Below are positions 1 to 43,551 of a stretch of DNA of 43,551 nt, piece by piece. This stretch comes from a virus: IMG/VR virus record IMGVR_UViG_3300034160_000069, positions 1 through 43,551 of that record; one strand, written 5' to 3'. A program made the position numbers and the translations under genes. Numbering within the stretch: position 1 is the stretch's first letter; each line of letters starts with the position of its first letter. The notes under the pieces are model-generated. The model searched no databases, had not been told where the DNA came from, and saw nothing but the letters and a program-made list of their open reading frames with translations.

Positions 1-51
1 GTTCCAATTACCCGCACACCGGAAGGCTGGAAAGGACCCGTGATCAATGAT

Positions 52-837
52 TTAGACAGGTTTGCCAAGGCGGCCCCCTCTAGCGGATTCGGCACGGGCA
101 AAGGTTTTGGCGAGCCCTGCTGCGAGAAACTTTGGAAACTGTTCCTCGACAAAGCGGTCGGCGATTTCCCAGAACGGGAAGGCGACCCGCCGTTGGTAGG
201 CGGGCGCCCGTACCACGGGCATCATCAACTTCCACCGACCCCGCGCCATGTTGTCGCGCCCCCCCTCGACCCACCAGATGCCCTTCACCAGGCGCCCATT
301 GCGGCCGCGGACTTGGCCGAAGACGTAGCGCGCCTTGCGCGTCTTGGTGGTGGAGGTGAAGCCGCGGGCGTTGCTGTAGGCCCCCACATCGGCCAGCATC
401 TTCTGCATCAGGGGACCGGGCACATTGCCGTAGTTGTTGAGCTTCATGGTGCGACTGGGCACCAGGTACTCCCCGCGCTGCATAAAGCCGGCGTTGATCA
501 GCCAGCGTTCCGCGCCCTTGGGTTCGCGCACCGCGGCGAACCCAGGAACGTGGGGCATCAGCGCCCGCTCCACGGCCTTGCCCTGGGGACCAAAGACGTC
601 CTTGAAGCCGATCTCGGCACTCAGCCGGTCCTCGGTGGCCCACTGGGTCACCCGCAGGCCCGACACGGCAAACGGGGTCGGGTGATCGAACAGGCGCCGG
701 ATCGCGTCTTGCTCCTGCACGAGGACGGCCTTGGCCGTCTGGTTGATCGCCAGCTTCAGTTCGTTGGGGATCTGGCGGGCGGCGATGCCTTCGAGTTCGC
801 GGGCGAGGCTATCGGCATCGGTGGCGATTGTGAACAT
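52..837 (-). CDS. Lambda gpZ-like minor tail protein
   Basis: 261 aa. The plan resembles lambda minor tail protein Z, which acts at the head-proximal tail end. The N-terminal helical stretch (LKLAINQTAKAVLVQEQDAI) matches the Z-type 'alanine-Asn-Arg' helix. A variable centre follows, then a C-terminal helix with FWEIADRFVEEQFPKFLAAG. It starts at ATG 837 inside the end of the upstream gene (82-nt overlap), suggesting translational coupling, and no strong RBS is seen. It lies directly before the terminase small subunit if the sequence is circular. That differs from lambda, where Z follows the head genes. The family assignment rests on layout and motif style by eye, so another minor structural protein remains possible. 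Confidence 0.6.
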   Translation of the reverse strand: MFTIATDADSLARELEGIAARQIPNELKLAINQTAKAVLVQEQDAIRRLFDHPTPFAVSGLRVTQWATEDRLSAEIGFKDVFGPQGKAVERALMPHVPGFAAVREPKGAERWLINAGFMQRGEYLVPSRTMKLNNYGNVPGPLMQKMLADVGAYSNARGFTSTTKTRKARYVFGQVRGRNGRLVKGIWWVEGGRDNMARGRWKLMMPVVRAPAYQRRVAFPFWEIADRFVEEQFPKFLAAGLAKTFARAESARGGRLGKPV

Positions 838-1127
838 GACTCAGCGCCCGCAGCCGCCGTACAGAGCGACCGCGCGGCGGCCACCGTGGTGCAACACCCC
901 AGCAGCGCGTATCGCTGTGGCACGGGCTCCCCGATCCGATAGCGCTCCCGTAATTGCTCGCCAGCCCAATGCGCACACCGACCCTTGGCGAACTCCCGAT
1001 AGCTCCACCCCTCTGCCGCATCCGGTCCCCAGGCGGAGTACTGCGCACCGTCCGCACCCACCGACTTCGACACCGTGTAGCCGCAGTCGCTGACCTGATA
1101 CCACGACGACGCTTGCCGCCACTGCAT
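756..1127 (-). CDS. Small hypothetical phage protein
   Basis: 123 aa, of no family I can name. The N-terminal part (WRQASSWYQVSDCGYTVSKS, then QYSAWGP) resembles the short W-x-Y-x-VS proteins often found in phage replication regions. There are two tandem ATGs at 1130 and 1127. The second is preferred because GGGAGG sits about 7 nt upstream. The last 82 nt overlap the Z-like gene. The C-terminal third is low-complexity Ala/Ser/Pro and may be poorly constrained. It follows the large inverted repeat that separates it from the replication gene. Confidence 0.55.
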   Translation of the reverse strand: MQWRQASSWYQVSDCGYTVSKSVGADGAQYSAWGPDAAEGWSYREFAKGRCAHWAGEQLRERYRIGEPVPQRYALLGCCTTVAAARSLCTAAAGAESCSQSPPMPIASPANSKASPPARSPTN

Positions 1128-1147
1128 CATCGACCTCCCTTTTGTCC

Positions 1148-1404
1148 GCGGTCCACGAAGGTCGGACCAGATTTTTTAGGTTGGACCGCGCTAACCCATT
1201 GCCCCTGTTAACGTGGTCCAACCTAACCCGACCTGTCCAACGTATAGCGTGTGTGCGTATGCGCGCGTACGCGGGCGGGCGGGCGGGCATGCACGCGGGA
1301 GCGCAAAAAGGTTGGACAGGTCGGGTTAGGTTGGACCAGGCCAACAGAATCAAGATGATACAGCGGTCCGACCTCTGTTTTTCGGTCCGACCTTCGTGGA
1401 CCGC
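1148..1404. repeat. 257-bp concentric inverted repeat beside the replication gene
   Basis: The outer arms 1148-1168 and 1384-1404 are perfect 21-bp reverse complements. The inner arms 1214-1241 and 1311-1338 are perfect 28-bp reverse complements. An intermediate pair (1179-1187 and 1365-1373) matches with one change. All three pairs share the same centre at position 1276, so this is one large hairpin-capable structure. The 9-mer GGTYSRACC occurs six times in it (starts 1160, 1179, 1215, 1329, 1365, 1384). The right arm begins 5 nt past the stop of the primase/helicase gene. A replication origin, a terminator/attenuator or a packaging site are all possible; position favours an origin. Confidence 0.85.
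1273..1287 (+). other. G-quadruplex motif in the inverted-repeat loop
   Basis: GGGCGGGCGGGCGGG has four G-triplets with single-base loops. It sits almost exactly on the centre (1276) of the 257-bp inverted repeat. The flanking loop (1242-1272) is largely alternating purine/pyrimidine (GTGTGTGCGTATGCGCGCG), a composition prone to Z-DNA. Folding in vivo is inferred. Confidence 0.7.
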
Positions 1405-1408
1405 ACCC

Positions 1409-3961
1409 TCAAAAATCAATCGGGTCATGCTCATCTCCCGTCGTTTGACTCCCGTTGACCCCGTTTGCCAGCGCCCGCGGCCCTGGCCGATACCCTCGCA
1501 CCCGCTCCCCGTCCTGTCGTGGTCGGGTGTTGCGCCATCCCAGCGCCTGGACGATCATCCCCACCCGGGTTTGCTCCGGCTTCTTCATGTCTTTCGCCGT
1601 GAAGCTCAACGCGTTCTCCATGATCGCGTCCATCGTAACAAAGACTTGGGCGCGTTGCTCCGGTCGTAACCCCACCAGGCGCCGCGCCAGATACGACTGT
1701 ATCCGCCACTCCCACACGTCCCCGGCCACCCGGTCGCCTTGCTGCTCCGCGAGCACGGCCTTCTCTTCGTCGGTCTCCGCGTACCACCGTTCCCCGCGGG
1801 CAAAGCGCATCTGGGCTTCAGCCCAGAGTTGATCGCGGACCTCACCAAGACCGACGATATCGATGTCACCACAGGCCACCGGCCAATACCGCCGATTGCC
1901 CGTCAGATCGGACAGATACTCCGACTGGTTGGTGGTGCCGGCCATCACGGATTGGCGCGGAAACCGCGCCTGTCGATGCCCATACGGCACCCGAAAGCGA
2001 TCCTCCGACGACGAGAAATAGGCTTTGGCCGTACGCATATCCGCCTTGTTCATCGCATCCAATTCGGCCAGTTCAATACACCACACCCCTTGCATCGCCA
2101 ACATCGCATCTTTCGAGCCGATATCGATGCGCGTATCCGAGAACCAGTCCGGCGAATACAGCACCTTCAAGGCGGTCGATTTCAGCACGCCCTGTTCCCC
2201 TTCCAGGATCAAGACGTTATCCGCCTTGCATCCGGGTCGACGAATCCGCGCAATTGACTGGATCATCCACCAGGTGCCGACCCACGACAGATACCGATCG
2301 CGCTCCGCGAGGGCACTATCCGACAGTCCGGGATCATCCCGCGCGTGCCCCGCGCCCAGATACACCTGCAACCACGTATGCAGCCGCTGGCGTCCATCCC
2401 ACACCAACGCATCCAGATAGTCGCGAATCGGATGAAAGCGATTGGCCAAGGCCACGCCAAGGACAGCGTCGGCAATGTCGGTCTTCTTCGGCTCGAAGCG
2501 GAAACGCTCCGCGAGCCAATGCCGCAATTCGGTGTCGTGCGCGTCGGTCCATTCCCCCCGCGCAGCGTTCGCAAACGGCGGGTCCGTTCGTGCGATAATC
2601 CGCTGTGAGAAATCGCAATAGGCGAGACACCCCGTCCACTCCGGGACGTTCGCGATGATCTCGCGCACATTGTAGGCCGTGCCGCGAATCACCCCCTTGT
2701 CGGTATACATCAACCGATCGGCCCAAGGCGGGCGTCCCGCGGGCGCATCCGGTCCGCCGGGCGCCCCAGCGGCAGGAGGAGGCGGCGGCGGCCCGGACGG
2801 CGCCGCCTCAGCCGGCCCCGTGGGCGCATCGACCGGCATTCCATGCTCATCCAGACACACCGCCCACCCGTTCAGCGGCTGCTCCGGATCAAACGAGGGC
2901 GGGACCTCCTGCCCAGCAGGAGGCGGCGCCGACTCCGGTGAGCGGTTTCGCCACCCCAGATGCACCGGATCGATGCCGATCTGGTGACACAGCCACAGGG
3001 CCGCCTCCGCTGGCGTGGTTGGCGATCCCCACTCCAAGACCAGATCGATCGGGGTCTTCCCCCGCTCCTCGCCCCAATCCTGGATCCCGGCCGGAATGAT
3101 CGACAAATCCTCTTCCAGATCCCGCCCGAGCGCCTTCGACGTGACGCGGTACCCGTCGTGATACGACCGCGCGGCCGGCAGCAGCACCGGCACCCACGCC
3201 GGCAGCGCGGCCAGCGCCTTGGTGTTCACCTTCGCGAAGAACGAGGAGGCCGCGGCGGGCGGGTGGTCCTGCCCATTCCCCCCCCGCGCGGCCCGCGGGA
3301 CAGGTGCCGCCTGCGGATCGACCGCCACCAACGCCAGCAACCAGGGCGGCGCCGTCGCGATCGGGCACGACTCTGGATCCCGGCCGGGCGCCCAGGTGTA
3401 GCACCCGCCCGCCGCCAACGCCGACCCCGGCAGAATCACATAGCCGCCGTCCCCGCGCACATCGAGCCCCGGCGTTTCAAGCTGGCCATTGGGCGCGCGT
3501 TCGAAGGGCACCGCCGGATAGCCGCCCGTGCCCCAGGTCTCCGACCCCAGGCCCAAGCGGTGTTGTTTGTTTGGCACCGTCCGCCCGTCGAGCGGGTGAC
3601 GGAAATACAGATGGCGCCCACCGGACCCGGTGATCGCCTCCACCGTGGTCGGCAAGGCGCCGAACACCTCACACAACATCCCGACCGTCGCCGGCCCGGT
3701 GGCACCCTTCTTGACATCCACGTCGAGCACGAAGATGCCGCCCCATACCGCCGCCCCGGTCGGCATCCCGATCAGTGCGCGGCGATACGTGGCCCACCAG
3801 GTGCGGACGGTCGCCTCGTCGAGCGTGGCGTCGTGGAAGCCATTGCCTCCGGCGTCTCGCGGAATCGCCGGTCGGCGTTCCTGACCGCACGGGAACACCG
3901 GCCGGCCAGCCCGGACATGGGCCAGCGCCGCGGCCAGATTGGGCGACTCTGGCGTTGTCAT
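1409..3961 (-). CDS. PrimPol/VirE-type replicative primase-helicase
   Basis: 850 aa, the probable phage replication initiator. The N-terminus (about 1-230) is a bifunctional primase/polymerase (AEP) domain, with the acidic pair in FVLDVDVK and the GSGGRHLYF motif. A Pro/Ala-rich linker spans roughly 340-400. The C-terminal half is a virulence-associated-E superfamily 3-like ATPase. Its Walker A is EGEQGVLKST, its Walker B region is VWCIELAELD, and a sensor-like GTTNQSEYL is followed by GNRRYWPV. The ATG overlaps the stop of the upstream HTH gene by 4 nt (ATGA). A P4-alpha-like role, priming and unwinding at a nearby origin, is inferred; the inverted repeat just past its stop is a candidate origin. 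Confidence 0.9.
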   Translation of the reverse strand: MTTPESPNLAAALAHVRAGRPVFPCGQERRPAIPRDAGGNGFHDATLDEATVRTWWATYRRALIGMPTGAAVWGGIFVLDVDVKKGATGPATVGMLCEVFGALPTTVEAITGSGGRHLYFRHPLDGRTVPNKQHRLGLGSETWGTGGYPAVPFERAPNGQLETPGLDVRGDGGYVILPGSALAAGGCYTWAPGRDPESCPIATAPPWLLALVAVDPQAAPVPRAARGGNGQDHPPAAASSFFAKVNTKALAALPAWVPVLLPAARSYHDGYRVTSKALGRDLEEDLSIIPAGIQDWGEERGKTPIDLVLEWGSPTTPAEAALWLCHQIGIDPVHLGWRNRSPESAPPPAGQEVPPSFDPEQPLNGWAVCLDEHGMPVDAPTGPAEAAPSGPPPPPPAAGAPGGPDAPAGRPPWADRLMYTDKGVIRGTAYNVREIIANVPEWTGCLAYCDFSQRIIARTDPPFANAARGEWTDAHDTELRHWLAERFRFEPKKTDIADAVLGVALANRFHPIRDYLDALVWDGRQRLHTWLQVYLGAGHARDDPGLSDSALAERDRYLSWVGTWWMIQSIARIRRPGCKADNVLILEGEQGVLKSTALKVLYSPDWFSDTRIDIGSKDAMLAMQGVWCIELAELDAMNKADMRTAKAYFSSSEDRFRVPYGHRQARFPRQSVMAGTTNQSEYLSDLTGNRRYWPVACGDIDIVGLGEVRDQLWAEAQMRFARGERWYAETDEEKAVLAEQQGDRVAGDVWEWRIQSYLARRLVGLRPEQRAQVFVTMDAIMENALSFTAKDMKKPEQTRVGMIVQALGWRNTRPRQDGERVRGYRPGPRALANGVNGSQTTGDEHDPIDF

Positions 3962-4407
3962 GCGCTCCTCACATGCTTCCGCGCCAAGCGCTCCCAGGTC
4001 CGCACGCCAAGCTGATGCTCGATCATCCGCGCCTGATGGGCGGCGGCCGTACGCGCATCGTTCTCGGCACGCTTCGCCGCGAGGCGCGCATCACGGGCCG
4101 CCTTCGCGTCCAAACCGGCATCTTGACGCAACGCCTCCAACGCCCGCTTGGCCGCGCTGACCTCGCTCTGTACCGGGCGCGGCCCACGGGCCGCGGGAGC
4201 CGTGGGCTCCGGACCCGGCTTGGGGTACTGACCCCACGACGCGCCGCGGGGCTTGCTCACCAGCGCCGGATCGAGCGTGCGCAAATGCAGGCTCAACGTC
4301 GTGCGCGAGGTGCCGAGCCGAGCCGCGATGACGCGCAGCAGCTCGCCACGGACGCGCGCCGCGATGATCTCGGCATCGATCTGCGGGGTCCAGGGATACG
4401 GCGTCAT
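3958..4407 (-). CDS. HTH protein with charged helical tail
   Basis: 149 aa. Residues about 8-45 (WTPQIDAEIIAARVRGELL, then IAARLGTSRTTLSLHLRTL) form a helix-turn-helix like the GcrA/Trp-type modules common in phage replication regions. The C-terminal half is an Ala/Arg/Lys-rich helical region, possibly coiled coil. ATG 4407 is chosen because it overlaps the stop of the preceding 31-aa ORF by 4 nt and places the HTH at the N-terminus. It is translationally coupled to the primase-helicase. It may bind DNA at the origin or regulate the operon; neither is shown. Confidence 0.7.
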   Translation of the reverse strand: MTPYPWTPQIDAEIIAARVRGELLRVIAARLGTSRTTLSLHLRTLDPALVSKPRGASWGQYPKPGPEPTAPAARGPRPVQSEVSAAKRALEALRQDAGLDAKAARDARLAAKRAENDARTAAAHQARMIEHQLGVRTWERLARKHVRSA

Positions 4408-4499
4408 GACCGCACCCCCTCGACCAGTCCCCACCCCAGCACGCCCGCCCAGATCACCAGATCGAGCAGCCACCACCGGTCACGCTGCCACCACGCCAT
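4404..4499 (-). CDS. 31-aa predicted single-span membrane peptide
   Basis: Short ORF that starts MAWWQRDRWW, continues as a hydrophobic stretch (LLDLVIWAGVLGWGLV) and ends EGVRS. It is packed with 1 nt between the upstream stop and its ATG and a 4-nt ATGA overlap with the downstream HTH gene, which argues for real translation. The Trp/Arg-rich N-terminus and single hydrophobic helix suggest an inner-membrane peptide. The function is unknown. Confidence 0.5.
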   Translation of the reverse strand: MAWWQRDRWWLLDLVIWAGVLGWGLVEGVRS

Positions 4500-4500
4500 C

Positions 4501-4692
4501 TTAGGCATCTCCCAGCAAGCGGTTGAGCCACCGGGCCACCAACACGTCGGGCGTCGTGTCCAACTCCGCGGCGAGGCGGCTCAGCCGCTGCACCAGGTCA
4601 GGATCACGGATGATCAAATGTCCATCACGGAGGACGAGATCGGCAGGCCCGATAAGGGCCTCTGCGGGGTCGGTCGGCGGTATGTCCATCAC
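4501..4692 (-). CDS. Small hypothetical protein
   Basis: 63 aa, not recognised. The C-terminal half (LVQRLSRLAAELDTTPDVLV) is predicted helical and resembles the helical part of ribbon-helix-helix proteins. It may be a small regulator or an antitoxin-like protein. It starts with tandem ATGs (4692, 4689). It sits between the RHH gene and the membrane peptide in a compact leftward operon. Confidence 0.5.
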   Translation of the reverse strand: MMDIPPTDPAEALIGPADLVLRDGHLIIRDPDLVQRLSRLAAELDTTPDVLVARWLNRLLGDA

Positions 4693-4719
4693 GGGGCCTC
4701 GCTAGGTCTGAGCCAGGGG

Positions 4720-4917
4720 CTAAGCGGCCCTTCGCTCGGGCAACATTGATTGATCTAATTCGGCTTCCAGCGCGGCCAGGGCGCGCACGATCAGCTCACG
4801 CGCGACCACGGCCCGCGGCGCATCGCGGGCGGCGGCCAAGGCGCACAGCCGGGCCATCTGGCCCGGCAAGAGCCGGACTTTGATTTCAGCGACATGCAAA
4901 TCAGCTTCGGGGTCCAT
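4720..4917 (-). CDS. Ribbon-helix-helix DNA-binding protein
   Basis: 65 aa with an Arc/CopG-like plan. A beta strand (VAEIKVRLLP) is followed by two helices (QMARLCALAAARDAPRAVVA and ELIVRALAALEAELD). The strand-helix-helix order and size fit a dimeric RHH repressor. It is the first gene past the leftward terminator at 4973-4999, so it may be made only on read-through or from an unrecognised local promoter. Its target is unknown; control of the replication operon is likely. Confidence 0.65.
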   Translation of the reverse strand: MDPEADLHVAEIKVRLLPGQMARLCALAAARDAPRAVVARELIVRALAALEAELDQSMLPERRAA

Positions 4918-5233
4918 GGGGCGTTTCTATCCGCACCCGGCCCAGTGGCCAGGCGCACACGTGACAGGACACAAAAAGCCCGCGGCGCGACCGCCGCGGA
5001 CAACCGCTGTCGCGGCGTACGCGACGAGGAGGACAGGGGAGCGGACCGGCCGGGGCCGTTCCGTGGGAAAAGGGGCGCTGGTGGCGCAGCGCGAGACGTC
5101 GTGGTGGGCTCCACCCTGGGGCAGAACAGGCGTGCGCCCGCGGCCATCGCGGGATTCCGTGAACACCGCCATGCCCAGGGCGGTGCATCGCCAATCACAC
5201 AGGGACGACAGGAGCCCAAGGTGTGATTCGAAG
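4918..5233 (-). other. 316-bp leader with no confident gene
   Basis: This stretch lies between the Cro-like and RHH genes. It contains the terminator at 4973-4999. Open leftward frames cross it: one starts at 5194 and one at 5280, and the latter ends in ...GFLCPVT, CAPGHWAGCG. They vaguely recall Ash-type prophage proteins but overlap the terminator and lack a clear RBS. No gene is called. It may be an untranslated antitermination leader. Confidence 0.4.
4973..4999 (-). terminator. Leftward rho-independent terminator after the Cro-like gene
   Basis: On the minus strand, CCGCGGC-GGTCGC-GCCGCGG is followed by GC and a five-T run (A4973-A4977 on the plus strand). It lies between the Cro-like gene and the RHH/replication genes, so expression downstream would need read-through, antitermination or a new promoter. 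The position is analogous to lambda early terminators. Confidence 0.7.
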
Positions 5234-5569
5234 TCATGCGGTGGGGCCTTCGTCCGTCGCGGCCGGGTGGCGCCGGTCATCCATGCGACGGTCGGTGCGG
5301 CGGCGGTCGACGGTCAGCGCCTCATCCTCACTGGCCGTCTGCCCTTGGTCCGGCACTACGCCGGGGGCGGGGCCGAAGATGTCGGGTCTCAGGTCGTGGA
5401 CCGTTACGGCGCCTTCAGTGGCGGCCTGGATAGCAAGACACCGCGTTGGCGCAACCGGGCGTTTATTCGTAACCATTTGATATAGATACGCAGGAGATAT
5501 CTCCAGGTCCTTTGCCAGGGACCGCCGGCCACCGCTCGGCAACGAATCGTAGTAAGTGCGAATATCCAT
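5234..5569 (-). CDS. Cro-like HTH regulator (YdaS-like)
   Basis: 111 aa from ATG 5569. Residues about 1-60 form a compact HTH: MDIRTYYDSLPSGGRRSLAK, then DLEISPAYLYQMVTNKRPV, then TRCLAIQAATEGAVT and LRPDIFGP, the layout of Cro/YdaS proteins. The tail from about residue 70 is low-complexity and charged. The upstream ATG at 5605 is rejected because it lies inside the promoter and operators. The gene diverges from the CI-like gene across a 73-bp operator region, so it is the lytic-side regulator of the switch by position. Confidence 0.75.
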   Translation of the reverse strand: MDIRTYYDSLPSGGRRSLAKDLEISPAYLYQMVTNKRPVAPTRCLAIQAATEGAVTVHDLRPDIFGPAPGVVPDQGQTASEDEALTVDRRRTDRRMDDRRHPAATDEGPTA

Positions 5570-5576
5570 GCTCAAA

Positions 5577-5605
5577 AATATAGCCTTAGCTACATCATAT
5601 TGCAA
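5577..5605 (-). promoter_or_regulatory. Leftward early promoter (PL-like)
   Basis: On the minus strand, TTGCAA (5605-5600), a 17-nt spacer and TATATT (5582-5577) make a near-consensus sigma-70 promoter aimed at the Cro-like gene. Operator 5581-5592 overlaps the -10. Operator 5606-5617 abuts the -35. Confidence 0.8.
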
Positions 5606-5632
5606 TAGCCAGGGCTACACTAGCGCTTGCTA
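5581..5632. promoter_or_regulatory. Three TAGC-N4-GCTA operators between CI-like and Cro-like genes
   Basis: The 12-mers TAGCCTTAGCTA (5581-5592), TAGCCAGGGCTA (5606-5617) and TAGCGCTTGCTA (5621-5632) share the dyad TAGC-N4-GCTA. Starts are 25 and 15 bp apart. The same dyad recurs at 9614 and 9639. They are probably bound by the CI-like and/or Cro-like protein. The third site lies just upstream of the CI-like ATG (5643), where it could give autoregulation. Confidence 0.85.
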
Positions 5633-5642
5633 TTGTATCGCC

Positions 5643-6059
5643 ATGTCCAGACGTGATCGCCTTCGGCTATTGGTAGACACCCGCGCCCATGGCAACCAGG
5701 CGGCGTTTGCTCTCCTGGTGCATAGAACACCTCCTGTGATCTGGCAATACCTGAGCGGACATAGAGAGATGGGAGAAAAACTAGCCCGTCATATCGAACG
5801 ATGTCTGCGGCTGCCTACAGGATGGATGGATCAGCCCAACGACGAGACTACCCAGCCTACATCTCCGGCCGCCCCCGCGCCGGACGCCCCGCCGGGCGGG
5901 ACTAAGGCGCACAATCTGGACACCCTGATGGCCAGCGCCTCTCCCCGTTCGCTCGATGCCATAAAGCGAATCGCCGCCGCAGCCGATGCCGGGCGCCTCA
6001 CCGAGGCCGATGTGGCGTTGCTGAATCAAATCGCGGAACGCTTTGCCCGAAAGGAGTAA
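5643..6059 (+). CDS. CI-like lysogeny repressor without peptidase domain
   Basis: 138 aa from ATG 5643. The N-terminal HTH (RDRLRLLVDTRAHGNQAAF, then TPPVIWQYLSGHREMGEKLA and IERCLRLPTGWMD) has the 'GWMD' ending typical of phage repressors. A Pro/Ala linker leads to a short helical C-terminus that probably dimerises. No LexA/S24-like peptidase is present, so RecA-stimulated self-cleavage is not expected and induction must work differently. The stop is 2 nt before the HipA-like ATG, with AAGGAG in the last codons, so repressor and cargo are probably co-transcribed in the lysogen. Which divergent protein is CI and which Cro is inferred from sequence style and position. Confidence 0.7.
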   Translation: MSRRDRLRLLVDTRAHGNQAAFALLVHRTPPVIWQYLSGHREMGEKLARHIERCLRLPTGWMDQPNDETTQPTSPAAPAPDAPPGGTKAHNLDTLMASASPRSLDAIKRIAAAADAGRLTEADVALLNQIAERFARKE

Positions 6060-6061
6060 CC

Positions 6062-6820
6062 ATGGAACCCGTCGGCTTTGCCACCCTGTACTTGAAGCCG
6101 CGGCCGGTCGGCGACCTGGGGAACGTGACTCCCTTGTGGTATGGCGACGCGCTCACGCCCACCGGCGACGTGCGCCTCTATGTCAAACAGGCCCCGCCCG
6201 GCGAAATCCTTGCAGAATGCCTGTGCGCTGTCTTGGGCAGCGCCTTGGGGCTTCCGGTCCCGCGGGTCTTTCTGGTACATGACCCCGCGGCCTGGATCGG
6301 CAGCCGCCTCTTGGTGGGCAGCGAAGACGCGGGGATGCCCTCCTTGCGCCATCATCTTGATCGCGCTGCTCCCGGCTTGACGGCGGCCCTCGCCGCCTGG
6401 CCCCAACTGCATACCGTCGCGCTGTTTGACGAGTGGATCGCCAACCCCGACCGCAACCAAGGCAACCTGCTCTGGGATGCCGCCGACCAGTGGCTGTTGA
6501 TCGACCATGCCCGCGCCTTGGGCGCCTGGCCGCCCGGTGCCCCGGTGCCCGATCCGGAGCATCCGGAAGTCAATCAGCTCGCCGCCGTCGTGCTGGCCCT
6601 GGAAGGGGACTTAGGCCCGCAGCGACTGCGCAAGCACGCCGCCCCCTTCGGGGCCACATGTCGCAAGATTGATCCTCAGCAAACCTTGGAAGCGGCCCGC
6701 TGCCACACGCTGGGCATGGTCGAGCGCGCCGCCCATACGCTATCCTTCCTGGAACGCCGCATCGACTGCCTGCCCGCGCTGCTGGCGCGCCACGGGCGCC
6801 AGGGGGAACTCAATCTATGA
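6062..6820 (+). CDS. HipA-like Ser/Thr kinase-fold protein
   Basis: 252 aa. The core motif (FDEWIANPDRNQGNLLW, then WLLIDHARALG) matches the catalytic and metal-binding loops of HipA-type kinases: Asp, then D-x-N-x-GN, then a DHA in place of DFG. The N-terminal part (LYLKPRP, VRLYVKQAP, LAECLCAVLGSALGLPVPRV) fits the HipA-like phosphate-loop and Lys/Glu region. It is shorter than E. coli HipA (about 440 aa), so it is a compact relative. It sits 2 nt downstream of the CI-like repressor and overlaps the next gene by 4 nt. It could be a toxin or abortive-infection effector expressed from the prophage; substrate and activity are unknown. Confidence 0.75.
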   Translation: MEPVGFATLYLKPRPVGDLGNVTPLWYGDALTPTGDVRLYVKQAPPGEILAECLCAVLGSALGLPVPRVFLVHDPAAWIGSRLLVGSEDAGMPSLRHHLDRAAPGLTAALAAWPQLHTVALFDEWIANPDRNQGNLLWDAADQWLLIDHARALGAWPPGAPVPDPEHPEVNQLAAVVLALEGDLGPQRLRKHAAPFGATCRKIDPQQTLEAARCHTLGMVERAAHTLSFLERRIDCLPALLARHGRQGELNL

Positions 6821-7704
6821 ATCTCGACATCGACCCATCCGTGTTCCCGCCGCGACCCACTTACGCAGCCACCGGCGCAGCCCTGTTGCTGGAGCCCATT
6901 ATGGGATCGGGGGAGCGGCTATGTGTCGCGGTCGCCGCCCACGGCGCTGACGGTGCCTATCGGACAGCTCCGGTGCTGCACCTGCAGGCCGCGCGTTGCC
7001 TGGTTGGCGAGCAGGCCGACAGTCTGATCGGCTTTATGCGGCTCGGGATCGCCAGTCTGGAACAGCACTTCGCCGCCGGGGGCACCTTGACCGATTGGCG
7101 CCCCCCGGTGCACGGGCTTCTGTTGGGCCACGTCGCCATGGGTCACGTGGCCGATCTGCCGATGATGTTGCGCACCGTCGCCCGCAACCATGCCTTTCTG
7201 GCCACGCTCGCCGATTTTACCGCCACCACCCCCGCGCCCGCCGACGATGCCGGCGACAGCGACCGCTGGCTGCTCCAGGTGCGCCAATCCGTCACGGCGC
7301 AACGCCCCACGCTGGAGGGGCACTTCTCGCGCCGCCTGCGCTTGGTCGCGGGCAGCGCCGAGACCCGCTTCGACTATGTCGGTCAGCGGTTCGCCGCACA
7401 ACTCAGCCGCCTGGTGCCGGGGCCGGCGATTGGCGCCATGGTCCGCGCCGCTAAGGCCAAGCTGTGGGATCTGGAAGCGTTGCGCGACGTGGGCTCCCGC
7501 TCGCTCTTCGCCATCGACGCTCACGAGCTGCTGCTATACCGCCCCCACGACGATGACCCCACCTACTCCGAGCGCGCCATCACGCGCCTGCACGAGGCCC
7601 TGGCCGAACTGGAAGCCGCCGGCAATCGCCAAGCCTTGCCGGTGCGCCCAGTGTCGTGTGCCGCCGAAGCCGCCGAACGCATCATCCAGGCCGAAGCGGC
7701 ATGA
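6817..7704 (+). CDS. Unknown partner of the HipA-like kinase
   Basis: 295 aa, no named family recognised. The N-terminus looks beta-rich (AATGAALLLEPIMGSGERL, CVAVAAHG). A helical middle (ADSLIGFMRLGIASLEQHF) and a His-containing loop (HGLLLGHVAMGHVADLPMML) follow, then a helical C-terminal region with FDYVGQRFAAQLSRLVP. There is no transmembrane segment or signal peptide. ATG 6817 overlaps the kinase stop by 4 nt, so the two are translationally coupled, as in two-gene toxin-antitoxin or kinase-adaptor systems. It might be a substrate, inhibitor or sensor for the kinase; none of this is shown. Confidence 0.75.
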   Translation: MNLDIDPSVFPPRPTYAATGAALLLEPIMGSGERLCVAVAAHGADGAYRTAPVLHLQAARCLVGEQADSLIGFMRLGIASLEQHFAAGGTLTDWRPPVHGLLLGHVAMGHVADLPMMLRTVARNHAFLATLADFTATTPAPADDAGDSDRWLLQVRQSVTAQRPTLEGHFSRRLRLVAGSAETRFDYVGQRFAAQLSRLVPGPAIGAMVRAAKAKLWDLEALRDVGSRSLFAIDAHELLLYRPHDDDPTYSERAITRLHEALAELEAAGNRQALPVRPVSCAAEAAERIIQAEAA

Positions 7705-7985
7705 ATACCCCCGCCTTGCTACTTGCTCCCTGGGCACCGGACCAGGTCGCGCGTCTGGACGAACTGCAACGCGGCGAGCGTTACGGACATCCCTACACCT
7801 GCCCCGAACGCGGCGATGGACGCCACCATGACAACGGACACGACCTCGGATGCCTTGTCCCTACGGCGACCGGATGGGTCTGCTCGGACTGCACCTATAC
7901 CCAAGGCTGGGCCTTTGCGTCCACCATGGATGCGCCCCGCCTCACGGACCTGATCGCCAAGATGGCACCTGCCGCGGCAGATTGA
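7701..7985 (+). CDS. Small Cys/His-rich zinc-binding-like protein
   Basis: 94 aa. A Cys/His cluster (YTCPERGDGRHHDNGHDLGC, then GWVCSDCTYTQGW) suggests one zinc ribbon. Short proteins with this 'PTATGWVCxDC' ending are frequent in phage accessory regions. ATG 7701 overlaps the stop of the 295-aa gene (ATGA). It belongs to the same rightward operon as the HipA-like kinase. It may bind nucleic acid or protein; function unknown. Confidence 0.65.
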   Translation: MNTPALLLAPWAPDQVARLDELQRGERYGHPYTCPERGDGRHHDNGHDLGCLVPTATGWVCSDCTYTQGWAFASTMDAPRLTDLIAKMAPAAAD

Positions 7986-8036
7986 GCAATTCCAAGTGAT
8001 CGTCGAGGACGAAACGCCTGGGGTCGCGCCTGCCAC

Positions 8037-8726
8037 ATGACCGCCTGCCCCGCCGAAACACTCTTCGGACCGTTCAACGCGGTCGAGCGCAAACACGCGC
8101 CTGCTCTCTTGTACGTGCAAGGACACGAAGACATCGTAGCGTCCGGGGCGCGGGTCGCGATTGTCGGGTCCCGTGAGGCGACACCCTTCGGCCTCGCCCG
8201 GGCGCGTCGATTGGCACATCAACTGGTCGCCCGTGGCGTGGTGGTGGTCAGCGGACTGGCGAAGGGCATCGATACCGCGGCCCACATCACCGCCATTGAG
8301 CAGGGTGGCCGGACGATCGCGGTGTTGGGGACCCCCTTGACCCAGAGCTATCCACGCGAGAACGCAGCGTTACAGCAACGGATCGGGACCGACCACTTGT
8401 TGCTGATCTCGCAGTTCGCCGCGGGCGTCCCCGTGCAGCGACGGAATTTCCCCTTGCGCAACCGCACCATGGCACTGATCTCGGATGCGACGGTGATCAT
8501 CGAAGCCAGCAACACCAGCGGGGCCTTGTCGCAAGGATGGGAGGCCCTGCGCTTGGGGCGATTGCTCTACATCACCCAGGCTGTCGTGCGCGATCCCGCG
8601 TTGACATGGCCCAAGGACATGCTTGCCGCTGGGGCTAAGGTACTGAGCAACGAGACGCTGGAAGCGTTCATCGAAGGCTTGCCGCCGCGCGTCCCAAAAA
8701 GCCGGAGCCTTGCCCTTACCTTCTGA
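8037..8726 (+). CDS. DprA/Smf-like Rossmann-fold protein
   Basis: 229 aa. DprA signatures appear in order: VAIVGSREATPFG, VVVVSGLAKGIDTAAH, TIAVLGTPL, FPLRNRTMALISDATVIIEA and GALSQGWEALRLGR. DprA loads RecA on ssDNA during natural transformation, and shortened DprA-like proteins also occur in phages and defence loci. Here only the Rossmann core is present; the N-terminal SAM-like and C-terminal winged-helix domains of full DprA are missing. It is the last gene of the CI-linked operon, before the terminator at 8751. A roughly 50-nt gap upstream (7986-8036) contains a short open frame overlapping this ATG that I do not call. Confidence 0.85.
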   Translation: MTACPAETLFGPFNAVERKHAPALLYVQGHEDIVASGARVAIVGSREATPFGLARARRLAHQLVARGVVVVSGLAKGIDTAAHITAIEQGGRTIAVLGTPLTQSYPRENAALQQRIGTDHLLLISQFAAGVPVQRRNFPLRNRTMALISDATVIIEASNTSGALSQGWEALRLGRLLYITQAVVRDPALTWPKDMLAAGAKVLSNETLEAFIEGLPPRVPKSRSLALTF

Positions 8727-8750
8727 TCTGACGCTTTGGTCATTGTCCCC

Positions 8751-8773
8751 ACCCCGCCGCCGCGGGGTTTTTT
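8751..8773 (+). terminator. Rho-independent terminator of the CI/HipA operon
   Basis: ACCCCGC-CGCC-GCGGGGT stem-loop followed by six Ts (8768-8773), 25 nt past the DprA-like stop. It is strong and separates this operon from the moron downstream. Confidence 0.9.
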
Positions 8774-8819
8774 GCGCCCTTGCATCATGGCGTATCAAGC
8801 GCAATCTAAGCTATAGTGA

Positions 8820-8855
8820 CACTTGCGAAACAAGTGATTACGTGATCTATATATT
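8820..8855 (+). promoter_or_regulatory. Candidate moron promoter with inverted repeat
   Basis: The 189-bp gap 8774-8962 contains CACTTG-CGAAA-CAAGTG (8820-8836). The right part is AT-rich (ATCTATATATTG), so TTGCGA (8823-8828) with a TATATA-type -10 about 18-19 nt later could drive the two genes downstream. Spacing is not ideal. The dyad could be an operator. The rest of the gap shows nothing else. Confidence 0.4.
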
Positions 8856-8962
8856 GTGGTTTCGCGGTTTGTGGACCACTGTATCTAGTATCACATCGCT
8901 GACAACACCGCGCTGCGCTCACCCGCGCCCTCAACGCGCCACTACCACCAGACCACGGAACC

Positions 8963-9253
8963 ATGCCCGTCTATCTCGTCGCGCCACTCAGCACCAAAAC
9001 GGACGCCCTCAATGTGGCCGTCGCGGGGGCGATTACTGAACCAGTCGATCGTTACCAACTGCCGGCAGATCGTGGCTGGCTCATCCGTTACGCCGGGACG
9101 AGCGTCGAACTTTCCAACCACATTGGCATCACAGGACAGGCCGCAGGGGAACTGCCGATGCTTGGCCCCGCCTTGGTAGTGCCGATCACGGCATACTTCG
9201 GTCGCGGCCCTACAGAAATGTGGGAATGGATACAAACACGGTTTGAATCATGA
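8963..9253 (+). CDS. SinR/Cas2-like small protein
   Basis: 96 aa. The layout matches the widespread SinR-like small protein family with a predicted Cas2/VapD-type ferredoxin fold. A first strand (MPVYLVAPL) is followed by a Trp in the second strand (DRGWLIRYAG), a Ser-rich helix (SVELSNHIGITG), a hydrophobic strand (ALVVPITAYFGRG), and the ending MWEWIQTRF. Family members are usually uncharacterised and are common in accessory DNA. It overlaps the coiled-coil membrane gene by 4 nt, and the pair is bounded by terminators on both sides. No catalytic residue can be claimed. Confidence 0.6.
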   Translation: MPVYLVAPLSTKTDALNVAVAGAITEPVDRYQLPADRGWLIRYAGTSVELSNHIGITGQAAGELPMLGPALVVPITAYFGRGPTEMWEWIQTRFES

Positions 9254-9549
9254 CCGCGCCCCAGCCGCAAGACCGCGATAGTGGCATGCCGGCGCCTGCC
9301 CAAGAGTCAACGCCGCGCGTGCCTGGATATGGTCATCCGGAATATCATTTTGTTCACTCCATCATGGAGATGCAAAAATCGCTTGGAGAAATACGGGCGG
9401 AAATTCATGCCTTGCGCGTGACTACGGATGGCATCAAGGCGAAGGTTGACGACCTGATGAAGTGGAAACACATGATTCTCGGCGGTACCGTGACCATCGG
9501 GTTCCTCGTCGGCGTCGCGCTCACCCTGGTCAAGCTGTGGCCCCGGTAG
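9250..9549 (+). CDS. Coiled-coil protein with C-terminal membrane anchor
   Basis: 99 aa. It has a Pro-rich N-terminus, a helical/coiled-coil region (about 35-72, FVHSIMEMQKSLGEIRAEIH then VTTDGIKAKVDDLMKW), and one transmembrane helix (MILGGTVTIGFLVGVALTLV) ending LWPR. The architecture is like XhlA-type or tail-anchored proteins, with the coiled coil in the cytoplasm by the positive-inside rule. It is translationally coupled to the SinR-like protein and probably anchors or senses it at the membrane. Superinfection exclusion is one possibility, unproven. Confidence 0.65.
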   Translation: MTAPQPQDRDSGMPAPAQESTPRVPGYGHPEYHFVHSIMEMQKSLGEIRAEIHALRVTTDGIKAKVDDLMKWKHMILGGTVTIGFLVGVALTLVKLWPR

Positions 9550-9579
9550 CAAGCAGGCCGACAGCACTTAACACCATCC

Positions 9580-9599
9580 CCCGCTTCGGCGGGTTTTTT
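9580..9599 (+). terminator. Rho-independent terminator of the moron
   Basis: CCCGC-TTCG-GCGGG followed by six Ts (9594-9599), about 30 nt after the membrane-protein stop. The UUCG tetraloop and U-tract are canonical. Confidence 0.92.
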
Positions 9600-9613
9600 G
9601 TGAAAGAAATATG

Positions 9614-9654
9614 TAGCAATAGCTATTGACGCTAGATTTAGCAAAAGCTATGCT
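9614..9654 (+). promoter_or_regulatory. Repressor-controlled rightward early promoter (PR-like)
   Basis: TTGACG (9626-9631), a 17-nt spacer and TATGCT (9649-9654) make a near-consensus sigma-70 promoter. TAGCAATAGCTA (9614-9625) abuts the -35, and TAGCAAAAGCTA (9639-9650) lies in the spacer and overlaps the -10. Geometry and the 25-bp spacing match the leftward promoter at 5577-5605, so the same repressor should silence both. It drives the genes from 9705 to the integrase. Confidence 0.9.
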
Positions 9655-9704
9655 TTTTCCCATCAACTCGGCACCCCAGCCGAGCCCTACGGGAGACCCG
9701 CCAG

Positions 9705-9971
9705 ATGATGACCGCCTACTTCGAGCACGAGTCCCTGACCGCGTTGCAGGCGGCCTGTGTTTACGTCCATGCGGCATTCGAGCGCGAAGAGGACCAACAC
9801 GGCGCCGACCCAATCCCGCCCCTTTCCGCATCCGAAGCCAGCCCCGGCGTTGCTGTCGTGCGTCATGCCGACCGCGCACTGGTTATGACCGTCATCGGGC
9901 GCATGACCGACACCGATCACAACACGCTGGTCGGCGTCGAGTGGACAGAAGCCTCAACCGAAACCGAATGA
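9705..9971 (+). CDS. Small hypothetical early protein
   Basis: 88 aa, unrecognised. It starts MMTAYFEHES, has a helix (LTALQAACVYVHAAFEREED), a disordered middle, and a beta-rich C-terminal half (VVRHADRALVMTVIGRM). GGGAG lies 9 nt upstream of the ATG pair. It is the first gene behind the repressor-controlled promoter, a typical place for an early regulatory or anti-host protein. Confidence 0.6.
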   Translation: MMTAYFEHESLTALQAACVYVHAAFEREEDQHGADPIPPLSASEASPGVAVVRHADRALVMTVIGRMTDTDHNTLVGVEWTEASTETE

Positions 9972-10214
9972 TGGGCCGCAGCAAGGCGGCTGGAGCCGGG
10001 TGCGACATCCACCAAATCCAGCGGAAAGCCGTGAGTGCCTAGGGCCGCTACACCCCTAACCACGGAGCGCCAGGACCTGAGTCAGAACCACCAGGAGAGC
10101 CGGCGCAATCGGCGCGGACTGGGCTCCATACCCACCCGCGCCGCTTATCCAACCAGGATCGGCCAACCCCGCCGCCGTGCAAGTGCGGGGCACCATCTGA
10201 CACAGAGGCATGAC
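9972..10214 (+). other. 243-bp gap with at most a 24-codon ORF
   Basis: A 24-codon frame (ATG 9968, stop 10042) overlaps the upstream stop by 4 nt but has no recognisable content. The rest, up to the RBS of the acidic protein, shows no gene, terminator or clear dyad. Confidence 0.35.
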
Positions 10215-10343
10215 ATGACCGAACCAACCGACCAGACCGCAACTACCGACGTCACCGACCCGGATCTGCTGAACACCTCGACCGGCGATCAGGACCCCGA
10301 AACCGACCGCGATCCCGACCTGGATAGCGGCGGCGACGACTGA
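10215..10343 (+). CDS. Highly acidic 42-aa protein
   Basis: Starts MTEPTDQTATTDV and ends in repeated Asp-Pro/Asp-Asp (DPETDRDPDLDSGGDD). Almost no basic residues are present, and no hydrophobic core. Small acidic phage proteins can mimic DNA, but this is too short for a known Ocr-like fold. GAGG lies about 7 nt upstream of ATG 10215. Function unknown. Confidence 0.45.
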   Translation: MTEPTDQTATTDVTDPDLLNTSTGDQDPETDRDPDLDSGGDD

Positions 10344-10447
10344 TCGATCATCCGTCCCGCCCATTGAGCAACCCCCGACATTGACGCAAGAGCAACGATC
10401 AACAAGGGCCGGTCAATGGGCGGGGCATCATCTGCCGGAGCCAGCAC

Positions 10448-10903
10448 ATGCACATTCAATCCTCTCACCCGGCCTTGTCTGGCCGGCTCATCGATGCCGG
10501 AATCGCTCTGGCGCAGGAGGTGCAGGACATCGTCGACCAGGCCGTGGACAGCGCCGGCGGCGCCGACCCCGAACCAAGCAGTGCGACGGCGTTTGCGCTC
10601 AGCTTGGTAGAGGAGTGGGAGGAGGCCTATGCCGAGCACAACCACGTCGCCACTGACCGTTTCTCGGGAAACCGCGTCATCCCTGCCGCGGCCGCTGCGC
10701 ACGACGCAACCCTGCTCGCGATTGCGCGCCGGATGGCCGAGGCCAGTCAATCGTTGCTCGATCTCTACGATCCAGACGGGGAGCGCAGCGATGACGCGGA
10801 GATGGATCTGCAGGCGGCGCTGGTGGATTGGACGCGCTGGAACCTGGTCCACCAGGGGCAGCAACGGCTGGACCTCGACCCGATCAACCAGGAGCCCACC
10901 TGA
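10448..10903 (+). CDS. Hypothetical helical protein
   Basis: 151 aa, acidic and predicted all-helical (GRLIDAGIALAQEVQDIV, then FALSLVEEWEEAYAEH, then LLAIARRMAEASQSLLDLYD). No family recognised. It shares one base with the ParB-like ATG (TGATG), so it is coupled to that gene. It may be an accessory to the ParB-like protein. Confidence 0.6.
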   Translation: MHIQSSHPALSGRLIDAGIALAQEVQDIVDQAVDSAGGADPEPSSATAFALSLVEEWEEAYAEHNHVATDRFSGNRVIPAAAAAHDATLLAIARRMAEASQSLLDLYDPDGERSDDAEMDLQAALVDWTRWNLVHQGQQRLDLDPINQEPT

Positions 10904-12690
10904 TGGCCATCTCCGACGCTGCACAGAAACAACGCCGGCCGCCCAGCACGGCGAAGCAACCGGGCGCGATCGTCGTCCGCCTGGGCGGCGCAACCGGGTC
11001 CGGCAACCTGCCGGGTGCGTACCCCCGGTGTGCCTGCGGCTCCGTGGGCGCTCTCTACCAGCGCACCGCCACGACCCCCGAGGACGCCCGCGACGCCTGC
11101 CGCGCGGCGGCCACGGCCGGGGGTTGGCGCTTCCCCGATCCAGGCCCCGAGACGGTCGCCTACTGTCCGGCCTGCGTCCTCGAGGAGCAGGACCGCCCGC
11201 CGGCCGATCTCACCAGCGCATTATCACCACCGCCCGACACCGCGGTTCCGGTCGTCCGATCCGCGCCCCGCGGCATCCGTTTGGCCCCGCACCTTCAGAC
11301 ACTGACCACCCTGCCGGCGCCCAGGTATGTCATCAACCAGGTCTACGACATCCCCGTGGGCGACCTGATGCCCGACCCGCACCAACCCCGCAAGCTCTTC
11401 GATCCCGGCGCGCTGCGCACATTGGCCGCGTCCATGCGCACCGGCGGGCAGCAACAGACCATCCGCTTCCGCGAGCGCCTCAATCCGCCGCCCGAGGAAG
11501 CCCCCCTGATCCTGGTGGATGGTGAGCGCCGCTGGCGCGCCGCCCAGCTCGTGGGCCTGCCCACCCTGCGCGCCATCCTGGACCCCGACACCGACTACGG
11601 CGCCGACCTGATTGTGCGGCAGGCGCTGCTTAACGAGCCCGGGCGACCGCTCCAGGCGTGGGATTGGGTCCTGACATTTAATCATCTGGCACGCCAATAC
11701 ACCCTGACGCCCGCCCAAATCGCCGTGCACCTCACCACGCGCGGCATCCTCCACCACGACGGTCGCCCGTGGACCCGCCCCCAGGTCGCCAACTACCTGC
11801 GGCTGCTCGCACTCCCCGGCTGGTGCCAAGACCTCATCGCCGAGGGCCCGCTTACCCCCAGTCACGGCCTGCGCATCCTGCCGCACATCGCGCGCCCGGC
11901 TGTGATGGAGCACTTGCGGACCATCCTCAGCAAGCGCTGCGCCGGTACCCCATCACCGGCGCCCGCGGCCGCCGACGACCGCGACGAGGACCGCGACACC
12001 GAAGCGACCAGCGGCGACGCCGCGGTCAGCGAAGACGCGCCGGAGGCCTTCACCGTGGCCGACCTGCGCCGCGAGCTGCACGGCATCTATTACCAGCTGT
12101 ATATCCCCTTGCCGGATGGCAAATGGCTCAACAACAAATTGTTATCCCCTCAGTGGAACTGTGAAGACCCCGCCGACCAGTGCCGGACCTGCCCGCAGCG
12201 CGCGGAGACCGACGGCTGGTCCGGGCGCAAGTCGTGGTGCATGGATCAGGCGTGCATGGACACCCGCAACGCGGAGCACCAACACCACGCCGCGCAGACC
12301 CGCGACCCCGCGGAGGGCACCGACCCGACCGCACAACAGGACCGTGACGCACGGGAGGCCGAGTTCAAGGCGCGCCAGGCACAGGCGCAAACCGAATGCG
12401 ACGCCATCCGGGGTGCGGTCAGCCTGGCGGAGCCCGAGCAACTGCTTGCCCTCCTGCTCTGGCGCCTGCTCAGTTACCACGCCCGCAGCTGCGGCTCGAG
12501 CAACAGCATTCCCGCCCCGGCCGCCATCGCTCAGCACCTCGCGGGCCACACCCGCACGCGCTTCCTGCGCGCCCGGTTAGCCGGACTCCTGGACCTCAAC
12601 TACGATGGCCCGGTCCGCGCCGTCGTGCAGGAGTACCTGGGACTTGCTGCATCCCCCGCAGAGCAGCAGCAGGATCAGGAGGCACCATGA
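10903..12690 (+). CDS. Large ParB-like protein with zinc-binding segments
   Basis: 595 aa from ATG 10903. The N-terminal about 85 residues carry a CxC...CPAC pattern (YPRCACGSVGALY, then VAYCPACVLEE) like a zinc ribbon. Then comes a ParB/Srx-type nuclease core: IPVGDLMPDPHQPRKLFD, IRFRERLN and ILVDGERRWRAAQLVG. A KorB-like HTH region follows, with LTPAQIAVHLTTRG and WTRPQVANYLRLLALP. A second Cys cluster (DQCRTCPQRA, WCMDQACMDT) lies near residue 430. Phage ParB-like proteins act in plasmid-style partition, transcription or ssDNA nicking, and no ParA is seen here. It is the hub of the pre-integrase operon; a partition role is doubtful without ParA. Confidence 0.8.
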   Translation: MAISDAAQKQRRPPSTAKQPGAIVVRLGGATGSGNLPGAYPRCACGSVGALYQRTATTPEDARDACRAAATAGGWRFPDPGPETVAYCPACVLEEQDRPPADLTSALSPPPDTAVPVVRSAPRGIRLAPHLQTLTTLPAPRYVINQVYDIPVGDLMPDPHQPRKLFDPGALRTLAASMRTGGQQQTIRFRERLNPPPEEAPLILVDGERRWRAAQLVGLPTLRAILDPDTDYGADLIVRQALLNEPGRPLQAWDWVLTFNHLARQYTLTPAQIAVHLTTRGILHHDGRPWTRPQVANYLRLLALPGWCQDLIAEGPLTPSHGLRILPHIARPAVMEHLRTILSKRCAGTPSPAPAAADDRDEDRDTEATSGDAAVSEDAPEAFTVADLRRELHGIYYQLYIPLPDGKWLNNKLLSPQWNCEDPADQCRTCPQRAETDGWSGRKSWCMDQACMDTRNAEHQHHAAQTRDPAEGTDPTAQQDRDAREAEFKARQAQAQTECDAIRGAVSLAEPEQLLALLLWRLLSYHARSCGSSNSIPAPAAIAQHLAGHTRTRFLRARLAGLLDLNYDGPVRAVVQEYLGLAASPAEQQQDQEAP

Positions 12691-13289
12691 CAGCAGGCGA
12701 TGACGGCCGCCAACTGGACCTGTTCGGCGCGCCTCCACTTATCGCACCGCGTTCAGCCGCCTACCGCGGCCAGGTCGAAGCCGACCGCGCCAGGCTTGCG
12801 CCCTACCTCGGGGCCTACGCCCTATCGATCCGCTCGCCCTGGGTGTCGTGGATCTTCGGAACCGGGCCGGACCGGAAGGCGTACGAGAACAGGGTGTGGC
12901 GCCCATCCTTTCGGCCGAGCTACCGGGGGCCGCTTTTGATCCATTTATCGCAATGGTGGGACTTGGATAGCGTGTGCGACACCATTGCAGAGGTAGGCGC
13001 TGAGTGGCGGAGCCACCACGACCACCAGATGGACGCCGCGATCCCGGACGCGCTGAGCACGCCGCGCCATCTGCACGCCCTGCGCGGGCACCTGCTCGGC
13101 TGGGTGGACCTGATCGACATTCGCCACGGCCGCGACCTGGCCGGCGAGTTCTGGGTCGACGAAGGGGGTGCATCACCAGAGCATCACTGCTGCCTGCGAC
13201 TTGAGAACCCGCGGCTGTTGCCTGAACCGGTGCGATGTCAGGGGAAGCTCGGGTTGTTCAAGGTGCAGGAATGGGCGGGGAAGTCATGA
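12687..13289 (+). CDS. ASCH/PUA-like protein
   Basis: 200 aa from ATG 12687 (ATGA overlap with the ParB-like stop). The core matches the ASCH family: ALSIRSPWVSWIF, YENRVWRPSFRPSYRGPLLI, HLSQWWD, LLGWVDLIDIRH, a '...LENPRLLPEPV' strand, and GKLGLFKVQEW at the end. ASCH domains bind RNA or modified nucleosides and occur in phage operons. It is coupled upstream and downstream. The specific ligand cannot be read from the sequence. Confidence 0.75.
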   Translation: MTAGDDGRQLDLFGAPPLIAPRSAAYRGQVEADRARLAPYLGAYALSIRSPWVSWIFGTGPDRKAYENRVWRPSFRPSYRGPLLIHLSQWWDLDSVCDTIAEVGAEWRSHHDHQMDAAIPDALSTPRHLHALRGHLLGWVDLIDIRHGRDLAGEFWVDEGGASPEHHCCLRLENPRLLPEPVRCQGKLGLFKVQEWAGKS

Positions 13290-13525
13290 TGCTTTCCAGT
13301 GACTTTAGCGTTGCATTGGCTCCCTGCCCGTTTTGCGGATCAATGGAGTTGCTGTTGACGAACGAATTAGACCATTACGGCAGGGGGAGTCGTGAAATGG
13401 TCGCGTGCGGCGGATGCGGAACACACGGACCGTGGGGGCAGACAGAGCAAGACGCATCACTGCTGTGGAACAATAGACTTCCGCTGGTGCAACGGTCCAA
13501 GCGGCGCGAGAGGCGTAAGCCATGA
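13286..13525 (+). CDS. Lar-like restriction-alleviation protein
   Basis: 79 aa from ATG 13286. It has the Lar family signature: APCPFCGSMELLL, then MVACGGCGTHGPWG, then ASLLWNNR. Lar-type zinc-ribbon proteins in lambdoid prophages counter type I restriction by affecting restriction/modification balance. The ATG overlaps the ASCH-like stop by 4 nt. It implies that this operon carries anti-host functions. Confidence 0.8.
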   Translation: MMLSSDFSVALAPCPFCGSMELLLTNELDHYGRGSREMVACGGCGTHGPWGQTEQDASLLWNNRLPLVQRSKRRERRKP

Positions 13526-13827
13526 CACGCACGTACTTCGCCATCGGCTGCTGCCAACACACGCGGTCTTGCGGCGCTGCAAAGTTCGGCGATTCGAGAA
13601 GCCATGTCTGCTCGCCGGAGTTCTCGAACCTCGATCTTGTCAAACACTGGCTTGCCGGGCTTTACAGGCATGAACGTCTTTGCCGTAATTGCCTGCGGCC
13701 GATCAGTCCGCGCAAGTTCGCGTTCCGTTACTTCGATGTCGGCGCGCTGTACAGCTACGCAGCCGACGAGACCGAAATCCCCATGCTGGGCTGGTGGCCT
13801 GATGGGTTGGAACGGGAGGTCGTTTGA
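13522..13827 (+). CDS. Cys-rich hypothetical protein
   Basis: 101 aa, unrecognised. Cys residues lie in FAIGCCQHTRSCG, HVCSPEF and RLCRNCLRPI, so a zinc site is plausible. The C-terminus is aromatic (FAFRYFDVGALYSYAA, MLGWWPDG). Overlaps of 4 nt upstream and 1 nt downstream place it firmly in the operon. Confidence 0.6.
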   Translation: MTRTYFAIGCCQHTRSCGAAKFGDSRSHVCSPEFSNLDLVKHWLAGLYRHERLCRNCLRPISPRKFAFRYFDVGALYSYAADETEIPMLGWWPDGLEREVV

Positions 13828-14126
13828 TGCACGATTTCTTGACAGCGGCGCAGGCGGCGGAAATGCTGGGGCTGTCGGCGGCGGACTTCGCGGCGCGGGC
13901 GCCAGGGGTGGGGATCGTGCCCTTTGCGTTTCTAGGCGCGATCCTGTATCGACGGGCGGATTTAATCGCGGCAGCAGAGGCAGCATGGCGGGGATCTACA
14001 AGCGTGGGCAATCCTGGTATCTCTCGTACGTCGAGGGCGGACGCCAGGTCCGCCGCTCTCTCGGTGCAGTTACCGCGTCCGAAGCCCAGGCGGCGCGGGT
14101 CGCCCATGAAAGCCGATGTGCAGTAG
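13827..14126 (+). CDS. Excisionase/AlpA-like winged-helix protein
   Basis: 99 aa, starting MHDFLTAAQAAEMLGLSAAD, a MerR/AlpA-type first helix-turn-helix. Then a short wing (VGIVPFAFLGAILYRRADLI) and a helix complete a DNA-binding unit by residue about 55. The remaining 45 residues are read from inside the 5' end of the integrase gene in another frame (142-nt overlap) and look unconstrained. By position it should be the directionality factor for the integrase. The HTH part is convincing; the role is inferred. Confidence 0.6.
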   Translation: MHDFLTAAQAAEMLGLSAADFAARAPGVGIVPFAFLGAILYRRADLIAAAEAAWRGSTSVGNPGISRTSRADARSAALSVQLPRPKPRRRGSPMKADVQ

Positions 14127-15007
14127 CCGCGGCAGCCGGGCCGACCTTTGCTGAATGGGCGGCGCGCTATGCCACGTGGCACCAAGCCGAGTATCCGGAC
14201 AGTTATTTCCGGGTCGAACAGATTTTGCGCACGCAGTTGATCCCGGCGTTTGGGATGCTGCCGTTGATGGCGATTGATCGGGCGGCGGTGGAAGCCTTCA
14301 AGGCGCGGCGGCTGGATCAGGTCGCGGCGGGCACGGTGGTGAAGGAATTGCGCACGTTGCAGGCGGCGCTGAATGCGGCAGTATCGTGGGAGGTGATTCC
14401 GCGCAACCCGGTCGCCAAGGTCAAAGCCCCGCGGGATTTAGTCAGCCGTCCGCCGCGGTGGTATTCGCGCGACGAGTTGGCGCTGCTCTATGCGGCGGAA
14501 ATGGCGGTGCCCCAATGCACGACGCCGGCGGATGGGGAGGCGCATCGGGTGTATCGGTGGGCGTGGCAATTGATGGCGAATACCGGGTTGCGACGGACGG
14601 AAGCCCTCCAAGTGGAATGGCGCGATATCGGGGCGGAAGAGCTCGCGGTGCGCTCAGAGGAGGGGGCGCGGACGAAGAGCGGGCATTGGCGGGCGATTCC
14701 GCTGAGCCGCGGGGCGCGCGAGGCGCTTGAGGGGTTGGCGCCGGTCGGGCGGCGGCGCGGGTGGGTGTTGCCGCAGATTGCCGGGACGAGTTTGAGTCGG
14801 GCGTTTACCCGGACGTTGGCGCGGGCTTCATTGGATGGGCATATCCACTGCTTGCGCCATACCTATTGCTCGCACTTGGTGCAGGCGGGGGTGCCGTTGC
14901 GGACGGTCCAAGTGCTGGCAGGACATGCCAGTGCGCGGACTACCGAGCGTTACGCGCACTTGGCGCCGAGTATTTTGCGGGAGACGATTGCGGCGTTGGA
15001 TCTTTAG
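13985..15007 (+). CDS. int: Tyrosine-recombinase phage integrase
   Basis: 340 aa from ATG 13985 (MAGIYKRGQSWYLSYVEGGR, an Arm-type DNA-binding start). A core-binding SAM-like domain lies about 45-130 (FAEWAARYATWHQAEYP...). The catalytic domain shows the canonical residues: Arg in NTGLRRTEALQVEW, H-x-x-R in HCLRHTYCSHL, His in LAGHASARTT and the nucleophile Tyr in ERYAHL. It integrates the phage, most likely at the tRNA-Glu site at 17002-17050. Base use is GC-rich like its neighbours. It ends about 2 kb from attP rather than beside it. Confidence 0.95.
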   Translation: MAGIYKRGQSWYLSYVEGGRQVRRSLGAVTASEAQAARVAHESRCAVAAAAGPTFAEWAARYATWHQAEYPDSYFRVEQILRTQLIPAFGMLPLMAIDRAAVEAFKARRLDQVAAGTVVKELRTLQAALNAAVSWEVIPRNPVAKVKAPRDLVSRPPRWYSRDELALLYAAEMAVPQCTTPADGEAHRVYRWAWQLMANTGLRRTEALQVEWRDIGAEELAVRSEEGARTKSGHWRAIPLSRGAREALEGLAPVGRRRGWVLPQIAGTSLSRAFTRTLARASLDGHIHCLRHTYCSHLVQAGVPLRTVQVLAGHASARTTERYAHLAPSILRETIAALDL

Positions 15008-15030
15008 GTTTCTTCAGAAACGATCAGGTT

Positions 15031-15279
15031 ATGGAAACGCATCCAGTACAAAAACCAGGCTGCCGCGGCGAGAAGGCGCGGGCGCCGATAGCGGTAACGA
15101 TGGCTGCTTATGAGGTCTATTGCACTTTGTACGGCGCACAAGAGGCTATGGTCACAGGAGACTGCCGAGGGGGATTCTCGACAGCCGAATTGATCGCGTT
15201 CCTGTATGCACGCGCGTTCCCGCGCGATCAATGGCGCGAAAAAGTCGACGAGGCTTTTGCGGGCATGGAGCGGCTTTGA
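15031..15279 (+). CDS. Small hypothetical protein after integrase
   Basis: 82 aa. A helical C-terminal two-thirds (VTMAAYEVYCTLYGAQEAMV, then FSTAELIAFLYARAFPRDQW) resembles small proteins found with phage integrases. Its ATG is 23 nt past the integrase stop, with no strong RBS. Function unknown. Confidence 0.55.
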   Translation: METHPVQKPGCRGEKARAPIAVTMAAYEVYCTLYGAQEAMVTGDCRGGFSTAELIAFLYARAFPRDQWREKVDEAFAGMERL

Positions 15280-15358
15280 AGCCTAATTAAGCGAAAGAAA
15301 TCAGTTAGAAAATCCTGTTTGACGAAACCGCGCTCGATGAGCGCCAAGGGGAGACGTG

Positions 15359-15793
15359 ATGGAACTGATGGTCGGTTGGTTGTTGCTCCAGCAGTTAATG
15401 TTGGCGATCGGGTGGGCGCTGTTTGGCGCGGTCATTGGGCTTGCCGTTGCCAGGACGCGGGGGTTTGACAAGGCGGAGACGGCACTCGGCGGGGCCTTGC
15501 TGGGGCCTTTCGCGTTCGTGATGTATTTGCTGCGTAGCGAGAACGTGCGTTGTCCGTCGTGCACCGAATGGGTGCCGCCCAAGGCGCTGGTGTGCAAGCA
15601 TTGCCAGCGGGACCTTGCCGATGTGCCTGGGTTACGGGTGGCGGCATCACGGCACGAGGTCCAGGCGCCGAAGACGGCGGTACCGCGGACGGAGGGCGGG
15701 TCGGTGTATTGCGGAAATGCGGCGTGCGGGCGGTTGTTGCGGAATCCGACGGATCCCTGTCGACACTGCGGGACGTTGCCGGTGCGGGGGTGA
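15359..15793 (+). CDS. Membrane protein with double zinc ribbon (copy A)
   Basis: 144 aa from ATG 15359 (GGGGAG upstream). Two hydrophobic segments at the N-terminus (MELMVGWLLLQQLMLAIGWA, then ETALGGALLGPFAFVMYLL) form a membrane hairpin. Two cytoplasmic zinc ribbons follow: RCPSCTEWVPPKALVCKHCQ and YCGNAACGRLL...CRHCGTL. It is a paralogue of the protein at 40419-40832: the same architecture, with near-identical VCKHC and CGNAACGRLL motifs. It lies between integrase and attP. Function unknown; membrane sensing or nucleic-acid binding is possible. Confidence 0.75.
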   Translation: MELMVGWLLLQQLMLAIGWALFGAVIGLAVARTRGFDKAETALGGALLGPFAFVMYLLRSENVRCPSCTEWVPPKALVCKHCQRDLADVPGLRVAASRHEVQAPKTAVPRTEGGSVYCGNAACGRLLRNPTDPCRHCGTLPVRG

Positions 15794-15794
15794 T

Positions 15795-16349
15795 CTAGCG
15801 TGCTATCCGCGCGATCCACTCAATCGGACGAGACGATGTTCGGTCAAATGAGATGTCCCCAATAATGTTCTCGACATTGAACGTCCGATGATCCTTTCGG
15901 AGATGGCAAATTCCGTGCAAATAGAATCCGCCATGACTGGAGTCTTGAGAGATGCGCGTGACAGTGACGGCGCGGCGCAGGACTTCGCCTTTCTGGTTCA
16001 GATAAGTGAACTCCACCAAGGTGCCCGCGCCATGCCAGACGGTTCGCAGTCGCTTGTCGAAGCGCTCGACGGGGGTCGGTGGGCGATAGAACCGTGTCAC
16101 CCAATCAGCCGGCGGCGGGGTCGGGTCAGCTTCGAACTTCACCGGGGGGGCGCTGTAGCGCTCCCGTGCTCGCTGCTTCGCGTTTTTCGTGGTGCGTACA
16201 CTGCCGATGGCCTTCAAGCCGAACAGGATCGCCCCAATGGCGGAGAGCATCACCAACGCGACAAGCATGTTGCCATCGCTGGCGATTCCCCAGGCGGCAA
16301 TCAGCATGACAATCAAGCCAATGAGGACGCCTAGCAAAATGTTGCGCAT
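15795..16349 (-). CDS. Membrane-anchored WYL-like protein
   Basis: 184 aa from ATG 16349 (a TTG at 16355 is a less likely start). Two transmembrane helices (LLGVLIGLIVMLIAAWGIA and NMLVALVMLSAIGAILFGL) are followed by a basic linker. A C-terminal beta-rich domain (LVEFTYLNQKGEVLRRAVTV, then YLHGICHLRKDHRTFNVENI) has the strand order and HGICHLRKDHRTF pattern of WYL domains. WYL domains usually sense ligands in regulators, often in defence loci, and a membrane-anchored form without HTH is unusual. It converges on copy A and its 5' end overlaps the start of the KilA-N gene by 11 nt on the opposite strand. Confidence 0.7.
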   Translation of the reverse strand: MRNILLGVLIGLIVMLIAAWGIASDGNMLVALVMLSAIGAILFGLKAIGSVRTTKNAKQRARERYSAPPVKFEADPTPPPADWVTRFYRPPTPVERFDKRLRTVWHGAGTLVEFTYLNQKGEVLRRAVTVTRISQDSSHGGFYLHGICHLRKDHRTFNVENIIGDISFDRTSSRPIEWIARIAR

Positions 16350-16923
16350 AGCCAAGCACAGTGATCAAATTAAGGCGCTGGTCGAAGAACTTCGTAAGCC
16401 TTTGATTTCAGCCGTTCCTGGAATTCCAGCATCTTATGAAAACAACAACTTAGAGCCGGTCGTCATAGTCAAAGGTGGCAACGCGCAACAAGGCACGTTT
16501 GTCGTCAAGGCGCTGGTCTACGCCTATGGCATGTGGATTAGCCCGGCGTTTCACCTGGCAGTGATCCGGAGCTTTGACGCGCTGCAGACACGGCGCGGGT
16601 CTTACCTGCCGCTTTCGGCAGATCCGCTGGATTCCCCCGACGTGCGGCACGCGATCGAGCGCAAGGCGCACGCGTTAAGCGTGCACGCGTTCGAGTCCCA
16701 CCGGGATTATCTGGAAAACTGGGTGCGCACGCATCCGGACATCAAGGATCGCGCCAGCGTGATCGAACAGATTGAGGCGCTGGAGATCAATGATCGCACC
16801 CACGTGATGGTCGATTATGACTTGCTGTTTGCGGTGACGGGTAACGCCAGGGCGTGCCATCGGATGCAGGCGTTTGCGATCGAGCGCCTGGGCCGCTCGA
16901 TCGGGCGCAACCTCTACGACTAA
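16339..16923 (+). CDS. KilA-N-type protein, N-terminally shortened
   Basis: 194 aa from ATG 16339. It contains the second half of a KilA-N domain (LEPVVIVKG, then GTFVVKALVYAYGMWISPAF and HLAVIRSFDALQ) and a helical C-terminal domain. The usual N-terminal part of KilA-N ('NATDLH...W') is absent. The frame upstream merges into sequence antisense to the WYL gene, so the start may have been lost when that gene arrived. KilA-N proteins bind DNA and are common in large phage and prophage accessory loci. A related fragment lies at 40188-40418. Confidence 0.7.
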   Translation: MLRIAKHSDQIKALVEELRKPLISAVPGIPASYENNNLEPVVIVKGGNAQQGTFVVKALVYAYGMWISPAFHLAVIRSFDALQTRRGSYLPLSADPLDSPDVRHAIERKAHALSVHAFESHRDYLENWVRTHPDIKDRASVIEQIEALEINDRTHVMVDYDLLFAVTGNARACHRMQAFAIERLGRSIGRNLYD

Positions 16924-16957
16924 ACCGCAACGTGGGCGCTGGGATGCGCTAGAAGGC

Positions 16958-16993
16958 AAAACGCCTGTGTAGTCGCGACTACACAGGCGTTTT
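16958..16993. terminator. 36-bp perfect palindrome, bidirectional terminator
   Basis: AAAACGCCTGTGTAGTCG followed by its exact reverse complement, ending in TTTT on each strand. It terminates the KilA-N transcript rightward and shields the attachment site from leftward read-through of the late operon. It sits 8 nt from the tRNA 3' end. Confidence 0.85.
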
Positions 16994-17001
16994 TCGTAAG
17001 T

Positions 17002-17050
17002 TGGCGTCCCCACGGAGATTCGAACTCCGGTCGCCGCCGTGAAAGGGCGG
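17002..17050 (-). other. attP: 3' half of tRNA-Glu (TTC anticodon)
   Basis: The minus strand reads anticodon stem-loop CCGCCCTTTCACGGCGG, the variable loop, T-arm CCGGAGTTCGAATCTCCG, acceptor TGGGGAC, then GCCA. No D-arm or 5' acceptor strand precedes it: the sequence upstream (17051-17100) is AT-rich and unrelated. It is therefore a tRNA-Glu 3' fragment kept as the crossover site for the integrase. Because phage genes flank both sides, it is attP in a circular or unintegrated genome rather than a junction with host DNA. The exact core boundaries cannot be set without attB. Confidence 0.85.
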
Positions 17051-17150
17051 TAGAGGATGCTTCATTATCAACAGGTTATACCGATATCCCGTGATTTTTA
17101 GCTCAGGGGTTCGGACGGGCGCGGGGCGCAGTTTATCCTACCTTCGTGGA

Positions 17151-19109
17151 TTACACGGCGAAATTGTACGCGGGCATCTCCGGGGCGGTGCCGATGATGC
17201 GTTGTCCTTGAACCCATACCCAGGCGCCGATGACAGCGATGCCCAGCACGCGCAGGGTGCCGCCGTTGGCGGTCGCACAGGTGACGGTGCCGTCACTATG
17301 TGTTGCGGTGACTTGGGCGAGGGTGGTGGGGGTTTGGGGGAGGAGTGAGAGCAGGCGCTGATAATCGCTCTGGGTTTCGCCAAGCGCCAGGGTCTGGCGG
17401 ATGGTGACGGGGTTGGCACTGCCGCCGCCTTGGACTTGGATCTCAATGGCGGTGCAGGGGGCAGTTTGTCCGCCGTCGAGTTGGATGCGGATGAGGTCGC
17501 CCAGGACGGGGATGGGGAAGTCGGCGCGGGGGTCGACGGCAAGGGTGATGCTGGAGTAACCGATGGGGCGGGCGTGGGCTGCCAGGTGGCGGGCACCCAG
17601 GGCGCGAAGGGCGTCGGTGTGGGTCATCAAGGGGTCGCTGATTTCGGGGGCGAGGGTGGCGCCCGCGGTGCCGGCGCGGTAGACGAGGGCTTGCAGTCCA
17701 CCCACGGCGCCGCCGTAGACGTGGATGCCATCGGCTTGGTCGGGGTAGCGATAGCGGCGGTTGGCGCTGAGGATGGCGGCGGCGGGGATGAGGAGGTCTT
17801 CTTGTCCGGCGCTGATGTCCCAGGGGGCAAGGCGGTGGATGGGGCGCCAGGTGAGTTTACGGTCGGCGGGGTCAGGGTAAAGGAGTCCGCCGGCGGCGGC
17901 GCCAAGGCGGGCGATGGCTTGGATGGGGCTCAGGGCTTGGTAGCTCCAGGCGCCGGCAGGAACCAACCAGTCGGGCACCTCGGTGAGGAGCTCCCAACCG
18001 CCGCCGTAGGGGAGTTCTTGCTCGCCGAGTTGGGCGAGGGTGCGGGCTTGGGTTTCGGTGTAGTCGCGTTGCCGTTGGTAGCGGCTGCTGAGGTAGGCAC
18101 TGCGGCTGCGTCCGCTGACGCTGACGGTGCTGGCGGTGCCGTGGGCGCGTCGTGAATTCCAGTCTTCAGCAAGGAAGATCCAGGTGGCGCCGTTGAGTGC
18201 GATCTCGATTTCGACAGGGTCGTCGCCCTCGGGCTCGATGAGGGCGGCGGCGTTTTGTCCGGTGAGGTCGAGCGCCAGGGTCCATGCCCATTCGGGCATG
18301 GCGAGCCGCAGGGTGGCGGATTTCCAGGGCAGCGGGGTGCGATCGGGGAGGCGGACGCAGGTGAGGGCGTGCAGGATCATGTAGGCGTACCTCGAGGGGA
18401 TGACGCGACGGGAAAAGGGGGTAATCCAGAGGTCACCATCGCCGGTACCGGGGCCGGGGCCGCCGTAGATGACGGGGCGCTCGGTCCAGGGCAACGCCAG
18501 GACGGTGAACGTGTGGCGGATGCGCGGGCGCCAGGGGGTACGGATGCCGCTGTCGAGCGGGCGCCCGGTGTAGGCGGCGGTGGGGATGGCGACGAGGTCG
18601 TCAATGATGGGCGGGCGACGTGGGTCGGTGCCGATCCAGACGGCGAGGTCGATGAGGGGGAAGGGCGGGACGGTGTAGGGCGCGGGCGGTATGAGCGGGG
18701 CGCGCGGGTCGCCGTTGGGACGGTTCCACCAGGTGGGCACGGCGCTGGTGTCGCGGGAGCGGACGTCGGGCCAGTTGATCAGAATGAGCCCGCGGACGGG
18801 GGTGCTGCGGGCGGGCGGTTGGGTTGTGTATGGAGTTTGCGCGGGGCGGTCGCGGTGGCGAAGATCGCGCCAGTGGGGGCTGGTGGGGGCGCTGGCGGGG
18901 CTGGCGGCGGTGGTGCGGGGCTGGACTGCCGCGGTGAGGGCTGCTTGCTGGGCAAGTCCACTGCGCACGGGGGTCTGTTGGTGCTGGCTGTGGGGGTGCA
19001 CCAGGCGCGCGACGTTTGTTTGCGCAAGGACGTCGGCGTGGCGGACGGCGGTCGACGCTGAGTGCATGGGTCCGCGACGCCAGCCGGTGCTGCAGACGGA
19101 TTCAGCCAT
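17151..19109 (-). CDS. Tail tip/host-specificity protein, end of late operon
   Basis: 652 aa. The first about 100 residues are disordered (Pro/Ala/Thr/Arg). The body is beta-rich and repeatedly acid-free/aromatic (VIYGGPGPGTGDGDLWITPF, YAYMILHALTCVRLP, WSYQALSPIQAIARLGAAAG, ADGIHVYGGAVGG). A C-terminal carbohydrate-binding-like part ends EMPAYNFAV. It is the last gene of the leftward late transcript and overlaps the beta-helix gene by 8 nt. Position and composition suggest a baseplate/tip or receptor-binding component of the siphophage tail. No named family is assigned. Confidence 0.65.
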   Translation of the reverse strand: MAESVCSTGWRRGPMHSASTAVRHADVLAQTNVARLVHPHSQHQQTPVRSGLAQQAALTAAVQPRTTAASPASAPTSPHWRDLRHRDRPAQTPYTTQPPARSTPVRGLILINWPDVRSRDTSAVPTWWNRPNGDPRAPLIPPAPYTVPPFPLIDLAVWIGTDPRRPPIIDDLVAIPTAAYTGRPLDSGIRTPWRPRIRHTFTVLALPWTERPVIYGGPGPGTGDGDLWITPFSRRVIPSRYAYMILHALTCVRLPDRTPLPWKSATLRLAMPEWAWTLALDLTGQNAAALIEPEGDDPVEIEIALNGATWIFLAEDWNSRRAHGTASTVSVSGRSRSAYLSSRYQRQRDYTETQARTLAQLGEQELPYGGGWELLTEVPDWLVPAGAWSYQALSPIQAIARLGAAAGGLLYPDPADRKLTWRPIHRLAPWDISAGQEDLLIPAAAILSANRRYRYPDQADGIHVYGGAVGGLQALVYRAGTAGATLAPEISDPLMTHTDALRALGARHLAAHARPIGYSSITLAVDPRADFPIPVLGDLIRIQLDGGQTAPCTAIEIQVQGGGSANPVTIRQTLALGETQSDYQRLLSLLPQTPTTLAQVTATHSDGTVTCATANGGTLRVLGIAVIGAWVWVQGQRIIGTAPEMPAYNFAV

Positions 19110-20028
19110 CGTCTTGGACTGGGATGTAGGGTCCGTCGATGCGGTGCTGGTAGCCTGCGGGCATCGCGCGCCAGACGAAATAGTCGCAGTCGGTGGGGAG
19201 GATGTTGAACGCCCAGATGCCGGTGACGGGATCGGGGGTGGTGATCATCCAGGGGTTGGTGTCGATGATGCCGGCGCGGCGGCGGTAGAGGCGCACACGG
19301 GCAAGGGAGCGGTCAACGCCTTCAGGGAGGATGATTTGTCCGTCGACTTGGTAGGCGTCGCCCATCCACTGGGGGGCGTACCAGGTGCCGTAGTTTGCCC
19401 CATAACCGGGGGTGTCGGTGGTGACATAAGACTCATTGTAGCTTGCCCATGTCGCTGGATTGATTTCATACCCGCTAATGGATCGCCAATAGGGTCTTGC
19501 AAAGCCATGGTGTTCGCGTATTGCAATGGTGTTGTTGACATTTTGAGATACGATTGCAGTCCAGTCGGCATAGCACGAAGCTAGTTCAGTGCAATTGTTC
19601 ATGGTGAAGTGAATATCCGTGCTATCGCCATAGTTGAGTATCATCCAATAGGCGAATCCTGGGGAGGAGGCGAGCACGCAGCGGTTAATCCGCAGCATGA
19701 CGCCGGGGGGCAGCAATGGCGCGTTAGCATAATTTGCTGCCAACCCGTGACGTTCACTGATTGGGGAAATCCGTAGCCCTTCAATCCAGAGGTCCCCAGT
19801 TGTATCCCATGGCAGATAAAACCTGATCGGACTGGCGCTATTTAATATCACTGGGTTGCCGATCGGGTCGGTCGTCTCGCCTTTCAGGTGAACCCGTTTG
19901 GTCAGTGAGACTTGTGTATACGTTCCCGGTGCAATGAGAATGGTATCGCCAGCGGTCGCGGCATCTACTGCCGCTTGGATCGTCAGATAGGGTCCATTGA
20001 TCGGATGGACGTAGCGAACGGTGGGCAC
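19102..20028 (-). CDS. Right-handed beta-helix tail protein
   Basis: 308 aa from GTG 20028; AGGAG lies about 10 nt upstream. The N-terminal third (YLTIQAAVDAATAGDTILIA, then PGTYTQVSLTKRVHLKGE) is the classic parallel beta-helix entry seen in pectate-lyase-like and tailspike proteins. The rest has beta-helix turns and a C-terminal sandwich-like end. It may be a depolymerase or a passive spike; catalytic residues cannot be named by eye. The C-terminus has lower GC than its neighbours around 19.4-19.9 kb, a hint of exchange. Confidence 0.7.
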   Translation of the reverse strand: MPTVRYVHPINGPYLTIQAAVDAATAGDTILIAPGTYTQVSLTKRVHLKGETTDPIGNPVILNSASPIRFYLPWDTTGDLWIEGLRISPISERHGLAANYANAPLLPPGVMLRINRCVLASSPGFAYWMILNYGDSTDIHFTMNNCTELASCYADWTAIVSQNVNNTIAIREHHGFARPYWRSISGYEINPATWASYNESYVTTDTPGYGANYGTWYAPQWMGDAYQVDGQIILPEGVDRSLARVRLYRRRAGIIDTNPWMITTPDPVTGIWAFNILPTDCDYFVWRAMPAGYQHRIDGPYIPVQDDG

Positions 20029-20030
20029 GA

Positions 20031-23000
20031 TCAGTCGGCTCCTACCCGGTTGCGGATCCGCAATGCGTCGGTGGCGACGGTGGCACGTCCGGGGCGCACG
20101 GTGCGCAACACCCAGAACGGGCCTTGGGCTGCCCAAGTTTCAAATTGGATGAAGTTGCCGGTACTCCAGCCGGCGCCGAGCCCCTCGGCGTAGAGCGTGA
20201 AATAGGGGTGCGCCTGGGTGGGGATGCGCTTGGCGTTGAGGGTGCTCGATCCGTTCCAGACGGCGATCACGCCCAGGGTCTCACCGATCACGTCCCATTG
20301 ATTATCGCTGCGGCGCTTGAGGCGCCAACGCTCGCGAATCGCTCCGTTGTTGGCGACGATGACGGGGTAGTCGGTGGCGTTGTATTTGCCGCCGCCGGTG
20401 GGGGCAGCGCCGGAGAGGTAGTCGCGCCAGATGCCGTCGTCGGTGTGCTGCTCGAAGAGGTTGGCAACGCGGGCGACGAGATCGCCGTGTAGGAGCAGCG
20501 CGGAGATAGCTGCCGCCGTGGTGAAGGCGTGGGTGAGCGCGGATTGCAGGGTGACGGTGCCGGTGGTCTGAGCCTCGACGATCATGCTGAGGTCGTGTTC
20601 GCGCCAACGGGCTTTGAGCGGCTGGGTGTAGCCGGTGAGGTCGGGCACGGCTGCCATGGTGAGGAGCCCGGTGTCGCGATCGACGGTGTAGGCGGCGGTC
20701 GGGACGAGGGGTAACCAGCGCACGACGAAGGGGGTGTCATACCCGTCCGCGCTGAAGGTGGCGGGGGTGGTGAGTGCGCCGGTGGCGAGGTCCACGGCAT
20801 AGAGGGCGCCGTTGACGGGGCGGGCGGCGGCGTCCTCCAGGACGGCGTATTCGAGCATGCCCGTGCGTCCGTCCAGCGGGATCTGGATGGTGGCTGAGGG
20901 GGTGAGCGTCGGACAGGTGGTGGTCTGTTCGCCGGCGCCGTCCTCCAGGTAGGCATAGGCGAGTCCGTCGTGCCCCAGGTCGTAGGTTGCTCCGCCAACC
21001 GCGGGGTTAGGGAGGTTGGTCTCGCCATCCTGGTAGACGACGGCGTAATCCCCCGCGCGTAGTTTGGGGACGCGTCCATCGGGGGGCAGGCGTACCGGGT
21101 CGATGCCAATGATGGCGGGGTCGAGCGGGATGATGCTGAAAGCGGTCGCCGAGTAGTGGATGGAGCCGGGGTAGACGAGGTCGGTGAAGGTGAGGGCGAC
21201 AACGCCTTGGGCGTGCTCGACGATGCCGCCCGCTTCAATGCCGGTGCCGGTGAGGGTGCCATCGGCGTCGCCGGTGCCGTTCACCAGGGTGCCATCGGTG
21301 GCGGTGGCGAGCAGCGCGAGAGAGCCCGGCGCGAGGGGAGACGCGGCGGTGCGGAATGCCAGTTCTTTGAGCCCGAATTGCCCATAGGTGGAAATGAGCG
21401 AGGTGACGGTGACAATGGTGGTGGCGCCAGTCCAGTGGGTGAGGTTGGCAGTGCGGCGCAGGTAGTCCATGGTGCCGACGACGGTGCCATCGGGGTAATA
21501 GAGGATGCCGCCGGTGCCGTCGCGATCGGAATAGGCGGCGGCGCCGATGGTGAAGCGCACGGTGCCGGGGACGATCTGGTCTTGGATACCGCGCAGCAAG
21601 GTGACGGCAAGGGCGGGTACGGGTAGCGATCCGGTAATGGCGGCGTCCGGAATGGTGGTGGCGAGGGCGTATTGGATTTCGAGCGGTCCGTCGATGGCTT
21701 CGGTGGAGTCTGCGCTTTGCCATTGTCCGGTTTCGTAAGTTAGGTCGCCTTCGGTGAGGGTGTTGACGGTGTAGTGGTCGGTGGCGTGGGGATATTGCAG
21801 GCGCAGGGTGAGGGCGCCGGTGGTGTAGTTGATGGTGCCGTCGCCGTTGATGGTGCCGTCGCCAGCGTCGCTGACGGTGCGGCGCAGGGTGTCTTGGGTG
21901 GCGTCCGCAGTTTCGGTGGCTTCGATGTCAATCGATTCGGACCATGCGCCGGATCCGGCGCCCCAACTGGTGCCGGACGTGCCGGTGCCGGTACCGACTG
22001 CGCGGACGTATTTGCGGGCGACGCCTCCGGTTTGGGTTTTCGCGCGGGCGGTACTGTCGCGGGTGACGGACCAACTGAGGCGCACGGAGCCGGGGCGGGG
22101 GGCGGCGGCGAGGGTGACGGCGCCGATGTTGCCGGTCATGGTGGGGACGAGGGTTTCGACGACGCTTTGTAGGGGTTCGTAGCTGTAGTCGATGACGGAA
22201 TTGCCGTCCGGGAGATTGGCGGCGAAATACAATCCGACGACGTTGCCTACGCGAAAGCCGACAGCGTCACCGGAGAGGATGCCGATGTTTGACTCAATGG
22301 CTACTTTGCTGACGCCTCCACTGAGCCAGGTGAGCGCCAGGGTGAGCGGCTCAGCAGCAGAGGGGAGGATGAGCGGCAGCGCGATCGGGTCAATGCGGGC
22401 GGTGCCGGCGCGATCGGTGAAGTGGATGGCGCTGGGCCATTCCCAGATGATCCAGGAGCCTGCGTCGGGTAGCGCGGTGAGCGAGAGCAGGGTGGATCCG
22501 CTCGCCCGGTTGACGGTGAGGGTGCCCACGGTGCCGGTGTCGCCTTCAACCACGGTGTACCAGCGGTCGAGGATGCGGACATGGGCGCGGACCTTGCCGC
22601 CGCTCGCGGGGATGGGCAGCAGGGTGCGCGTCCAGGTGGTGCGGCGGTTGGCGGCGGTGACGGCGATGCGCTGGGTATGCACCGGGCCTGAGAGGGTGAA
22701 GTTGACGCCGCCGGAGGCGAAGGTTTGGGTGCTGACGGCGAGGGCGGCGAGTCCGGCAAGAGCGCGTTCGCCACGGGCAGAGGGGACGACTTGCCCGTAG
22801 ACGGAATCGACTTGCACGGCGGTGGCGCCGATGGTGGTGCCGGCTGCCAGGGCGGAGCGTCCATAGTAGCGGCTGCTGTCGGCTACCGTAGTCTCGCGCA
22901 GGCGTACGGGCAGGGAGAGGATGGTCGGGTCGGATTCCGCGACTTCGGGTCCGCTGTAGGTGGTCGCCAGGGCGCTGGTGAGGGCGCAGTACATGAGGCG

Positions 23001-23594
23001 GCGGGTGTAGGTGGAGACGGCGCCACTGGGGAGGACGGTGGTGAAGGTCTGAAGCTCTTCGGTGAATCCGGAGATCTGAAAGTATTGCGAGACTTCGTTG
23101 CCCTCGCCTTCGTGGGCGACGAGGTAGAGGGTGGTGCCTACCTCGGGACTGCGGACTTCGGCGCGGCTCCACAAGACAAGCTGGCGCATGCCGGCGGTGT
23201 GCAGTCCGCGCAGGAACCAGGGGGCGTAGCCGCCGGGGATCTGGTACGCCTCGATGTAGCCTTGCACGTCGGCGCGGGTGTCGGTGTGGGCGGCGCGGGC
23301 TTGCAATACCTGGGGGCGGACGAGCAGCACGTCCACCAGAGGGTCGGCGGCGGATTGGTCGAGATAGGTGTAGCAGTCGTCACCCTGTTCGGCGCCGGTG
23401 GTCTCGATGCTGAGGTAGCACTTGGCGAGGTCAACCCGTCCGCCGGCGTGGTCGATCTCGGTGAGCTTGGGGAGGAGGTTGTTGGATTCGTGGTGGACGA
23501 CGTAGTCGGTGGGGTGGATGCGTCCGCCACTGTTGCTGTATTGCCCGGCGATGGCGGCTTGGCGGGTGCGGATGTCGGCGGAGTAGATGGGCAT
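20031..23594 (-). CDS. Large tail hub/baseplate protein
   Basis: 1187 aa. It starts MPIYSADIRTRQAAIAGQYS. A mostly beta-rich protein follows with repeated Ig/FnIII-like stretches, for example GTINGDGTINYTTGALTLRL, which is seen in phage structural proteins. The C-terminal block has YPVIVANNGAIRERWRLKR followed by WDVIGETLGVIAVWNGS, a pattern I associate with central tail proteins of BcepC6B/Xp10-like phages. It lies just after the tape measure gene, where the distal tail and hub genes sit. It probably forms the tail-tip hub. Confidence 0.7.
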   Translation of the reverse strand: MPIYSADIRTRQAAIAGQYSNSGGRIHPTDYVVHHESNNLLPKLTEIDHAGGRVDLAKCYLSIETTGAEQGDDCYTYLDQSAADPLVDVLLVRPQVLQARAAHTDTRADVQGYIEAYQIPGGYAPWFLRGLHTAGMRQLVLWSRAEVRSPEVGTTLYLVAHEGEGNEVSQYFQISGFTEELQTFTTVLPSGAVSTYTRRLMYCALTSALATTYSGPEVAESDPTILSLPVRLRETTVADSSRYYGRSALAAGTTIGATAVQVDSVYGQVVPSARGERALAGLAALAVSTQTFASGGVNFTLSGPVHTQRIAVTAANRRTTWTRTLLPIPASGGKVRAHVRILDRWYTVVEGDTGTVGTLTVNRASGSTLLSLTALPDAGSWIIWEWPSAIHFTDRAGTARIDPIALPLILPSAAEPLTLALTWLSGGVSKVAIESNIGILSGDAVGFRVGNVVGLYFAANLPDGNSVIDYSYEPLQSVVETLVPTMTGNIGAVTLAAAPRPGSVRLSWSVTRDSTARAKTQTGGVARKYVRAVGTGTGTSGTSWGAGSGAWSESIDIEATETADATQDTLRRTVSDAGDGTINGDGTINYTTGALTLRLQYPHATDHYTVNTLTEGDLTYETGQWQSADSTEAIDGPLEIQYALATTIPDAAITGSLPVPALAVTLLRGIQDQIVPGTVRFTIGAAAYSDRDGTGGILYYPDGTVVGTMDYLRRTANLTHWTGATTIVTVTSLISTYGQFGLKELAFRTAASPLAPGSLALLATATDGTLVNGTGDADGTLTGTGIEAGGIVEHAQGVVALTFTDLVYPGSIHYSATAFSIIPLDPAIIGIDPVRLPPDGRVPKLRAGDYAVVYQDGETNLPNPAVGGATYDLGHDGLAYAYLEDGAGEQTTTCPTLTPSATIQIPLDGRTGMLEYAVLEDAAARPVNGALYAVDLATGALTTPATFSADGYDTPFVVRWLPLVPTAAYTVDRDTGLLTMAAVPDLTGYTQPLKARWREHDLSMIVEAQTTGTVTLQSALTHAFTTAAAISALLLHGDLVARVANLFEQHTDDGIWRDYLSGAAPTGGGKYNATDYPVIVANNGAIRERWRLKRRSDNQWDVIGETLGVIAVWNGSSTLNAKRIPTQAHPYFTLYAEGLGAGWSTGNFIQFETWAAQGPFWVLRTVRPGRATVATDALRIRNRVGAD

Positions 23595-23614
23595 GGGGGT
23601 GGGTCCGGTCAGAA

Positions 23615-26600
23615 TTAGGTCGCGTTGGCGGATTGCCCCATGCGCTCCAGGAGCGAGGCATCGGCGGCGGCGAAGGCGCCGTCAACGCGCTTGCCGCCGG
23701 GCAGCTCGAAGCGGACGACGACGCGGGGTTGGGACGGCGCGGCGGCGGCGGTGGTGGGACTGGTGCCGAGGTCTTGTTGGGGGCGCGCGTCGAGCCAGTC
23801 TTGAAAGTTTTTTGCCATTTGCACCGAATACAGCGGGTTGTTACGGGTGTAGACGCTGCGCTCATAGGTCGCCGTGTCGGTGCCAAACTGTTTGTAAACG
23901 TCCTCCCAGTTGGTGACTTGGGGCGCGTTGTTGGCGGCGGTGGCGCGGCTTTTGTCGCGCTCAGCGGTGACGCCGGCTTGGCGGGCGTCGGCATCGCGTT
24001 CGGCGGCGTCGGCGGATTGGGCGGTTGCCGCGGCGGTCTCGCGGGTCACCTCGGCAAGGGCTTGCTCATGGCGCACCGACTCTTTTGCGGCGTCGGCTGC
24101 CAGGCGCTTGGCTTCGGCGGCATCGCGGGCGGCTTCGACTTGCGCGCGTTCGGCTGACGTGAGGGTGCCATCGGCTTCGGCGGCGGTGAGCAGGGCGTCG
24201 GCGTAGCGGCTGGCAGCGTCGGCACCGTCGCGCATTTGCTTGGCGGCGGCGGCGTTGGCACGGCGTTCGGCGGCGTCGGCGGCGGATTGTAGGCTGAGGG
24301 CCTCGGTGAGATTGCCGCGGGCGCGGGCTTCATCGGCGAGGTTTTGCAGGTGGGTGGCGCGCAGATCGCCCTCGCGCTGCATGAGGTCGAGCCCGCGCTC
24401 GATATCCGCGAGTTCGGCTTGGCGCGCTTGCGCGGCATCGCGGGCGGCGTCGGCTGCCAGGGCGGTGACACGGGCGAGGTCGGCGCGCACGCTGGTTTGT
24501 TTGGCGTCGGCGGCGGTGCCGGCAGCGACAGCGCCGGTGAGCTCGTCCACACGGAGGTGGGCGTCGCGGTAGGCTTCTGACAGGGCGGGCAGGTCGCCTT
24601 GGGTGACGCCGGTGAGGGCGGCGTGGTACGCCTCCGCGACGTAGCGGGCATGGTCTTGCGCGGCGCTGAGTCCAGCGGCGGCGGCGGTGCCGGTGGCGCT
24701 GGTGGTGGTGAGGGTGTCGAGTTGGGTGCGCAGGGCTTCGCGTTGGGCGATGAGGGCGCCCAGTTGGGCGGATTGGTCGCCATAGGTTTGGGTGGCGATC
24801 TGCGCGGCGGTGGCTTCGGCTTGGGCTTGGGTGACTGCCGCTTCGGACACCTGGACGCTGGCGCGCTTGGCTTCGACTTCCGCGGTGAGGGTGACGAGTT
24901 GGGCGTTGCGGGCGGCGGTGGCGTTGGCGGTCGCGGCGGGCTCAGCGGCGAGTTTTTGCAGGCGCTCTTCGGAGAGGGCGAGTTGGGCGCGTTCGGTCTG
25001 CAGGTGCTGTTGGGCGGCGGTTTCGGCTTGGGCGCGCGCTTCGGCGGTGAGGCGCAGGGCGCCGGCTTCGTCGCCACTGGCTTTTGCCAAGGCGATGGCG
25101 GCGTTGGCTTGGGCTGCCGCGGCTTTGGCGCTGGTGTCTTGGGTCTTGGAATAGGCGTCGAGACTGGCGAGGGCCTTGGCGTATTGGGTGTCGAGGTTGC
25201 CTAAGCCTTGGGCGGTTTGCTTGAGGGTTTCGACGCCCTTTTCCCAGGCGTTGGCTTGGGCGTTCCAGACGACGAGTCCGGATGCTTGGGCTTTCTCGAA
25301 GTCGGCGGTGCTGGTGATGTTGAGCCCGGTGGCTTTGTTGATCTGCTCCAGGACGGCTTTGGTTTTTTCGCCAACTGCAGCGCGGTGTTGTTCGGCAGCG
25401 ATTTGTCCGGCGTAGGCGGATGACAGAGATCCCAGGGCGGTGTCGAGCGCTCCCAGGGCGGCGCGGCCGATGTCGGATGAGGCGGCGATGTCGCGCAACC
25501 AGGCGCCGACTTCGTAGCCGATCAGGACGGACATGCCACCTTGTAGGAGGGTGGTTGCCGACGTGAGGGATTTCCACGACAACGCTCCCGCGGCGGCGGC
25601 TTCGGTGGCGGCGAGCTGCGCGGCGGTGGTGGCTTTGAGGCTCGCGGCGTAGGCGGTTTCGGCGGCGGTCAACCCGCGGGCGGCGCCGATGGCTTTGGCG
25701 CGGGCGGCGGACAGGGCCTGTTGGTATTCGGTGGTCTGCGCAAGCATGGGGTTTTCGCGCCCCATGGCTACCAGGAGTTCGAGCGTGACTTGCGCTTGTT
25801 GCTGGGTGGCGCGGGCAAGGGTGAGGGTCGCTGCGGCGCTGGTGCTCTTGGTGGCGGCGGCGCGGGCGGCGGCTTCGGCATCGGCGAGACTGGCGGCGGC
25901 GGCTTCTTTGGCGGCGGCGGCGGCGGCAACCTGGGATTCGGCGAAGCGGACACCCTGTCCGGCGGCGTAGAGCATGGCGGCGCCAAGCCCGGTCATGAGG
26001 GCGTCGCCGCCGATGCCGGCAATCGTGTCGAGGTTGTTGGCGAGTCCACCGAGCGCACCGACGACAAGGTTCGTCGCGGTCGAGACGCCTTCGCTCTGCC
26101 CGACGTATTGGGTCCAGCGGGTTTGCAGGTTGGAAAATGCCGATTCCAGGGTCTGCGGCATCTTGGCAGCGGCGGCTGCCCAGTCGTCTGCCATCGCGAG
26201 CACGGCTTTGCGGACTTCGTCGGTGGTGATCTTGCCCTGTTCCGCATAGGCGCGCAGTTCGCCGCGGGTGATGCCCATGGATTGGGCGATGGCGGTGCCC
26301 AGGGCGGGCATCCCCTCGAGGACGCTGTTGAGTTCGTCGCCGCGCAGGGTGCCGGATTCGAGCGCTTGGGCGAGCTGGAACAGGGTGCCGGCGGCGGTAC
26401 CGGCGGCGGTGGCGTTCATGCGCAGGGCGTTGTTGAGCCCTTCGGTGATCTTGAGGTTTTCGCCACTGAGACGGGTGGCGTCGGTGAGGGTTTGGTTGCT
26501 GAGGTCGCTGGAGCGCTCCAGGCTGGCGTAGAGCTTGGCAGTCGCTTCGAGCCCGGTGTTGGTGCGGATCGCCATGTCCGCGATGTCGCCCAGGCGGGCG

Positions 26601-26890
26601 GCGCTGTCGGTGAGGGTGGGGTTGGCGTTGCCGATTTGGGCGGCGAGGCTTTTCCACTGGTCGGCGGCGGTGGCGACATCCTGGAAGGCGGCGGCGAGGG
26701 CGCCCAGGGCGAAGGTGCCGGCGCCGATTTGGAGAATGCTGTTGGTGAGGGTGGTGGTGCCGATGCCGGCGCGGTCGGCGTCGGTGCCCAATTGCTTGAC
26801 GGCGGTGCCGAGTTTGCCGACTTCGGTGACGGCGACTTTGCCGTCCGCGTCGATTAAGAGCTTGAGGTGCAGGTCGGTGCTAGTAGCCAT
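23615..26890 (-). CDS. Tape measure protein
   Basis: 1091 aa, the longest coiled-coil protein here. The N-terminal tape-measure domain (LGTAVKQLGTDADRAGIGTT, then LRGDELNSVLEGMPALGTAI and MGITRGELRAYAEQGKITTD) is diagnostic. A hydrophobic region lies around 270-320. The long Ala/Gln/Glu/Lys-rich helical middle and C-terminus (about 590-1040) set tail length. At about 0.15 nm per residue it implies a tail near 160 nm. It follows the fibre genes rather than tail-chaperone genes, which is unusual. Confidence 0.9.
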   Translation of the reverse strand: MATSTDLHLKLLIDADGKVAVTEVGKLGTAVKQLGTDADRAGIGTTTLTNSILQIGAGTFALGALAAAFQDVATAADQWKSLAAQIGNANPTLTDSAARLGDIADMAIRTNTGLEATAKLYASLERSSDLSNQTLTDATRLSGENLKITEGLNNALRMNATAAGTAAGTLFQLAQALESGTLRGDELNSVLEGMPALGTAIAQSMGITRGELRAYAEQGKITTDEVRKAVLAMADDWAAAAAKMPQTLESAFSNLQTRWTQYVGQSEGVSTATNLVVGALGGLANNLDTIAGIGGDALMTGLGAAMLYAAGQGVRFAESQVAAAAAAKEAAAASLADAEAAARAAATKSTSAAATLTLARATQQQAQVTLELLVAMGRENPMLAQTTEYQQALSAARAKAIGAARGLTAAETAYAASLKATTAAQLAATEAAAAGALSWKSLTSATTLLQGGMSVLIGYEVGAWLRDIAASSDIGRAALGALDTALGSLSSAYAGQIAAEQHRAAVGEKTKAVLEQINKATGLNITSTADFEKAQASGLVVWNAQANAWEKGVETLKQTAQGLGNLDTQYAKALASLDAYSKTQDTSAKAAAAQANAAIALAKASGDEAGALRLTAEARAQAETAAQQHLQTERAQLALSEERLQKLAAEPAATANATAARNAQLVTLTAEVEAKRASVQVSEAAVTQAQAEATAAQIATQTYGDQSAQLGALIAQREALRTQLDTLTTTSATGTAAAAGLSAAQDHARYVAEAYHAALTGVTQGDLPALSEAYRDAHLRVDELTGAVAAGTAADAKQTSVRADLARVTALAADAARDAAQARQAELADIERGLDLMQREGDLRATHLQNLADEARARGNLTEALSLQSAADAAERRANAAAAKQMRDGADAASRYADALLTAAEADGTLTSAERAQVEAARDAAEAKRLAADAAKESVRHEQALAEVTRETAAATAQSADAAERDADARQAGVTAERDKSRATAANNAPQVTNWEDVYKQFGTDTATYERSVYTRNNPLYSVQMAKNFQDWLDARPQQDLGTSPTTAAAAPSQPRVVVRFELPGGKRVDGAFAAADASLLERMGQSANAT

Positions 26891-26923
26891 GCGGCGTTTC
26901 TCGGGAAACCGTCAGGGCGTCCA

Positions 26924-28060
26924 TTAGAATTTATTGAGCCGGGGGTCGGTGACTAACGGCAATGACAGCGCGGTCGCAGGCGTGGGGCTGATGATGAGGA
27001 TATTGGTTGCGTCGCGCGGGATGCCGTAAATCTTTCCGTCTTTGGCAAGGACGCCACCATACCATTTTGTCGCTCCGGTCAGCGTCGCGCCCATGGCGGA
27101 GCGGGTTGCCGTACCTGTCGACGGATCAATGATTAGGATGTCGGTCGCGTTAAACGGTATTCCATAAATTTTCCCATCCGAACCAAAGACGCCACCATAC
27201 CATTTTGTCGCTCCGGTCAGCGTCGCGCCCATGGCGGAGCGGGTTGCCGTACCTGTCGACGGGTTAATGATCAGGATGTCTGTCAGAGTGATCGGTATTG
27301 CATACACGTTGCCGTTCGCGCCAAGGACGCCCCCGATATACTTATTCCCTCCGGTCAGCATCGCGCCCATGGCGGAGCGGATTGCCGTACCTGTCGACGG
27401 GTCAATAATTAAGATATCGGGAGCGGTAAACGGTATTCCATAAATTTTCCCATCCGAACCAAGGACGCCACCGACCCACTTCGCCGTATCGTTCAGCGTT
27501 GCGCCCATGGCGGAGCGGGTCGCCGTACCTGTCGATGGGTTAATGATTAGGATGTCGGTCGCGTTATACGGTATTCCATAAATTTTCCCATCCGAACCAA
27601 GGACGCCACCATTCCATTGTGAGGTTCCGTTCAGCGTTGCGCCCATGGCGGAGCGGGTCGCCGTACCTGTCGATGGGTTAATGATTAGGATGTCGGTCGC
27701 GTTATACGGTATTCCATAAATTTTCCCATCCGAACCAAGGACGCCACCGAACCATTTTCCCGTTCCGGTCAGCGTTGCGCCCATGGCTGAACGGGTTGCC
27801 GTATCTGTCGACGGGTCAATGATCAGGATGTCTGTGCTGTTGTTGGGTATGGCATAAATCTTGCCGTTCGCGCCAAGAACGCCTCCGATCCACTTGTTCG
27901 TCCCGGTCAGCGTCACGCCCATGGCGGATCTGGTCGCGGTGCCGGTCGTCGTGCGAATTTCGGAGCGTAACCGCCATTGGAATTGCTTCCACGGCGGGAT
28001 GCTGCAGACTTGCCAGGTCGGCGGCAGATGCGCGACGAGCAGCGCGTGTAGGAGATTCAC
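26924..28060 (-). CDS. Seven-repeat beta-propeller fibre protein
   Basis: 378 aa from GTG 28060, whose GTGA overlaps the stop of the preceding gene. A start at ATG 28093 would overlap by 37 nt. After about 40 residues, seven 46-residue repeats follow with consensus SAMGATLTG..KWYGGV.GS DGKIYGIP.NATDILIIDPS TGTATR. Seven near-identical blades of this kind predict a seven-bladed beta-propeller. The C-terminus (PTPATALSLPLVTDPRLNKF) closes the ring. It probably caps a fibre and contacts the receptor. Blade differences concentrate at the 'KWYGG' position. Confidence 0.75.
   Translation of the reverse strand: MNLLHALLVAHLPPTWQVCSIPPWKQFQWRLRSEIRTTTGTATRSAMGVTLTGTNKWIGGVLGANGKIYAIPNNSTDILIIDPSTDTATRSAMGATLTGTGKWFGGVLGSDGKIYGIPYNATDILIINPSTGTATRSAMGATLNGTSQWNGGVLGSDGKIYGIPYNATDILIINPSTGTATRSAMGATLNDTAKWVGGVLGSDGKIYGIPFTAPDILIIDPSTGTAIRSAMGAMLTGGNKYIGGVLGANGNVYAIPITLTDILIINPSTGTATRSAMGATLTGATKWYGGVFGSDGKIYGIPFNATDILIIDPSTGTATRSAMGATLTGATKWYGGVLAKDGKIYGIPRDATNILIISPTPATALSLPLVTDPRLNKF
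26962..27928 (-). repeat. Seven tandem 138-bp repeats in the propeller gene
   Basis: The conserved GCGCCCATGGC block on the plus strand recurs at 138-bp spacing (for example 27091, 27229, 27367). DNA identity between adjacent units, including silent sites, points to recent duplication or ongoing recombination. Confidence 0.85.
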
Positions 28061-28722
28061 GGTGCAAAAGGGTCGGCGGGTGGCTCCGGCCATCCGAGCG
28101 AGGTGTCATAGGCGGCGACTTGGGCGGGGGTGGTCGTGCTGGACGCCAGGGCGGCGAGGGCAGCGCGGTGGCTGGTACGGGCGGATTGCACGGCGGCGCG
28201 GTAGTCGTCGGTGAGGGTCTGGCGAGCGATGATACGGGCGGCGAGTTCGTCGACGGCTTGCGGGGGCGCGGTCTCGCCGAGGCGCCGGCGCATTAGGGGT
28301 CCGACGACGAGGCGTTCTGCTTGCCAAGCGCGGGCCTCGTCGGCTTGGGCAGAGAATGTCGCGATTTCCAGGGGGGAGTAGTGCGGCGATGCGGCGTCCA
28401 GGCATTCGGCGGCGCGGGCGTAGATCTGTTCGATGACTGCCGCTTGGGCGGCGGCGATCTGGACTCCGAGATCTTCTGCCGTGCCGGTGGCGACGCGGAC
28501 TGCCCACGGCTCGCCCGATACTTCATCAATGAAGGGCGCGGCATAGGGCGGCAGTCCCGGCATGAGCAGCTCGCGATACAGTCCAGCGGTGGCACAGACT
28601 GCCGGGCTGTGGCGCATAAAAGCTGTCGCGACGCGCACGCTATAGCCGGCGATTGGCACGGTTTGCGTGTCGGGATTCGCGACGGGGGTCAGGGTGCCCC
28701 CAACCATTAAATAGTAATTCAT
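28057..28722 (-). CDS. Tail-fibre assembly-like protein (DUF4376-like)
   Basis: 221 aa. It starts MNYYLMVGGTLTPVANPDT. The C-terminal half is helical with YSPLEIATFSAQADEARAWQ, then RIIARQTLTDDYRAAVQSAR, the layout of DUF4376-type proteins next to tail fibres. It lies between the fibre stalk and the propeller gene. It could be a chaperone or connector of the two. No transmembrane segment. Confidence 0.6.
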   Translation of the reverse strand: MNYYLMVGGTLTPVANPDTQTVPIAGYSVRVATAFMRHSPAVCATAGLYRELLMPGLPPYAAPFIDEVSGEPWAVRVATGTAEDLGVQIAAAQAAVIEQIYARAAECLDAASPHYSPLEIATFSAQADEARAWQAERLVVGPLMRRRLGETAPPQAVDELAARIIARQTLTDDYRAAVQSARTSHRAALAALASSTTTPAQVAAYDTSLGWPEPPADPFAP

Positions 28723-28736
28723 GGCAACTCCAGTGA

Positions 28737-29933
28737 TCAGGGCACGACACGCACTGCCGCGACAATCGCGCCGGCGGCGTCGAGCGGGAAAATCAGCAGT
28801 TCAACGGTTTCTGTCGCGCCCGGCGCGACGGTGGTCGGATATCCGGTCCATTTCCAGGCGCCCGGACACGAGAGGTCGTAAGCGGCGGCGGCGGAGCGCG
28901 TGACGAGTACGCGGGCGCCGATGCCTGGGGCGCCCGCGGTGATGGAGAGCGCGGCATAGCCGGTGAGGTGGACGAGGTGCGTGCCGTTGTCGAGCGCGAC
29001 GATGACGGCGCTGGCGATGTCACCGTGGTCGGTCCAGGCACCATAGAGGGCTTGCAGGTCGGTCAAGTGGTCGGCGGTCGCGACGGCATCGAGTCCGGTT
29101 TGGGTGCGGTCGGCACCGGTCTGCACCCGGTCCTCGGCAGTCGTGGCGGCATCGAGTCCGGTCTGCGTGCGATCGGCACCGGTCTGTACCCGATCCTCGG
29201 CGGTCGCAGCGGCATCGAGCCCGGTCTGCGTGCGGTCGGCACCGGTCTGTACCCGATCCTCGGCGGTCGCGGCGGCATCGAGTCCGGTCTGCGTGCGGTC
29301 GGCACCGGTCTGTACCAGGTCCTCGGCGGTCGCGGCGGCATCGCGTCCGGTCTGCGTGCGGTCGGCACCGGTCTGTACCCGGTCCTCGGCGGTCGCAGCG
29401 GCATCGCGTCCGGTCTGCGTGCGATCGGCACCGGTCTGCACCCGGTCTTCGGCGGTCGCAGCGGCATCGCGTCCGGTCTGCGTGCGATCGGCACCGGTCT
29501 GCACCCGGTCTTCGGCGGTGCCGACGGCATCCAATGCCGCGGCGCTGGCGTGATCGGCGGCTGCCGCGGCAGCGTCGCGCAGGTCCGCCATCAGGGTGAC
29601 AACAAGGTCGCTGCCTTCAATGCCGGCGGCGCCGACGAGATCGACGAGGTCTTGGTCGGCGTCCTGATCGGCAAGTTGGACGCATTTGCGGAATTTCCGT
29701 CCACCGGGCGCGCCGACGGTGACGAGGTAGGCGGTCGCTCCGCCTCCGGCGAGGGCGATGGCGGCGGTGGGGGTGAGGGTGACGCGCTGGACGTGGGTGA
29801 GGTCGAGCTGCTCATAGGCGGTTGCCCATTCCGGGCCTTCAAACCCCAGGACGGGGGTTCTGCCATCGTCGGCGCGTACCAGGGCGATGCGTGCGACGGC
29901 AGCGGGGAGCGCAGGGAGACGCAGGACGCTCAC
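28737..29933 (-). CDS. Repeat-stalk tail fibre protein
   Basis: 398 aa. N-terminal about 130 residues probably attach to the tail (LRLPALPAAVARIALVRADD, FEGPEWATAYEQLDL). Residues about 140-286 hold seven 21-residue repeats, AEDRVQTGADRTQTG.DAAAT, which predict an extended triple coiled-coil stalk. The C-terminal domain (IASAVIVALDNGTHLVHLTG ... WTGYPTTVAPGATETVELLI) is a beta sandwich. It overlaps the upstream 140-aa gene by 4 nt. Confidence 0.75.
   Translation of the reverse strand: MSVLRLPALPAAVARIALVRADDGRTPVLGFEGPEWATAYEQLDLTHVQRVTLTPTAAIALAGGGATAYLVTVGAPGGRKFRKCVQLADQDADQDLVDLVGAAGIEGSDLVVTLMADLRDAAAAAADHASAAALDAVGTAEDRVQTGADRTQTGRDAAATAEDRVQTGADRTQTGRDAAATAEDRVQTGADRTQTGRDAAATAEDLVQTGADRTQTGLDAAATAEDRVQTGADRTQTGLDAAATAEDRVQTGADRTQTGLDAATTAEDRVQTGADRTQTGLDAVATADHLTDLQALYGAWTDHGDIASAVIVALDNGTHLVHLTGYAALSITAGAPGIGARVLVTRSAAAAYDLSCPGAWKWTGYPTTVAPGATETVELLIFPLDAAGAIVAAVRVVP
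29076..29516 (-). repeat. Seven tandem 63-bp repeats in the fibre gene
   Basis: The unit spans 21 codons. Units are nearly identical at DNA level (TCCTCGGCGGTCGC recurs every 63 bp). The number of repeats sets stalk length and may vary by slippage or recombination. Confidence 0.9.
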
Positions 29934-30352
29934 GCGGGGATCTCCAGGAAGCGGATGCGATCAATGACGTAGTGCCAGTCGTCACCCGGGTCGGACGGGG
30001 CACGGTCGGCGACACCGGGGAGCGGCTCGGCGACGAGGGCGGGTCCGTCGGTGCGGCGCGGGACGACGCGGAATGCTTGCCCGTCTTCCAGGGTGAGGGT
30101 GCGCGGAGTGCTGTCGTCCAGGGCGGTCTTGAGGGCGAGGACGGTGGCGCGGGTGGCGCGGCAGAAAATGAGGTTGCCGGAGCGTCCGCCGATGAGGGTG
30201 AGCGGGCGCCCGGCTACCTGGGTAAATTCTTCGACGACGAGGGCGCCGGAGAGGGTGACGGCGGTGGCTTGGGTGATCGGACACCACAGGTCGTCCGCCG
30301 GGTCGAGGGTCATGCCGGCGGGCAAACTGAGGGTTCCGAGCGTGGCGGGCAT
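29930..30352 (-). CDS. Small tail-region protein
   Basis: 140 aa from ATG 30352, 5 nt after the tail-tube stop. It is beta-rich (LSLPAGMTLDPADDLWCPIT, VVEEFTQVAGRPLTLIGG, LTLEDGQAFRVVPRR). It takes the slot normally held by tail assembly chaperone or minor tail genes, but no frameshift signal for a G/GT-type fusion was found. Family not recognised. Confidence 0.6.
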   Translation of the reverse strand: MPATLGTLSLPAGMTLDPADDLWCPITQATAVTLSGALVVEEFTQVAGRPLTLIGGRSGNLIFCRATRATVLALKTALDDSTPRTLTLEDGQAFRVVPRRTDGPALVAEPLPGVADRAPSDPGDDWHYVIDRIRFLEIPA

Positions 30353-30357
30353 CGCGG

Positions 30358-31485
30358 TTAGACGGTACGCCCGCGCTGGTATTCCCAGGAACTGTCCGGG
30401 GTTTTGCCGTTGATCTCGATCCAGTTGCCGGCGGCGTCTTTGGGGGCAACCATGTCGCCCTCCAAGACGACGTTGTTGTAGGTGTTGGTGGTTGGGTCGA
30501 AGGTACCGGTGCCAGCGAGACGGGCGCGCCAGATGTCGATCGGGCTCCACATGTTGGACGCCTGGTCCAACACCATGCCCATGATGTGGACATACTCGGA
30601 CGTGGCGGCGCCCGCGGCGTAGCGTTCGCCCACGGTGGCGAGGGTGTGGTAGCTGATGGCGCATTCGCCAACGGCGTCGGCGTGCAGGGCTTTGATGGTG
30701 CCGCGGGTGAGGTTGACTTGGTATTTGGTCGCGGCGAGGACGGTGCCGCCGGTCAGTGGGCTGGCTGCCACGACAGCAACGGCGGACGCGCCGGTGCTGT
30801 CGCCAGTGTGCGCGACGCTGACGAGGGCGCTGGCAGCGGTGCTGTTGGCGATGGCGGCGAGTACTTCTGCGGCGGTGCTGGTGACGGCGCTCAGGGCGCT
30901 GGTGGCGAGGTTGACTTTGATCGCCGCGCCGGTGACGGTGACGCTGAGTGTCGCACTGGCGGCGGTGGGGTCGTCGAGTTCGACGGTCACGGTGGTGGTA
31001 CCGGGCGCGCGGGCGGTCCAGGTGAGCCCGTTGTTGCCGCCTTCGGTGCCAGTCGCCAGGGTGGCGCCGGTGCCGACAATGATTTCGGTGCCGGTGCCGG
31101 CGGCGGCGAGGTTGTTGCCGGTGAGGTCTGCCCAACCGTCGAGCGCGAGGGTGCGCGTGTCCACCAGGGGGGCGGCGGCTTGGGTGTGCTCGGTGACACG
31201 GGCGCCGACAGCGAGGGCACGCATGAGGGGGGTCATGGTGGCGGCGGTGAGTTTGACGCGGGCGGCTTTGCCGCTCGGGATCATGCCGGAGTCGATGACT
31301 TCACCGAGGCTGCTGGCGTTGACGGCGATGAGGGTTTGGGATTCCTGTTCCGCGTTGGAGATTTCCATGGGGGTGGCGGAGAGGATGTCGGAGTAACGGG
31401 CGGGCGGGGCGTAGCCGTCCCAGACGCCGAATTGCAGGTCGGCGACGAGGCGGGACGGTCCGACGGCATGTGTGTTGACGCTCAT
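30358..31485 (-). CDS. Major tail tube protein with inserted Ig-like domain
   Basis: 375 aa. N- and C-terminal parts (SRLVADLQFGVWDGYAPPAR ... VVLEGDMVAPKDAAGNWIEI) match tail-tube proteins. Residues about 149-248 are an inserted beta domain (NNGLTWTARAPGTTTVTVEL, then VNLATSALSAVTSTAAEVLA and a closing PLTGGT). That domain is closely similar to one in the decoration protein at 34668-35384. It is probably displayed on the tail surface. It starts 15 nt downstream of the membrane/coiled-coil gene. Confidence 0.8.
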   Translation of the reverse strand: MSVNTHAVGPSRLVADLQFGVWDGYAPPARYSDILSATPMEISNAEQESQTLIAVNASSLGEVIDSGMIPSGKAARVKLTAATMTPLMRALAVGARVTEHTQAAAPLVDTRTLALDGWADLTGNNLAAAGTGTEIIVGTGATLATGTEGGNNGLTWTARAPGTTTVTVELDDPTAASATLSVTVTGAAIKVNLATSALSAVTSTAAEVLAAIANSTAASALVSVAHTGDSTGASAVAVVAASPLTGGTVLAATKYQVNLTRGTIKALHADAVGECAISYHTLATVGERYAAGAATSEYVHIMGMVLDQASNMWSPIDIWRARLAGTGTFDPTTNTYNNVVLEGDMVAPKDAAGNWIEINGKTPDSSWEYQRGRTV

Positions 31486-31499
31486 GATGGGGCTCCAGG

Positions 31500-31961
31500 T
31501 TAACGGCGCGCGGCGGGCGCGGTGGGGTGGCGATCGGTTTCGAGCAGGCGGATGCGGTCGGCGTGATCGCGCATGAGGCGGACGGTGTCTTCCTGGTCAC
31601 GGCGCATGACGGAGAAACGTCCATCCAGATCGTTAAACCGCATCTGGCTTTGGGTTTCCCAGGCGGCGTAGCGTTCGTGGGTGTCGCGCTGGGTGGCTTG
31701 AACGCGTTCCAGGGTGACTAAGATGCCTTGGATCGCGGTGGCTTGCTCACGCATCGTGATGCGCATGTCGTCAAAGCCTTGGACGACGCTCCACATGAGA
31801 TAGGCGCTCAGCGCCGTGGCGGAAAAAGTACCCATGCCCAAGCGGTCCGAGAGTCGTAGTTTCCAGCGACGCACCGCGGGGGTGTCGGTGGGCTCGGGGT
31901 CCTCGGTGGCTTGGTCATCCAAGGTGCCGGGAAGGGTGGCGCTGGGGCGGGGCTCATACAT
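31500..31961 (-). CDS. Membrane coiled-coil protein of the lysis region
   Basis: 153 aa from ATG 31961 (8-nt overlap with the endolysin). A disordered, Pro/acidic N-terminus precedes one hydrophobic span (LGMGTFSATALSAYLMWSVV). A long helical C-terminus (MREQATAIQGILVTLERVQA ... QEDTVRLMRDHADRIRLLET) is coiled coil. Coupling to the muramidase suggests a holin or spanin-like role, but one span with a large soluble helix is not diagnostic. It could instead regulate lysis. Confidence 0.6.
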   Translation of the reverse strand: MYEPRPSATLPGTLDDQATEDPEPTDTPAVRRWKLRLSDRLGMGTFSATALSAYLMWSVVQGFDDMRITMREQATAIQGILVTLERVQATQRDTHERYAAWETQSQMRFNDLDGRFSVMRRDQEDTVRLMRDHADRIRLLETDRHPTAPAARR

Positions 31962-32757
31962 CGGCGGCTCCGGTTTCCCGAACAACGGCGGGCGGCCAGG
32001 CGGCGGCGGTGAGCGCCGCATAGGTCTCGGCCGTCAACAGGCCATCGTCCGGTAGGCCCGCGTGAGGATCTTGGAAGTCAGCGAGCGCCCCGCGCGTCTT
32101 GCGGCCCATAAAGCCATCCACGGGTCCGGGATTGCGCCCCAGGAACAGCAGCGCTAACTGCGCCGTGCGCGTGGCGAAATCCGGTACCGCATGAAGACAC
32201 GCGGCATACGCCCGGGCTAAGCGCCGATCATACTCATTCTTGGCGTAGCTTGGGCCATTGTACGAGCGGGCAAACACCTGCCAATTGCCCCGCTTGAGTG
32301 CATCCGTCATCACCCGATCAGCCCGGATGAATTGCGCCATGGCAAGCACTTGCGCGTCTTCGCTCGCCGTAAAGGCTGCAACCATTTCCGCAGGATAAGG
32401 ATATCCAGCATTGCGGCTATTGAAACCCATAATTTGGGCGATGCCCCAACTGGTAGATTGGAGCGCGGCCCCAGGATCCAGTGTTTTGGCTTCGTCATAG
32501 CGCCCCCATTCGGCGATACCGCCTGCATAACCGCCAGGGCGTTGATTGCTGATGTGCGGATGGCCGGCTGAGAACTTGCCGCGGGTGAACTGGTGGAATT
32601 GATGACGCTCGAACAGGATCTGCAAGCGGCGATCCGGCAAGAAACCACAGCCGGTGGTCTCCACTTGCAACACTGCCCACAGGCTTTCCGGCCCCACGTC
32701 GAGCAGGTGACACGCGCGAGTCATTCCGGATTGGGTCAGCGGCAGCGCATGGTTCAT
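31954..32757 (-). CDS. Endolysin: N-acetylmuramidase with peptidoglycan-binding domain
   Basis: 267 aa. Residues about 1-190 match the N-acetylmuramidase family (LWAVLQVETTGCGFLPDRRL with the catalytic Glu, LFERHQFHQF, WGIAQIMGFN). The C-terminal about 60 residues carry a PG_binding_1 domain (AQLALLFLGRNPGPVDGFMG, then TRGALADFQDPHAGLPDDGL). It cleaves the glycan backbone at lysis. No signal peptide, so a holin is needed. Its position among head/tail connector genes, rather than at the end of the late operon, is notable. TAATG couples it to the upstream gene. Confidence 0.9.
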   Translation of the reverse strand: MNHALPLTQSGMTRACHLLDVGPESLWAVLQVETTGCGFLPDRRLQILFERHQFHQFTRGKFSAGHPHISNQRPGGYAGGIAEWGRYDEAKTLDPGAALQSTSWGIAQIMGFNSRNAGYPYPAEMVAAFTASEDAQVLAMAQFIRADRVMTDALKRGNWQVFARSYNGPSYAKNEYDRRLARAYAACLHAVPDFATRTAQLALLFLGRNPGPVDGFMGRKTRGALADFQDPHAGLPDDGLLTAETYAALTAAAWPPAVVRETGAADV

Positions 32758-33251
32758 TACGGCAGGTCCTCCGCAAGGTAAATAACTTGGTCCCAGGTGA
32801 CGGTCCAGCTATCACGGCCGTGCAGGTCGGTGAAGCCGCCGGGCGTCATGGCGACGTTTTCCGGCCGCTCGACCGCGGCGCCCAGGCCCCACTGATTGCC
32901 GCGCCGGGGTTGGCCAGCCGGGTCCGGGGGGAGCACCACGGCGGCGACCAGGGCGGCGCATTGCGGCAGTGCGGCTTGCAGTTGGGCAGTGCGCTGGCTG
33001 AGGATGCATTGCACCCCCCAACCACACCGTGCGGCTAACCGCCCGGTGGGGTCGGACGAGCCGTCGAAGGTGGTGGCACCCTGGCGCAGGATGAGCGCGG
33101 GAGTGACGAGCGTGGCGGGCGGCGCATCGGTCACTTCGTCCTGGGGCTCATAGAGCCCGTAGTGCTTGAAGGTGTCGCCCAAGACGCGGCGCAGCGCGTC
33201 CAGCATGGCGGTGTGCACCAGGTCCAGGCGGGTGACGTTGGCGGTGCCCAT
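32757..33251 (-). CDS. Tail terminator/minor tail protein (gpU-like)
   Basis: 164 aa from ATG 33251 (1-nt overlap with the connector gene). It starts with helix LDLVHTAMLDALRRVLGDTF, then beta strands (ATLVTPALILRQGA, GWGVQCILSQRT) and ends DSWTVTWDQVIYLAEDLP. Size and order (after the head-tail connector) fit a lambda U-like tail terminator, but the match is by plan only. Confidence 0.55.
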   Translation of the reverse strand: MGTANVTRLDLVHTAMLDALRRVLGDTFKHYGLYEPQDEVTDAPPATLVTPALILRQGATTFDGSSDPTGRLAARCGWGVQCILSQRTAQLQAALPQCAALVAAVVLPPDPAGQPRRGNQWGLGAAVERPENVAMTPGGFTDLHGRDSWTVTWDQVIYLAEDLP

Positions 33252-33610
33252 CAGCGGTACCGCGCCAGGGGGTCGCTGTCGCCGGCGATCGCGGGCATCA
33301 GGTCGCAGCGGGTCAGGCCGTTGCCGGTGGGATTCAAACGGGTGATGAGATACTCGGTGTCGCGAATGATCAGGGGGGCATTGATGGCCAAGCCAACGGC
33401 GTCGGCATCCCGCAAGTCGACGCTGGAGTTCATCTGGCTCCCGATAGTGCACGTCAGACCGACCTCGGAGTCAGCGGTACCGCCGGCGCTGTCGTGCGGG
33501 TAGAAGATGCAGAAAATGAGAGCCCCGTCCGCACGCACCACCGATTCGCCGAACGCCGACGGATCGAAGGCGGCGGCGAGGATATCGGCGTGCAGGTCGG
33601 CGAGGGCCAT
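33251..33610 (-). CDS. Head-tail attachment protein (FII-like)
   Basis: 119 aa from ATG 33610. N-terminal helix LADLHADILAAAFDPSAFGE, then beta strands (ALIFCIFYPHDSAG, VGLTCTIGSQMNS) and a final EYLITRLNPTGNGLTRCDLM strand, the plan of lambda FII/attachment proteins. It sits right after the major capsid gene as in lambda. Confidence 0.7.
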   Translation of the reverse strand: MALADLHADILAAAFDPSAFGESVVRADGALIFCIFYPHDSAGGTADSEVGLTCTIGSQMNSSVDLRDADAVGLAINAPLIIRDTEYLITRLNPTGNGLTRCDLMPAIAGDSDPLARYR

Positions 33611-33614
33611 CGGG

Positions 33615-34646
33615 TTACGCCTCGTCGGTGACCAGCACGCACATGCTGGCATCGGGTCGGCACGGCACCATCAACGGGGCGGATTGCGTCATGGTGAATT
33701 CCGCGGCCGGGTTCTCGCTGATCCAGTTCTTGGGGAACATGTCGACGGCCGCATAGCCGGCGCGCGGGTCGAGGATGGCGCCGTACGCCCGCACCCCGCG
33801 CAATTCCAGCGACCCAAGCACGATTTCGCCAGGCGCCAGGTAGGGCGTGCGCACCCCGGCATCGGTGAGGTACCAGCCGGTATAGAGCCAGCAGCGCTTA
33901 GGGCCGATGTAGCCCAAGAACTGCACCACGGCGCCGTTGCCGGGGGCGATCTCCAGGGCGGACGCACCGCCGCGCACCATGGCGTTGAGCGCATCTTTCA
34001 CGTCCTGGTGTTTGTGGAAGTGTTTCCAGGCCCGCGGCGTGAAGACGATATCGGTGCTGGGGGCTTCGAGTTCCGCGTCCCAGGCGATGATGTCGTCCAG
34101 GGGAGCGCTGGTGGTTTGACTCCAGCGAGCGGTCGTGGTCAGGGTTTTGGTCAAGGTCGCCGTGCGCTTGAAGTCGACCTCGACGGCCGGGTAGTCCTCG
34201 CCCTGGACGATGACCTTGCCGGTGCGCATGGCTTGGGCGGCCATCCACTCGAAGCGGCGCAAGCACTGGTTGCGCTCCATCTCGAGGTTTTCGACGATGA
34301 CAGCATCGCGGCGGGCCAGCGGCGAGAGCAGCCCATTCATCGGCTCGCCCGGCCGCCGCTTGAGCAGCCGCCCGATGTCGACCACGGTGAGCGGTTTGAC
34401 GTAGGCCGGCTTGAAGCTGCGCACCTCGCCGCCGTTGACCCGGCGCGCTTGGCCGGCGACCAACGGGGAGACGAACGGGGCCAGCTTGCGGCTGGCGTCT
34501 TCGTCGAGCTTGTCGAACGCAATGGTCTCGGTCTCGAAGGTCACCACGTTCGGGAAAAACAGATACAGCAACAACGGGTCGAAGACGGGCAGACCGCGCA
34601 CCACTTCCAGGAGGGTGACGGTGTCGTAAAGGCTTGGGGTAGTCAT
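33615..34646 (-). CDS. Major capsid protein, lambda gpE family
   Basis: 343 aa, the length of lambda E (341). It starts with TVTLLEVVRGLPVFDPLLLY, then FPNVVTFETETIAFDKLDED, which are conserved in the E family. The central AWDAELEAPSTDIVFTPRAW and C-terminal ILDPRAGYAAVDMFPKNWIS are also typical. It is placed between decoration protein and FII-like gene as in lambda. It forms the T=7-type HK97-fold shell. Confidence 0.92.
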   Translation of the reverse strand: MTTPSLYDTVTLLEVVRGLPVFDPLLLYLFFPNVVTFETETIAFDKLDEDASRKLAPFVSPLVAGQARRVNGGEVRSFKPAYVKPLTVVDIGRLLKRRPGEPMNGLLSPLARRDAVIVENLEMERNQCLRRFEWMAAQAMRTGKVIVQGEDYPAVEVDFKRTATLTKTLTTTARWSQTTSAPLDDIIAWDAELEAPSTDIVFTPRAWKHFHKHQDVKDALNAMVRGGASALEIAPGNGAVVQFLGYIGPKRCWLYTGWYLTDAGVRTPYLAPGEIVLGSLELRGVRAYGAILDPRAGYAAVDMFPKNWISENPAAEFTMTQSAPLMVPCRPDASMCVLVTDEA

Positions 34647-34667
34647 GATCGGGTTCCTGTCAGGTGC

Positions 34668-35384
34668 TCAAGTGGGACGCCGCAGTTCGATGCCGCTGCC
34701 GACGAACAGCGCGTGTTTCTGACTGTCGGTCTGCACGGTGGACGGCCACACCAGCGCATCCGGGTTGAAGACACCGGCGACGTAAAGCTGCCCATCGGTC
34801 TCGCCCCCGCTGGCATCGACCCCGTGCACCAGGAAGCCGACCGGGGTGGCGGTGCCATCGGTGGCCGTGATGTTGAGCGCCTTGACCTGGCCGTTGTTGG
34901 CGCCGCTGGCCAGCGGCGCTGCGGCGGCGGCGACCACGGCAGCGGCACCCGAGCTGCCGGTCTGGTTGGTGCCCACCACCAGCGCCGCGGCAGGCGCCGA
35001 CGCGGCGACGGCCGCGATGACTTGCGCGGCGGTGCTGGTAATGGCACCGGCCGCGCCGGTGGCCAGATTGACGGTGACCGCCTGACCGACCACGACGACG
35101 CCTAAGGCCGCGTTGTTGGCGGCCGGGTCCACCAGCGCGACAGTGACCGTATTGCCCGCCGTGCCGCGATTGACGGCCGCCCAGCGGATGGCGTTGTTGT
35201 TGGCGATGACGCCGGTATTGAGGGTGGCCTGGACCTCGGCCACGCGCCCGACGACGGTGCGCTCGGCCAGATTTTGGCCGCTGGCGACGCGCGCGGTGTT
35301 GGTCACGATCTCCGCGGACCCGGTAATGAGTTGCAGCGGGGTGTGCGTCTCGTAAGACCCGGCGGCCAAAAGGTCGTCATTCAT
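34668..35384 (-). CDS. Head decoration protein (gpD-like) with inserted Ig-like domain
   Basis: 238 aa, twice the length of lambda D (110). The ends are D-like: TPLQLITGSAEIVTNTARVA at the start, GTATPVGFLVHGVDASGG and a FNPDALVWP strand at the end. Residues about 61-163 are an inserted beta domain (NAIRWAAVNRGTAGNTVTVA, then VTVNLATGAAGAITSTAAQV). The same domain occurs in the tail tube protein. GGAG lies 7 nt before the ATG. It is likely exposed on the capsid surface. Confidence 0.85.
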   Translation of the reverse strand: MNDDLLAAGSYETHTPLQLITGSAEIVTNTARVASGQNLAERTVVGRVAEVQATLNTGVIANNNAIRWAAVNRGTAGNTVTVALVDPAANNAALGVVVVGQAVTVNLATGAAGAITSTAAQVIAAVAASAPAAALVVGTNQTGSSGAAAVVAAAAAPLASGANNGQVKALNITATDGTATPVGFLVHGVDASGGETDGQLYVAGVFNPDALVWPSTVQTDSQKHALFVGSGIELRRPT

Positions 35385-35405
35385 GATTCATCTCCAATGC
35401 GGGTC

Positions 35406-35816
35406 TTAGGCAGCGCCCTTGCCGGTGGCAAGGCGGTGATTGGCCAGGATGGTGACCGCCGCCCGAGGCTGGTCACCCGTGGCGGCGGGCGCGATCGCGG
35501 CCGGAACCGCGGGCGCCGCACTGGCGAGTGCCTGCTGTGCGCCCAAGCGCAGGGCTTTTTCAGCCTGCAGGACGGCCATCGCGGCTTCCGGCCCGGTGGT
35601 CTTGCCGTCTCCGGCCAGGCGCTCGATCAGCGCTTCATGACCGGGTACGAGTTGGTCGCGGACCGATGTAATGCGGGTGCGTTCCGCCGCGACACCGGCG
35701 GTGAACCCATCGGCCCGCCCTTCGGCGAGCAGGGCCTCGACCAGGTCGGGATGGTTGACATTGAGATAGGCGCGGTCGATCGTGGGGGCGCCCGGGGTCT
35801 GTGCCGATGTCGACAT
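35406..35816 (-). CDS. Nested scaffold protein (Nu3-like)
   Basis: 136 aa, in frame inside the protease gene. ATG 35816 (MSTSAQTPGAP) has GGAG 10 nt upstream and falls just where the protease domain ends. The product is helical (LVEALLAEGRADGFTAGVAA, then MAVLQAEKALRLGAQQALAS) and lacks a hydrophobic core, as scaffolds do. The lambda C/Nu3 arrangement supports independent expression. Translation from this start is inferred. Confidence 0.65.
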   Translation of the reverse strand: MSTSAQTPGAPTIDRAYLNVNHPDLVEALLAEGRADGFTAGVAAERTRITSVRDQLVPGHEALIERLAGDGKTTGPEAAMAVLQAEKALRLGAQQALASAAPAVPAAIAPAATGDQPRAAVTILANHRLATGKGAA

Positions 35817-36644
35817 GGCAGTGAGTCTCCGTAGAACAGTGCCGGGAACGCCGGCGATGAGTGATTGCAGGCTGCCGGTACGATCGGCCATGCCCGCGGC
35901 GACGGCGTACTGCCCGACCAACAGCGAGCCCCGGCCGAAGTCGGCAATGACGGTTTCTTGGGAAACCCCGCGATAGTCGGCGACATCGGCCACGAAGACC
36001 GCGGCCAGGTGATCGACGATGCGTTGCGCTTCGCCGCGGCCGGCTTCGGTGGTCGGGTCGGCGCGCTTGAGCGGGCTGACACTGGAGACGATCTCCACCG
36101 TGGGCTGCTCGCCCGGCCGCACGCTGGGCGGCTGGTAGGTCATCACCACGCCGATCGAGCCGAACAGCGCGGTCGGCGAGGCGACAATCTCGCCCGCGGC
36201 GGCAGCGATCCAGTAGGCCGCCGACGCGGCGAGGTCGCCGACATAGGCGGTCACCGGCTTGGGGCTGGACCGCACCAAGCCGGCGAACTCGGCAATCCCG
36301 GTCGATTGCCCGCCGGGGCTGTTGATGGCCAGCACGATCTGGGCGACGGGCGGCGCGTCGAGCGCGGCCTGAAAGTCTTTGGCGAGCACCTCCAAGGAGG
36401 TCGCCCCGCTGATCTCGGTAAAGAGGTTGGCGTAGCGGAAAATGGGACCCGTGATCGGAATGACGGCGGTCGCGCCAAAGGTCTCGACGGTGCGCGCGTT
36501 GTCCAGCGGTCGACCCAGTCGGGTGGCGACGGCCTCGGGGGATTCGTTGAGGCGCTGCGCAATGGCGACGATGCGCTCTAGGGCGCCGGGCTCGATACAC
36601 CAGGGCTCGCGGCCGATGAGATCAATAGCGTCCAGTTTGGCCAC
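35406..36644 (-). CDS. Prohead protease, S49/SppA-like (gpC-like)
   Basis: 412 aa from GTG 36644, overlapping the portal end by 23 nt. The S49 fold is clear: VIPITGPIFRYANLFTE, IVLAINSPGGQSTGIAEFAG, YVGDLAASAAYWIAAAAGEI with the nucleophile Ser in DLAASAAYW, and SPTALFGSIGVVMTY. A C-terminal helical/Ala-Pro region (about 277-412) follows, which is the scaffold segment. Capsid maturation protease with fused scaffold, as in lambda C/Nu3. Confidence 0.9.
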   Translation of the reverse strand: MAKLDAIDLIGREPWCIEPGALERIVAIAQRLNESPEAVATRLGRPLDNARTVETFGATAVIPITGPIFRYANLFTEISGATSLEVLAKDFQAALDAPPVAQIVLAINSPGGQSTGIAEFAGLVRSSPKPVTAYVGDLAASAAYWIAAAAGEIVASPTALFGSIGVVMTYQPPSVRPGEQPTVEIVSSVSPLKRADPTTEAGRGEAQRIVDHLAAVFVADVADYRGVSQETVIADFGRGSLLVGQYAVAAGMADRTGSLQSLIAGVPGTVLRRLTAMSTSAQTPGAPTIDRAYLNVNHPDLVEALLAEGRADGFTAGVAAERTRITSVRDQLVPGHEALIERLAGDGKTTGPEAAMAVLQAEKALRLGAQQALASAAPAVPAAIAPAATGDQPRAAVTILANHRLATGKGAA

Positions 36645-38262
36645 GGGCGGCTTGCTCCTCTTCGCGGTCGGCACGGTCCAGGTCTTCGTCGCTCTCGGGC
36701 GCCGGCCGCGCCGGGGCCGCGGCGGTTTTCTCCCAGGGGGCGGGGGCGCCCTGGCGCTGTTCTTTTTCCCACTGCCGGCGGACCTTGTCGTAGTCCTTGC
36801 CGGTGAGGGCGGTGCACTCGTCTTTGCGCGTAGAGATCCCCAGCGCCACGCGGGCCTCGGCGGCGGCCACGGCTTTGGTCTCGTCGAGCTGGCCGGCGGC
36901 GTCGCCAATCCACTGCGCCCCGTTGTAGGCCGCGCGGACAAAGGGGTCGGCGAAATAGCCGGGGGCCGGCAGGTAGCCGTAGGCCACCATCTCGTCGATA
37001 AAGGCTTCTTTCACCGGGTCGCACAGGTCGCCGGCCAGATCGACCCGGCGTTTTCCGTAGACCGCGGTGGCTTTCAAGATGGCCGCACGGGCGGCCGAAT
37101 AGCTGGACTGGAAGGCGCCGGTCAGCACATCTCGGGGCAGCTCCAGGCCCATGCCCAGCACGGTCCAGAAGGATTGCACGAAGGGGTCGAACGCGGCATT
37201 GGGTCGCGCCGGATCAAACGAGGCGATGTCATCGTCCGGAAAGAGGTTCACCACATGACTGGTGCCGGACTTCATGTGGATGTTTGAGCCTTCGTAAAAC
37301 TTACGACGCTCGGTGTCCCATTCGTCGAGGTTGCTGCACCCCGCCAATTGCCCGCCGGTCGGTGACTTGACCAGAATCGCCCACATCGCATTCTTAACCG
37401 CGGCATCCAACTCGGCATCGGTGTAGCGATCGAGCTGCTTGAGCGGCTCCACGATGGGCGCGATGAGGGGAACCCCGCGGGTTTGATCGGTGTTCAGCGT
37501 GCGATACAGGTGCAGGACGTTGCGGCGATTGGTCTGCGCGTTGAAGACCGGGAGCGCGGTCCAGGTGAAGCCCCGGTTCAGTTGTCCGTCCGGATAGCCG
37601 TCCATCACGTGGTAGAGCAGCGGCGCCCCTTGGGCATCCTTCTCCACGCCTTGCACCAGGGTCCGACTGTCTTGCATCTGATTGGGATTGCACACCCGCG
37701 CGCCGGCAATGTGTTGCAGGGCGAGCCGGAACGGCAGGCCCCGCCCTTGCACCTGACAGAGCTGGACGAAGTGATCCCCGCCCAATTCCTCGCGCAGGGC
37801 CAAGTCTTGCTGCTGGTAGAAGTCGAGCGAGCGGCGCACATCGCAGTCTTTCGACGCGGCCCACAGCCCGAAATAGAATTCGGCGAGGATTTCCCAGGCG
37901 TCGGCGTATTTTTCCTCCAGCCCGAGATACTCGCGGTCGATCGCCGCGTGATACGACAGCCCGGTCCCCACCACGCCCAGCGCATAGTTGCTGGTCATGC
38001 CCGCGACCAGGGGATGGTTGCGGTTCAGGTCGCCATGGGCGCGAAGCAGGTTCGGGCGGTCGCGGCCGATCAGTTCATCGGGCGTGCCGCGGGCGATGTG
38101 CCAGCCGGCCAGCGCATCGCGGCTGAAGTCGGCGCCCTTGTAGCCGCCGGTATAGGCCCCGATGAGGGCGCGCGCCTGTTTGGGCTTGATGTCCAACTCG
38201 CGGGCCAGTGCCTTGAGGCGCGGGTCGTTCTTGGGGACGCGCGGGGGACGGGGCTTAGCCAT
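36622..38262 (-). CDS. Portal protein, lambda gpB family
   Basis: 546 aa (lambda B is 533). Conserved features are NLLRAHGDLNRNHPLVAGMT near residue 75, LCQVQGRGLPFRLALQHIAG, HLYRTLNTDQTRGVPLIAPI, and QSSYSAARAAILKATAVYGK. The charged C-terminus (EDLDRADREEEQ) is variable. Twelve copies form the DNA entry vertex. It overlaps gpW-like by 8 nt upstream. Confidence 0.95.
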   Translation of the reverse strand: MAKPRPPRVPKNDPRLKALARELDIKPKQARALIGAYTGGYKGADFSRDALAGWHIARGTPDELIGRDRPNLLRAHGDLNRNHPLVAGMTSNYALGVVGTGLSYHAAIDREYLGLEEKYADAWEILAEFYFGLWAASKDCDVRRSLDFYQQQDLALREELGGDHFVQLCQVQGRGLPFRLALQHIAGARVCNPNQMQDSRTLVQGVEKDAQGAPLLYHVMDGYPDGQLNRGFTWTALPVFNAQTNRRNVLHLYRTLNTDQTRGVPLIAPIVEPLKQLDRYTDAELDAAVKNAMWAILVKSPTGGQLAGCSNLDEWDTERRKFYEGSNIHMKSGTSHVVNLFPDDDIASFDPARPNAAFDPFVQSFWTVLGMGLELPRDVLTGAFQSSYSAARAAILKATAVYGKRRVDLAGDLCDPVKEAFIDEMVAYGYLPAPGYFADPFVRAAYNGAQWIGDAAGQLDETKAVAAAEARVALGISTRKDECTALTGKDYDKVRRQWEKEQRQGAPAPWEKTAAAPARPAPESDEDLDRADREEEQAARGQTGRY

Positions 38263-38509
38263 GCAGGATGATCCGCTGGCAGCCGATCCCGGTCCGCGTG
38301 ATCGTGCCCGCGCGTTCGAGGCGCTCGACCTCGGCTTTCCAATATTTGATCTGTTCGTGAATGTCGGCTAAGGGGGCGCGCGTCAGGCTGTTGCTGCCGA
38401 GCGGACCGGACAGCGACACGGCTTGCCCTTGCGCGACTTTGAGCGACGCGGCGAGCCACGCGGCCAGGTGGGCGCGGGCGGTGGTGAGTTCGGTTTCAAG
38501 ATCGGCCAT
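38255..38509 (-). CDS. gpW-like head-tail joining protein
   Basis: 84 aa from ATG 38509. N-terminal helix ADLETELTTARAHLAAWLAA, a beta hairpin (GQAVSLSG), a second helix (LADIHEQIKYWKAEVERLER) and a basic end, as in lambda W (68 aa). Its 5' side abuts the accessory island, so it is separated from terminase, whereas in lambda W follows A directly. Confidence 0.75.
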   Translation of the reverse strand: MADLETELTTARAHLAAWLAASLKVAQGQAVSLSGPLGSNSLTRAPLADIHEQIKYWKAEVERLERAGTITRTGIGCQRIILHG

Positions 38510-38543
38510 GCACAATAGTCTGCGCGGTTTGGCCGGCGGCGTT

Positions 38544-38581
38544 TTCCGTGAAACACGGAATTTTTTCCGTGTTTCACGGAA
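38544..38581. promoter_or_regulatory. Paired inverted operators TTCCGTG-N3-CACGGAA
   Basis: TTCCGTGAAACACGGAA (38544-38560) and TTCCGTGTTTCACGGAA (38565-38581) are each near-perfect dyads and are reverse complements of each other, separated by four Ts. They lie in the 297-bp gap between the divergent gpW-like gene and the XRE gene. They look like tandem operators, probably for an XRE regulator. Confidence 0.75.
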
Positions 38582-38719
38582 TTTTGGGCGAACGTGAAGG
38601 GAGCGGACCCGCTCCGGACGCCCCGGCCTCCTTGAACGCTTTATTTAGCGCTGTCAAGCCAGAATTTGGCGGTAGCCGAATTCGGGTGGTGACACGCACA
38701 CATGACGCGATCTCCGGGC

Positions 38720-38765
38720 TTGATCAAGATTTTCCTCCGTGATAAAATCTTTTCTAAATAGAAAA
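38720..38765 (+). promoter_or_regulatory. Promoter and operator of the XRE/ImmA operon
   Basis: TTGATC (38720-38725), a 17-nt spacer and TAAAAT (38743-38748) form a sigma-70 promoter. The dyad TTTTCT-AAAT-AGAAAA (38750-38765) covers the likely start region, where a bound repressor would block transcription. It is AT-rich against the surrounding GC-rich DNA. Confidence 0.7.
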
Positions 38766-38806
38766 CTACTTGATAGGCAACGAACTGACTACGAGGGGGT
38801 CCTGTC

Positions 38807-39172
38807 GTGAAACTCACACCGTTTGGAGAAGCCGCGCGACTCCTGAGGATGCGCGCCGACCTGTCGTTGAAGGCGATGGCCCAGGGGATGGGTATCAGTT
38901 CAGCCCACTTGAGCGCGCTCGAGTACGGCGAGAAGCGCCTGTCCGAGAAACACGTTGACGCTGCGCTGGCATTTTTCTCCGATAAGGCCACCCCGCAACA
39001 ACGTCAGGATCTGCGCATCGCGGCCCAGCAGTCGAGGGACATTGTGAACATGGATGATTTTGATCCTCAAGCTCGCGGGCTCGTCGCCGCGTTCGCGCGC
39101 AGGATCAGCAGCGGGACAACGCCCCCCCCAGAACTCCTGAAATGGATCAAGGAACAACCACAAGAGGACTGA
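38807..39172 (+). CDS. XRE-family HTH regulator (antitoxin-like)
   Basis: 121 aa from GTG 38807 with GAGGGGG upstream. Residues about 5-62 form a Cro/C1 HTH (GEAARLLRMRADLSLKAMAQ, then MGISSAHLSALEYGEKRLSE). The C-terminal half is helical. It sits 4 nt before an ImmA/IrrE peptidase gene. In ImmR/ImmA pairs the peptidase inactivates the repressor, and in RosmerTA-type systems such pairs act as toxin-antitoxin. It points against the flanking late genes, with its own promoter. Confidence 0.85.
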   Translation: MKLTPFGEAARLLRMRADLSLKAMAQGMGISSAHLSALEYGEKRLSEKHVDAALAFFSDKATPQQRQDLRIAAQQSRDIVNMDDFDPQARGLVAAFARRISSGTTPPPELLKWIKEQPQED

Positions 39173-39176
39173 ATGC

Positions 39177-39773
39177 ATGACGATGCTGTTCAGAAACGGC
39201 CAGCCCAGCACGCCTTCCGGCCTAAAGGTTGCCGCGCAGAGCTACGCGAGCCTGGAACAGGTCGCGCGCCAGCTCGACGGCCACCTGCCGCTGGCCCCGT
39301 TGGAACCCTACAAGCTCGACTGTGTGCGCATCCTTGAGAACACACTGATCAGGGCCGGCTTTCGACTCAAGGTCGAAACGACGAAAACCTTAGACGACTG
39401 TGCGGCGTTCACGATCCCCGAGCAAAGCCTCATCGTCTTCCGCGATGACATCTACGACCTGCTGCACAAAGACCACGTGTACGGGCGCAGCACCGTGATT
39501 CACGAGCTCTCGCACTCAGTGCTGCAGCATGCCGTCACGCTCCATCGCGGGGCGGTGTTGGGCCAGCATCGGTTTTGCGAGGATTCAGAGTGGCAGGCCA
39601 AGGCCCTGACCGCAGCCATCATGATGCCGATCGCCGCCTGCCGGGTCGCCATATCGGCTGAGCATCTCGCCTGGCTGTGCGGCACCAGCGTCACAGCATC
39701 GACGTACCGGCTTGATCGGCTGAAGCGAGACGGCCTGATCGGGGCCGGGGAGGAAGCGGGACAATACGGATAA
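39177..39773 (+). CDS. ImmA/IrrE-family zinc metallopeptidase
   Basis: 198 aa. Zinc-binding HELSH within STVIHELSHSVLQHAV and the downstream Glu in EDSEWQAKALTAAIMMP are both present. The C-terminal portion ends with a winged-helix-like GTSVTASTYRLDRLKRDGLI. It probably cleaves the XRE partner on a DNA-damage or infection cue, or is the toxin of the pair. The phage CI-like repressor lacks a self-cleaving domain, so this enzyme might also act on it (speculative). Confidence 0.88.
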   Translation: MTMLFRNGQPSTPSGLKVAAQSYASLEQVARQLDGHLPLAPLEPYKLDCVRILENTLIRAGFRLKVETTKTLDDCAAFTIPEQSLIVFRDDIYDLLHKDHVYGRSTVIHELSHSVLQHAVTLHRGAVLGQHRFCEDSEWQAKALTAAIMMPIAACRVAISAEHLAWLCGTSVTASTYRLDRLKRDGLIGAGEEAGQYG

Positions 39774-39791
39774 CTCGTTTCGCTAGAAGAG

Positions 39792-39830
39792 AATAAGCGC
39801 AGGAAGTGGTAGCACACTTCCTGGCTTATT
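39792..39830 (+). terminator. Hairpin after the ImmA-like gene
   Basis: AATAAGC-G-CAGGAAGTG pairs with CACTTCCTG-GCTTATT around a 6-nt loop (one bulged G). There is no clear U-tract, so it may be a weak terminator, an RNA-stability element or an operator. Confidence 0.5.
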
Positions 39831-39964
39831 GGTGAGGTGAACGAGGGTCGACCTTGCCACCCAAATCCACGCGCACCGTCTTGGGTAAGACAGCGCAGTA
39901 TAGTGCGATAACTCGGATTTGGGCAAGCCAACACCCTCCAACCCTGCGTAAGGGAGGGCCTACC

Positions 39965-40084
39965 ATGGCTTACTCAAACGTTAGGAGCGTGTTTGTGAAC
40001 GCCTATGTCCGGTTCCGCTTCGGGCGGTGGGAAAACGTTTGCCAACATTGGCGCTCACATCCTGGTCAGATGAGCCTGTTCTAA
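39965..40084 (+). CDS. 39-aa small phage protein
   Basis: Sequence MAYSNVRSVFVNAYVRFRFG, then RWENVCQHWRSHPGQMSLF. GGAGGG stands 8 nt before ATG 39965. Very similar small proteins ('VRFRFGRWE.VC.HWRSHPGQ') occur widely in phages and plasmids. A frame extended upstream to 39854 has no start with an RBS. It is followed by a strong terminator. Basic and aromatic; function unknown. Confidence 0.65.
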   Translation: MAYSNVRSVFVNAYVRFRFGRWENVCQHWRSHPGQMSLF

Positions 40085-40121
40085 GGCGATGACCAGTGTG
40101 GCTGCTGCCAAGTAGCCACGA

Positions 40122-40149
40122 GGGGCAGCGCAATCTGCCCCTTTTTTTT
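40122..40149 (+). terminator. Rho-independent terminator of the XRE/ImmA cassette
   Basis: GGGGCAG-CGCAAT-CTGCCCC followed by eight Ts (40142-40149). It closes the rightward cassette inside the leftward late region. Confidence 0.93.
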
Positions 40150-40187
40150 GCCCCGCAGTGCGCGGGCAGCCTGGTGGGCGACAACAC

Positions 40188-40418
40188 CGGGCTGATCCAC
40201 ATGGCGTAGGAGTAGACCAACTCTTTCACCACGAAGGTGCCTTGAACGCCAAATCCTTGGGCCGTGACGATCGGCTCTAACATATTGATTCTCTCGGTTC
40301 CGGGAATTCCCGGAACCGAGAGAATCAAGGGCTTGCGTAGCTCGTCGATCAGGGCCTTGGTCTGCTCGATGCGCAGCCAGTCGGACGGCTGGTGACCTAG
40401 CCCCGCGGTGACCTGGGG
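40188..40418 (-). pseudogene. KilA-N protein remnant (copy B)
   Basis: The minus strand, in frame just after the zinc-ribbon stop, reads HQPSDWLRIEQTKALIDELR, KPLILSVPGIPG, LEPIVTAQG and GTFVVKELVYSYAMWISP. This aligns well with the KilA-N protein at 16339-16923. It has no start, and beyond AMWISP the frame turns into unrelated sequence. It is a decayed copy of the module next to attP and contains a 44-bp palindrome. Confidence 0.8.
40285..40328. repeat. Perfect 44-bp palindrome
   Basis: The left half TTGATTCTCTCGGTTCCGGG plus AA is followed by its exact reverse complement with no loop. It lies within the KilA-N remnant. The homologue at 16.4 kb has no such palindrome, so it arose after duplication, perhaps as a fold-back or inverted duplication. 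Confidence 0.9.
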
Positions 40419-40832
40419 TCAAGCCCGCACGGGGAGCGTGCCGCAATGCGAACAGGGCTCAGTCGGATTCTGCAACAGGCGCCCACAGGCGGCATTGCCG
40501 CAGCGCAGGTTCTTGCCGTCCGGACGGGGGACGGCGGTCTTGAGCGCCGGGGACGGCCGGCCAGCGCCGGGGACCGTTGCGCGCGGGGACTCGGTCAGGT
40601 CGCGATGGCAGTGCTTGCACACCAGCGCTTCCGGCCGCACGAATTCCGCACAGAAGGGGCACTTGACCCGCTTCTCCGACCGGGACACCAGCCCGCTCAT
40701 AAAGAACATCAAGAAGGCCAGCGGCCCCAGCAGCGCCCCGCCAAGCGCAGACCCGGCCAGATTGAACCCGCGCTTCATGCCGGCCGAGATGCCGATCACG
40801 GCGCCCAACAAGGGCCAGAACAGCATTTCCAT
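40419..40832 (-). CDS. Membrane protein with double zinc ribbon (copy B)
   Basis: 137 aa from ATG 40832; GGGAG lies 8 nt upstream. It has the same architecture as copy A at 15359-15793: two hydrophobic segments (MLFWPLLGAVIGISAGM and SALGGALLGPLAFLMFFM) and two ribbons (KCPFCAEFVRPEALVCKHCH and CGNAACGRLL..CSHCGTL). The ends (GTLPVRA versus GTLPVRG) and the spacing are the same. It lies in the accessory island of the late operon, reads with it, and is followed by the KilA-N remnant. Confidence 0.75.
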   Translation of the reverse strand: MEMLFWPLLGAVIGISAGMKRGFNLAGSALGGALLGPLAFLMFFMSGLVSRSEKRVKCPFCAEFVRPEALVCKHCHRDLTESPRATVPGAGRPSPALKTAVPRPDGKNLRCGNAACGRLLQNPTEPCSHCGTLPVRA

Positions 40833-40901
40833 CAGTGTCACTCCCATGCATACGCCGCCACACCGGCGGCCGCTCAACGCTAAACCTGACCACTGGCAGG
40901 G

Positions 40902-41174
40902 TCAAGACCGGCCCCCGGCGCTCACATCATCGCCAACCGGCGGCGCGCACAGCCGCTTGACCAACGGCAACCGATCCGCCGGCGGGCGTCCGCCCAACCC
41001 ATGGGCCCCGCCCCGCTCCTGGAGCAACATCAGGATGAGGCGGATGTTGCGCGGGACCGGCAACCGGCCGCCCCAGTCGTAGACGGTCTTGGTGTTGACC
41101 GCGACCAGGTCGGCAAACTCGCCGGTGGTCAGGCCCACATGGTGCAGGGCGTTGCGGAAGGCGGTGCGGTCCAT
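40902..41174 (-). CDS. HTH protein after terminase
   Basis: 90 aa. FRNALHHVGLTTGEFADLVA, then VNTKTVYDWGGRLPVPRNIR is an XRE-like HTH, and LILMLLQERGG ends the core. Its ATG shares one base with the terminase stop, so it is made with terminase. It may be a small late regulator. The tail from residue about 60 is disordered. Confidence 0.65.
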   Translation of the reverse strand: MDRTAFRNALHHVGLTTGEFADLVAVNTKTVYDWGGRLPVPRNIRLILMLLQERGGAHGLGGRPPADRLPLVKRLCAPPVGDDVSAGGRS

Positions 41175-43240
41175 CAGAAGGCCCGGAAGCGCTCAGTGCG
41201 CGGGGGCGGCGCGGCGACCGGGGGCATGGTTTCGCGGGAAACGGGCAACCGCTCCGCCTGTGGGGAGACGGGCAGCAGCAGCACGTGCTGGCGTAACCGC
41301 GCCTCTTCGGCTTGCCATTGCGCCGGGGTGCGGATGTGCAGCTTGAGGGCGCGGGCGGCATGTTCGGCGTAGACCTCGAGGTCGAGGGCTTCGTGGGGTA
41401 CGCCGACCTTGGGTTGCCAGGTGAGCTTGCCGCGCTGGGTGCGCGAGGGGGCTTTGACCTCGCTCAGGATCTGATCCCAGTAGTCGGCGCGCACCTCGGC
41501 ATAGGCGTGGTGACGGCCCTGGCCCTGGGCTTCGAGCTTCCAGCGGGCGGCCAGGTAGTCCTTGGCCCGCCAGGTGCCGACTTCGTGGATGCGCAGGCCC
41601 CAGCGGTCCGCCTTGGTGTGGCGCGCCGGGTTGATGGGGTTGACGGCCGCGGCCTTGGGGGGGCTGTAGATCTCGCGGTCCACGCTGGCGCCCTTGATGG
41701 CCATCAGTTCGACGCCCGCATGTTGCCGCTTGCGGCTGGATATCCAGGCGTAGACGGCGTCGTTGGTGCCCCCGTCGCCGGTGTCCAGGGAGACGGCTTT
41801 GGCGTACAGGGGGATGCCGTCCGCGGTCACGTAGGGGGCAAAGAGGAGGCGGTCAAGTTCCTCCCACACCGGGTCCTGGATGTTGGTGGTGCTGACGGCC
41901 GCCGCGGGCTCGGTCCACAGCACGAGCCACGAGCAGTTGTCGCGGCCATAGGCGCGCAGTAGGACCGACAGGCGGTTATTCTGGACGTCCACGGAGCCGA
42001 CCAGGGCGAGCGCACCGGCCGGCGGTTGCCCCTCGGGATAGTCGAGCGCGTTGGCTTTGAGCGCTTCGGACTGGGCTTGGTCGCCGACGAACGCGTAGGG
42101 GCGGCCGTGCTTGCTGTTGATGTGGACGATCATCTTGGTCTGATCGCCCAGCCGGAGCGCGTGTTCGGCCTCCAGGCGGTCGCGGACGTAGGCGGCCATG
42201 CCGGCGCCAGGGAGGCAGGAGTAGCCTTCGTTCAGCTCGGTAAAGCCGGCGGCGCCGCGGGTCTCGCGGGTGGGGGTCCAGCCACACAGCGGGTCCCCGG
42301 CGGCGATGGCGTCCGCCACGGTGGTGCGGATGTTCTGCTGGCGCTGGTAGTCATCCCACGGGGTGCCGCAGTGGGGGCAGGTGTAGACGGCCGTGTCGGG
42401 GTCGGCGGTGCCGTAGATGGGATGGGGCTCGCGGTCGTGATCCTGCCAAGTGACATGCTCCAGGTCGAGGACGTGGGACTCGTGGCAGGCGTGACAGCGC
42501 ACGGGCAGGACGCGCCGATCGGTCAAGTTGATGCGGTGCTCGATCTGCGACAGGCCTTTGAGGCTCGGCGTGCCCCCGATGATGCGCTTGACATCGGTTC
42601 TCCGCTTGCTCCGCTCCCAGAGCAGTTGAATCGCGGACCCTTGGTCGCGAACATTCTCCTTGGCGTCGTCGGGCTCTTCGACGAAGAGCACACCGGCGGA
42701 GGTGGATTTGACTTTACGGATCTGCCCGGAGCCACCCAGCTTGAGGAAGCCGCCGGGGAACGACTTGAAGTCACTGCGGTTGCCGGCGGTGCGGGACTTG
42801 CTCACGTTGATGCGGGCGAGCAAGGCCGGGGTGTTCAGGATGATCGGCACCAGCTTCTCGTCGTGGAAGTCGCGCGCGGCACCGTCGCTTTCGAACAGGC
42901 CGATCATGGCGCAGGGGGCGTTGCAGATGCGGTTGGCGAGGTAGGCAATGAGGCCGGTCGTCCACGCCTGTTGCGCGCTCTTCATGCACACCACGTCGGT
43001 GGTGGCCGGATCGTCCAGCGCGGCGAAGATGCCGTAGAGGGCCGGGGCGTAGTAGAGGCTGAACAGGCCGTGCTGCTCACTGGTCTCCGGGGCCAGGTAG
43101 AGCTTGGTCTCCGCAAACTGCGTCGTCGGGATCTGCACCCGCGGCGCCCACTCCAAGCCTACCTGCAGCAGTAAGCGCGCTAAGTTCATGCGCGTAGGCT
43201 GCAATACTTCGTTGGGCATCGCGTATGTGATCGCTGACAT
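41174..43240 (-). CDS. Terminase large subunit, lambda gpA family
   Basis: 688 aa (lambda A is 641). The ATPase has a Walker A-like VVCMKSAQQAWTTG, Walker B-like GVLFVEEPDDA and GTPSLKGLSQIEHRI. Two CxxC pairs (RCHACHESH, TCPHCGTPW) form a zinc-binding insertion. The nuclease half has VGSVDVQNNRL, LDTGDGGTNDAVYAW and YWDQILSEVK. ATG 43240 has GGAGAG 5 nt upstream and overlaps the small subunit by 164 nt. It packages DNA, probably at cos sites. Confidence 0.93.
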   Translation of the reverse strand: MSAITYAMPNEVLQPTRMNLARLLLQVGLEWAPRVQIPTTQFAETKLYLAPETSEQHGLFSLYYAPALYGIFAALDDPATTDVVCMKSAQQAWTTGLIAYLANRICNAPCAMIGLFESDGAARDFHDEKLVPIILNTPALLARINVSKSRTAGNRSDFKSFPGGFLKLGGSGQIRKVKSTSAGVLFVEEPDDAKENVRDQGSAIQLLWERSKRRTDVKRIIGGTPSLKGLSQIEHRINLTDRRVLPVRCHACHESHVLDLEHVTWQDHDREPHPIYGTADPDTAVYTCPHCGTPWDDYQRQQNIRTTVADAIAAGDPLCGWTPTRETRGAAGFTELNEGYSCLPGAGMAAYVRDRLEAEHALRLGDQTKMIVHINSKHGRPYAFVGDQAQSEALKANALDYPEGQPPAGALALVGSVDVQNNRLSVLLRAYGRDNCSWLVLWTEPAAAVSTTNIQDPVWEELDRLLFAPYVTADGIPLYAKAVSLDTGDGGTNDAVYAWISSRKRQHAGVELMAIKGASVDREIYSPPKAAAVNPINPARHTKADRWGLRIHEVGTWRAKDYLAARWKLEAQGQGRHHAYAEVRADYWDQILSEVKAPSRTQRGKLTWQPKVGVPHEALDLEVYAEHAARALKLHIRTPAQWQAEEARLRQHVLLLPVSPQAERLPVSRETMPPVAAPPPRTERFRAF

Positions 43241-43551
43241 GACGACTCTCCAAAACCATCCCGAACTCGCTGCGCAGGCCCTCGCTGATGCGGCGCTCCG
43301 CCGCGTTCAACGCCAGGCTCCCGCGCGCCGCCCAGTTGCTGAGCGACCGCTTGACGTCTGACTCCAGCACCAGGTAACCCAACTCGCGGGCCGTCTCGAC
43401 CTCGGCTTTGTGGGCCTTGGCGTTGGCTTCGCGGATCCGCGCACGGGTTAACTCGCTGGGCTCTTCGCCGTCTTCCCCGCGACCTTGGGCGTTGGCGCGC
43501 AGGTGCCGCAGGTACGCACTCAACCACTCGCGCAGGGTTTGCCCCTTGCTG
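43077..43551 (-). CDS. Terminase small subunit (Nu1-like), start beyond window edge
   Basis: At least 157 codons; the frame is open at the right edge (SKGQTLREWLSAYLRHLRAN). The motif TLREWLSAYLRHLRANAQGR fits Nu1-family proteins after their HTH. A helical dimerisation half (RIREANAKAHKAEVETAREL...) follows. If the ends are joined, the frame continues to a TTG at 47 or a GTG at 95, giving about 173 or 189 aa, near lambda Nu1 (181). The TTG at 43523 is an internal start and is not preferred. Confidence 0.75.
   Translation of the reverse strand, partial: SKGQTLREWLSAYLRHLRANAQGRGEDGEEPSELTRARIREANAKAHKAEVETARELGYLVLESDVKRSLSNWAARGSLALNAAERRISEGLRSEFGMVLESRHVSDHIRDAQRSIAAYAHELSALTAAGRLGVGAAGADPDDAVCGDQALPGPGDQ

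Follow-up and report, generated by a model that had tools for sequence, protein, structure and literature searches.

PICI origins are composed of two iteron sets placed around an AT-rich region (PMC6092414). In the PICI of E. coli CFT073, a pri-rep-ori segment supports replication, and deletion of ori lowers replication (PMC6092414). The alpha protein of P4 carries a primase of the bacterial (Toprim) type (PMC4234260). In pRN1, a 100-bp stem-loop located 3' of ORF904 is required for replication. This element and that of Bordetella phage BIP-1 were read by the authors as a stem-loop without iterons, and in their hands ORF904 did not bind specifically to the pRN1 region (PMC4234260).

Phage genome and PrimPol-VapE gene

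The element described here lies in a 43,551-bp viral record which, taken at its full length, is referred to as the window. The window is that of a temperate tailed phage, with genes for an integrase, terminase, portal protein, head protease, tape-measure protein and tail proteins. No end repeat was found in the window. A minor tail gene stands at the left end (1-837) and a terminase gene at the right end (41174-43551). In Pseudomonas phage vB_Pae_U5 these two genes are adjacent, so that the record probably represents a near-complete genome in circularly permuted form. An accessory region (6062-6820 and 8037-8726) codes for a HipA-like kinase fragment (PF20613) and a DprA-like protein (PF02481), and a ParB-like gene (10828-12690) is present in this phage that also bears an integrase. 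The closest chromosomal relatives of the PrimPol-VapE protein are encoded in Chromatiaceae, namely in an uncultured Lamprocystis MAG (L120; 89%, residues 1-527) and in Thiocystis violacea (L121), pointing to a purple sulfur bacterium as the likely host.

The putative initiator gene (1409-3961, minus strand) codes for a Prim-Pol domain (PF09250) and a VapE-like helicase (PF05272). The helicase part matched PDB 7pds both by profile (E=6e-86) and by fold (E=7e-29); the entry carries the title 'The structure of PriRep1 with dsDNA' and the molecule name 'Similar to D. nodosus vapE'. PriRep1 is a staphylococcal island protein. The last 106 residues (codons at 1412-1729, minus strand) were predicted by AlphaFold2 to form a winged helix, with a mean pLDDT of 86, and this domain is the proposed reader of the iterons described below. 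Its top PDB matches in Foldseek were winged-helix regulators, all of them weak (E>=0.03). No match to D5_N or pRN1_helical was found in the window PrimPol-VapE, and a Toprim-type primase domain is absent from this protein, Prim-Pol PF09250 standing in its place. In the relatives L020 and L021, a Toprim-type primase domain replaces Prim-Pol on the same VapE helicase with the origin layout unchanged, and the primase type is therefore exchangeable.

A concentric array of mirror-image iterons

Repeat detection placed a concentric inverted repeat at 1148-1404 with its centre at 1276. The three nested pairs claimed in the original prediction were all recovered around this common centre. The outer arms (1148-1168/1384-1404) are paired at 21 of 21 positions and the inner arms (1214-1241/1311-1338) at 28 of 28; the middle arms (about 1178-1189/1363-1374) are paired at 11 of 12 positions and so differ in size from the 9 bp with one change that had been proposed. 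The element is single-copy in the 43,551-bp record, its sole other match being its own reverse complement. Its location beside the PrimPol/VirE gene, as originally given, can be refined: the PrimPol-VapE gene (minus strand) has its end at 1409, and the element is on its 3' side, starting 4 bp past the stop codon. Folded as single-stranded DNA, the element reached -87.4 kcal/mol compared to -43.8 kcal/mol for dinucleotide shuffles (z -11), and folded as RNA it reached about -162 kcal/mol (z -15 against dinucleotide shuffles); none of 200 shuffles was as good. The check by folding that had been proposed thus showed the element to be far more stable than shuffles in both forms.

The arms consist mostly of a short iteron, GTCCRACC, repeated with a period of about 9.5 bp in two mirror-image sets. 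Seven exact and several degenerate copies are found in the element, and just two exact copies elsewhere in the 43.5 kb. Near matches to the unit are densest at the element (11 per 300 bp, versus at most 3 in windows away from it). The motif GGTYSRACC, for which six copies had been claimed, occurs exactly six times in the window, each time within the element. On either side of the centre, iterons are located at distances of 37, (47), 56, 93 and 112 bp, the copy at 47 bp being degenerate. Because the copies occupy mirrored distances, the three nested pairs, correct as seen, are better described as one mirrored iteron array, and it is this array (1148-1404, no strand) that is proposed as a replication origin.

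In the half of higher coordinates, the outer iteron GTCCGACC (1385-1392) is followed inwards by a second GTCCGACC at 93 bp from the centre (1366-1373), which takes the place of the 'reversed' iteron of relatives; both are on the plus strand. Next come, on the minus strand, the inner iteron GTCCAACC (1329-1336), a degenerate inner copy ACCCGACC read from the sequence (1319-1326) and the innermost iteron GTCCAACC (1310-1317). The other half begins next to the centre with GTCCAACG, an innermost iteron with one change (1235-1242), followed outwards by the degenerate ACCCGACC, again read from the sequence and the mirror of 1319-1326 (1226-1233), and by the inner iteron GTCCAACC (1216-1223), all on the plus strand; it continues on the minus strand with GTCCAACC at 93 bp from the centre (1179-1186) and the outer iteron GTCCGACC (1160-1167). 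Since the window iteron is itself near-palindromic, its orientation is not certain to read.

Recurrence of iterons 3' of VapE helicase genes

In virus record L003, whose PrimPol-VapE is 69% identical, an element with nine exact GTCCGACC was found in the same place. Gene order in this record is PrimPol-VapE, element and then a homologue (38% over 91 columns) of the small ORF past the element in the window (124 aa; 756-1130, minus strand). The arms are thus retained in a relative with the same gene order, and the check proposed in the original prediction came out in its favour. Locus L004 (32% identity) contains eight GTCCACCC. When the exact arm was used as query against viral contigs, 13 unrelated matches were obtained, because the iteron letters are not conserved.

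VapE helicases were gathered by helicase sequence alone from phage, plasmid and virus collections, and the collected loci were grouped into 36 clusters at 80% identity; more than 593 VapE loci were found to exist. In 28 of the 36 clusters, some 8-mer recurred four or more times in a stretch of 400 bp. The strongest 8-mer cluster fell in the first 700 bp 3' of the stop codon of the helicase gene in 22 of these 28 (2.3 expected, p=3e-19), and in 15 of 18 at 50% clustering. The repeated word varies by element and reads GGTCACCC in Marinobacter phage PS3, GTAACAAC in APSE-1, TGCCACCC in Komagataeibacter pKNA06, GCCCCAAC in a Roseomonas plasmid and GTTCCACC in a Serratia plasmid. Clear iterons were lacking at this position in roughly one third of the VapE loci, such as L022, L031, L047 and L054. 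On a Nostoc plasmid (L033:3980-4300), ten GGTGGAAC are found inside the 3' part of the VapE gene and not after the gene. A scan of genome contigs with a single protein yielded two loci, one of which stops before its origin.

The survey bears on the possibility that the element acts in the transcript, as a long hairpin ending or stabilising the PrimPol-VapE mRNA. Its start 4 bp past the stop codon and the stable RNA fold would suit such a function. It is nevertheless exceedingly improbable, given that the element contains no intrinsic terminator, that no Rfam match was found in the window, and that the array is located 380-650 bp further downstream in L021, L044, L098 and L043, in L021 past an intervening ORF. 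As to the transcription control that had been offered as an option, neither a promoter nor an intrinsic terminator was found in the element, although some role of this kind may exist.

Further candidates were rejected: (i) a packaging site, likewise part of the original prediction, because the annotated cos end of Variovorax phage VarioGold lies elsewhere, about 1.9 kb past the helicase gene; (ii) a mobile palindrome or MITE, as the element is single-copy, has the same gene context in the relative and is without a match in the phage collection; (iii) a known RNA family, for lack of an Rfam match in the window; (iv) a tRNA, as none was found.

A conserved layout with variable iteron letters

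As far as the compared sequences indicate, the layout is kept across elements and the iteron letters are not. The innermost iteron is directed to the core in 36 of 38 half-origins. Neighbouring inner iterons are in most cases separated by 7-9 bp. Beyond them comes a reversed iteron, commonly 33-37 bp further out (17 of 27) with a second group at 42-45 bp, and an outer iteron follows 20-23 bp past the reversed iteron in 14 of 20. For these spacings and orientations the centre was placed by eye in several loci, and the comparison covers neither the window nor L004, L026, L027 and L032. The layout of PS3 is 113> 92< 57> 48> 39> | 39< 48< 57< 92> 113<, and that of L042 is 107> 98> 77< 43> 35> 26> | 26< 35< 77> 98< 107<. 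Over all scored loci, mirroring was above that of random layouts (Fisher p=6e-10), a statistic that uses automatic centres, which were misplaced in some loci (L004, L029, L038, L100 and L109). The stop position used for L004 was about one base off. Compared to shuffled orientations alone, few single loci fell below 5%, and the evidence for mirroring is that of the aggregate. All these counts take related loci as independent.

The same layout was seen at a locus that was found late and played no part in building the layout rule. On a scaffold of Thiocystis violacea DSM 207 (L121:4399-4650), TACCGCAA iterons are arranged as >> < >>> | <<< directly 3' of a gene for an 895-aa DUF3987 protein, which has only the linker region in common with the window PrimPol-VapE; the layout is thus seen with another helicase family.

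Correlation of iteron letters with the C-terminal domain

Among 22 replicons, similarity of the iterons was correlated with identity of the helicase C-terminus (Mantel r=0.47, p=0.0005). The correlation persisted when the ATPase domain was controlled for (partial 0.40), whereas the ATPase domain added nothing once the C-terminus was controlled for (-0.11). This is the pattern expected if the winged-helix domain reads the iterons.

The element could also be regarded as an operator array for a repressor or another regulator and not as an origin. Repeated near-palindromic sites resemble operators, and other DNA-binding genes are present in the window, that is, the ParB-like gene and an Arc-like gene (4720-4917). 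Such an operator is very improbable, however, because no promoter was found in the element, because replicons with little else in common carry the array 3' of the helicase gene, and because the iteron letters follow the C-terminus of the helicase.

Alternatively, the element might be an origin recognised in extruded form, as a cruciform or stem-loop, and not as iterons in duplex DNA; a reading of this kind was proposed for pRN1 and BIP-1. This would agree with the very stable predicted fold and with the behaviour of pRN1, in which a stem mutation was tolerated only together with a second change restoring symmetry and no specific protein binding was seen (PMC4234260). We still consider extrusion unlikely here: relatives retain single iterons in constant orientation and at constant distances, the spacers that separate them are unpaired, several iteron sets are not fully symmetrical, and the iteron letters vary with the winged-helix domain.

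The core

The core between the two iteron sets (1243-1309, no strand) is without an AT-rich region; GC content is 70% in its central 70 bp, the gene mean being 67%. The four-run G motif and the alternating purine/pyrimidine DNA predicted for the loop are both present. The latter is an alternating CG/CA segment of 34 bp (1240-1273, no strand) and represents the top Z-DNA-prone stretch of the window. It scored 19.8, compared to 10.9 for the next best 700-bp window and a shuffle maximum of 12.2, in a simple scheme of our own in which alternating CG steps are weighted highest and which involves no thermodynamic calculation. In 24 of 36 loci (3.0 expected, p=6e-18), including phages of about 45% GC (L035, L036 and L042), the 700 bp on the 3' side of the helicase contained the best Z-prone segment of the whole locus; at 50% clustering, the placement was the same in 11 of 22 loci (p=1e-6). 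AT-rich cores are found in APSE-1, pRN1, BIP-1 and the Serratia and Komagataeibacter plasmids, and the Z-prone core is therefore a variant and not a rule.

The four-run G motif is GGGCGGGCGGGCGGG (1273-1287, plus strand), and a motif of this kind was seen near the centre in just 2 of 27 origins. It is thus not conserved and probably incidental, and the idea of a G-quadruplex as the functional centre of the element was abandoned.

Proposed function as replication origin

From this arrangement it is highly probable that the element is a replication origin bound by the winged helix of PrimPol-VapE, with one assembly per half. In the mechanism we infer, the C-terminal winged helix would bind the GTCCRACC iterons and, the iterons being mirror images, two helicase assemblies would be loaded, one to either side of the core and directed towards each other, as in double-hexamer loading. 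The helicase pair would then melt the core between them, PrimPol would prime the opened core, and forks would leave both ways. The origin that had been called plausible is now well supported, by the element and gene order in L003, the 3' clusters in 22 of 28 loci, the recurrent mirrored layout, the match of the helicase to PriRep1, the correlation of iteron letters with the C-terminal domain, the iteron order of the functional CFT073 PICI origin and the fit of the P4 ori repeats to one half of the array. Counting against it are the VapE loci, about one in three, that lack clear iterons at this position, and the report that ORF904 did not bind specifically in pRN1.

No DnaA boxes were found within 1 kb of the element when up to one mismatch was allowed, and a DnaA-dependent iteron plasmid origin was rejected on this ground, but the proposed origin requires no such box. 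Raw cumulative GC skew reaches its lowest value near 12.8 kb and comes close to its highest at the two ends of the contig. The extreme near the element is of a sign opposite to that usual for an origin, in a linear record of uncertain true ends, and GC skew neither helps nor refutes the proposed origin. The sign change near 12.8 kb lies close to the integrase gene and the ParB-like gene and is not a plain reflection of gene direction.

A wider generalization is possible, though we put it forward with considerable doubt. VapE, D5_N and DUF3987 primase-helicase initiators of phages, plasmids and satellites may have one mirror-image iteron layout in common, by which two helicase rings are set opposite each other; in many VapE phages the strands may be opened at a conserved CG/CA core that forms Z-DNA, and not at an AT-rich region; and the 'stem-loop origins' of the pRN1 type may be the same thing. 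The proposed origin would in itself provide a simple rule, mirrored iterons 3' of the VapE gene, by which origins could be located in many temperate phages and plasmids. The layout would tie the SaPI/PICI, P4 and pRN1 stem-loop literatures into one testable scheme and suggests how two helicases come to stand face to face. From the model it can also be predicted where in the initiator origin specificity resides, and a GC-rich, Z-DNA-prone core where an AT-rich one is expected raises the question why.

Comparison with known origins

The element had been thought to match no known family. Its arrangement is, however, that of the PICI/SaPI and P4-type origins located 3' of a primase-helicase gene, and it also has features in common with pRN1 and BIP-1. 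The arms of pRN1 read TGTCCATAG-TGTCCAAC and the reverse, which amounts to two iteron-like units per arm, and BIP-1 has (TTTGCCTCG)x2 in opposed orientation. Like the window, both have a gene for Prim-Pol, helicase and C-terminal winged helix that is followed on its 3' side by an inverted repeat, the arms of which are 9-bp-spaced repeats. Unlike the window VapE, their helicases are of the D5_N type, and they have two units per arm and an AT-rich core. As no specific binding of ORF904 was reported, a simple transfer of the iteron model to pRN1 is disfavoured.

In P4, the type I repeats of the annotated ori comprise a reversed repeat 22 bp from the outer triplet and 43/53 bp from the inner pair, and one half of the window layout fits these repeats; crr is located just 3' of alpha. 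Like P4 alpha, the window protein is a multifunctional primase-helicase with iterons and, by its predicted fold, a C-terminal winged helix. Unlike the window with its Prim-Pol and complete two-sided array, P4 has its ori 4 kb from the gene and unmirrored.

In the CFT073 PICI, CTGTCTACC iterons are ordered as >> < >>> | << > << and located 3' of the primase gene; the iteron order of the window is the same. As in SaPI/PICI, the window element stands directly 3' of the putative initiator gene and has two iteron sets around a core, and the helicase of the window protein is homologous to PriRep1 (PDB 7pds). In contrast to SaPI/PICI, the iteron letters differ, the core is GC-rich with alternating CG/CA and without an AT-rich region, and the window is that of a tailed phage with its own structural genes, not of a satellite. 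Judged by its sequence, the element is thus one that would work like an iteron origin of the PICI/P4 type, although it does not belong to a PICI and lacks an AT-rich core.

Follow-up and report, generated by a model that had tools for sequence, protein, structure and literature searches.

The window, a 43,551-base IMG/VR virus record with a GC content of 66%, is a linear metagenomic contig, in which a search for end repeats of 8–299 bases found none. It encodes a tyrosine integrase, followed by a KilA-N domain protein, a perfect palindrome and a 49-nt stretch of tRNA sequence, the core (Table 1). The integrase homologues begin at the methionine at position 13985, inside an open frame of 13604–15007, and the R, H and Y columns that are conserved in the alignment with relatives are presumably the catalytic residues. 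A tyrosine recombinase is encoded near the core. On the far side of the core, the minus strand contains tail, tape-measure, endolysin, major capsid, protease, portal and terminase genes.

Table 1. Features of the attP region in the window and of the tRNA-Glu region in the sister-clade records
Feature	Record	Position	Strand	Basis
Tyrosine integrase	Window	13985..15007 (open frame from 13604)	+	PF00589 3.4e-23, phrog_1 3.5e-61, alignment with relatives
KilA-N domain protein between integrase and attP	Window	16189..16923	+	PF04383, phrog_129, homologue in L003
Perfect 36-nt palindrome, A/T runs at both ends	Window	16958..16993	.	Sequence
attP common core, 3′ half of tRNA-Glu(TTC)	Window	17002..17050	-	Sequence, stem pairing, conservation after related integrases
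Anticodon arm (stem-loop-stem; loop 17039-17045), likely crossover region	Window	17034..17050	-	Agreement of attP and host tRNA onward to CCA
Tail protein on far side of attP	Window	17151..19109	-	phrog_6079 7.7e-77; homologue, equivalent position, in L003
Complete tRNA-Glu(TTC)	L097	6134-6210
20-nt anticodon-arm core	L097	6283-6302
Complete tRNA-Glu(TTC)	L095 and L096	6134-6210
20-nt anticodon-arm core	L095 and L096	6285-6304
Complete tRNA-Glu(TTC)	L014	2848-2923
20-nt anticodon-arm core	L014	3012-3031

The tRNA sense of the core is on the minus strand. The reverse complement of window positions 17002–17050 corresponds to the 3′-terminal 49 nt of a tRNA-Glu(TTC) gene, beginning with the first anticodon-stem base and ending with CCA. 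The anticodon arm consists of a fully paired stem (CCGCC/GGCGG, 5/5 pairs) and the loop CTTTCAC, which contains the anticodon TTC. A short variable region connects it to the T-arm (CGGAG-TTCGAAT-CTCCG), whose stem CGGAG/CTCCG is also paired at 5/5 positions, and the acceptor 3′ strand terminates in GCCA. The core matches annotated tRNA-Glu genes in phage-collection records at 86–90%. It covers the tRNA portion from the anticodon arm to the 3′ end and is incomplete as a gene. ARAGORN called no complete tRNA in the 43,551 bases, and no second copy of the core was found in the window (best other ungapped match, 27/49).

The stem pairing and the flanking genes bear out the original prediction of an attP that is formed by the 3′ half of tRNA-Glu, starts exactly at the anticodon stem, includes the CCA end and is flanked by phage genes on both sides. 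The integrase, however, is not adjacent to the core but is separated from it by 1,994 nt that contain the KilA-N gene and the palindrome. Among the loci compared with the window proteins, a KilA-N gene between the integrase and attP is observed only in the window and in the relative L003 (positions 3346–3765). The palindrome probably functions as a two-way terminator, and in the integrated form it would immediately follow the rebuilt tRNA. Around attP, integrase arm sites could not be clearly recognized, and only short two-copy repeat matches were present.

The core is located inside phage DNA because phage genes, including the tail protein gene, occupy both of its sides. Since the tail genes continue past the core and the gene order across it is that of L003, the record represents the unintegrated form, as had been proposed. 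A linear metagenomic contig without end repeats would also be compatible with a tRNA half that marks a prophage end (attL or attR) or an assembly chimaera instead of attP. However, phage structural genes directly follow the core in a gene order identical to that of L003, no host gene was recognized beside the core, and the core is present only once in the window, which together make a prophage end or chimaera very improbable.

Predicted restoration of the host tRNA

The 49-nt stretch is, with high confidence, the common core at the attP of a temperate phage whose tyrosine integrase rebuilds the host tRNA-Glu(TTC), and we infer that the window phage itself lysogenizes. Strand exchange by the integrase between attP and the host tRNA-Glu(TTC) gene would occur at the anticodon arm. 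The host 5′ half and the phage 3′ half would be joined on the integrase side to generate a working tRNA-Glu, and the host's own 3′ half would be displaced to the tail side. The agreement between attP sites and host tRNAs extends from the anticodon arm through the CCA end. Because this agreement begins at the anticodon arm, and because a sister clade of integrases (L014 and L095–L097; see below) retains just the arm and a few bases, we infer that the crossover likely takes place within the arm.

Recombination of attP with three host tRNA genes (from G001, G249 and G003) was modeled in silico. When the host 5′ half was joined to the integrase side of the window, tRNA-Glu(TTC) was called in 3/3 cases. 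The tail-side junction yielded a tRNA call in 0/3 hosts, and attP alone yielded none. Recombination with each of the three host tRNAs thus rebuilds the gene in silico, and the intact tRNA lies on the integrase side only, which supports the claim that the tRNA is restored on insertion.

The presence of the core in host genomes was examined with a class-wide pattern search of 369 genomes that allowed up to three mismatches. Twelve of the 369 genomes contain one copy each, all with 2–3 mismatches, and a backwards control pattern gave no match. The exact 49-nt sequence, for which a search of host genomes had been proposed, is absent from the 369 genomes, and an exact search in IMG/VR gave no match; likewise, no integrated copy of the window phage was found. 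Nine of the 12 core-matching genomes differ from the window core at just two positions, and these two bases, by which the window core departs from the most common host version, form a pair with each other in the T-stem. In the genome locus L015, the T-stem of the 3′ half is also altered yet fully paired. Such paired changes could be a trace of selection for a working rebuilt tRNA or could mirror the true host.

The sister clade appears to replace the host tRNA, and the window phage might by analogy already be tRNA-replacing, with the 3′ half as a leftover and lysogeny dependent on a phage tRNA. The window nevertheless keeps the whole 3′ half with paired stems, the host tRNA-Glu is restored in silico, and no complete tRNA gene is present in the record, which could lack a piece of the genome. 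Replacement by the window phage is therefore highly unlikely.

tRNA-Glu as the target of related integrases

Two IMG/VR scans identified 31 distinct viral contigs with related integrases, of which 24 encode an integrase with at least 36% identity and seven encode a weaker relative (24–34%; L118 at 34% and L008–L013). L094, L098, L099, L102 and L117 are the same contigs as L003–L007 and were counted once. In 18 of the 24 contigs, a tRNA-Glu 3′ half with the same orientation lies downstream of the integrase; these include L114, which was counted here although ARAGORN calls a complete tRNA at that position. The other six contain a complete tRNA-Glu with a short core (L095–L097), a complete tRNA-Glu (L107) or other tRNAs (L103 and L110). 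No core follows the integrase in the weaker relatives (0/7). Among known phages, the most similar integrases reach at most ∼33% identity.

In all of the relatives, the integrase is positioned on the same side of the site as in the window. The distance from the integrase stop codon to the core is 52–73 nt in L004–L007, and the KilA-N gene intervenes in L003 and the window. An alignment of six attP sites displays resemblance only in the tRNA half. Phages can carry tRNA genes, as in L152, and the window's tRNA piece is located 2 kb from the integrase, but the recurrence of the same half with the same cut point after the integrase in 18/24 relatives that are otherwise unlike in sequence, at the short distance seen in L004–L007, leaves next to no room for an origin or role unrelated to integration, whether as the remnant of a phage tRNA gene or as a transcribed tRNA fragment with a separate function.

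In L103 (49% identity; ∼2460–2570) and L110 (41%; ∼4440–4512), the integrase is followed by what appear to be 3′ halves of other tRNAs, oppositely oriented, and the integrase family can thus change its target. Relatives with another target, of the kind expected to speak against the proposed site, are found only at this distance and not among the nearest relatives. In L107, the complete tRNA-Glu begins 2 bases past the integrase stop codon and is followed by Gln, Asn, Thr, Ala and Gly tRNA genes (3999–6072), which may be a host or a phage array.

In a scan of genome contigs, from which the best 80 of 127 loci were kept, the three best loci (L014, L015 and L016) each contain tRNA-Glu(TTC) after the integrase. 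tRNA-Glu(CTC) is found in this position in L017 and L020. A Glu-like tRNA half also follows a distant integrase (35%) in L019 (10794–10840), in the orientation opposite to that of the window. In L015 (G002) and L016 (G003), a complete tRNA-Glu is followed by tRNA-Ala(GGC), which is the arrangement predicted at the junction on the integrase side. Of 399 genomes from the G003 order, three matched in a profile search, namely, G003 itself (L016), G249 and G160, the last with a partial integrase. A related integrase is thus located beside an intact tRNA-Glu(TTC)/tRNA-Ala(GGC) pair in three genome contigs (G002, G003 and G249).

The G249 contig contains, in order, gltX, tRNA-Ala, tRNA-Glu, the integrase and then replication, portal, capsid and tape-measure genes. 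Because phage genes lie behind an integrase that is next to gltX, tRNA-Ala and tRNA-Glu, G249 harbors a prophage at the tRNA-Glu locus. In G002, gltX is located beyond tRNA-Glu and tRNA-Ala, and the contig ends just before the integrase. The G003 element (L131/L132, contig G003:C40) is probably a relic, given that none of the seven tested proteins past the integrase matches a phage family, or else a non-phage island; of four of its proteins given to Pfam, three belong to metabolic families and the fourth also produced a match. In G160, no tRNA-Glu core was detected in the 20 kb read. Related elements at the same tRNA thus comprise the G249 prophage and the integrases beside an intact tRNA-Glu in G002 and G003, but not G160. 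In six relatives' genomes, at most one core per genome was found, the G249 contig contains no second core, and no displaced host 3′ fragment was seen at the far end in any of the relatives, as the contigs end before the far junction. Insertion into host tRNA-Glu(TTC), as originally predicted, is supported by the 18 of 24 viral contigs and by the three genome contigs.

A sister clade with a complete tRNA-Glu and a short core

The integrases of L095, L096 and L014 are 91–98% identical to that of L097. All four records of this clade contain a complete tRNA-Glu(TTC) after the integrase, with the CCA end directed toward the integrase, and in L014 a small gene is inserted between the two. The tRNA-Glu 3′ half is absent, and a short core is found 72–88 nt beyond the complete tRNA-Glu. 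Twenty nucleotides of the short core, CGCCCTTTCACGGCGACAAC, also occur in the tRNA-Glu of the genome bin that contains L014 (G001). The G001 host tRNA-Glu reads GGCGACAAC where three other host tRNAs read GGCGGTAAC. The short core is also present in L151, an ordinary 3′-half attP that was left out of the stem-pairing check, and in L152, a tRNA array.

When the G001 host tRNA was recombined in silico with the short core, no tRNA was called at either junction for 3/3 phages (L014, L095 and L097), and the phage's own tRNA was the sole remaining one. The phage tRNAs of the clade are identical to four host-side tRNAs at 58–64 of 76–77 positions. Their anticodon stems, CCAGC/GCTGG in L097, CTGGC/GCCAG in L095 and L096 and CTGGC/GCCGG in L014, are paired but differ from the core. 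The phage tRNA stretch that matches the core in L097 is 120 nt away from the real core. The altered anticodon stem may keep the phage's own integrase off the phage tRNA.

The genes beyond the core differ between L096 and L097 and include phage families in each, and the module of tRNA and short core thus resides in different genomes. Another contig of the L014 bin carries a tRNA-Glu that is not interrupted, so L014 need not be integrated. A search of 210 genomes from the G001 order detected no lysogen of the sister-clade phages, and G001 itself was the only genome with a member of the clade. Judged from these sequences, the sister clade is a candidate for tRNA-dependent lysogeny.

The direction of change was addressed with an IQ-TREE tree of 35 integrases with a midpoint root and many open deep forks. 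In it, the four replacing phages form the sister group of the window plus L003 (six rows, 100/99), and these six rows group with five more 3′-half phages (eleven rows, 97/89). Since the replacing clade is located inside restoring relatives, rebuilding is the older state next to the four under any root outside them. The replacing type, sampled here by four sequences of which two are identical, appears to be derived from the restoring type. We consider the chances evenly balanced that a switch from rebuilding to replacing occurred within one clade, in which the replacement gene would have taken the former place of the 3′ half and paired anticodon-stem changes would hide the phage tRNA from the phage's own integrase.

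Comparison with known systems

The core is an ordinary anticodon-loop site of a tyrosine integrase and is nothing new in kind. It predicts that this uncultured phage lineage inserts at tRNA-Glu(TTC), a target that corresponds to the gltX/tRNA-Ala/tRNA-Glu locus in two related genome contigs (G002 and G249). In the Islander study, anticodon-centered tRNA sites that rebuild the tRNA are common, with 2083 islands of subsite A (PMC4383910). The window attP resembles subsite A as described there, in that it extends from the tRNA anticodon arm to the tRNA end and integration rebuilds the tRNA. Only its setting differs: the phage lineage is uncultured, and the target is tRNA-Glu(TTC) at the gltX/tRNA-Ala/tRNA-Glu locus.

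By terminase identity, the closest named phages are Pseudomonas phage KT1 (46%) and Marinobacter phage PS3 (44%). In PS3 (L127), as in the window, an integrase gene is followed by a tRNA 3′ fragment and then by tail genes, but the PS3 integrase is a different one, and the PS3 fragment derives from a different tRNA and starts nearer the T-arm. The PS3 fragment is located at ∼7890–7940 after the integrase in an unannotated gap and is probably the attP of PS3, unannotated in the record. A tblastn search of PS3 with the window integrase gave no match at 1e-8.

The replacement of the host tRNA by one from the phage was described in actinobacteriophages in 2024 under the name tRNA-dependent lysogeny (PMC10865867). 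According to that report, the same integrase types occur in phages that restore and in phages that replace the tRNA (Cain and Ximenita, Gaia and Omega), and the evolutionary relation of tRNA-dependent lysogeny to canonical restoring systems is described as not clear. The window and the systems described there both use the tRNA anticodon region as attB. The sister clade displays both of the marks described there, a short core and a cognate phage tRNA. The window displays neither, as its 49-nt core rebuilds the tRNA in silico and no complete tRNA is present, and hence it is not a member. The sister clade involves tRNA-Glu, and L014 is from a gammaproteobacterial bin, whereas the experimental cases of that report are in actinobacteria. 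Similar tRNA replacement is described for Sinorhizobium meliloti prophages (PMC11476347), and it is reported absent from phiLM21-like prophages (PMC12429752). A search for tRNA-Glu cases in the open-access literature found no paper on this integrase clade.

Both designs, restoring and replacing, belong to kinds already known. The comparison of the textbook-type window with its sister clade may matter, as the contrast between restoring and replacing phages gives the evolutionary question a direction in one lineage and provides a simple experimental pair.
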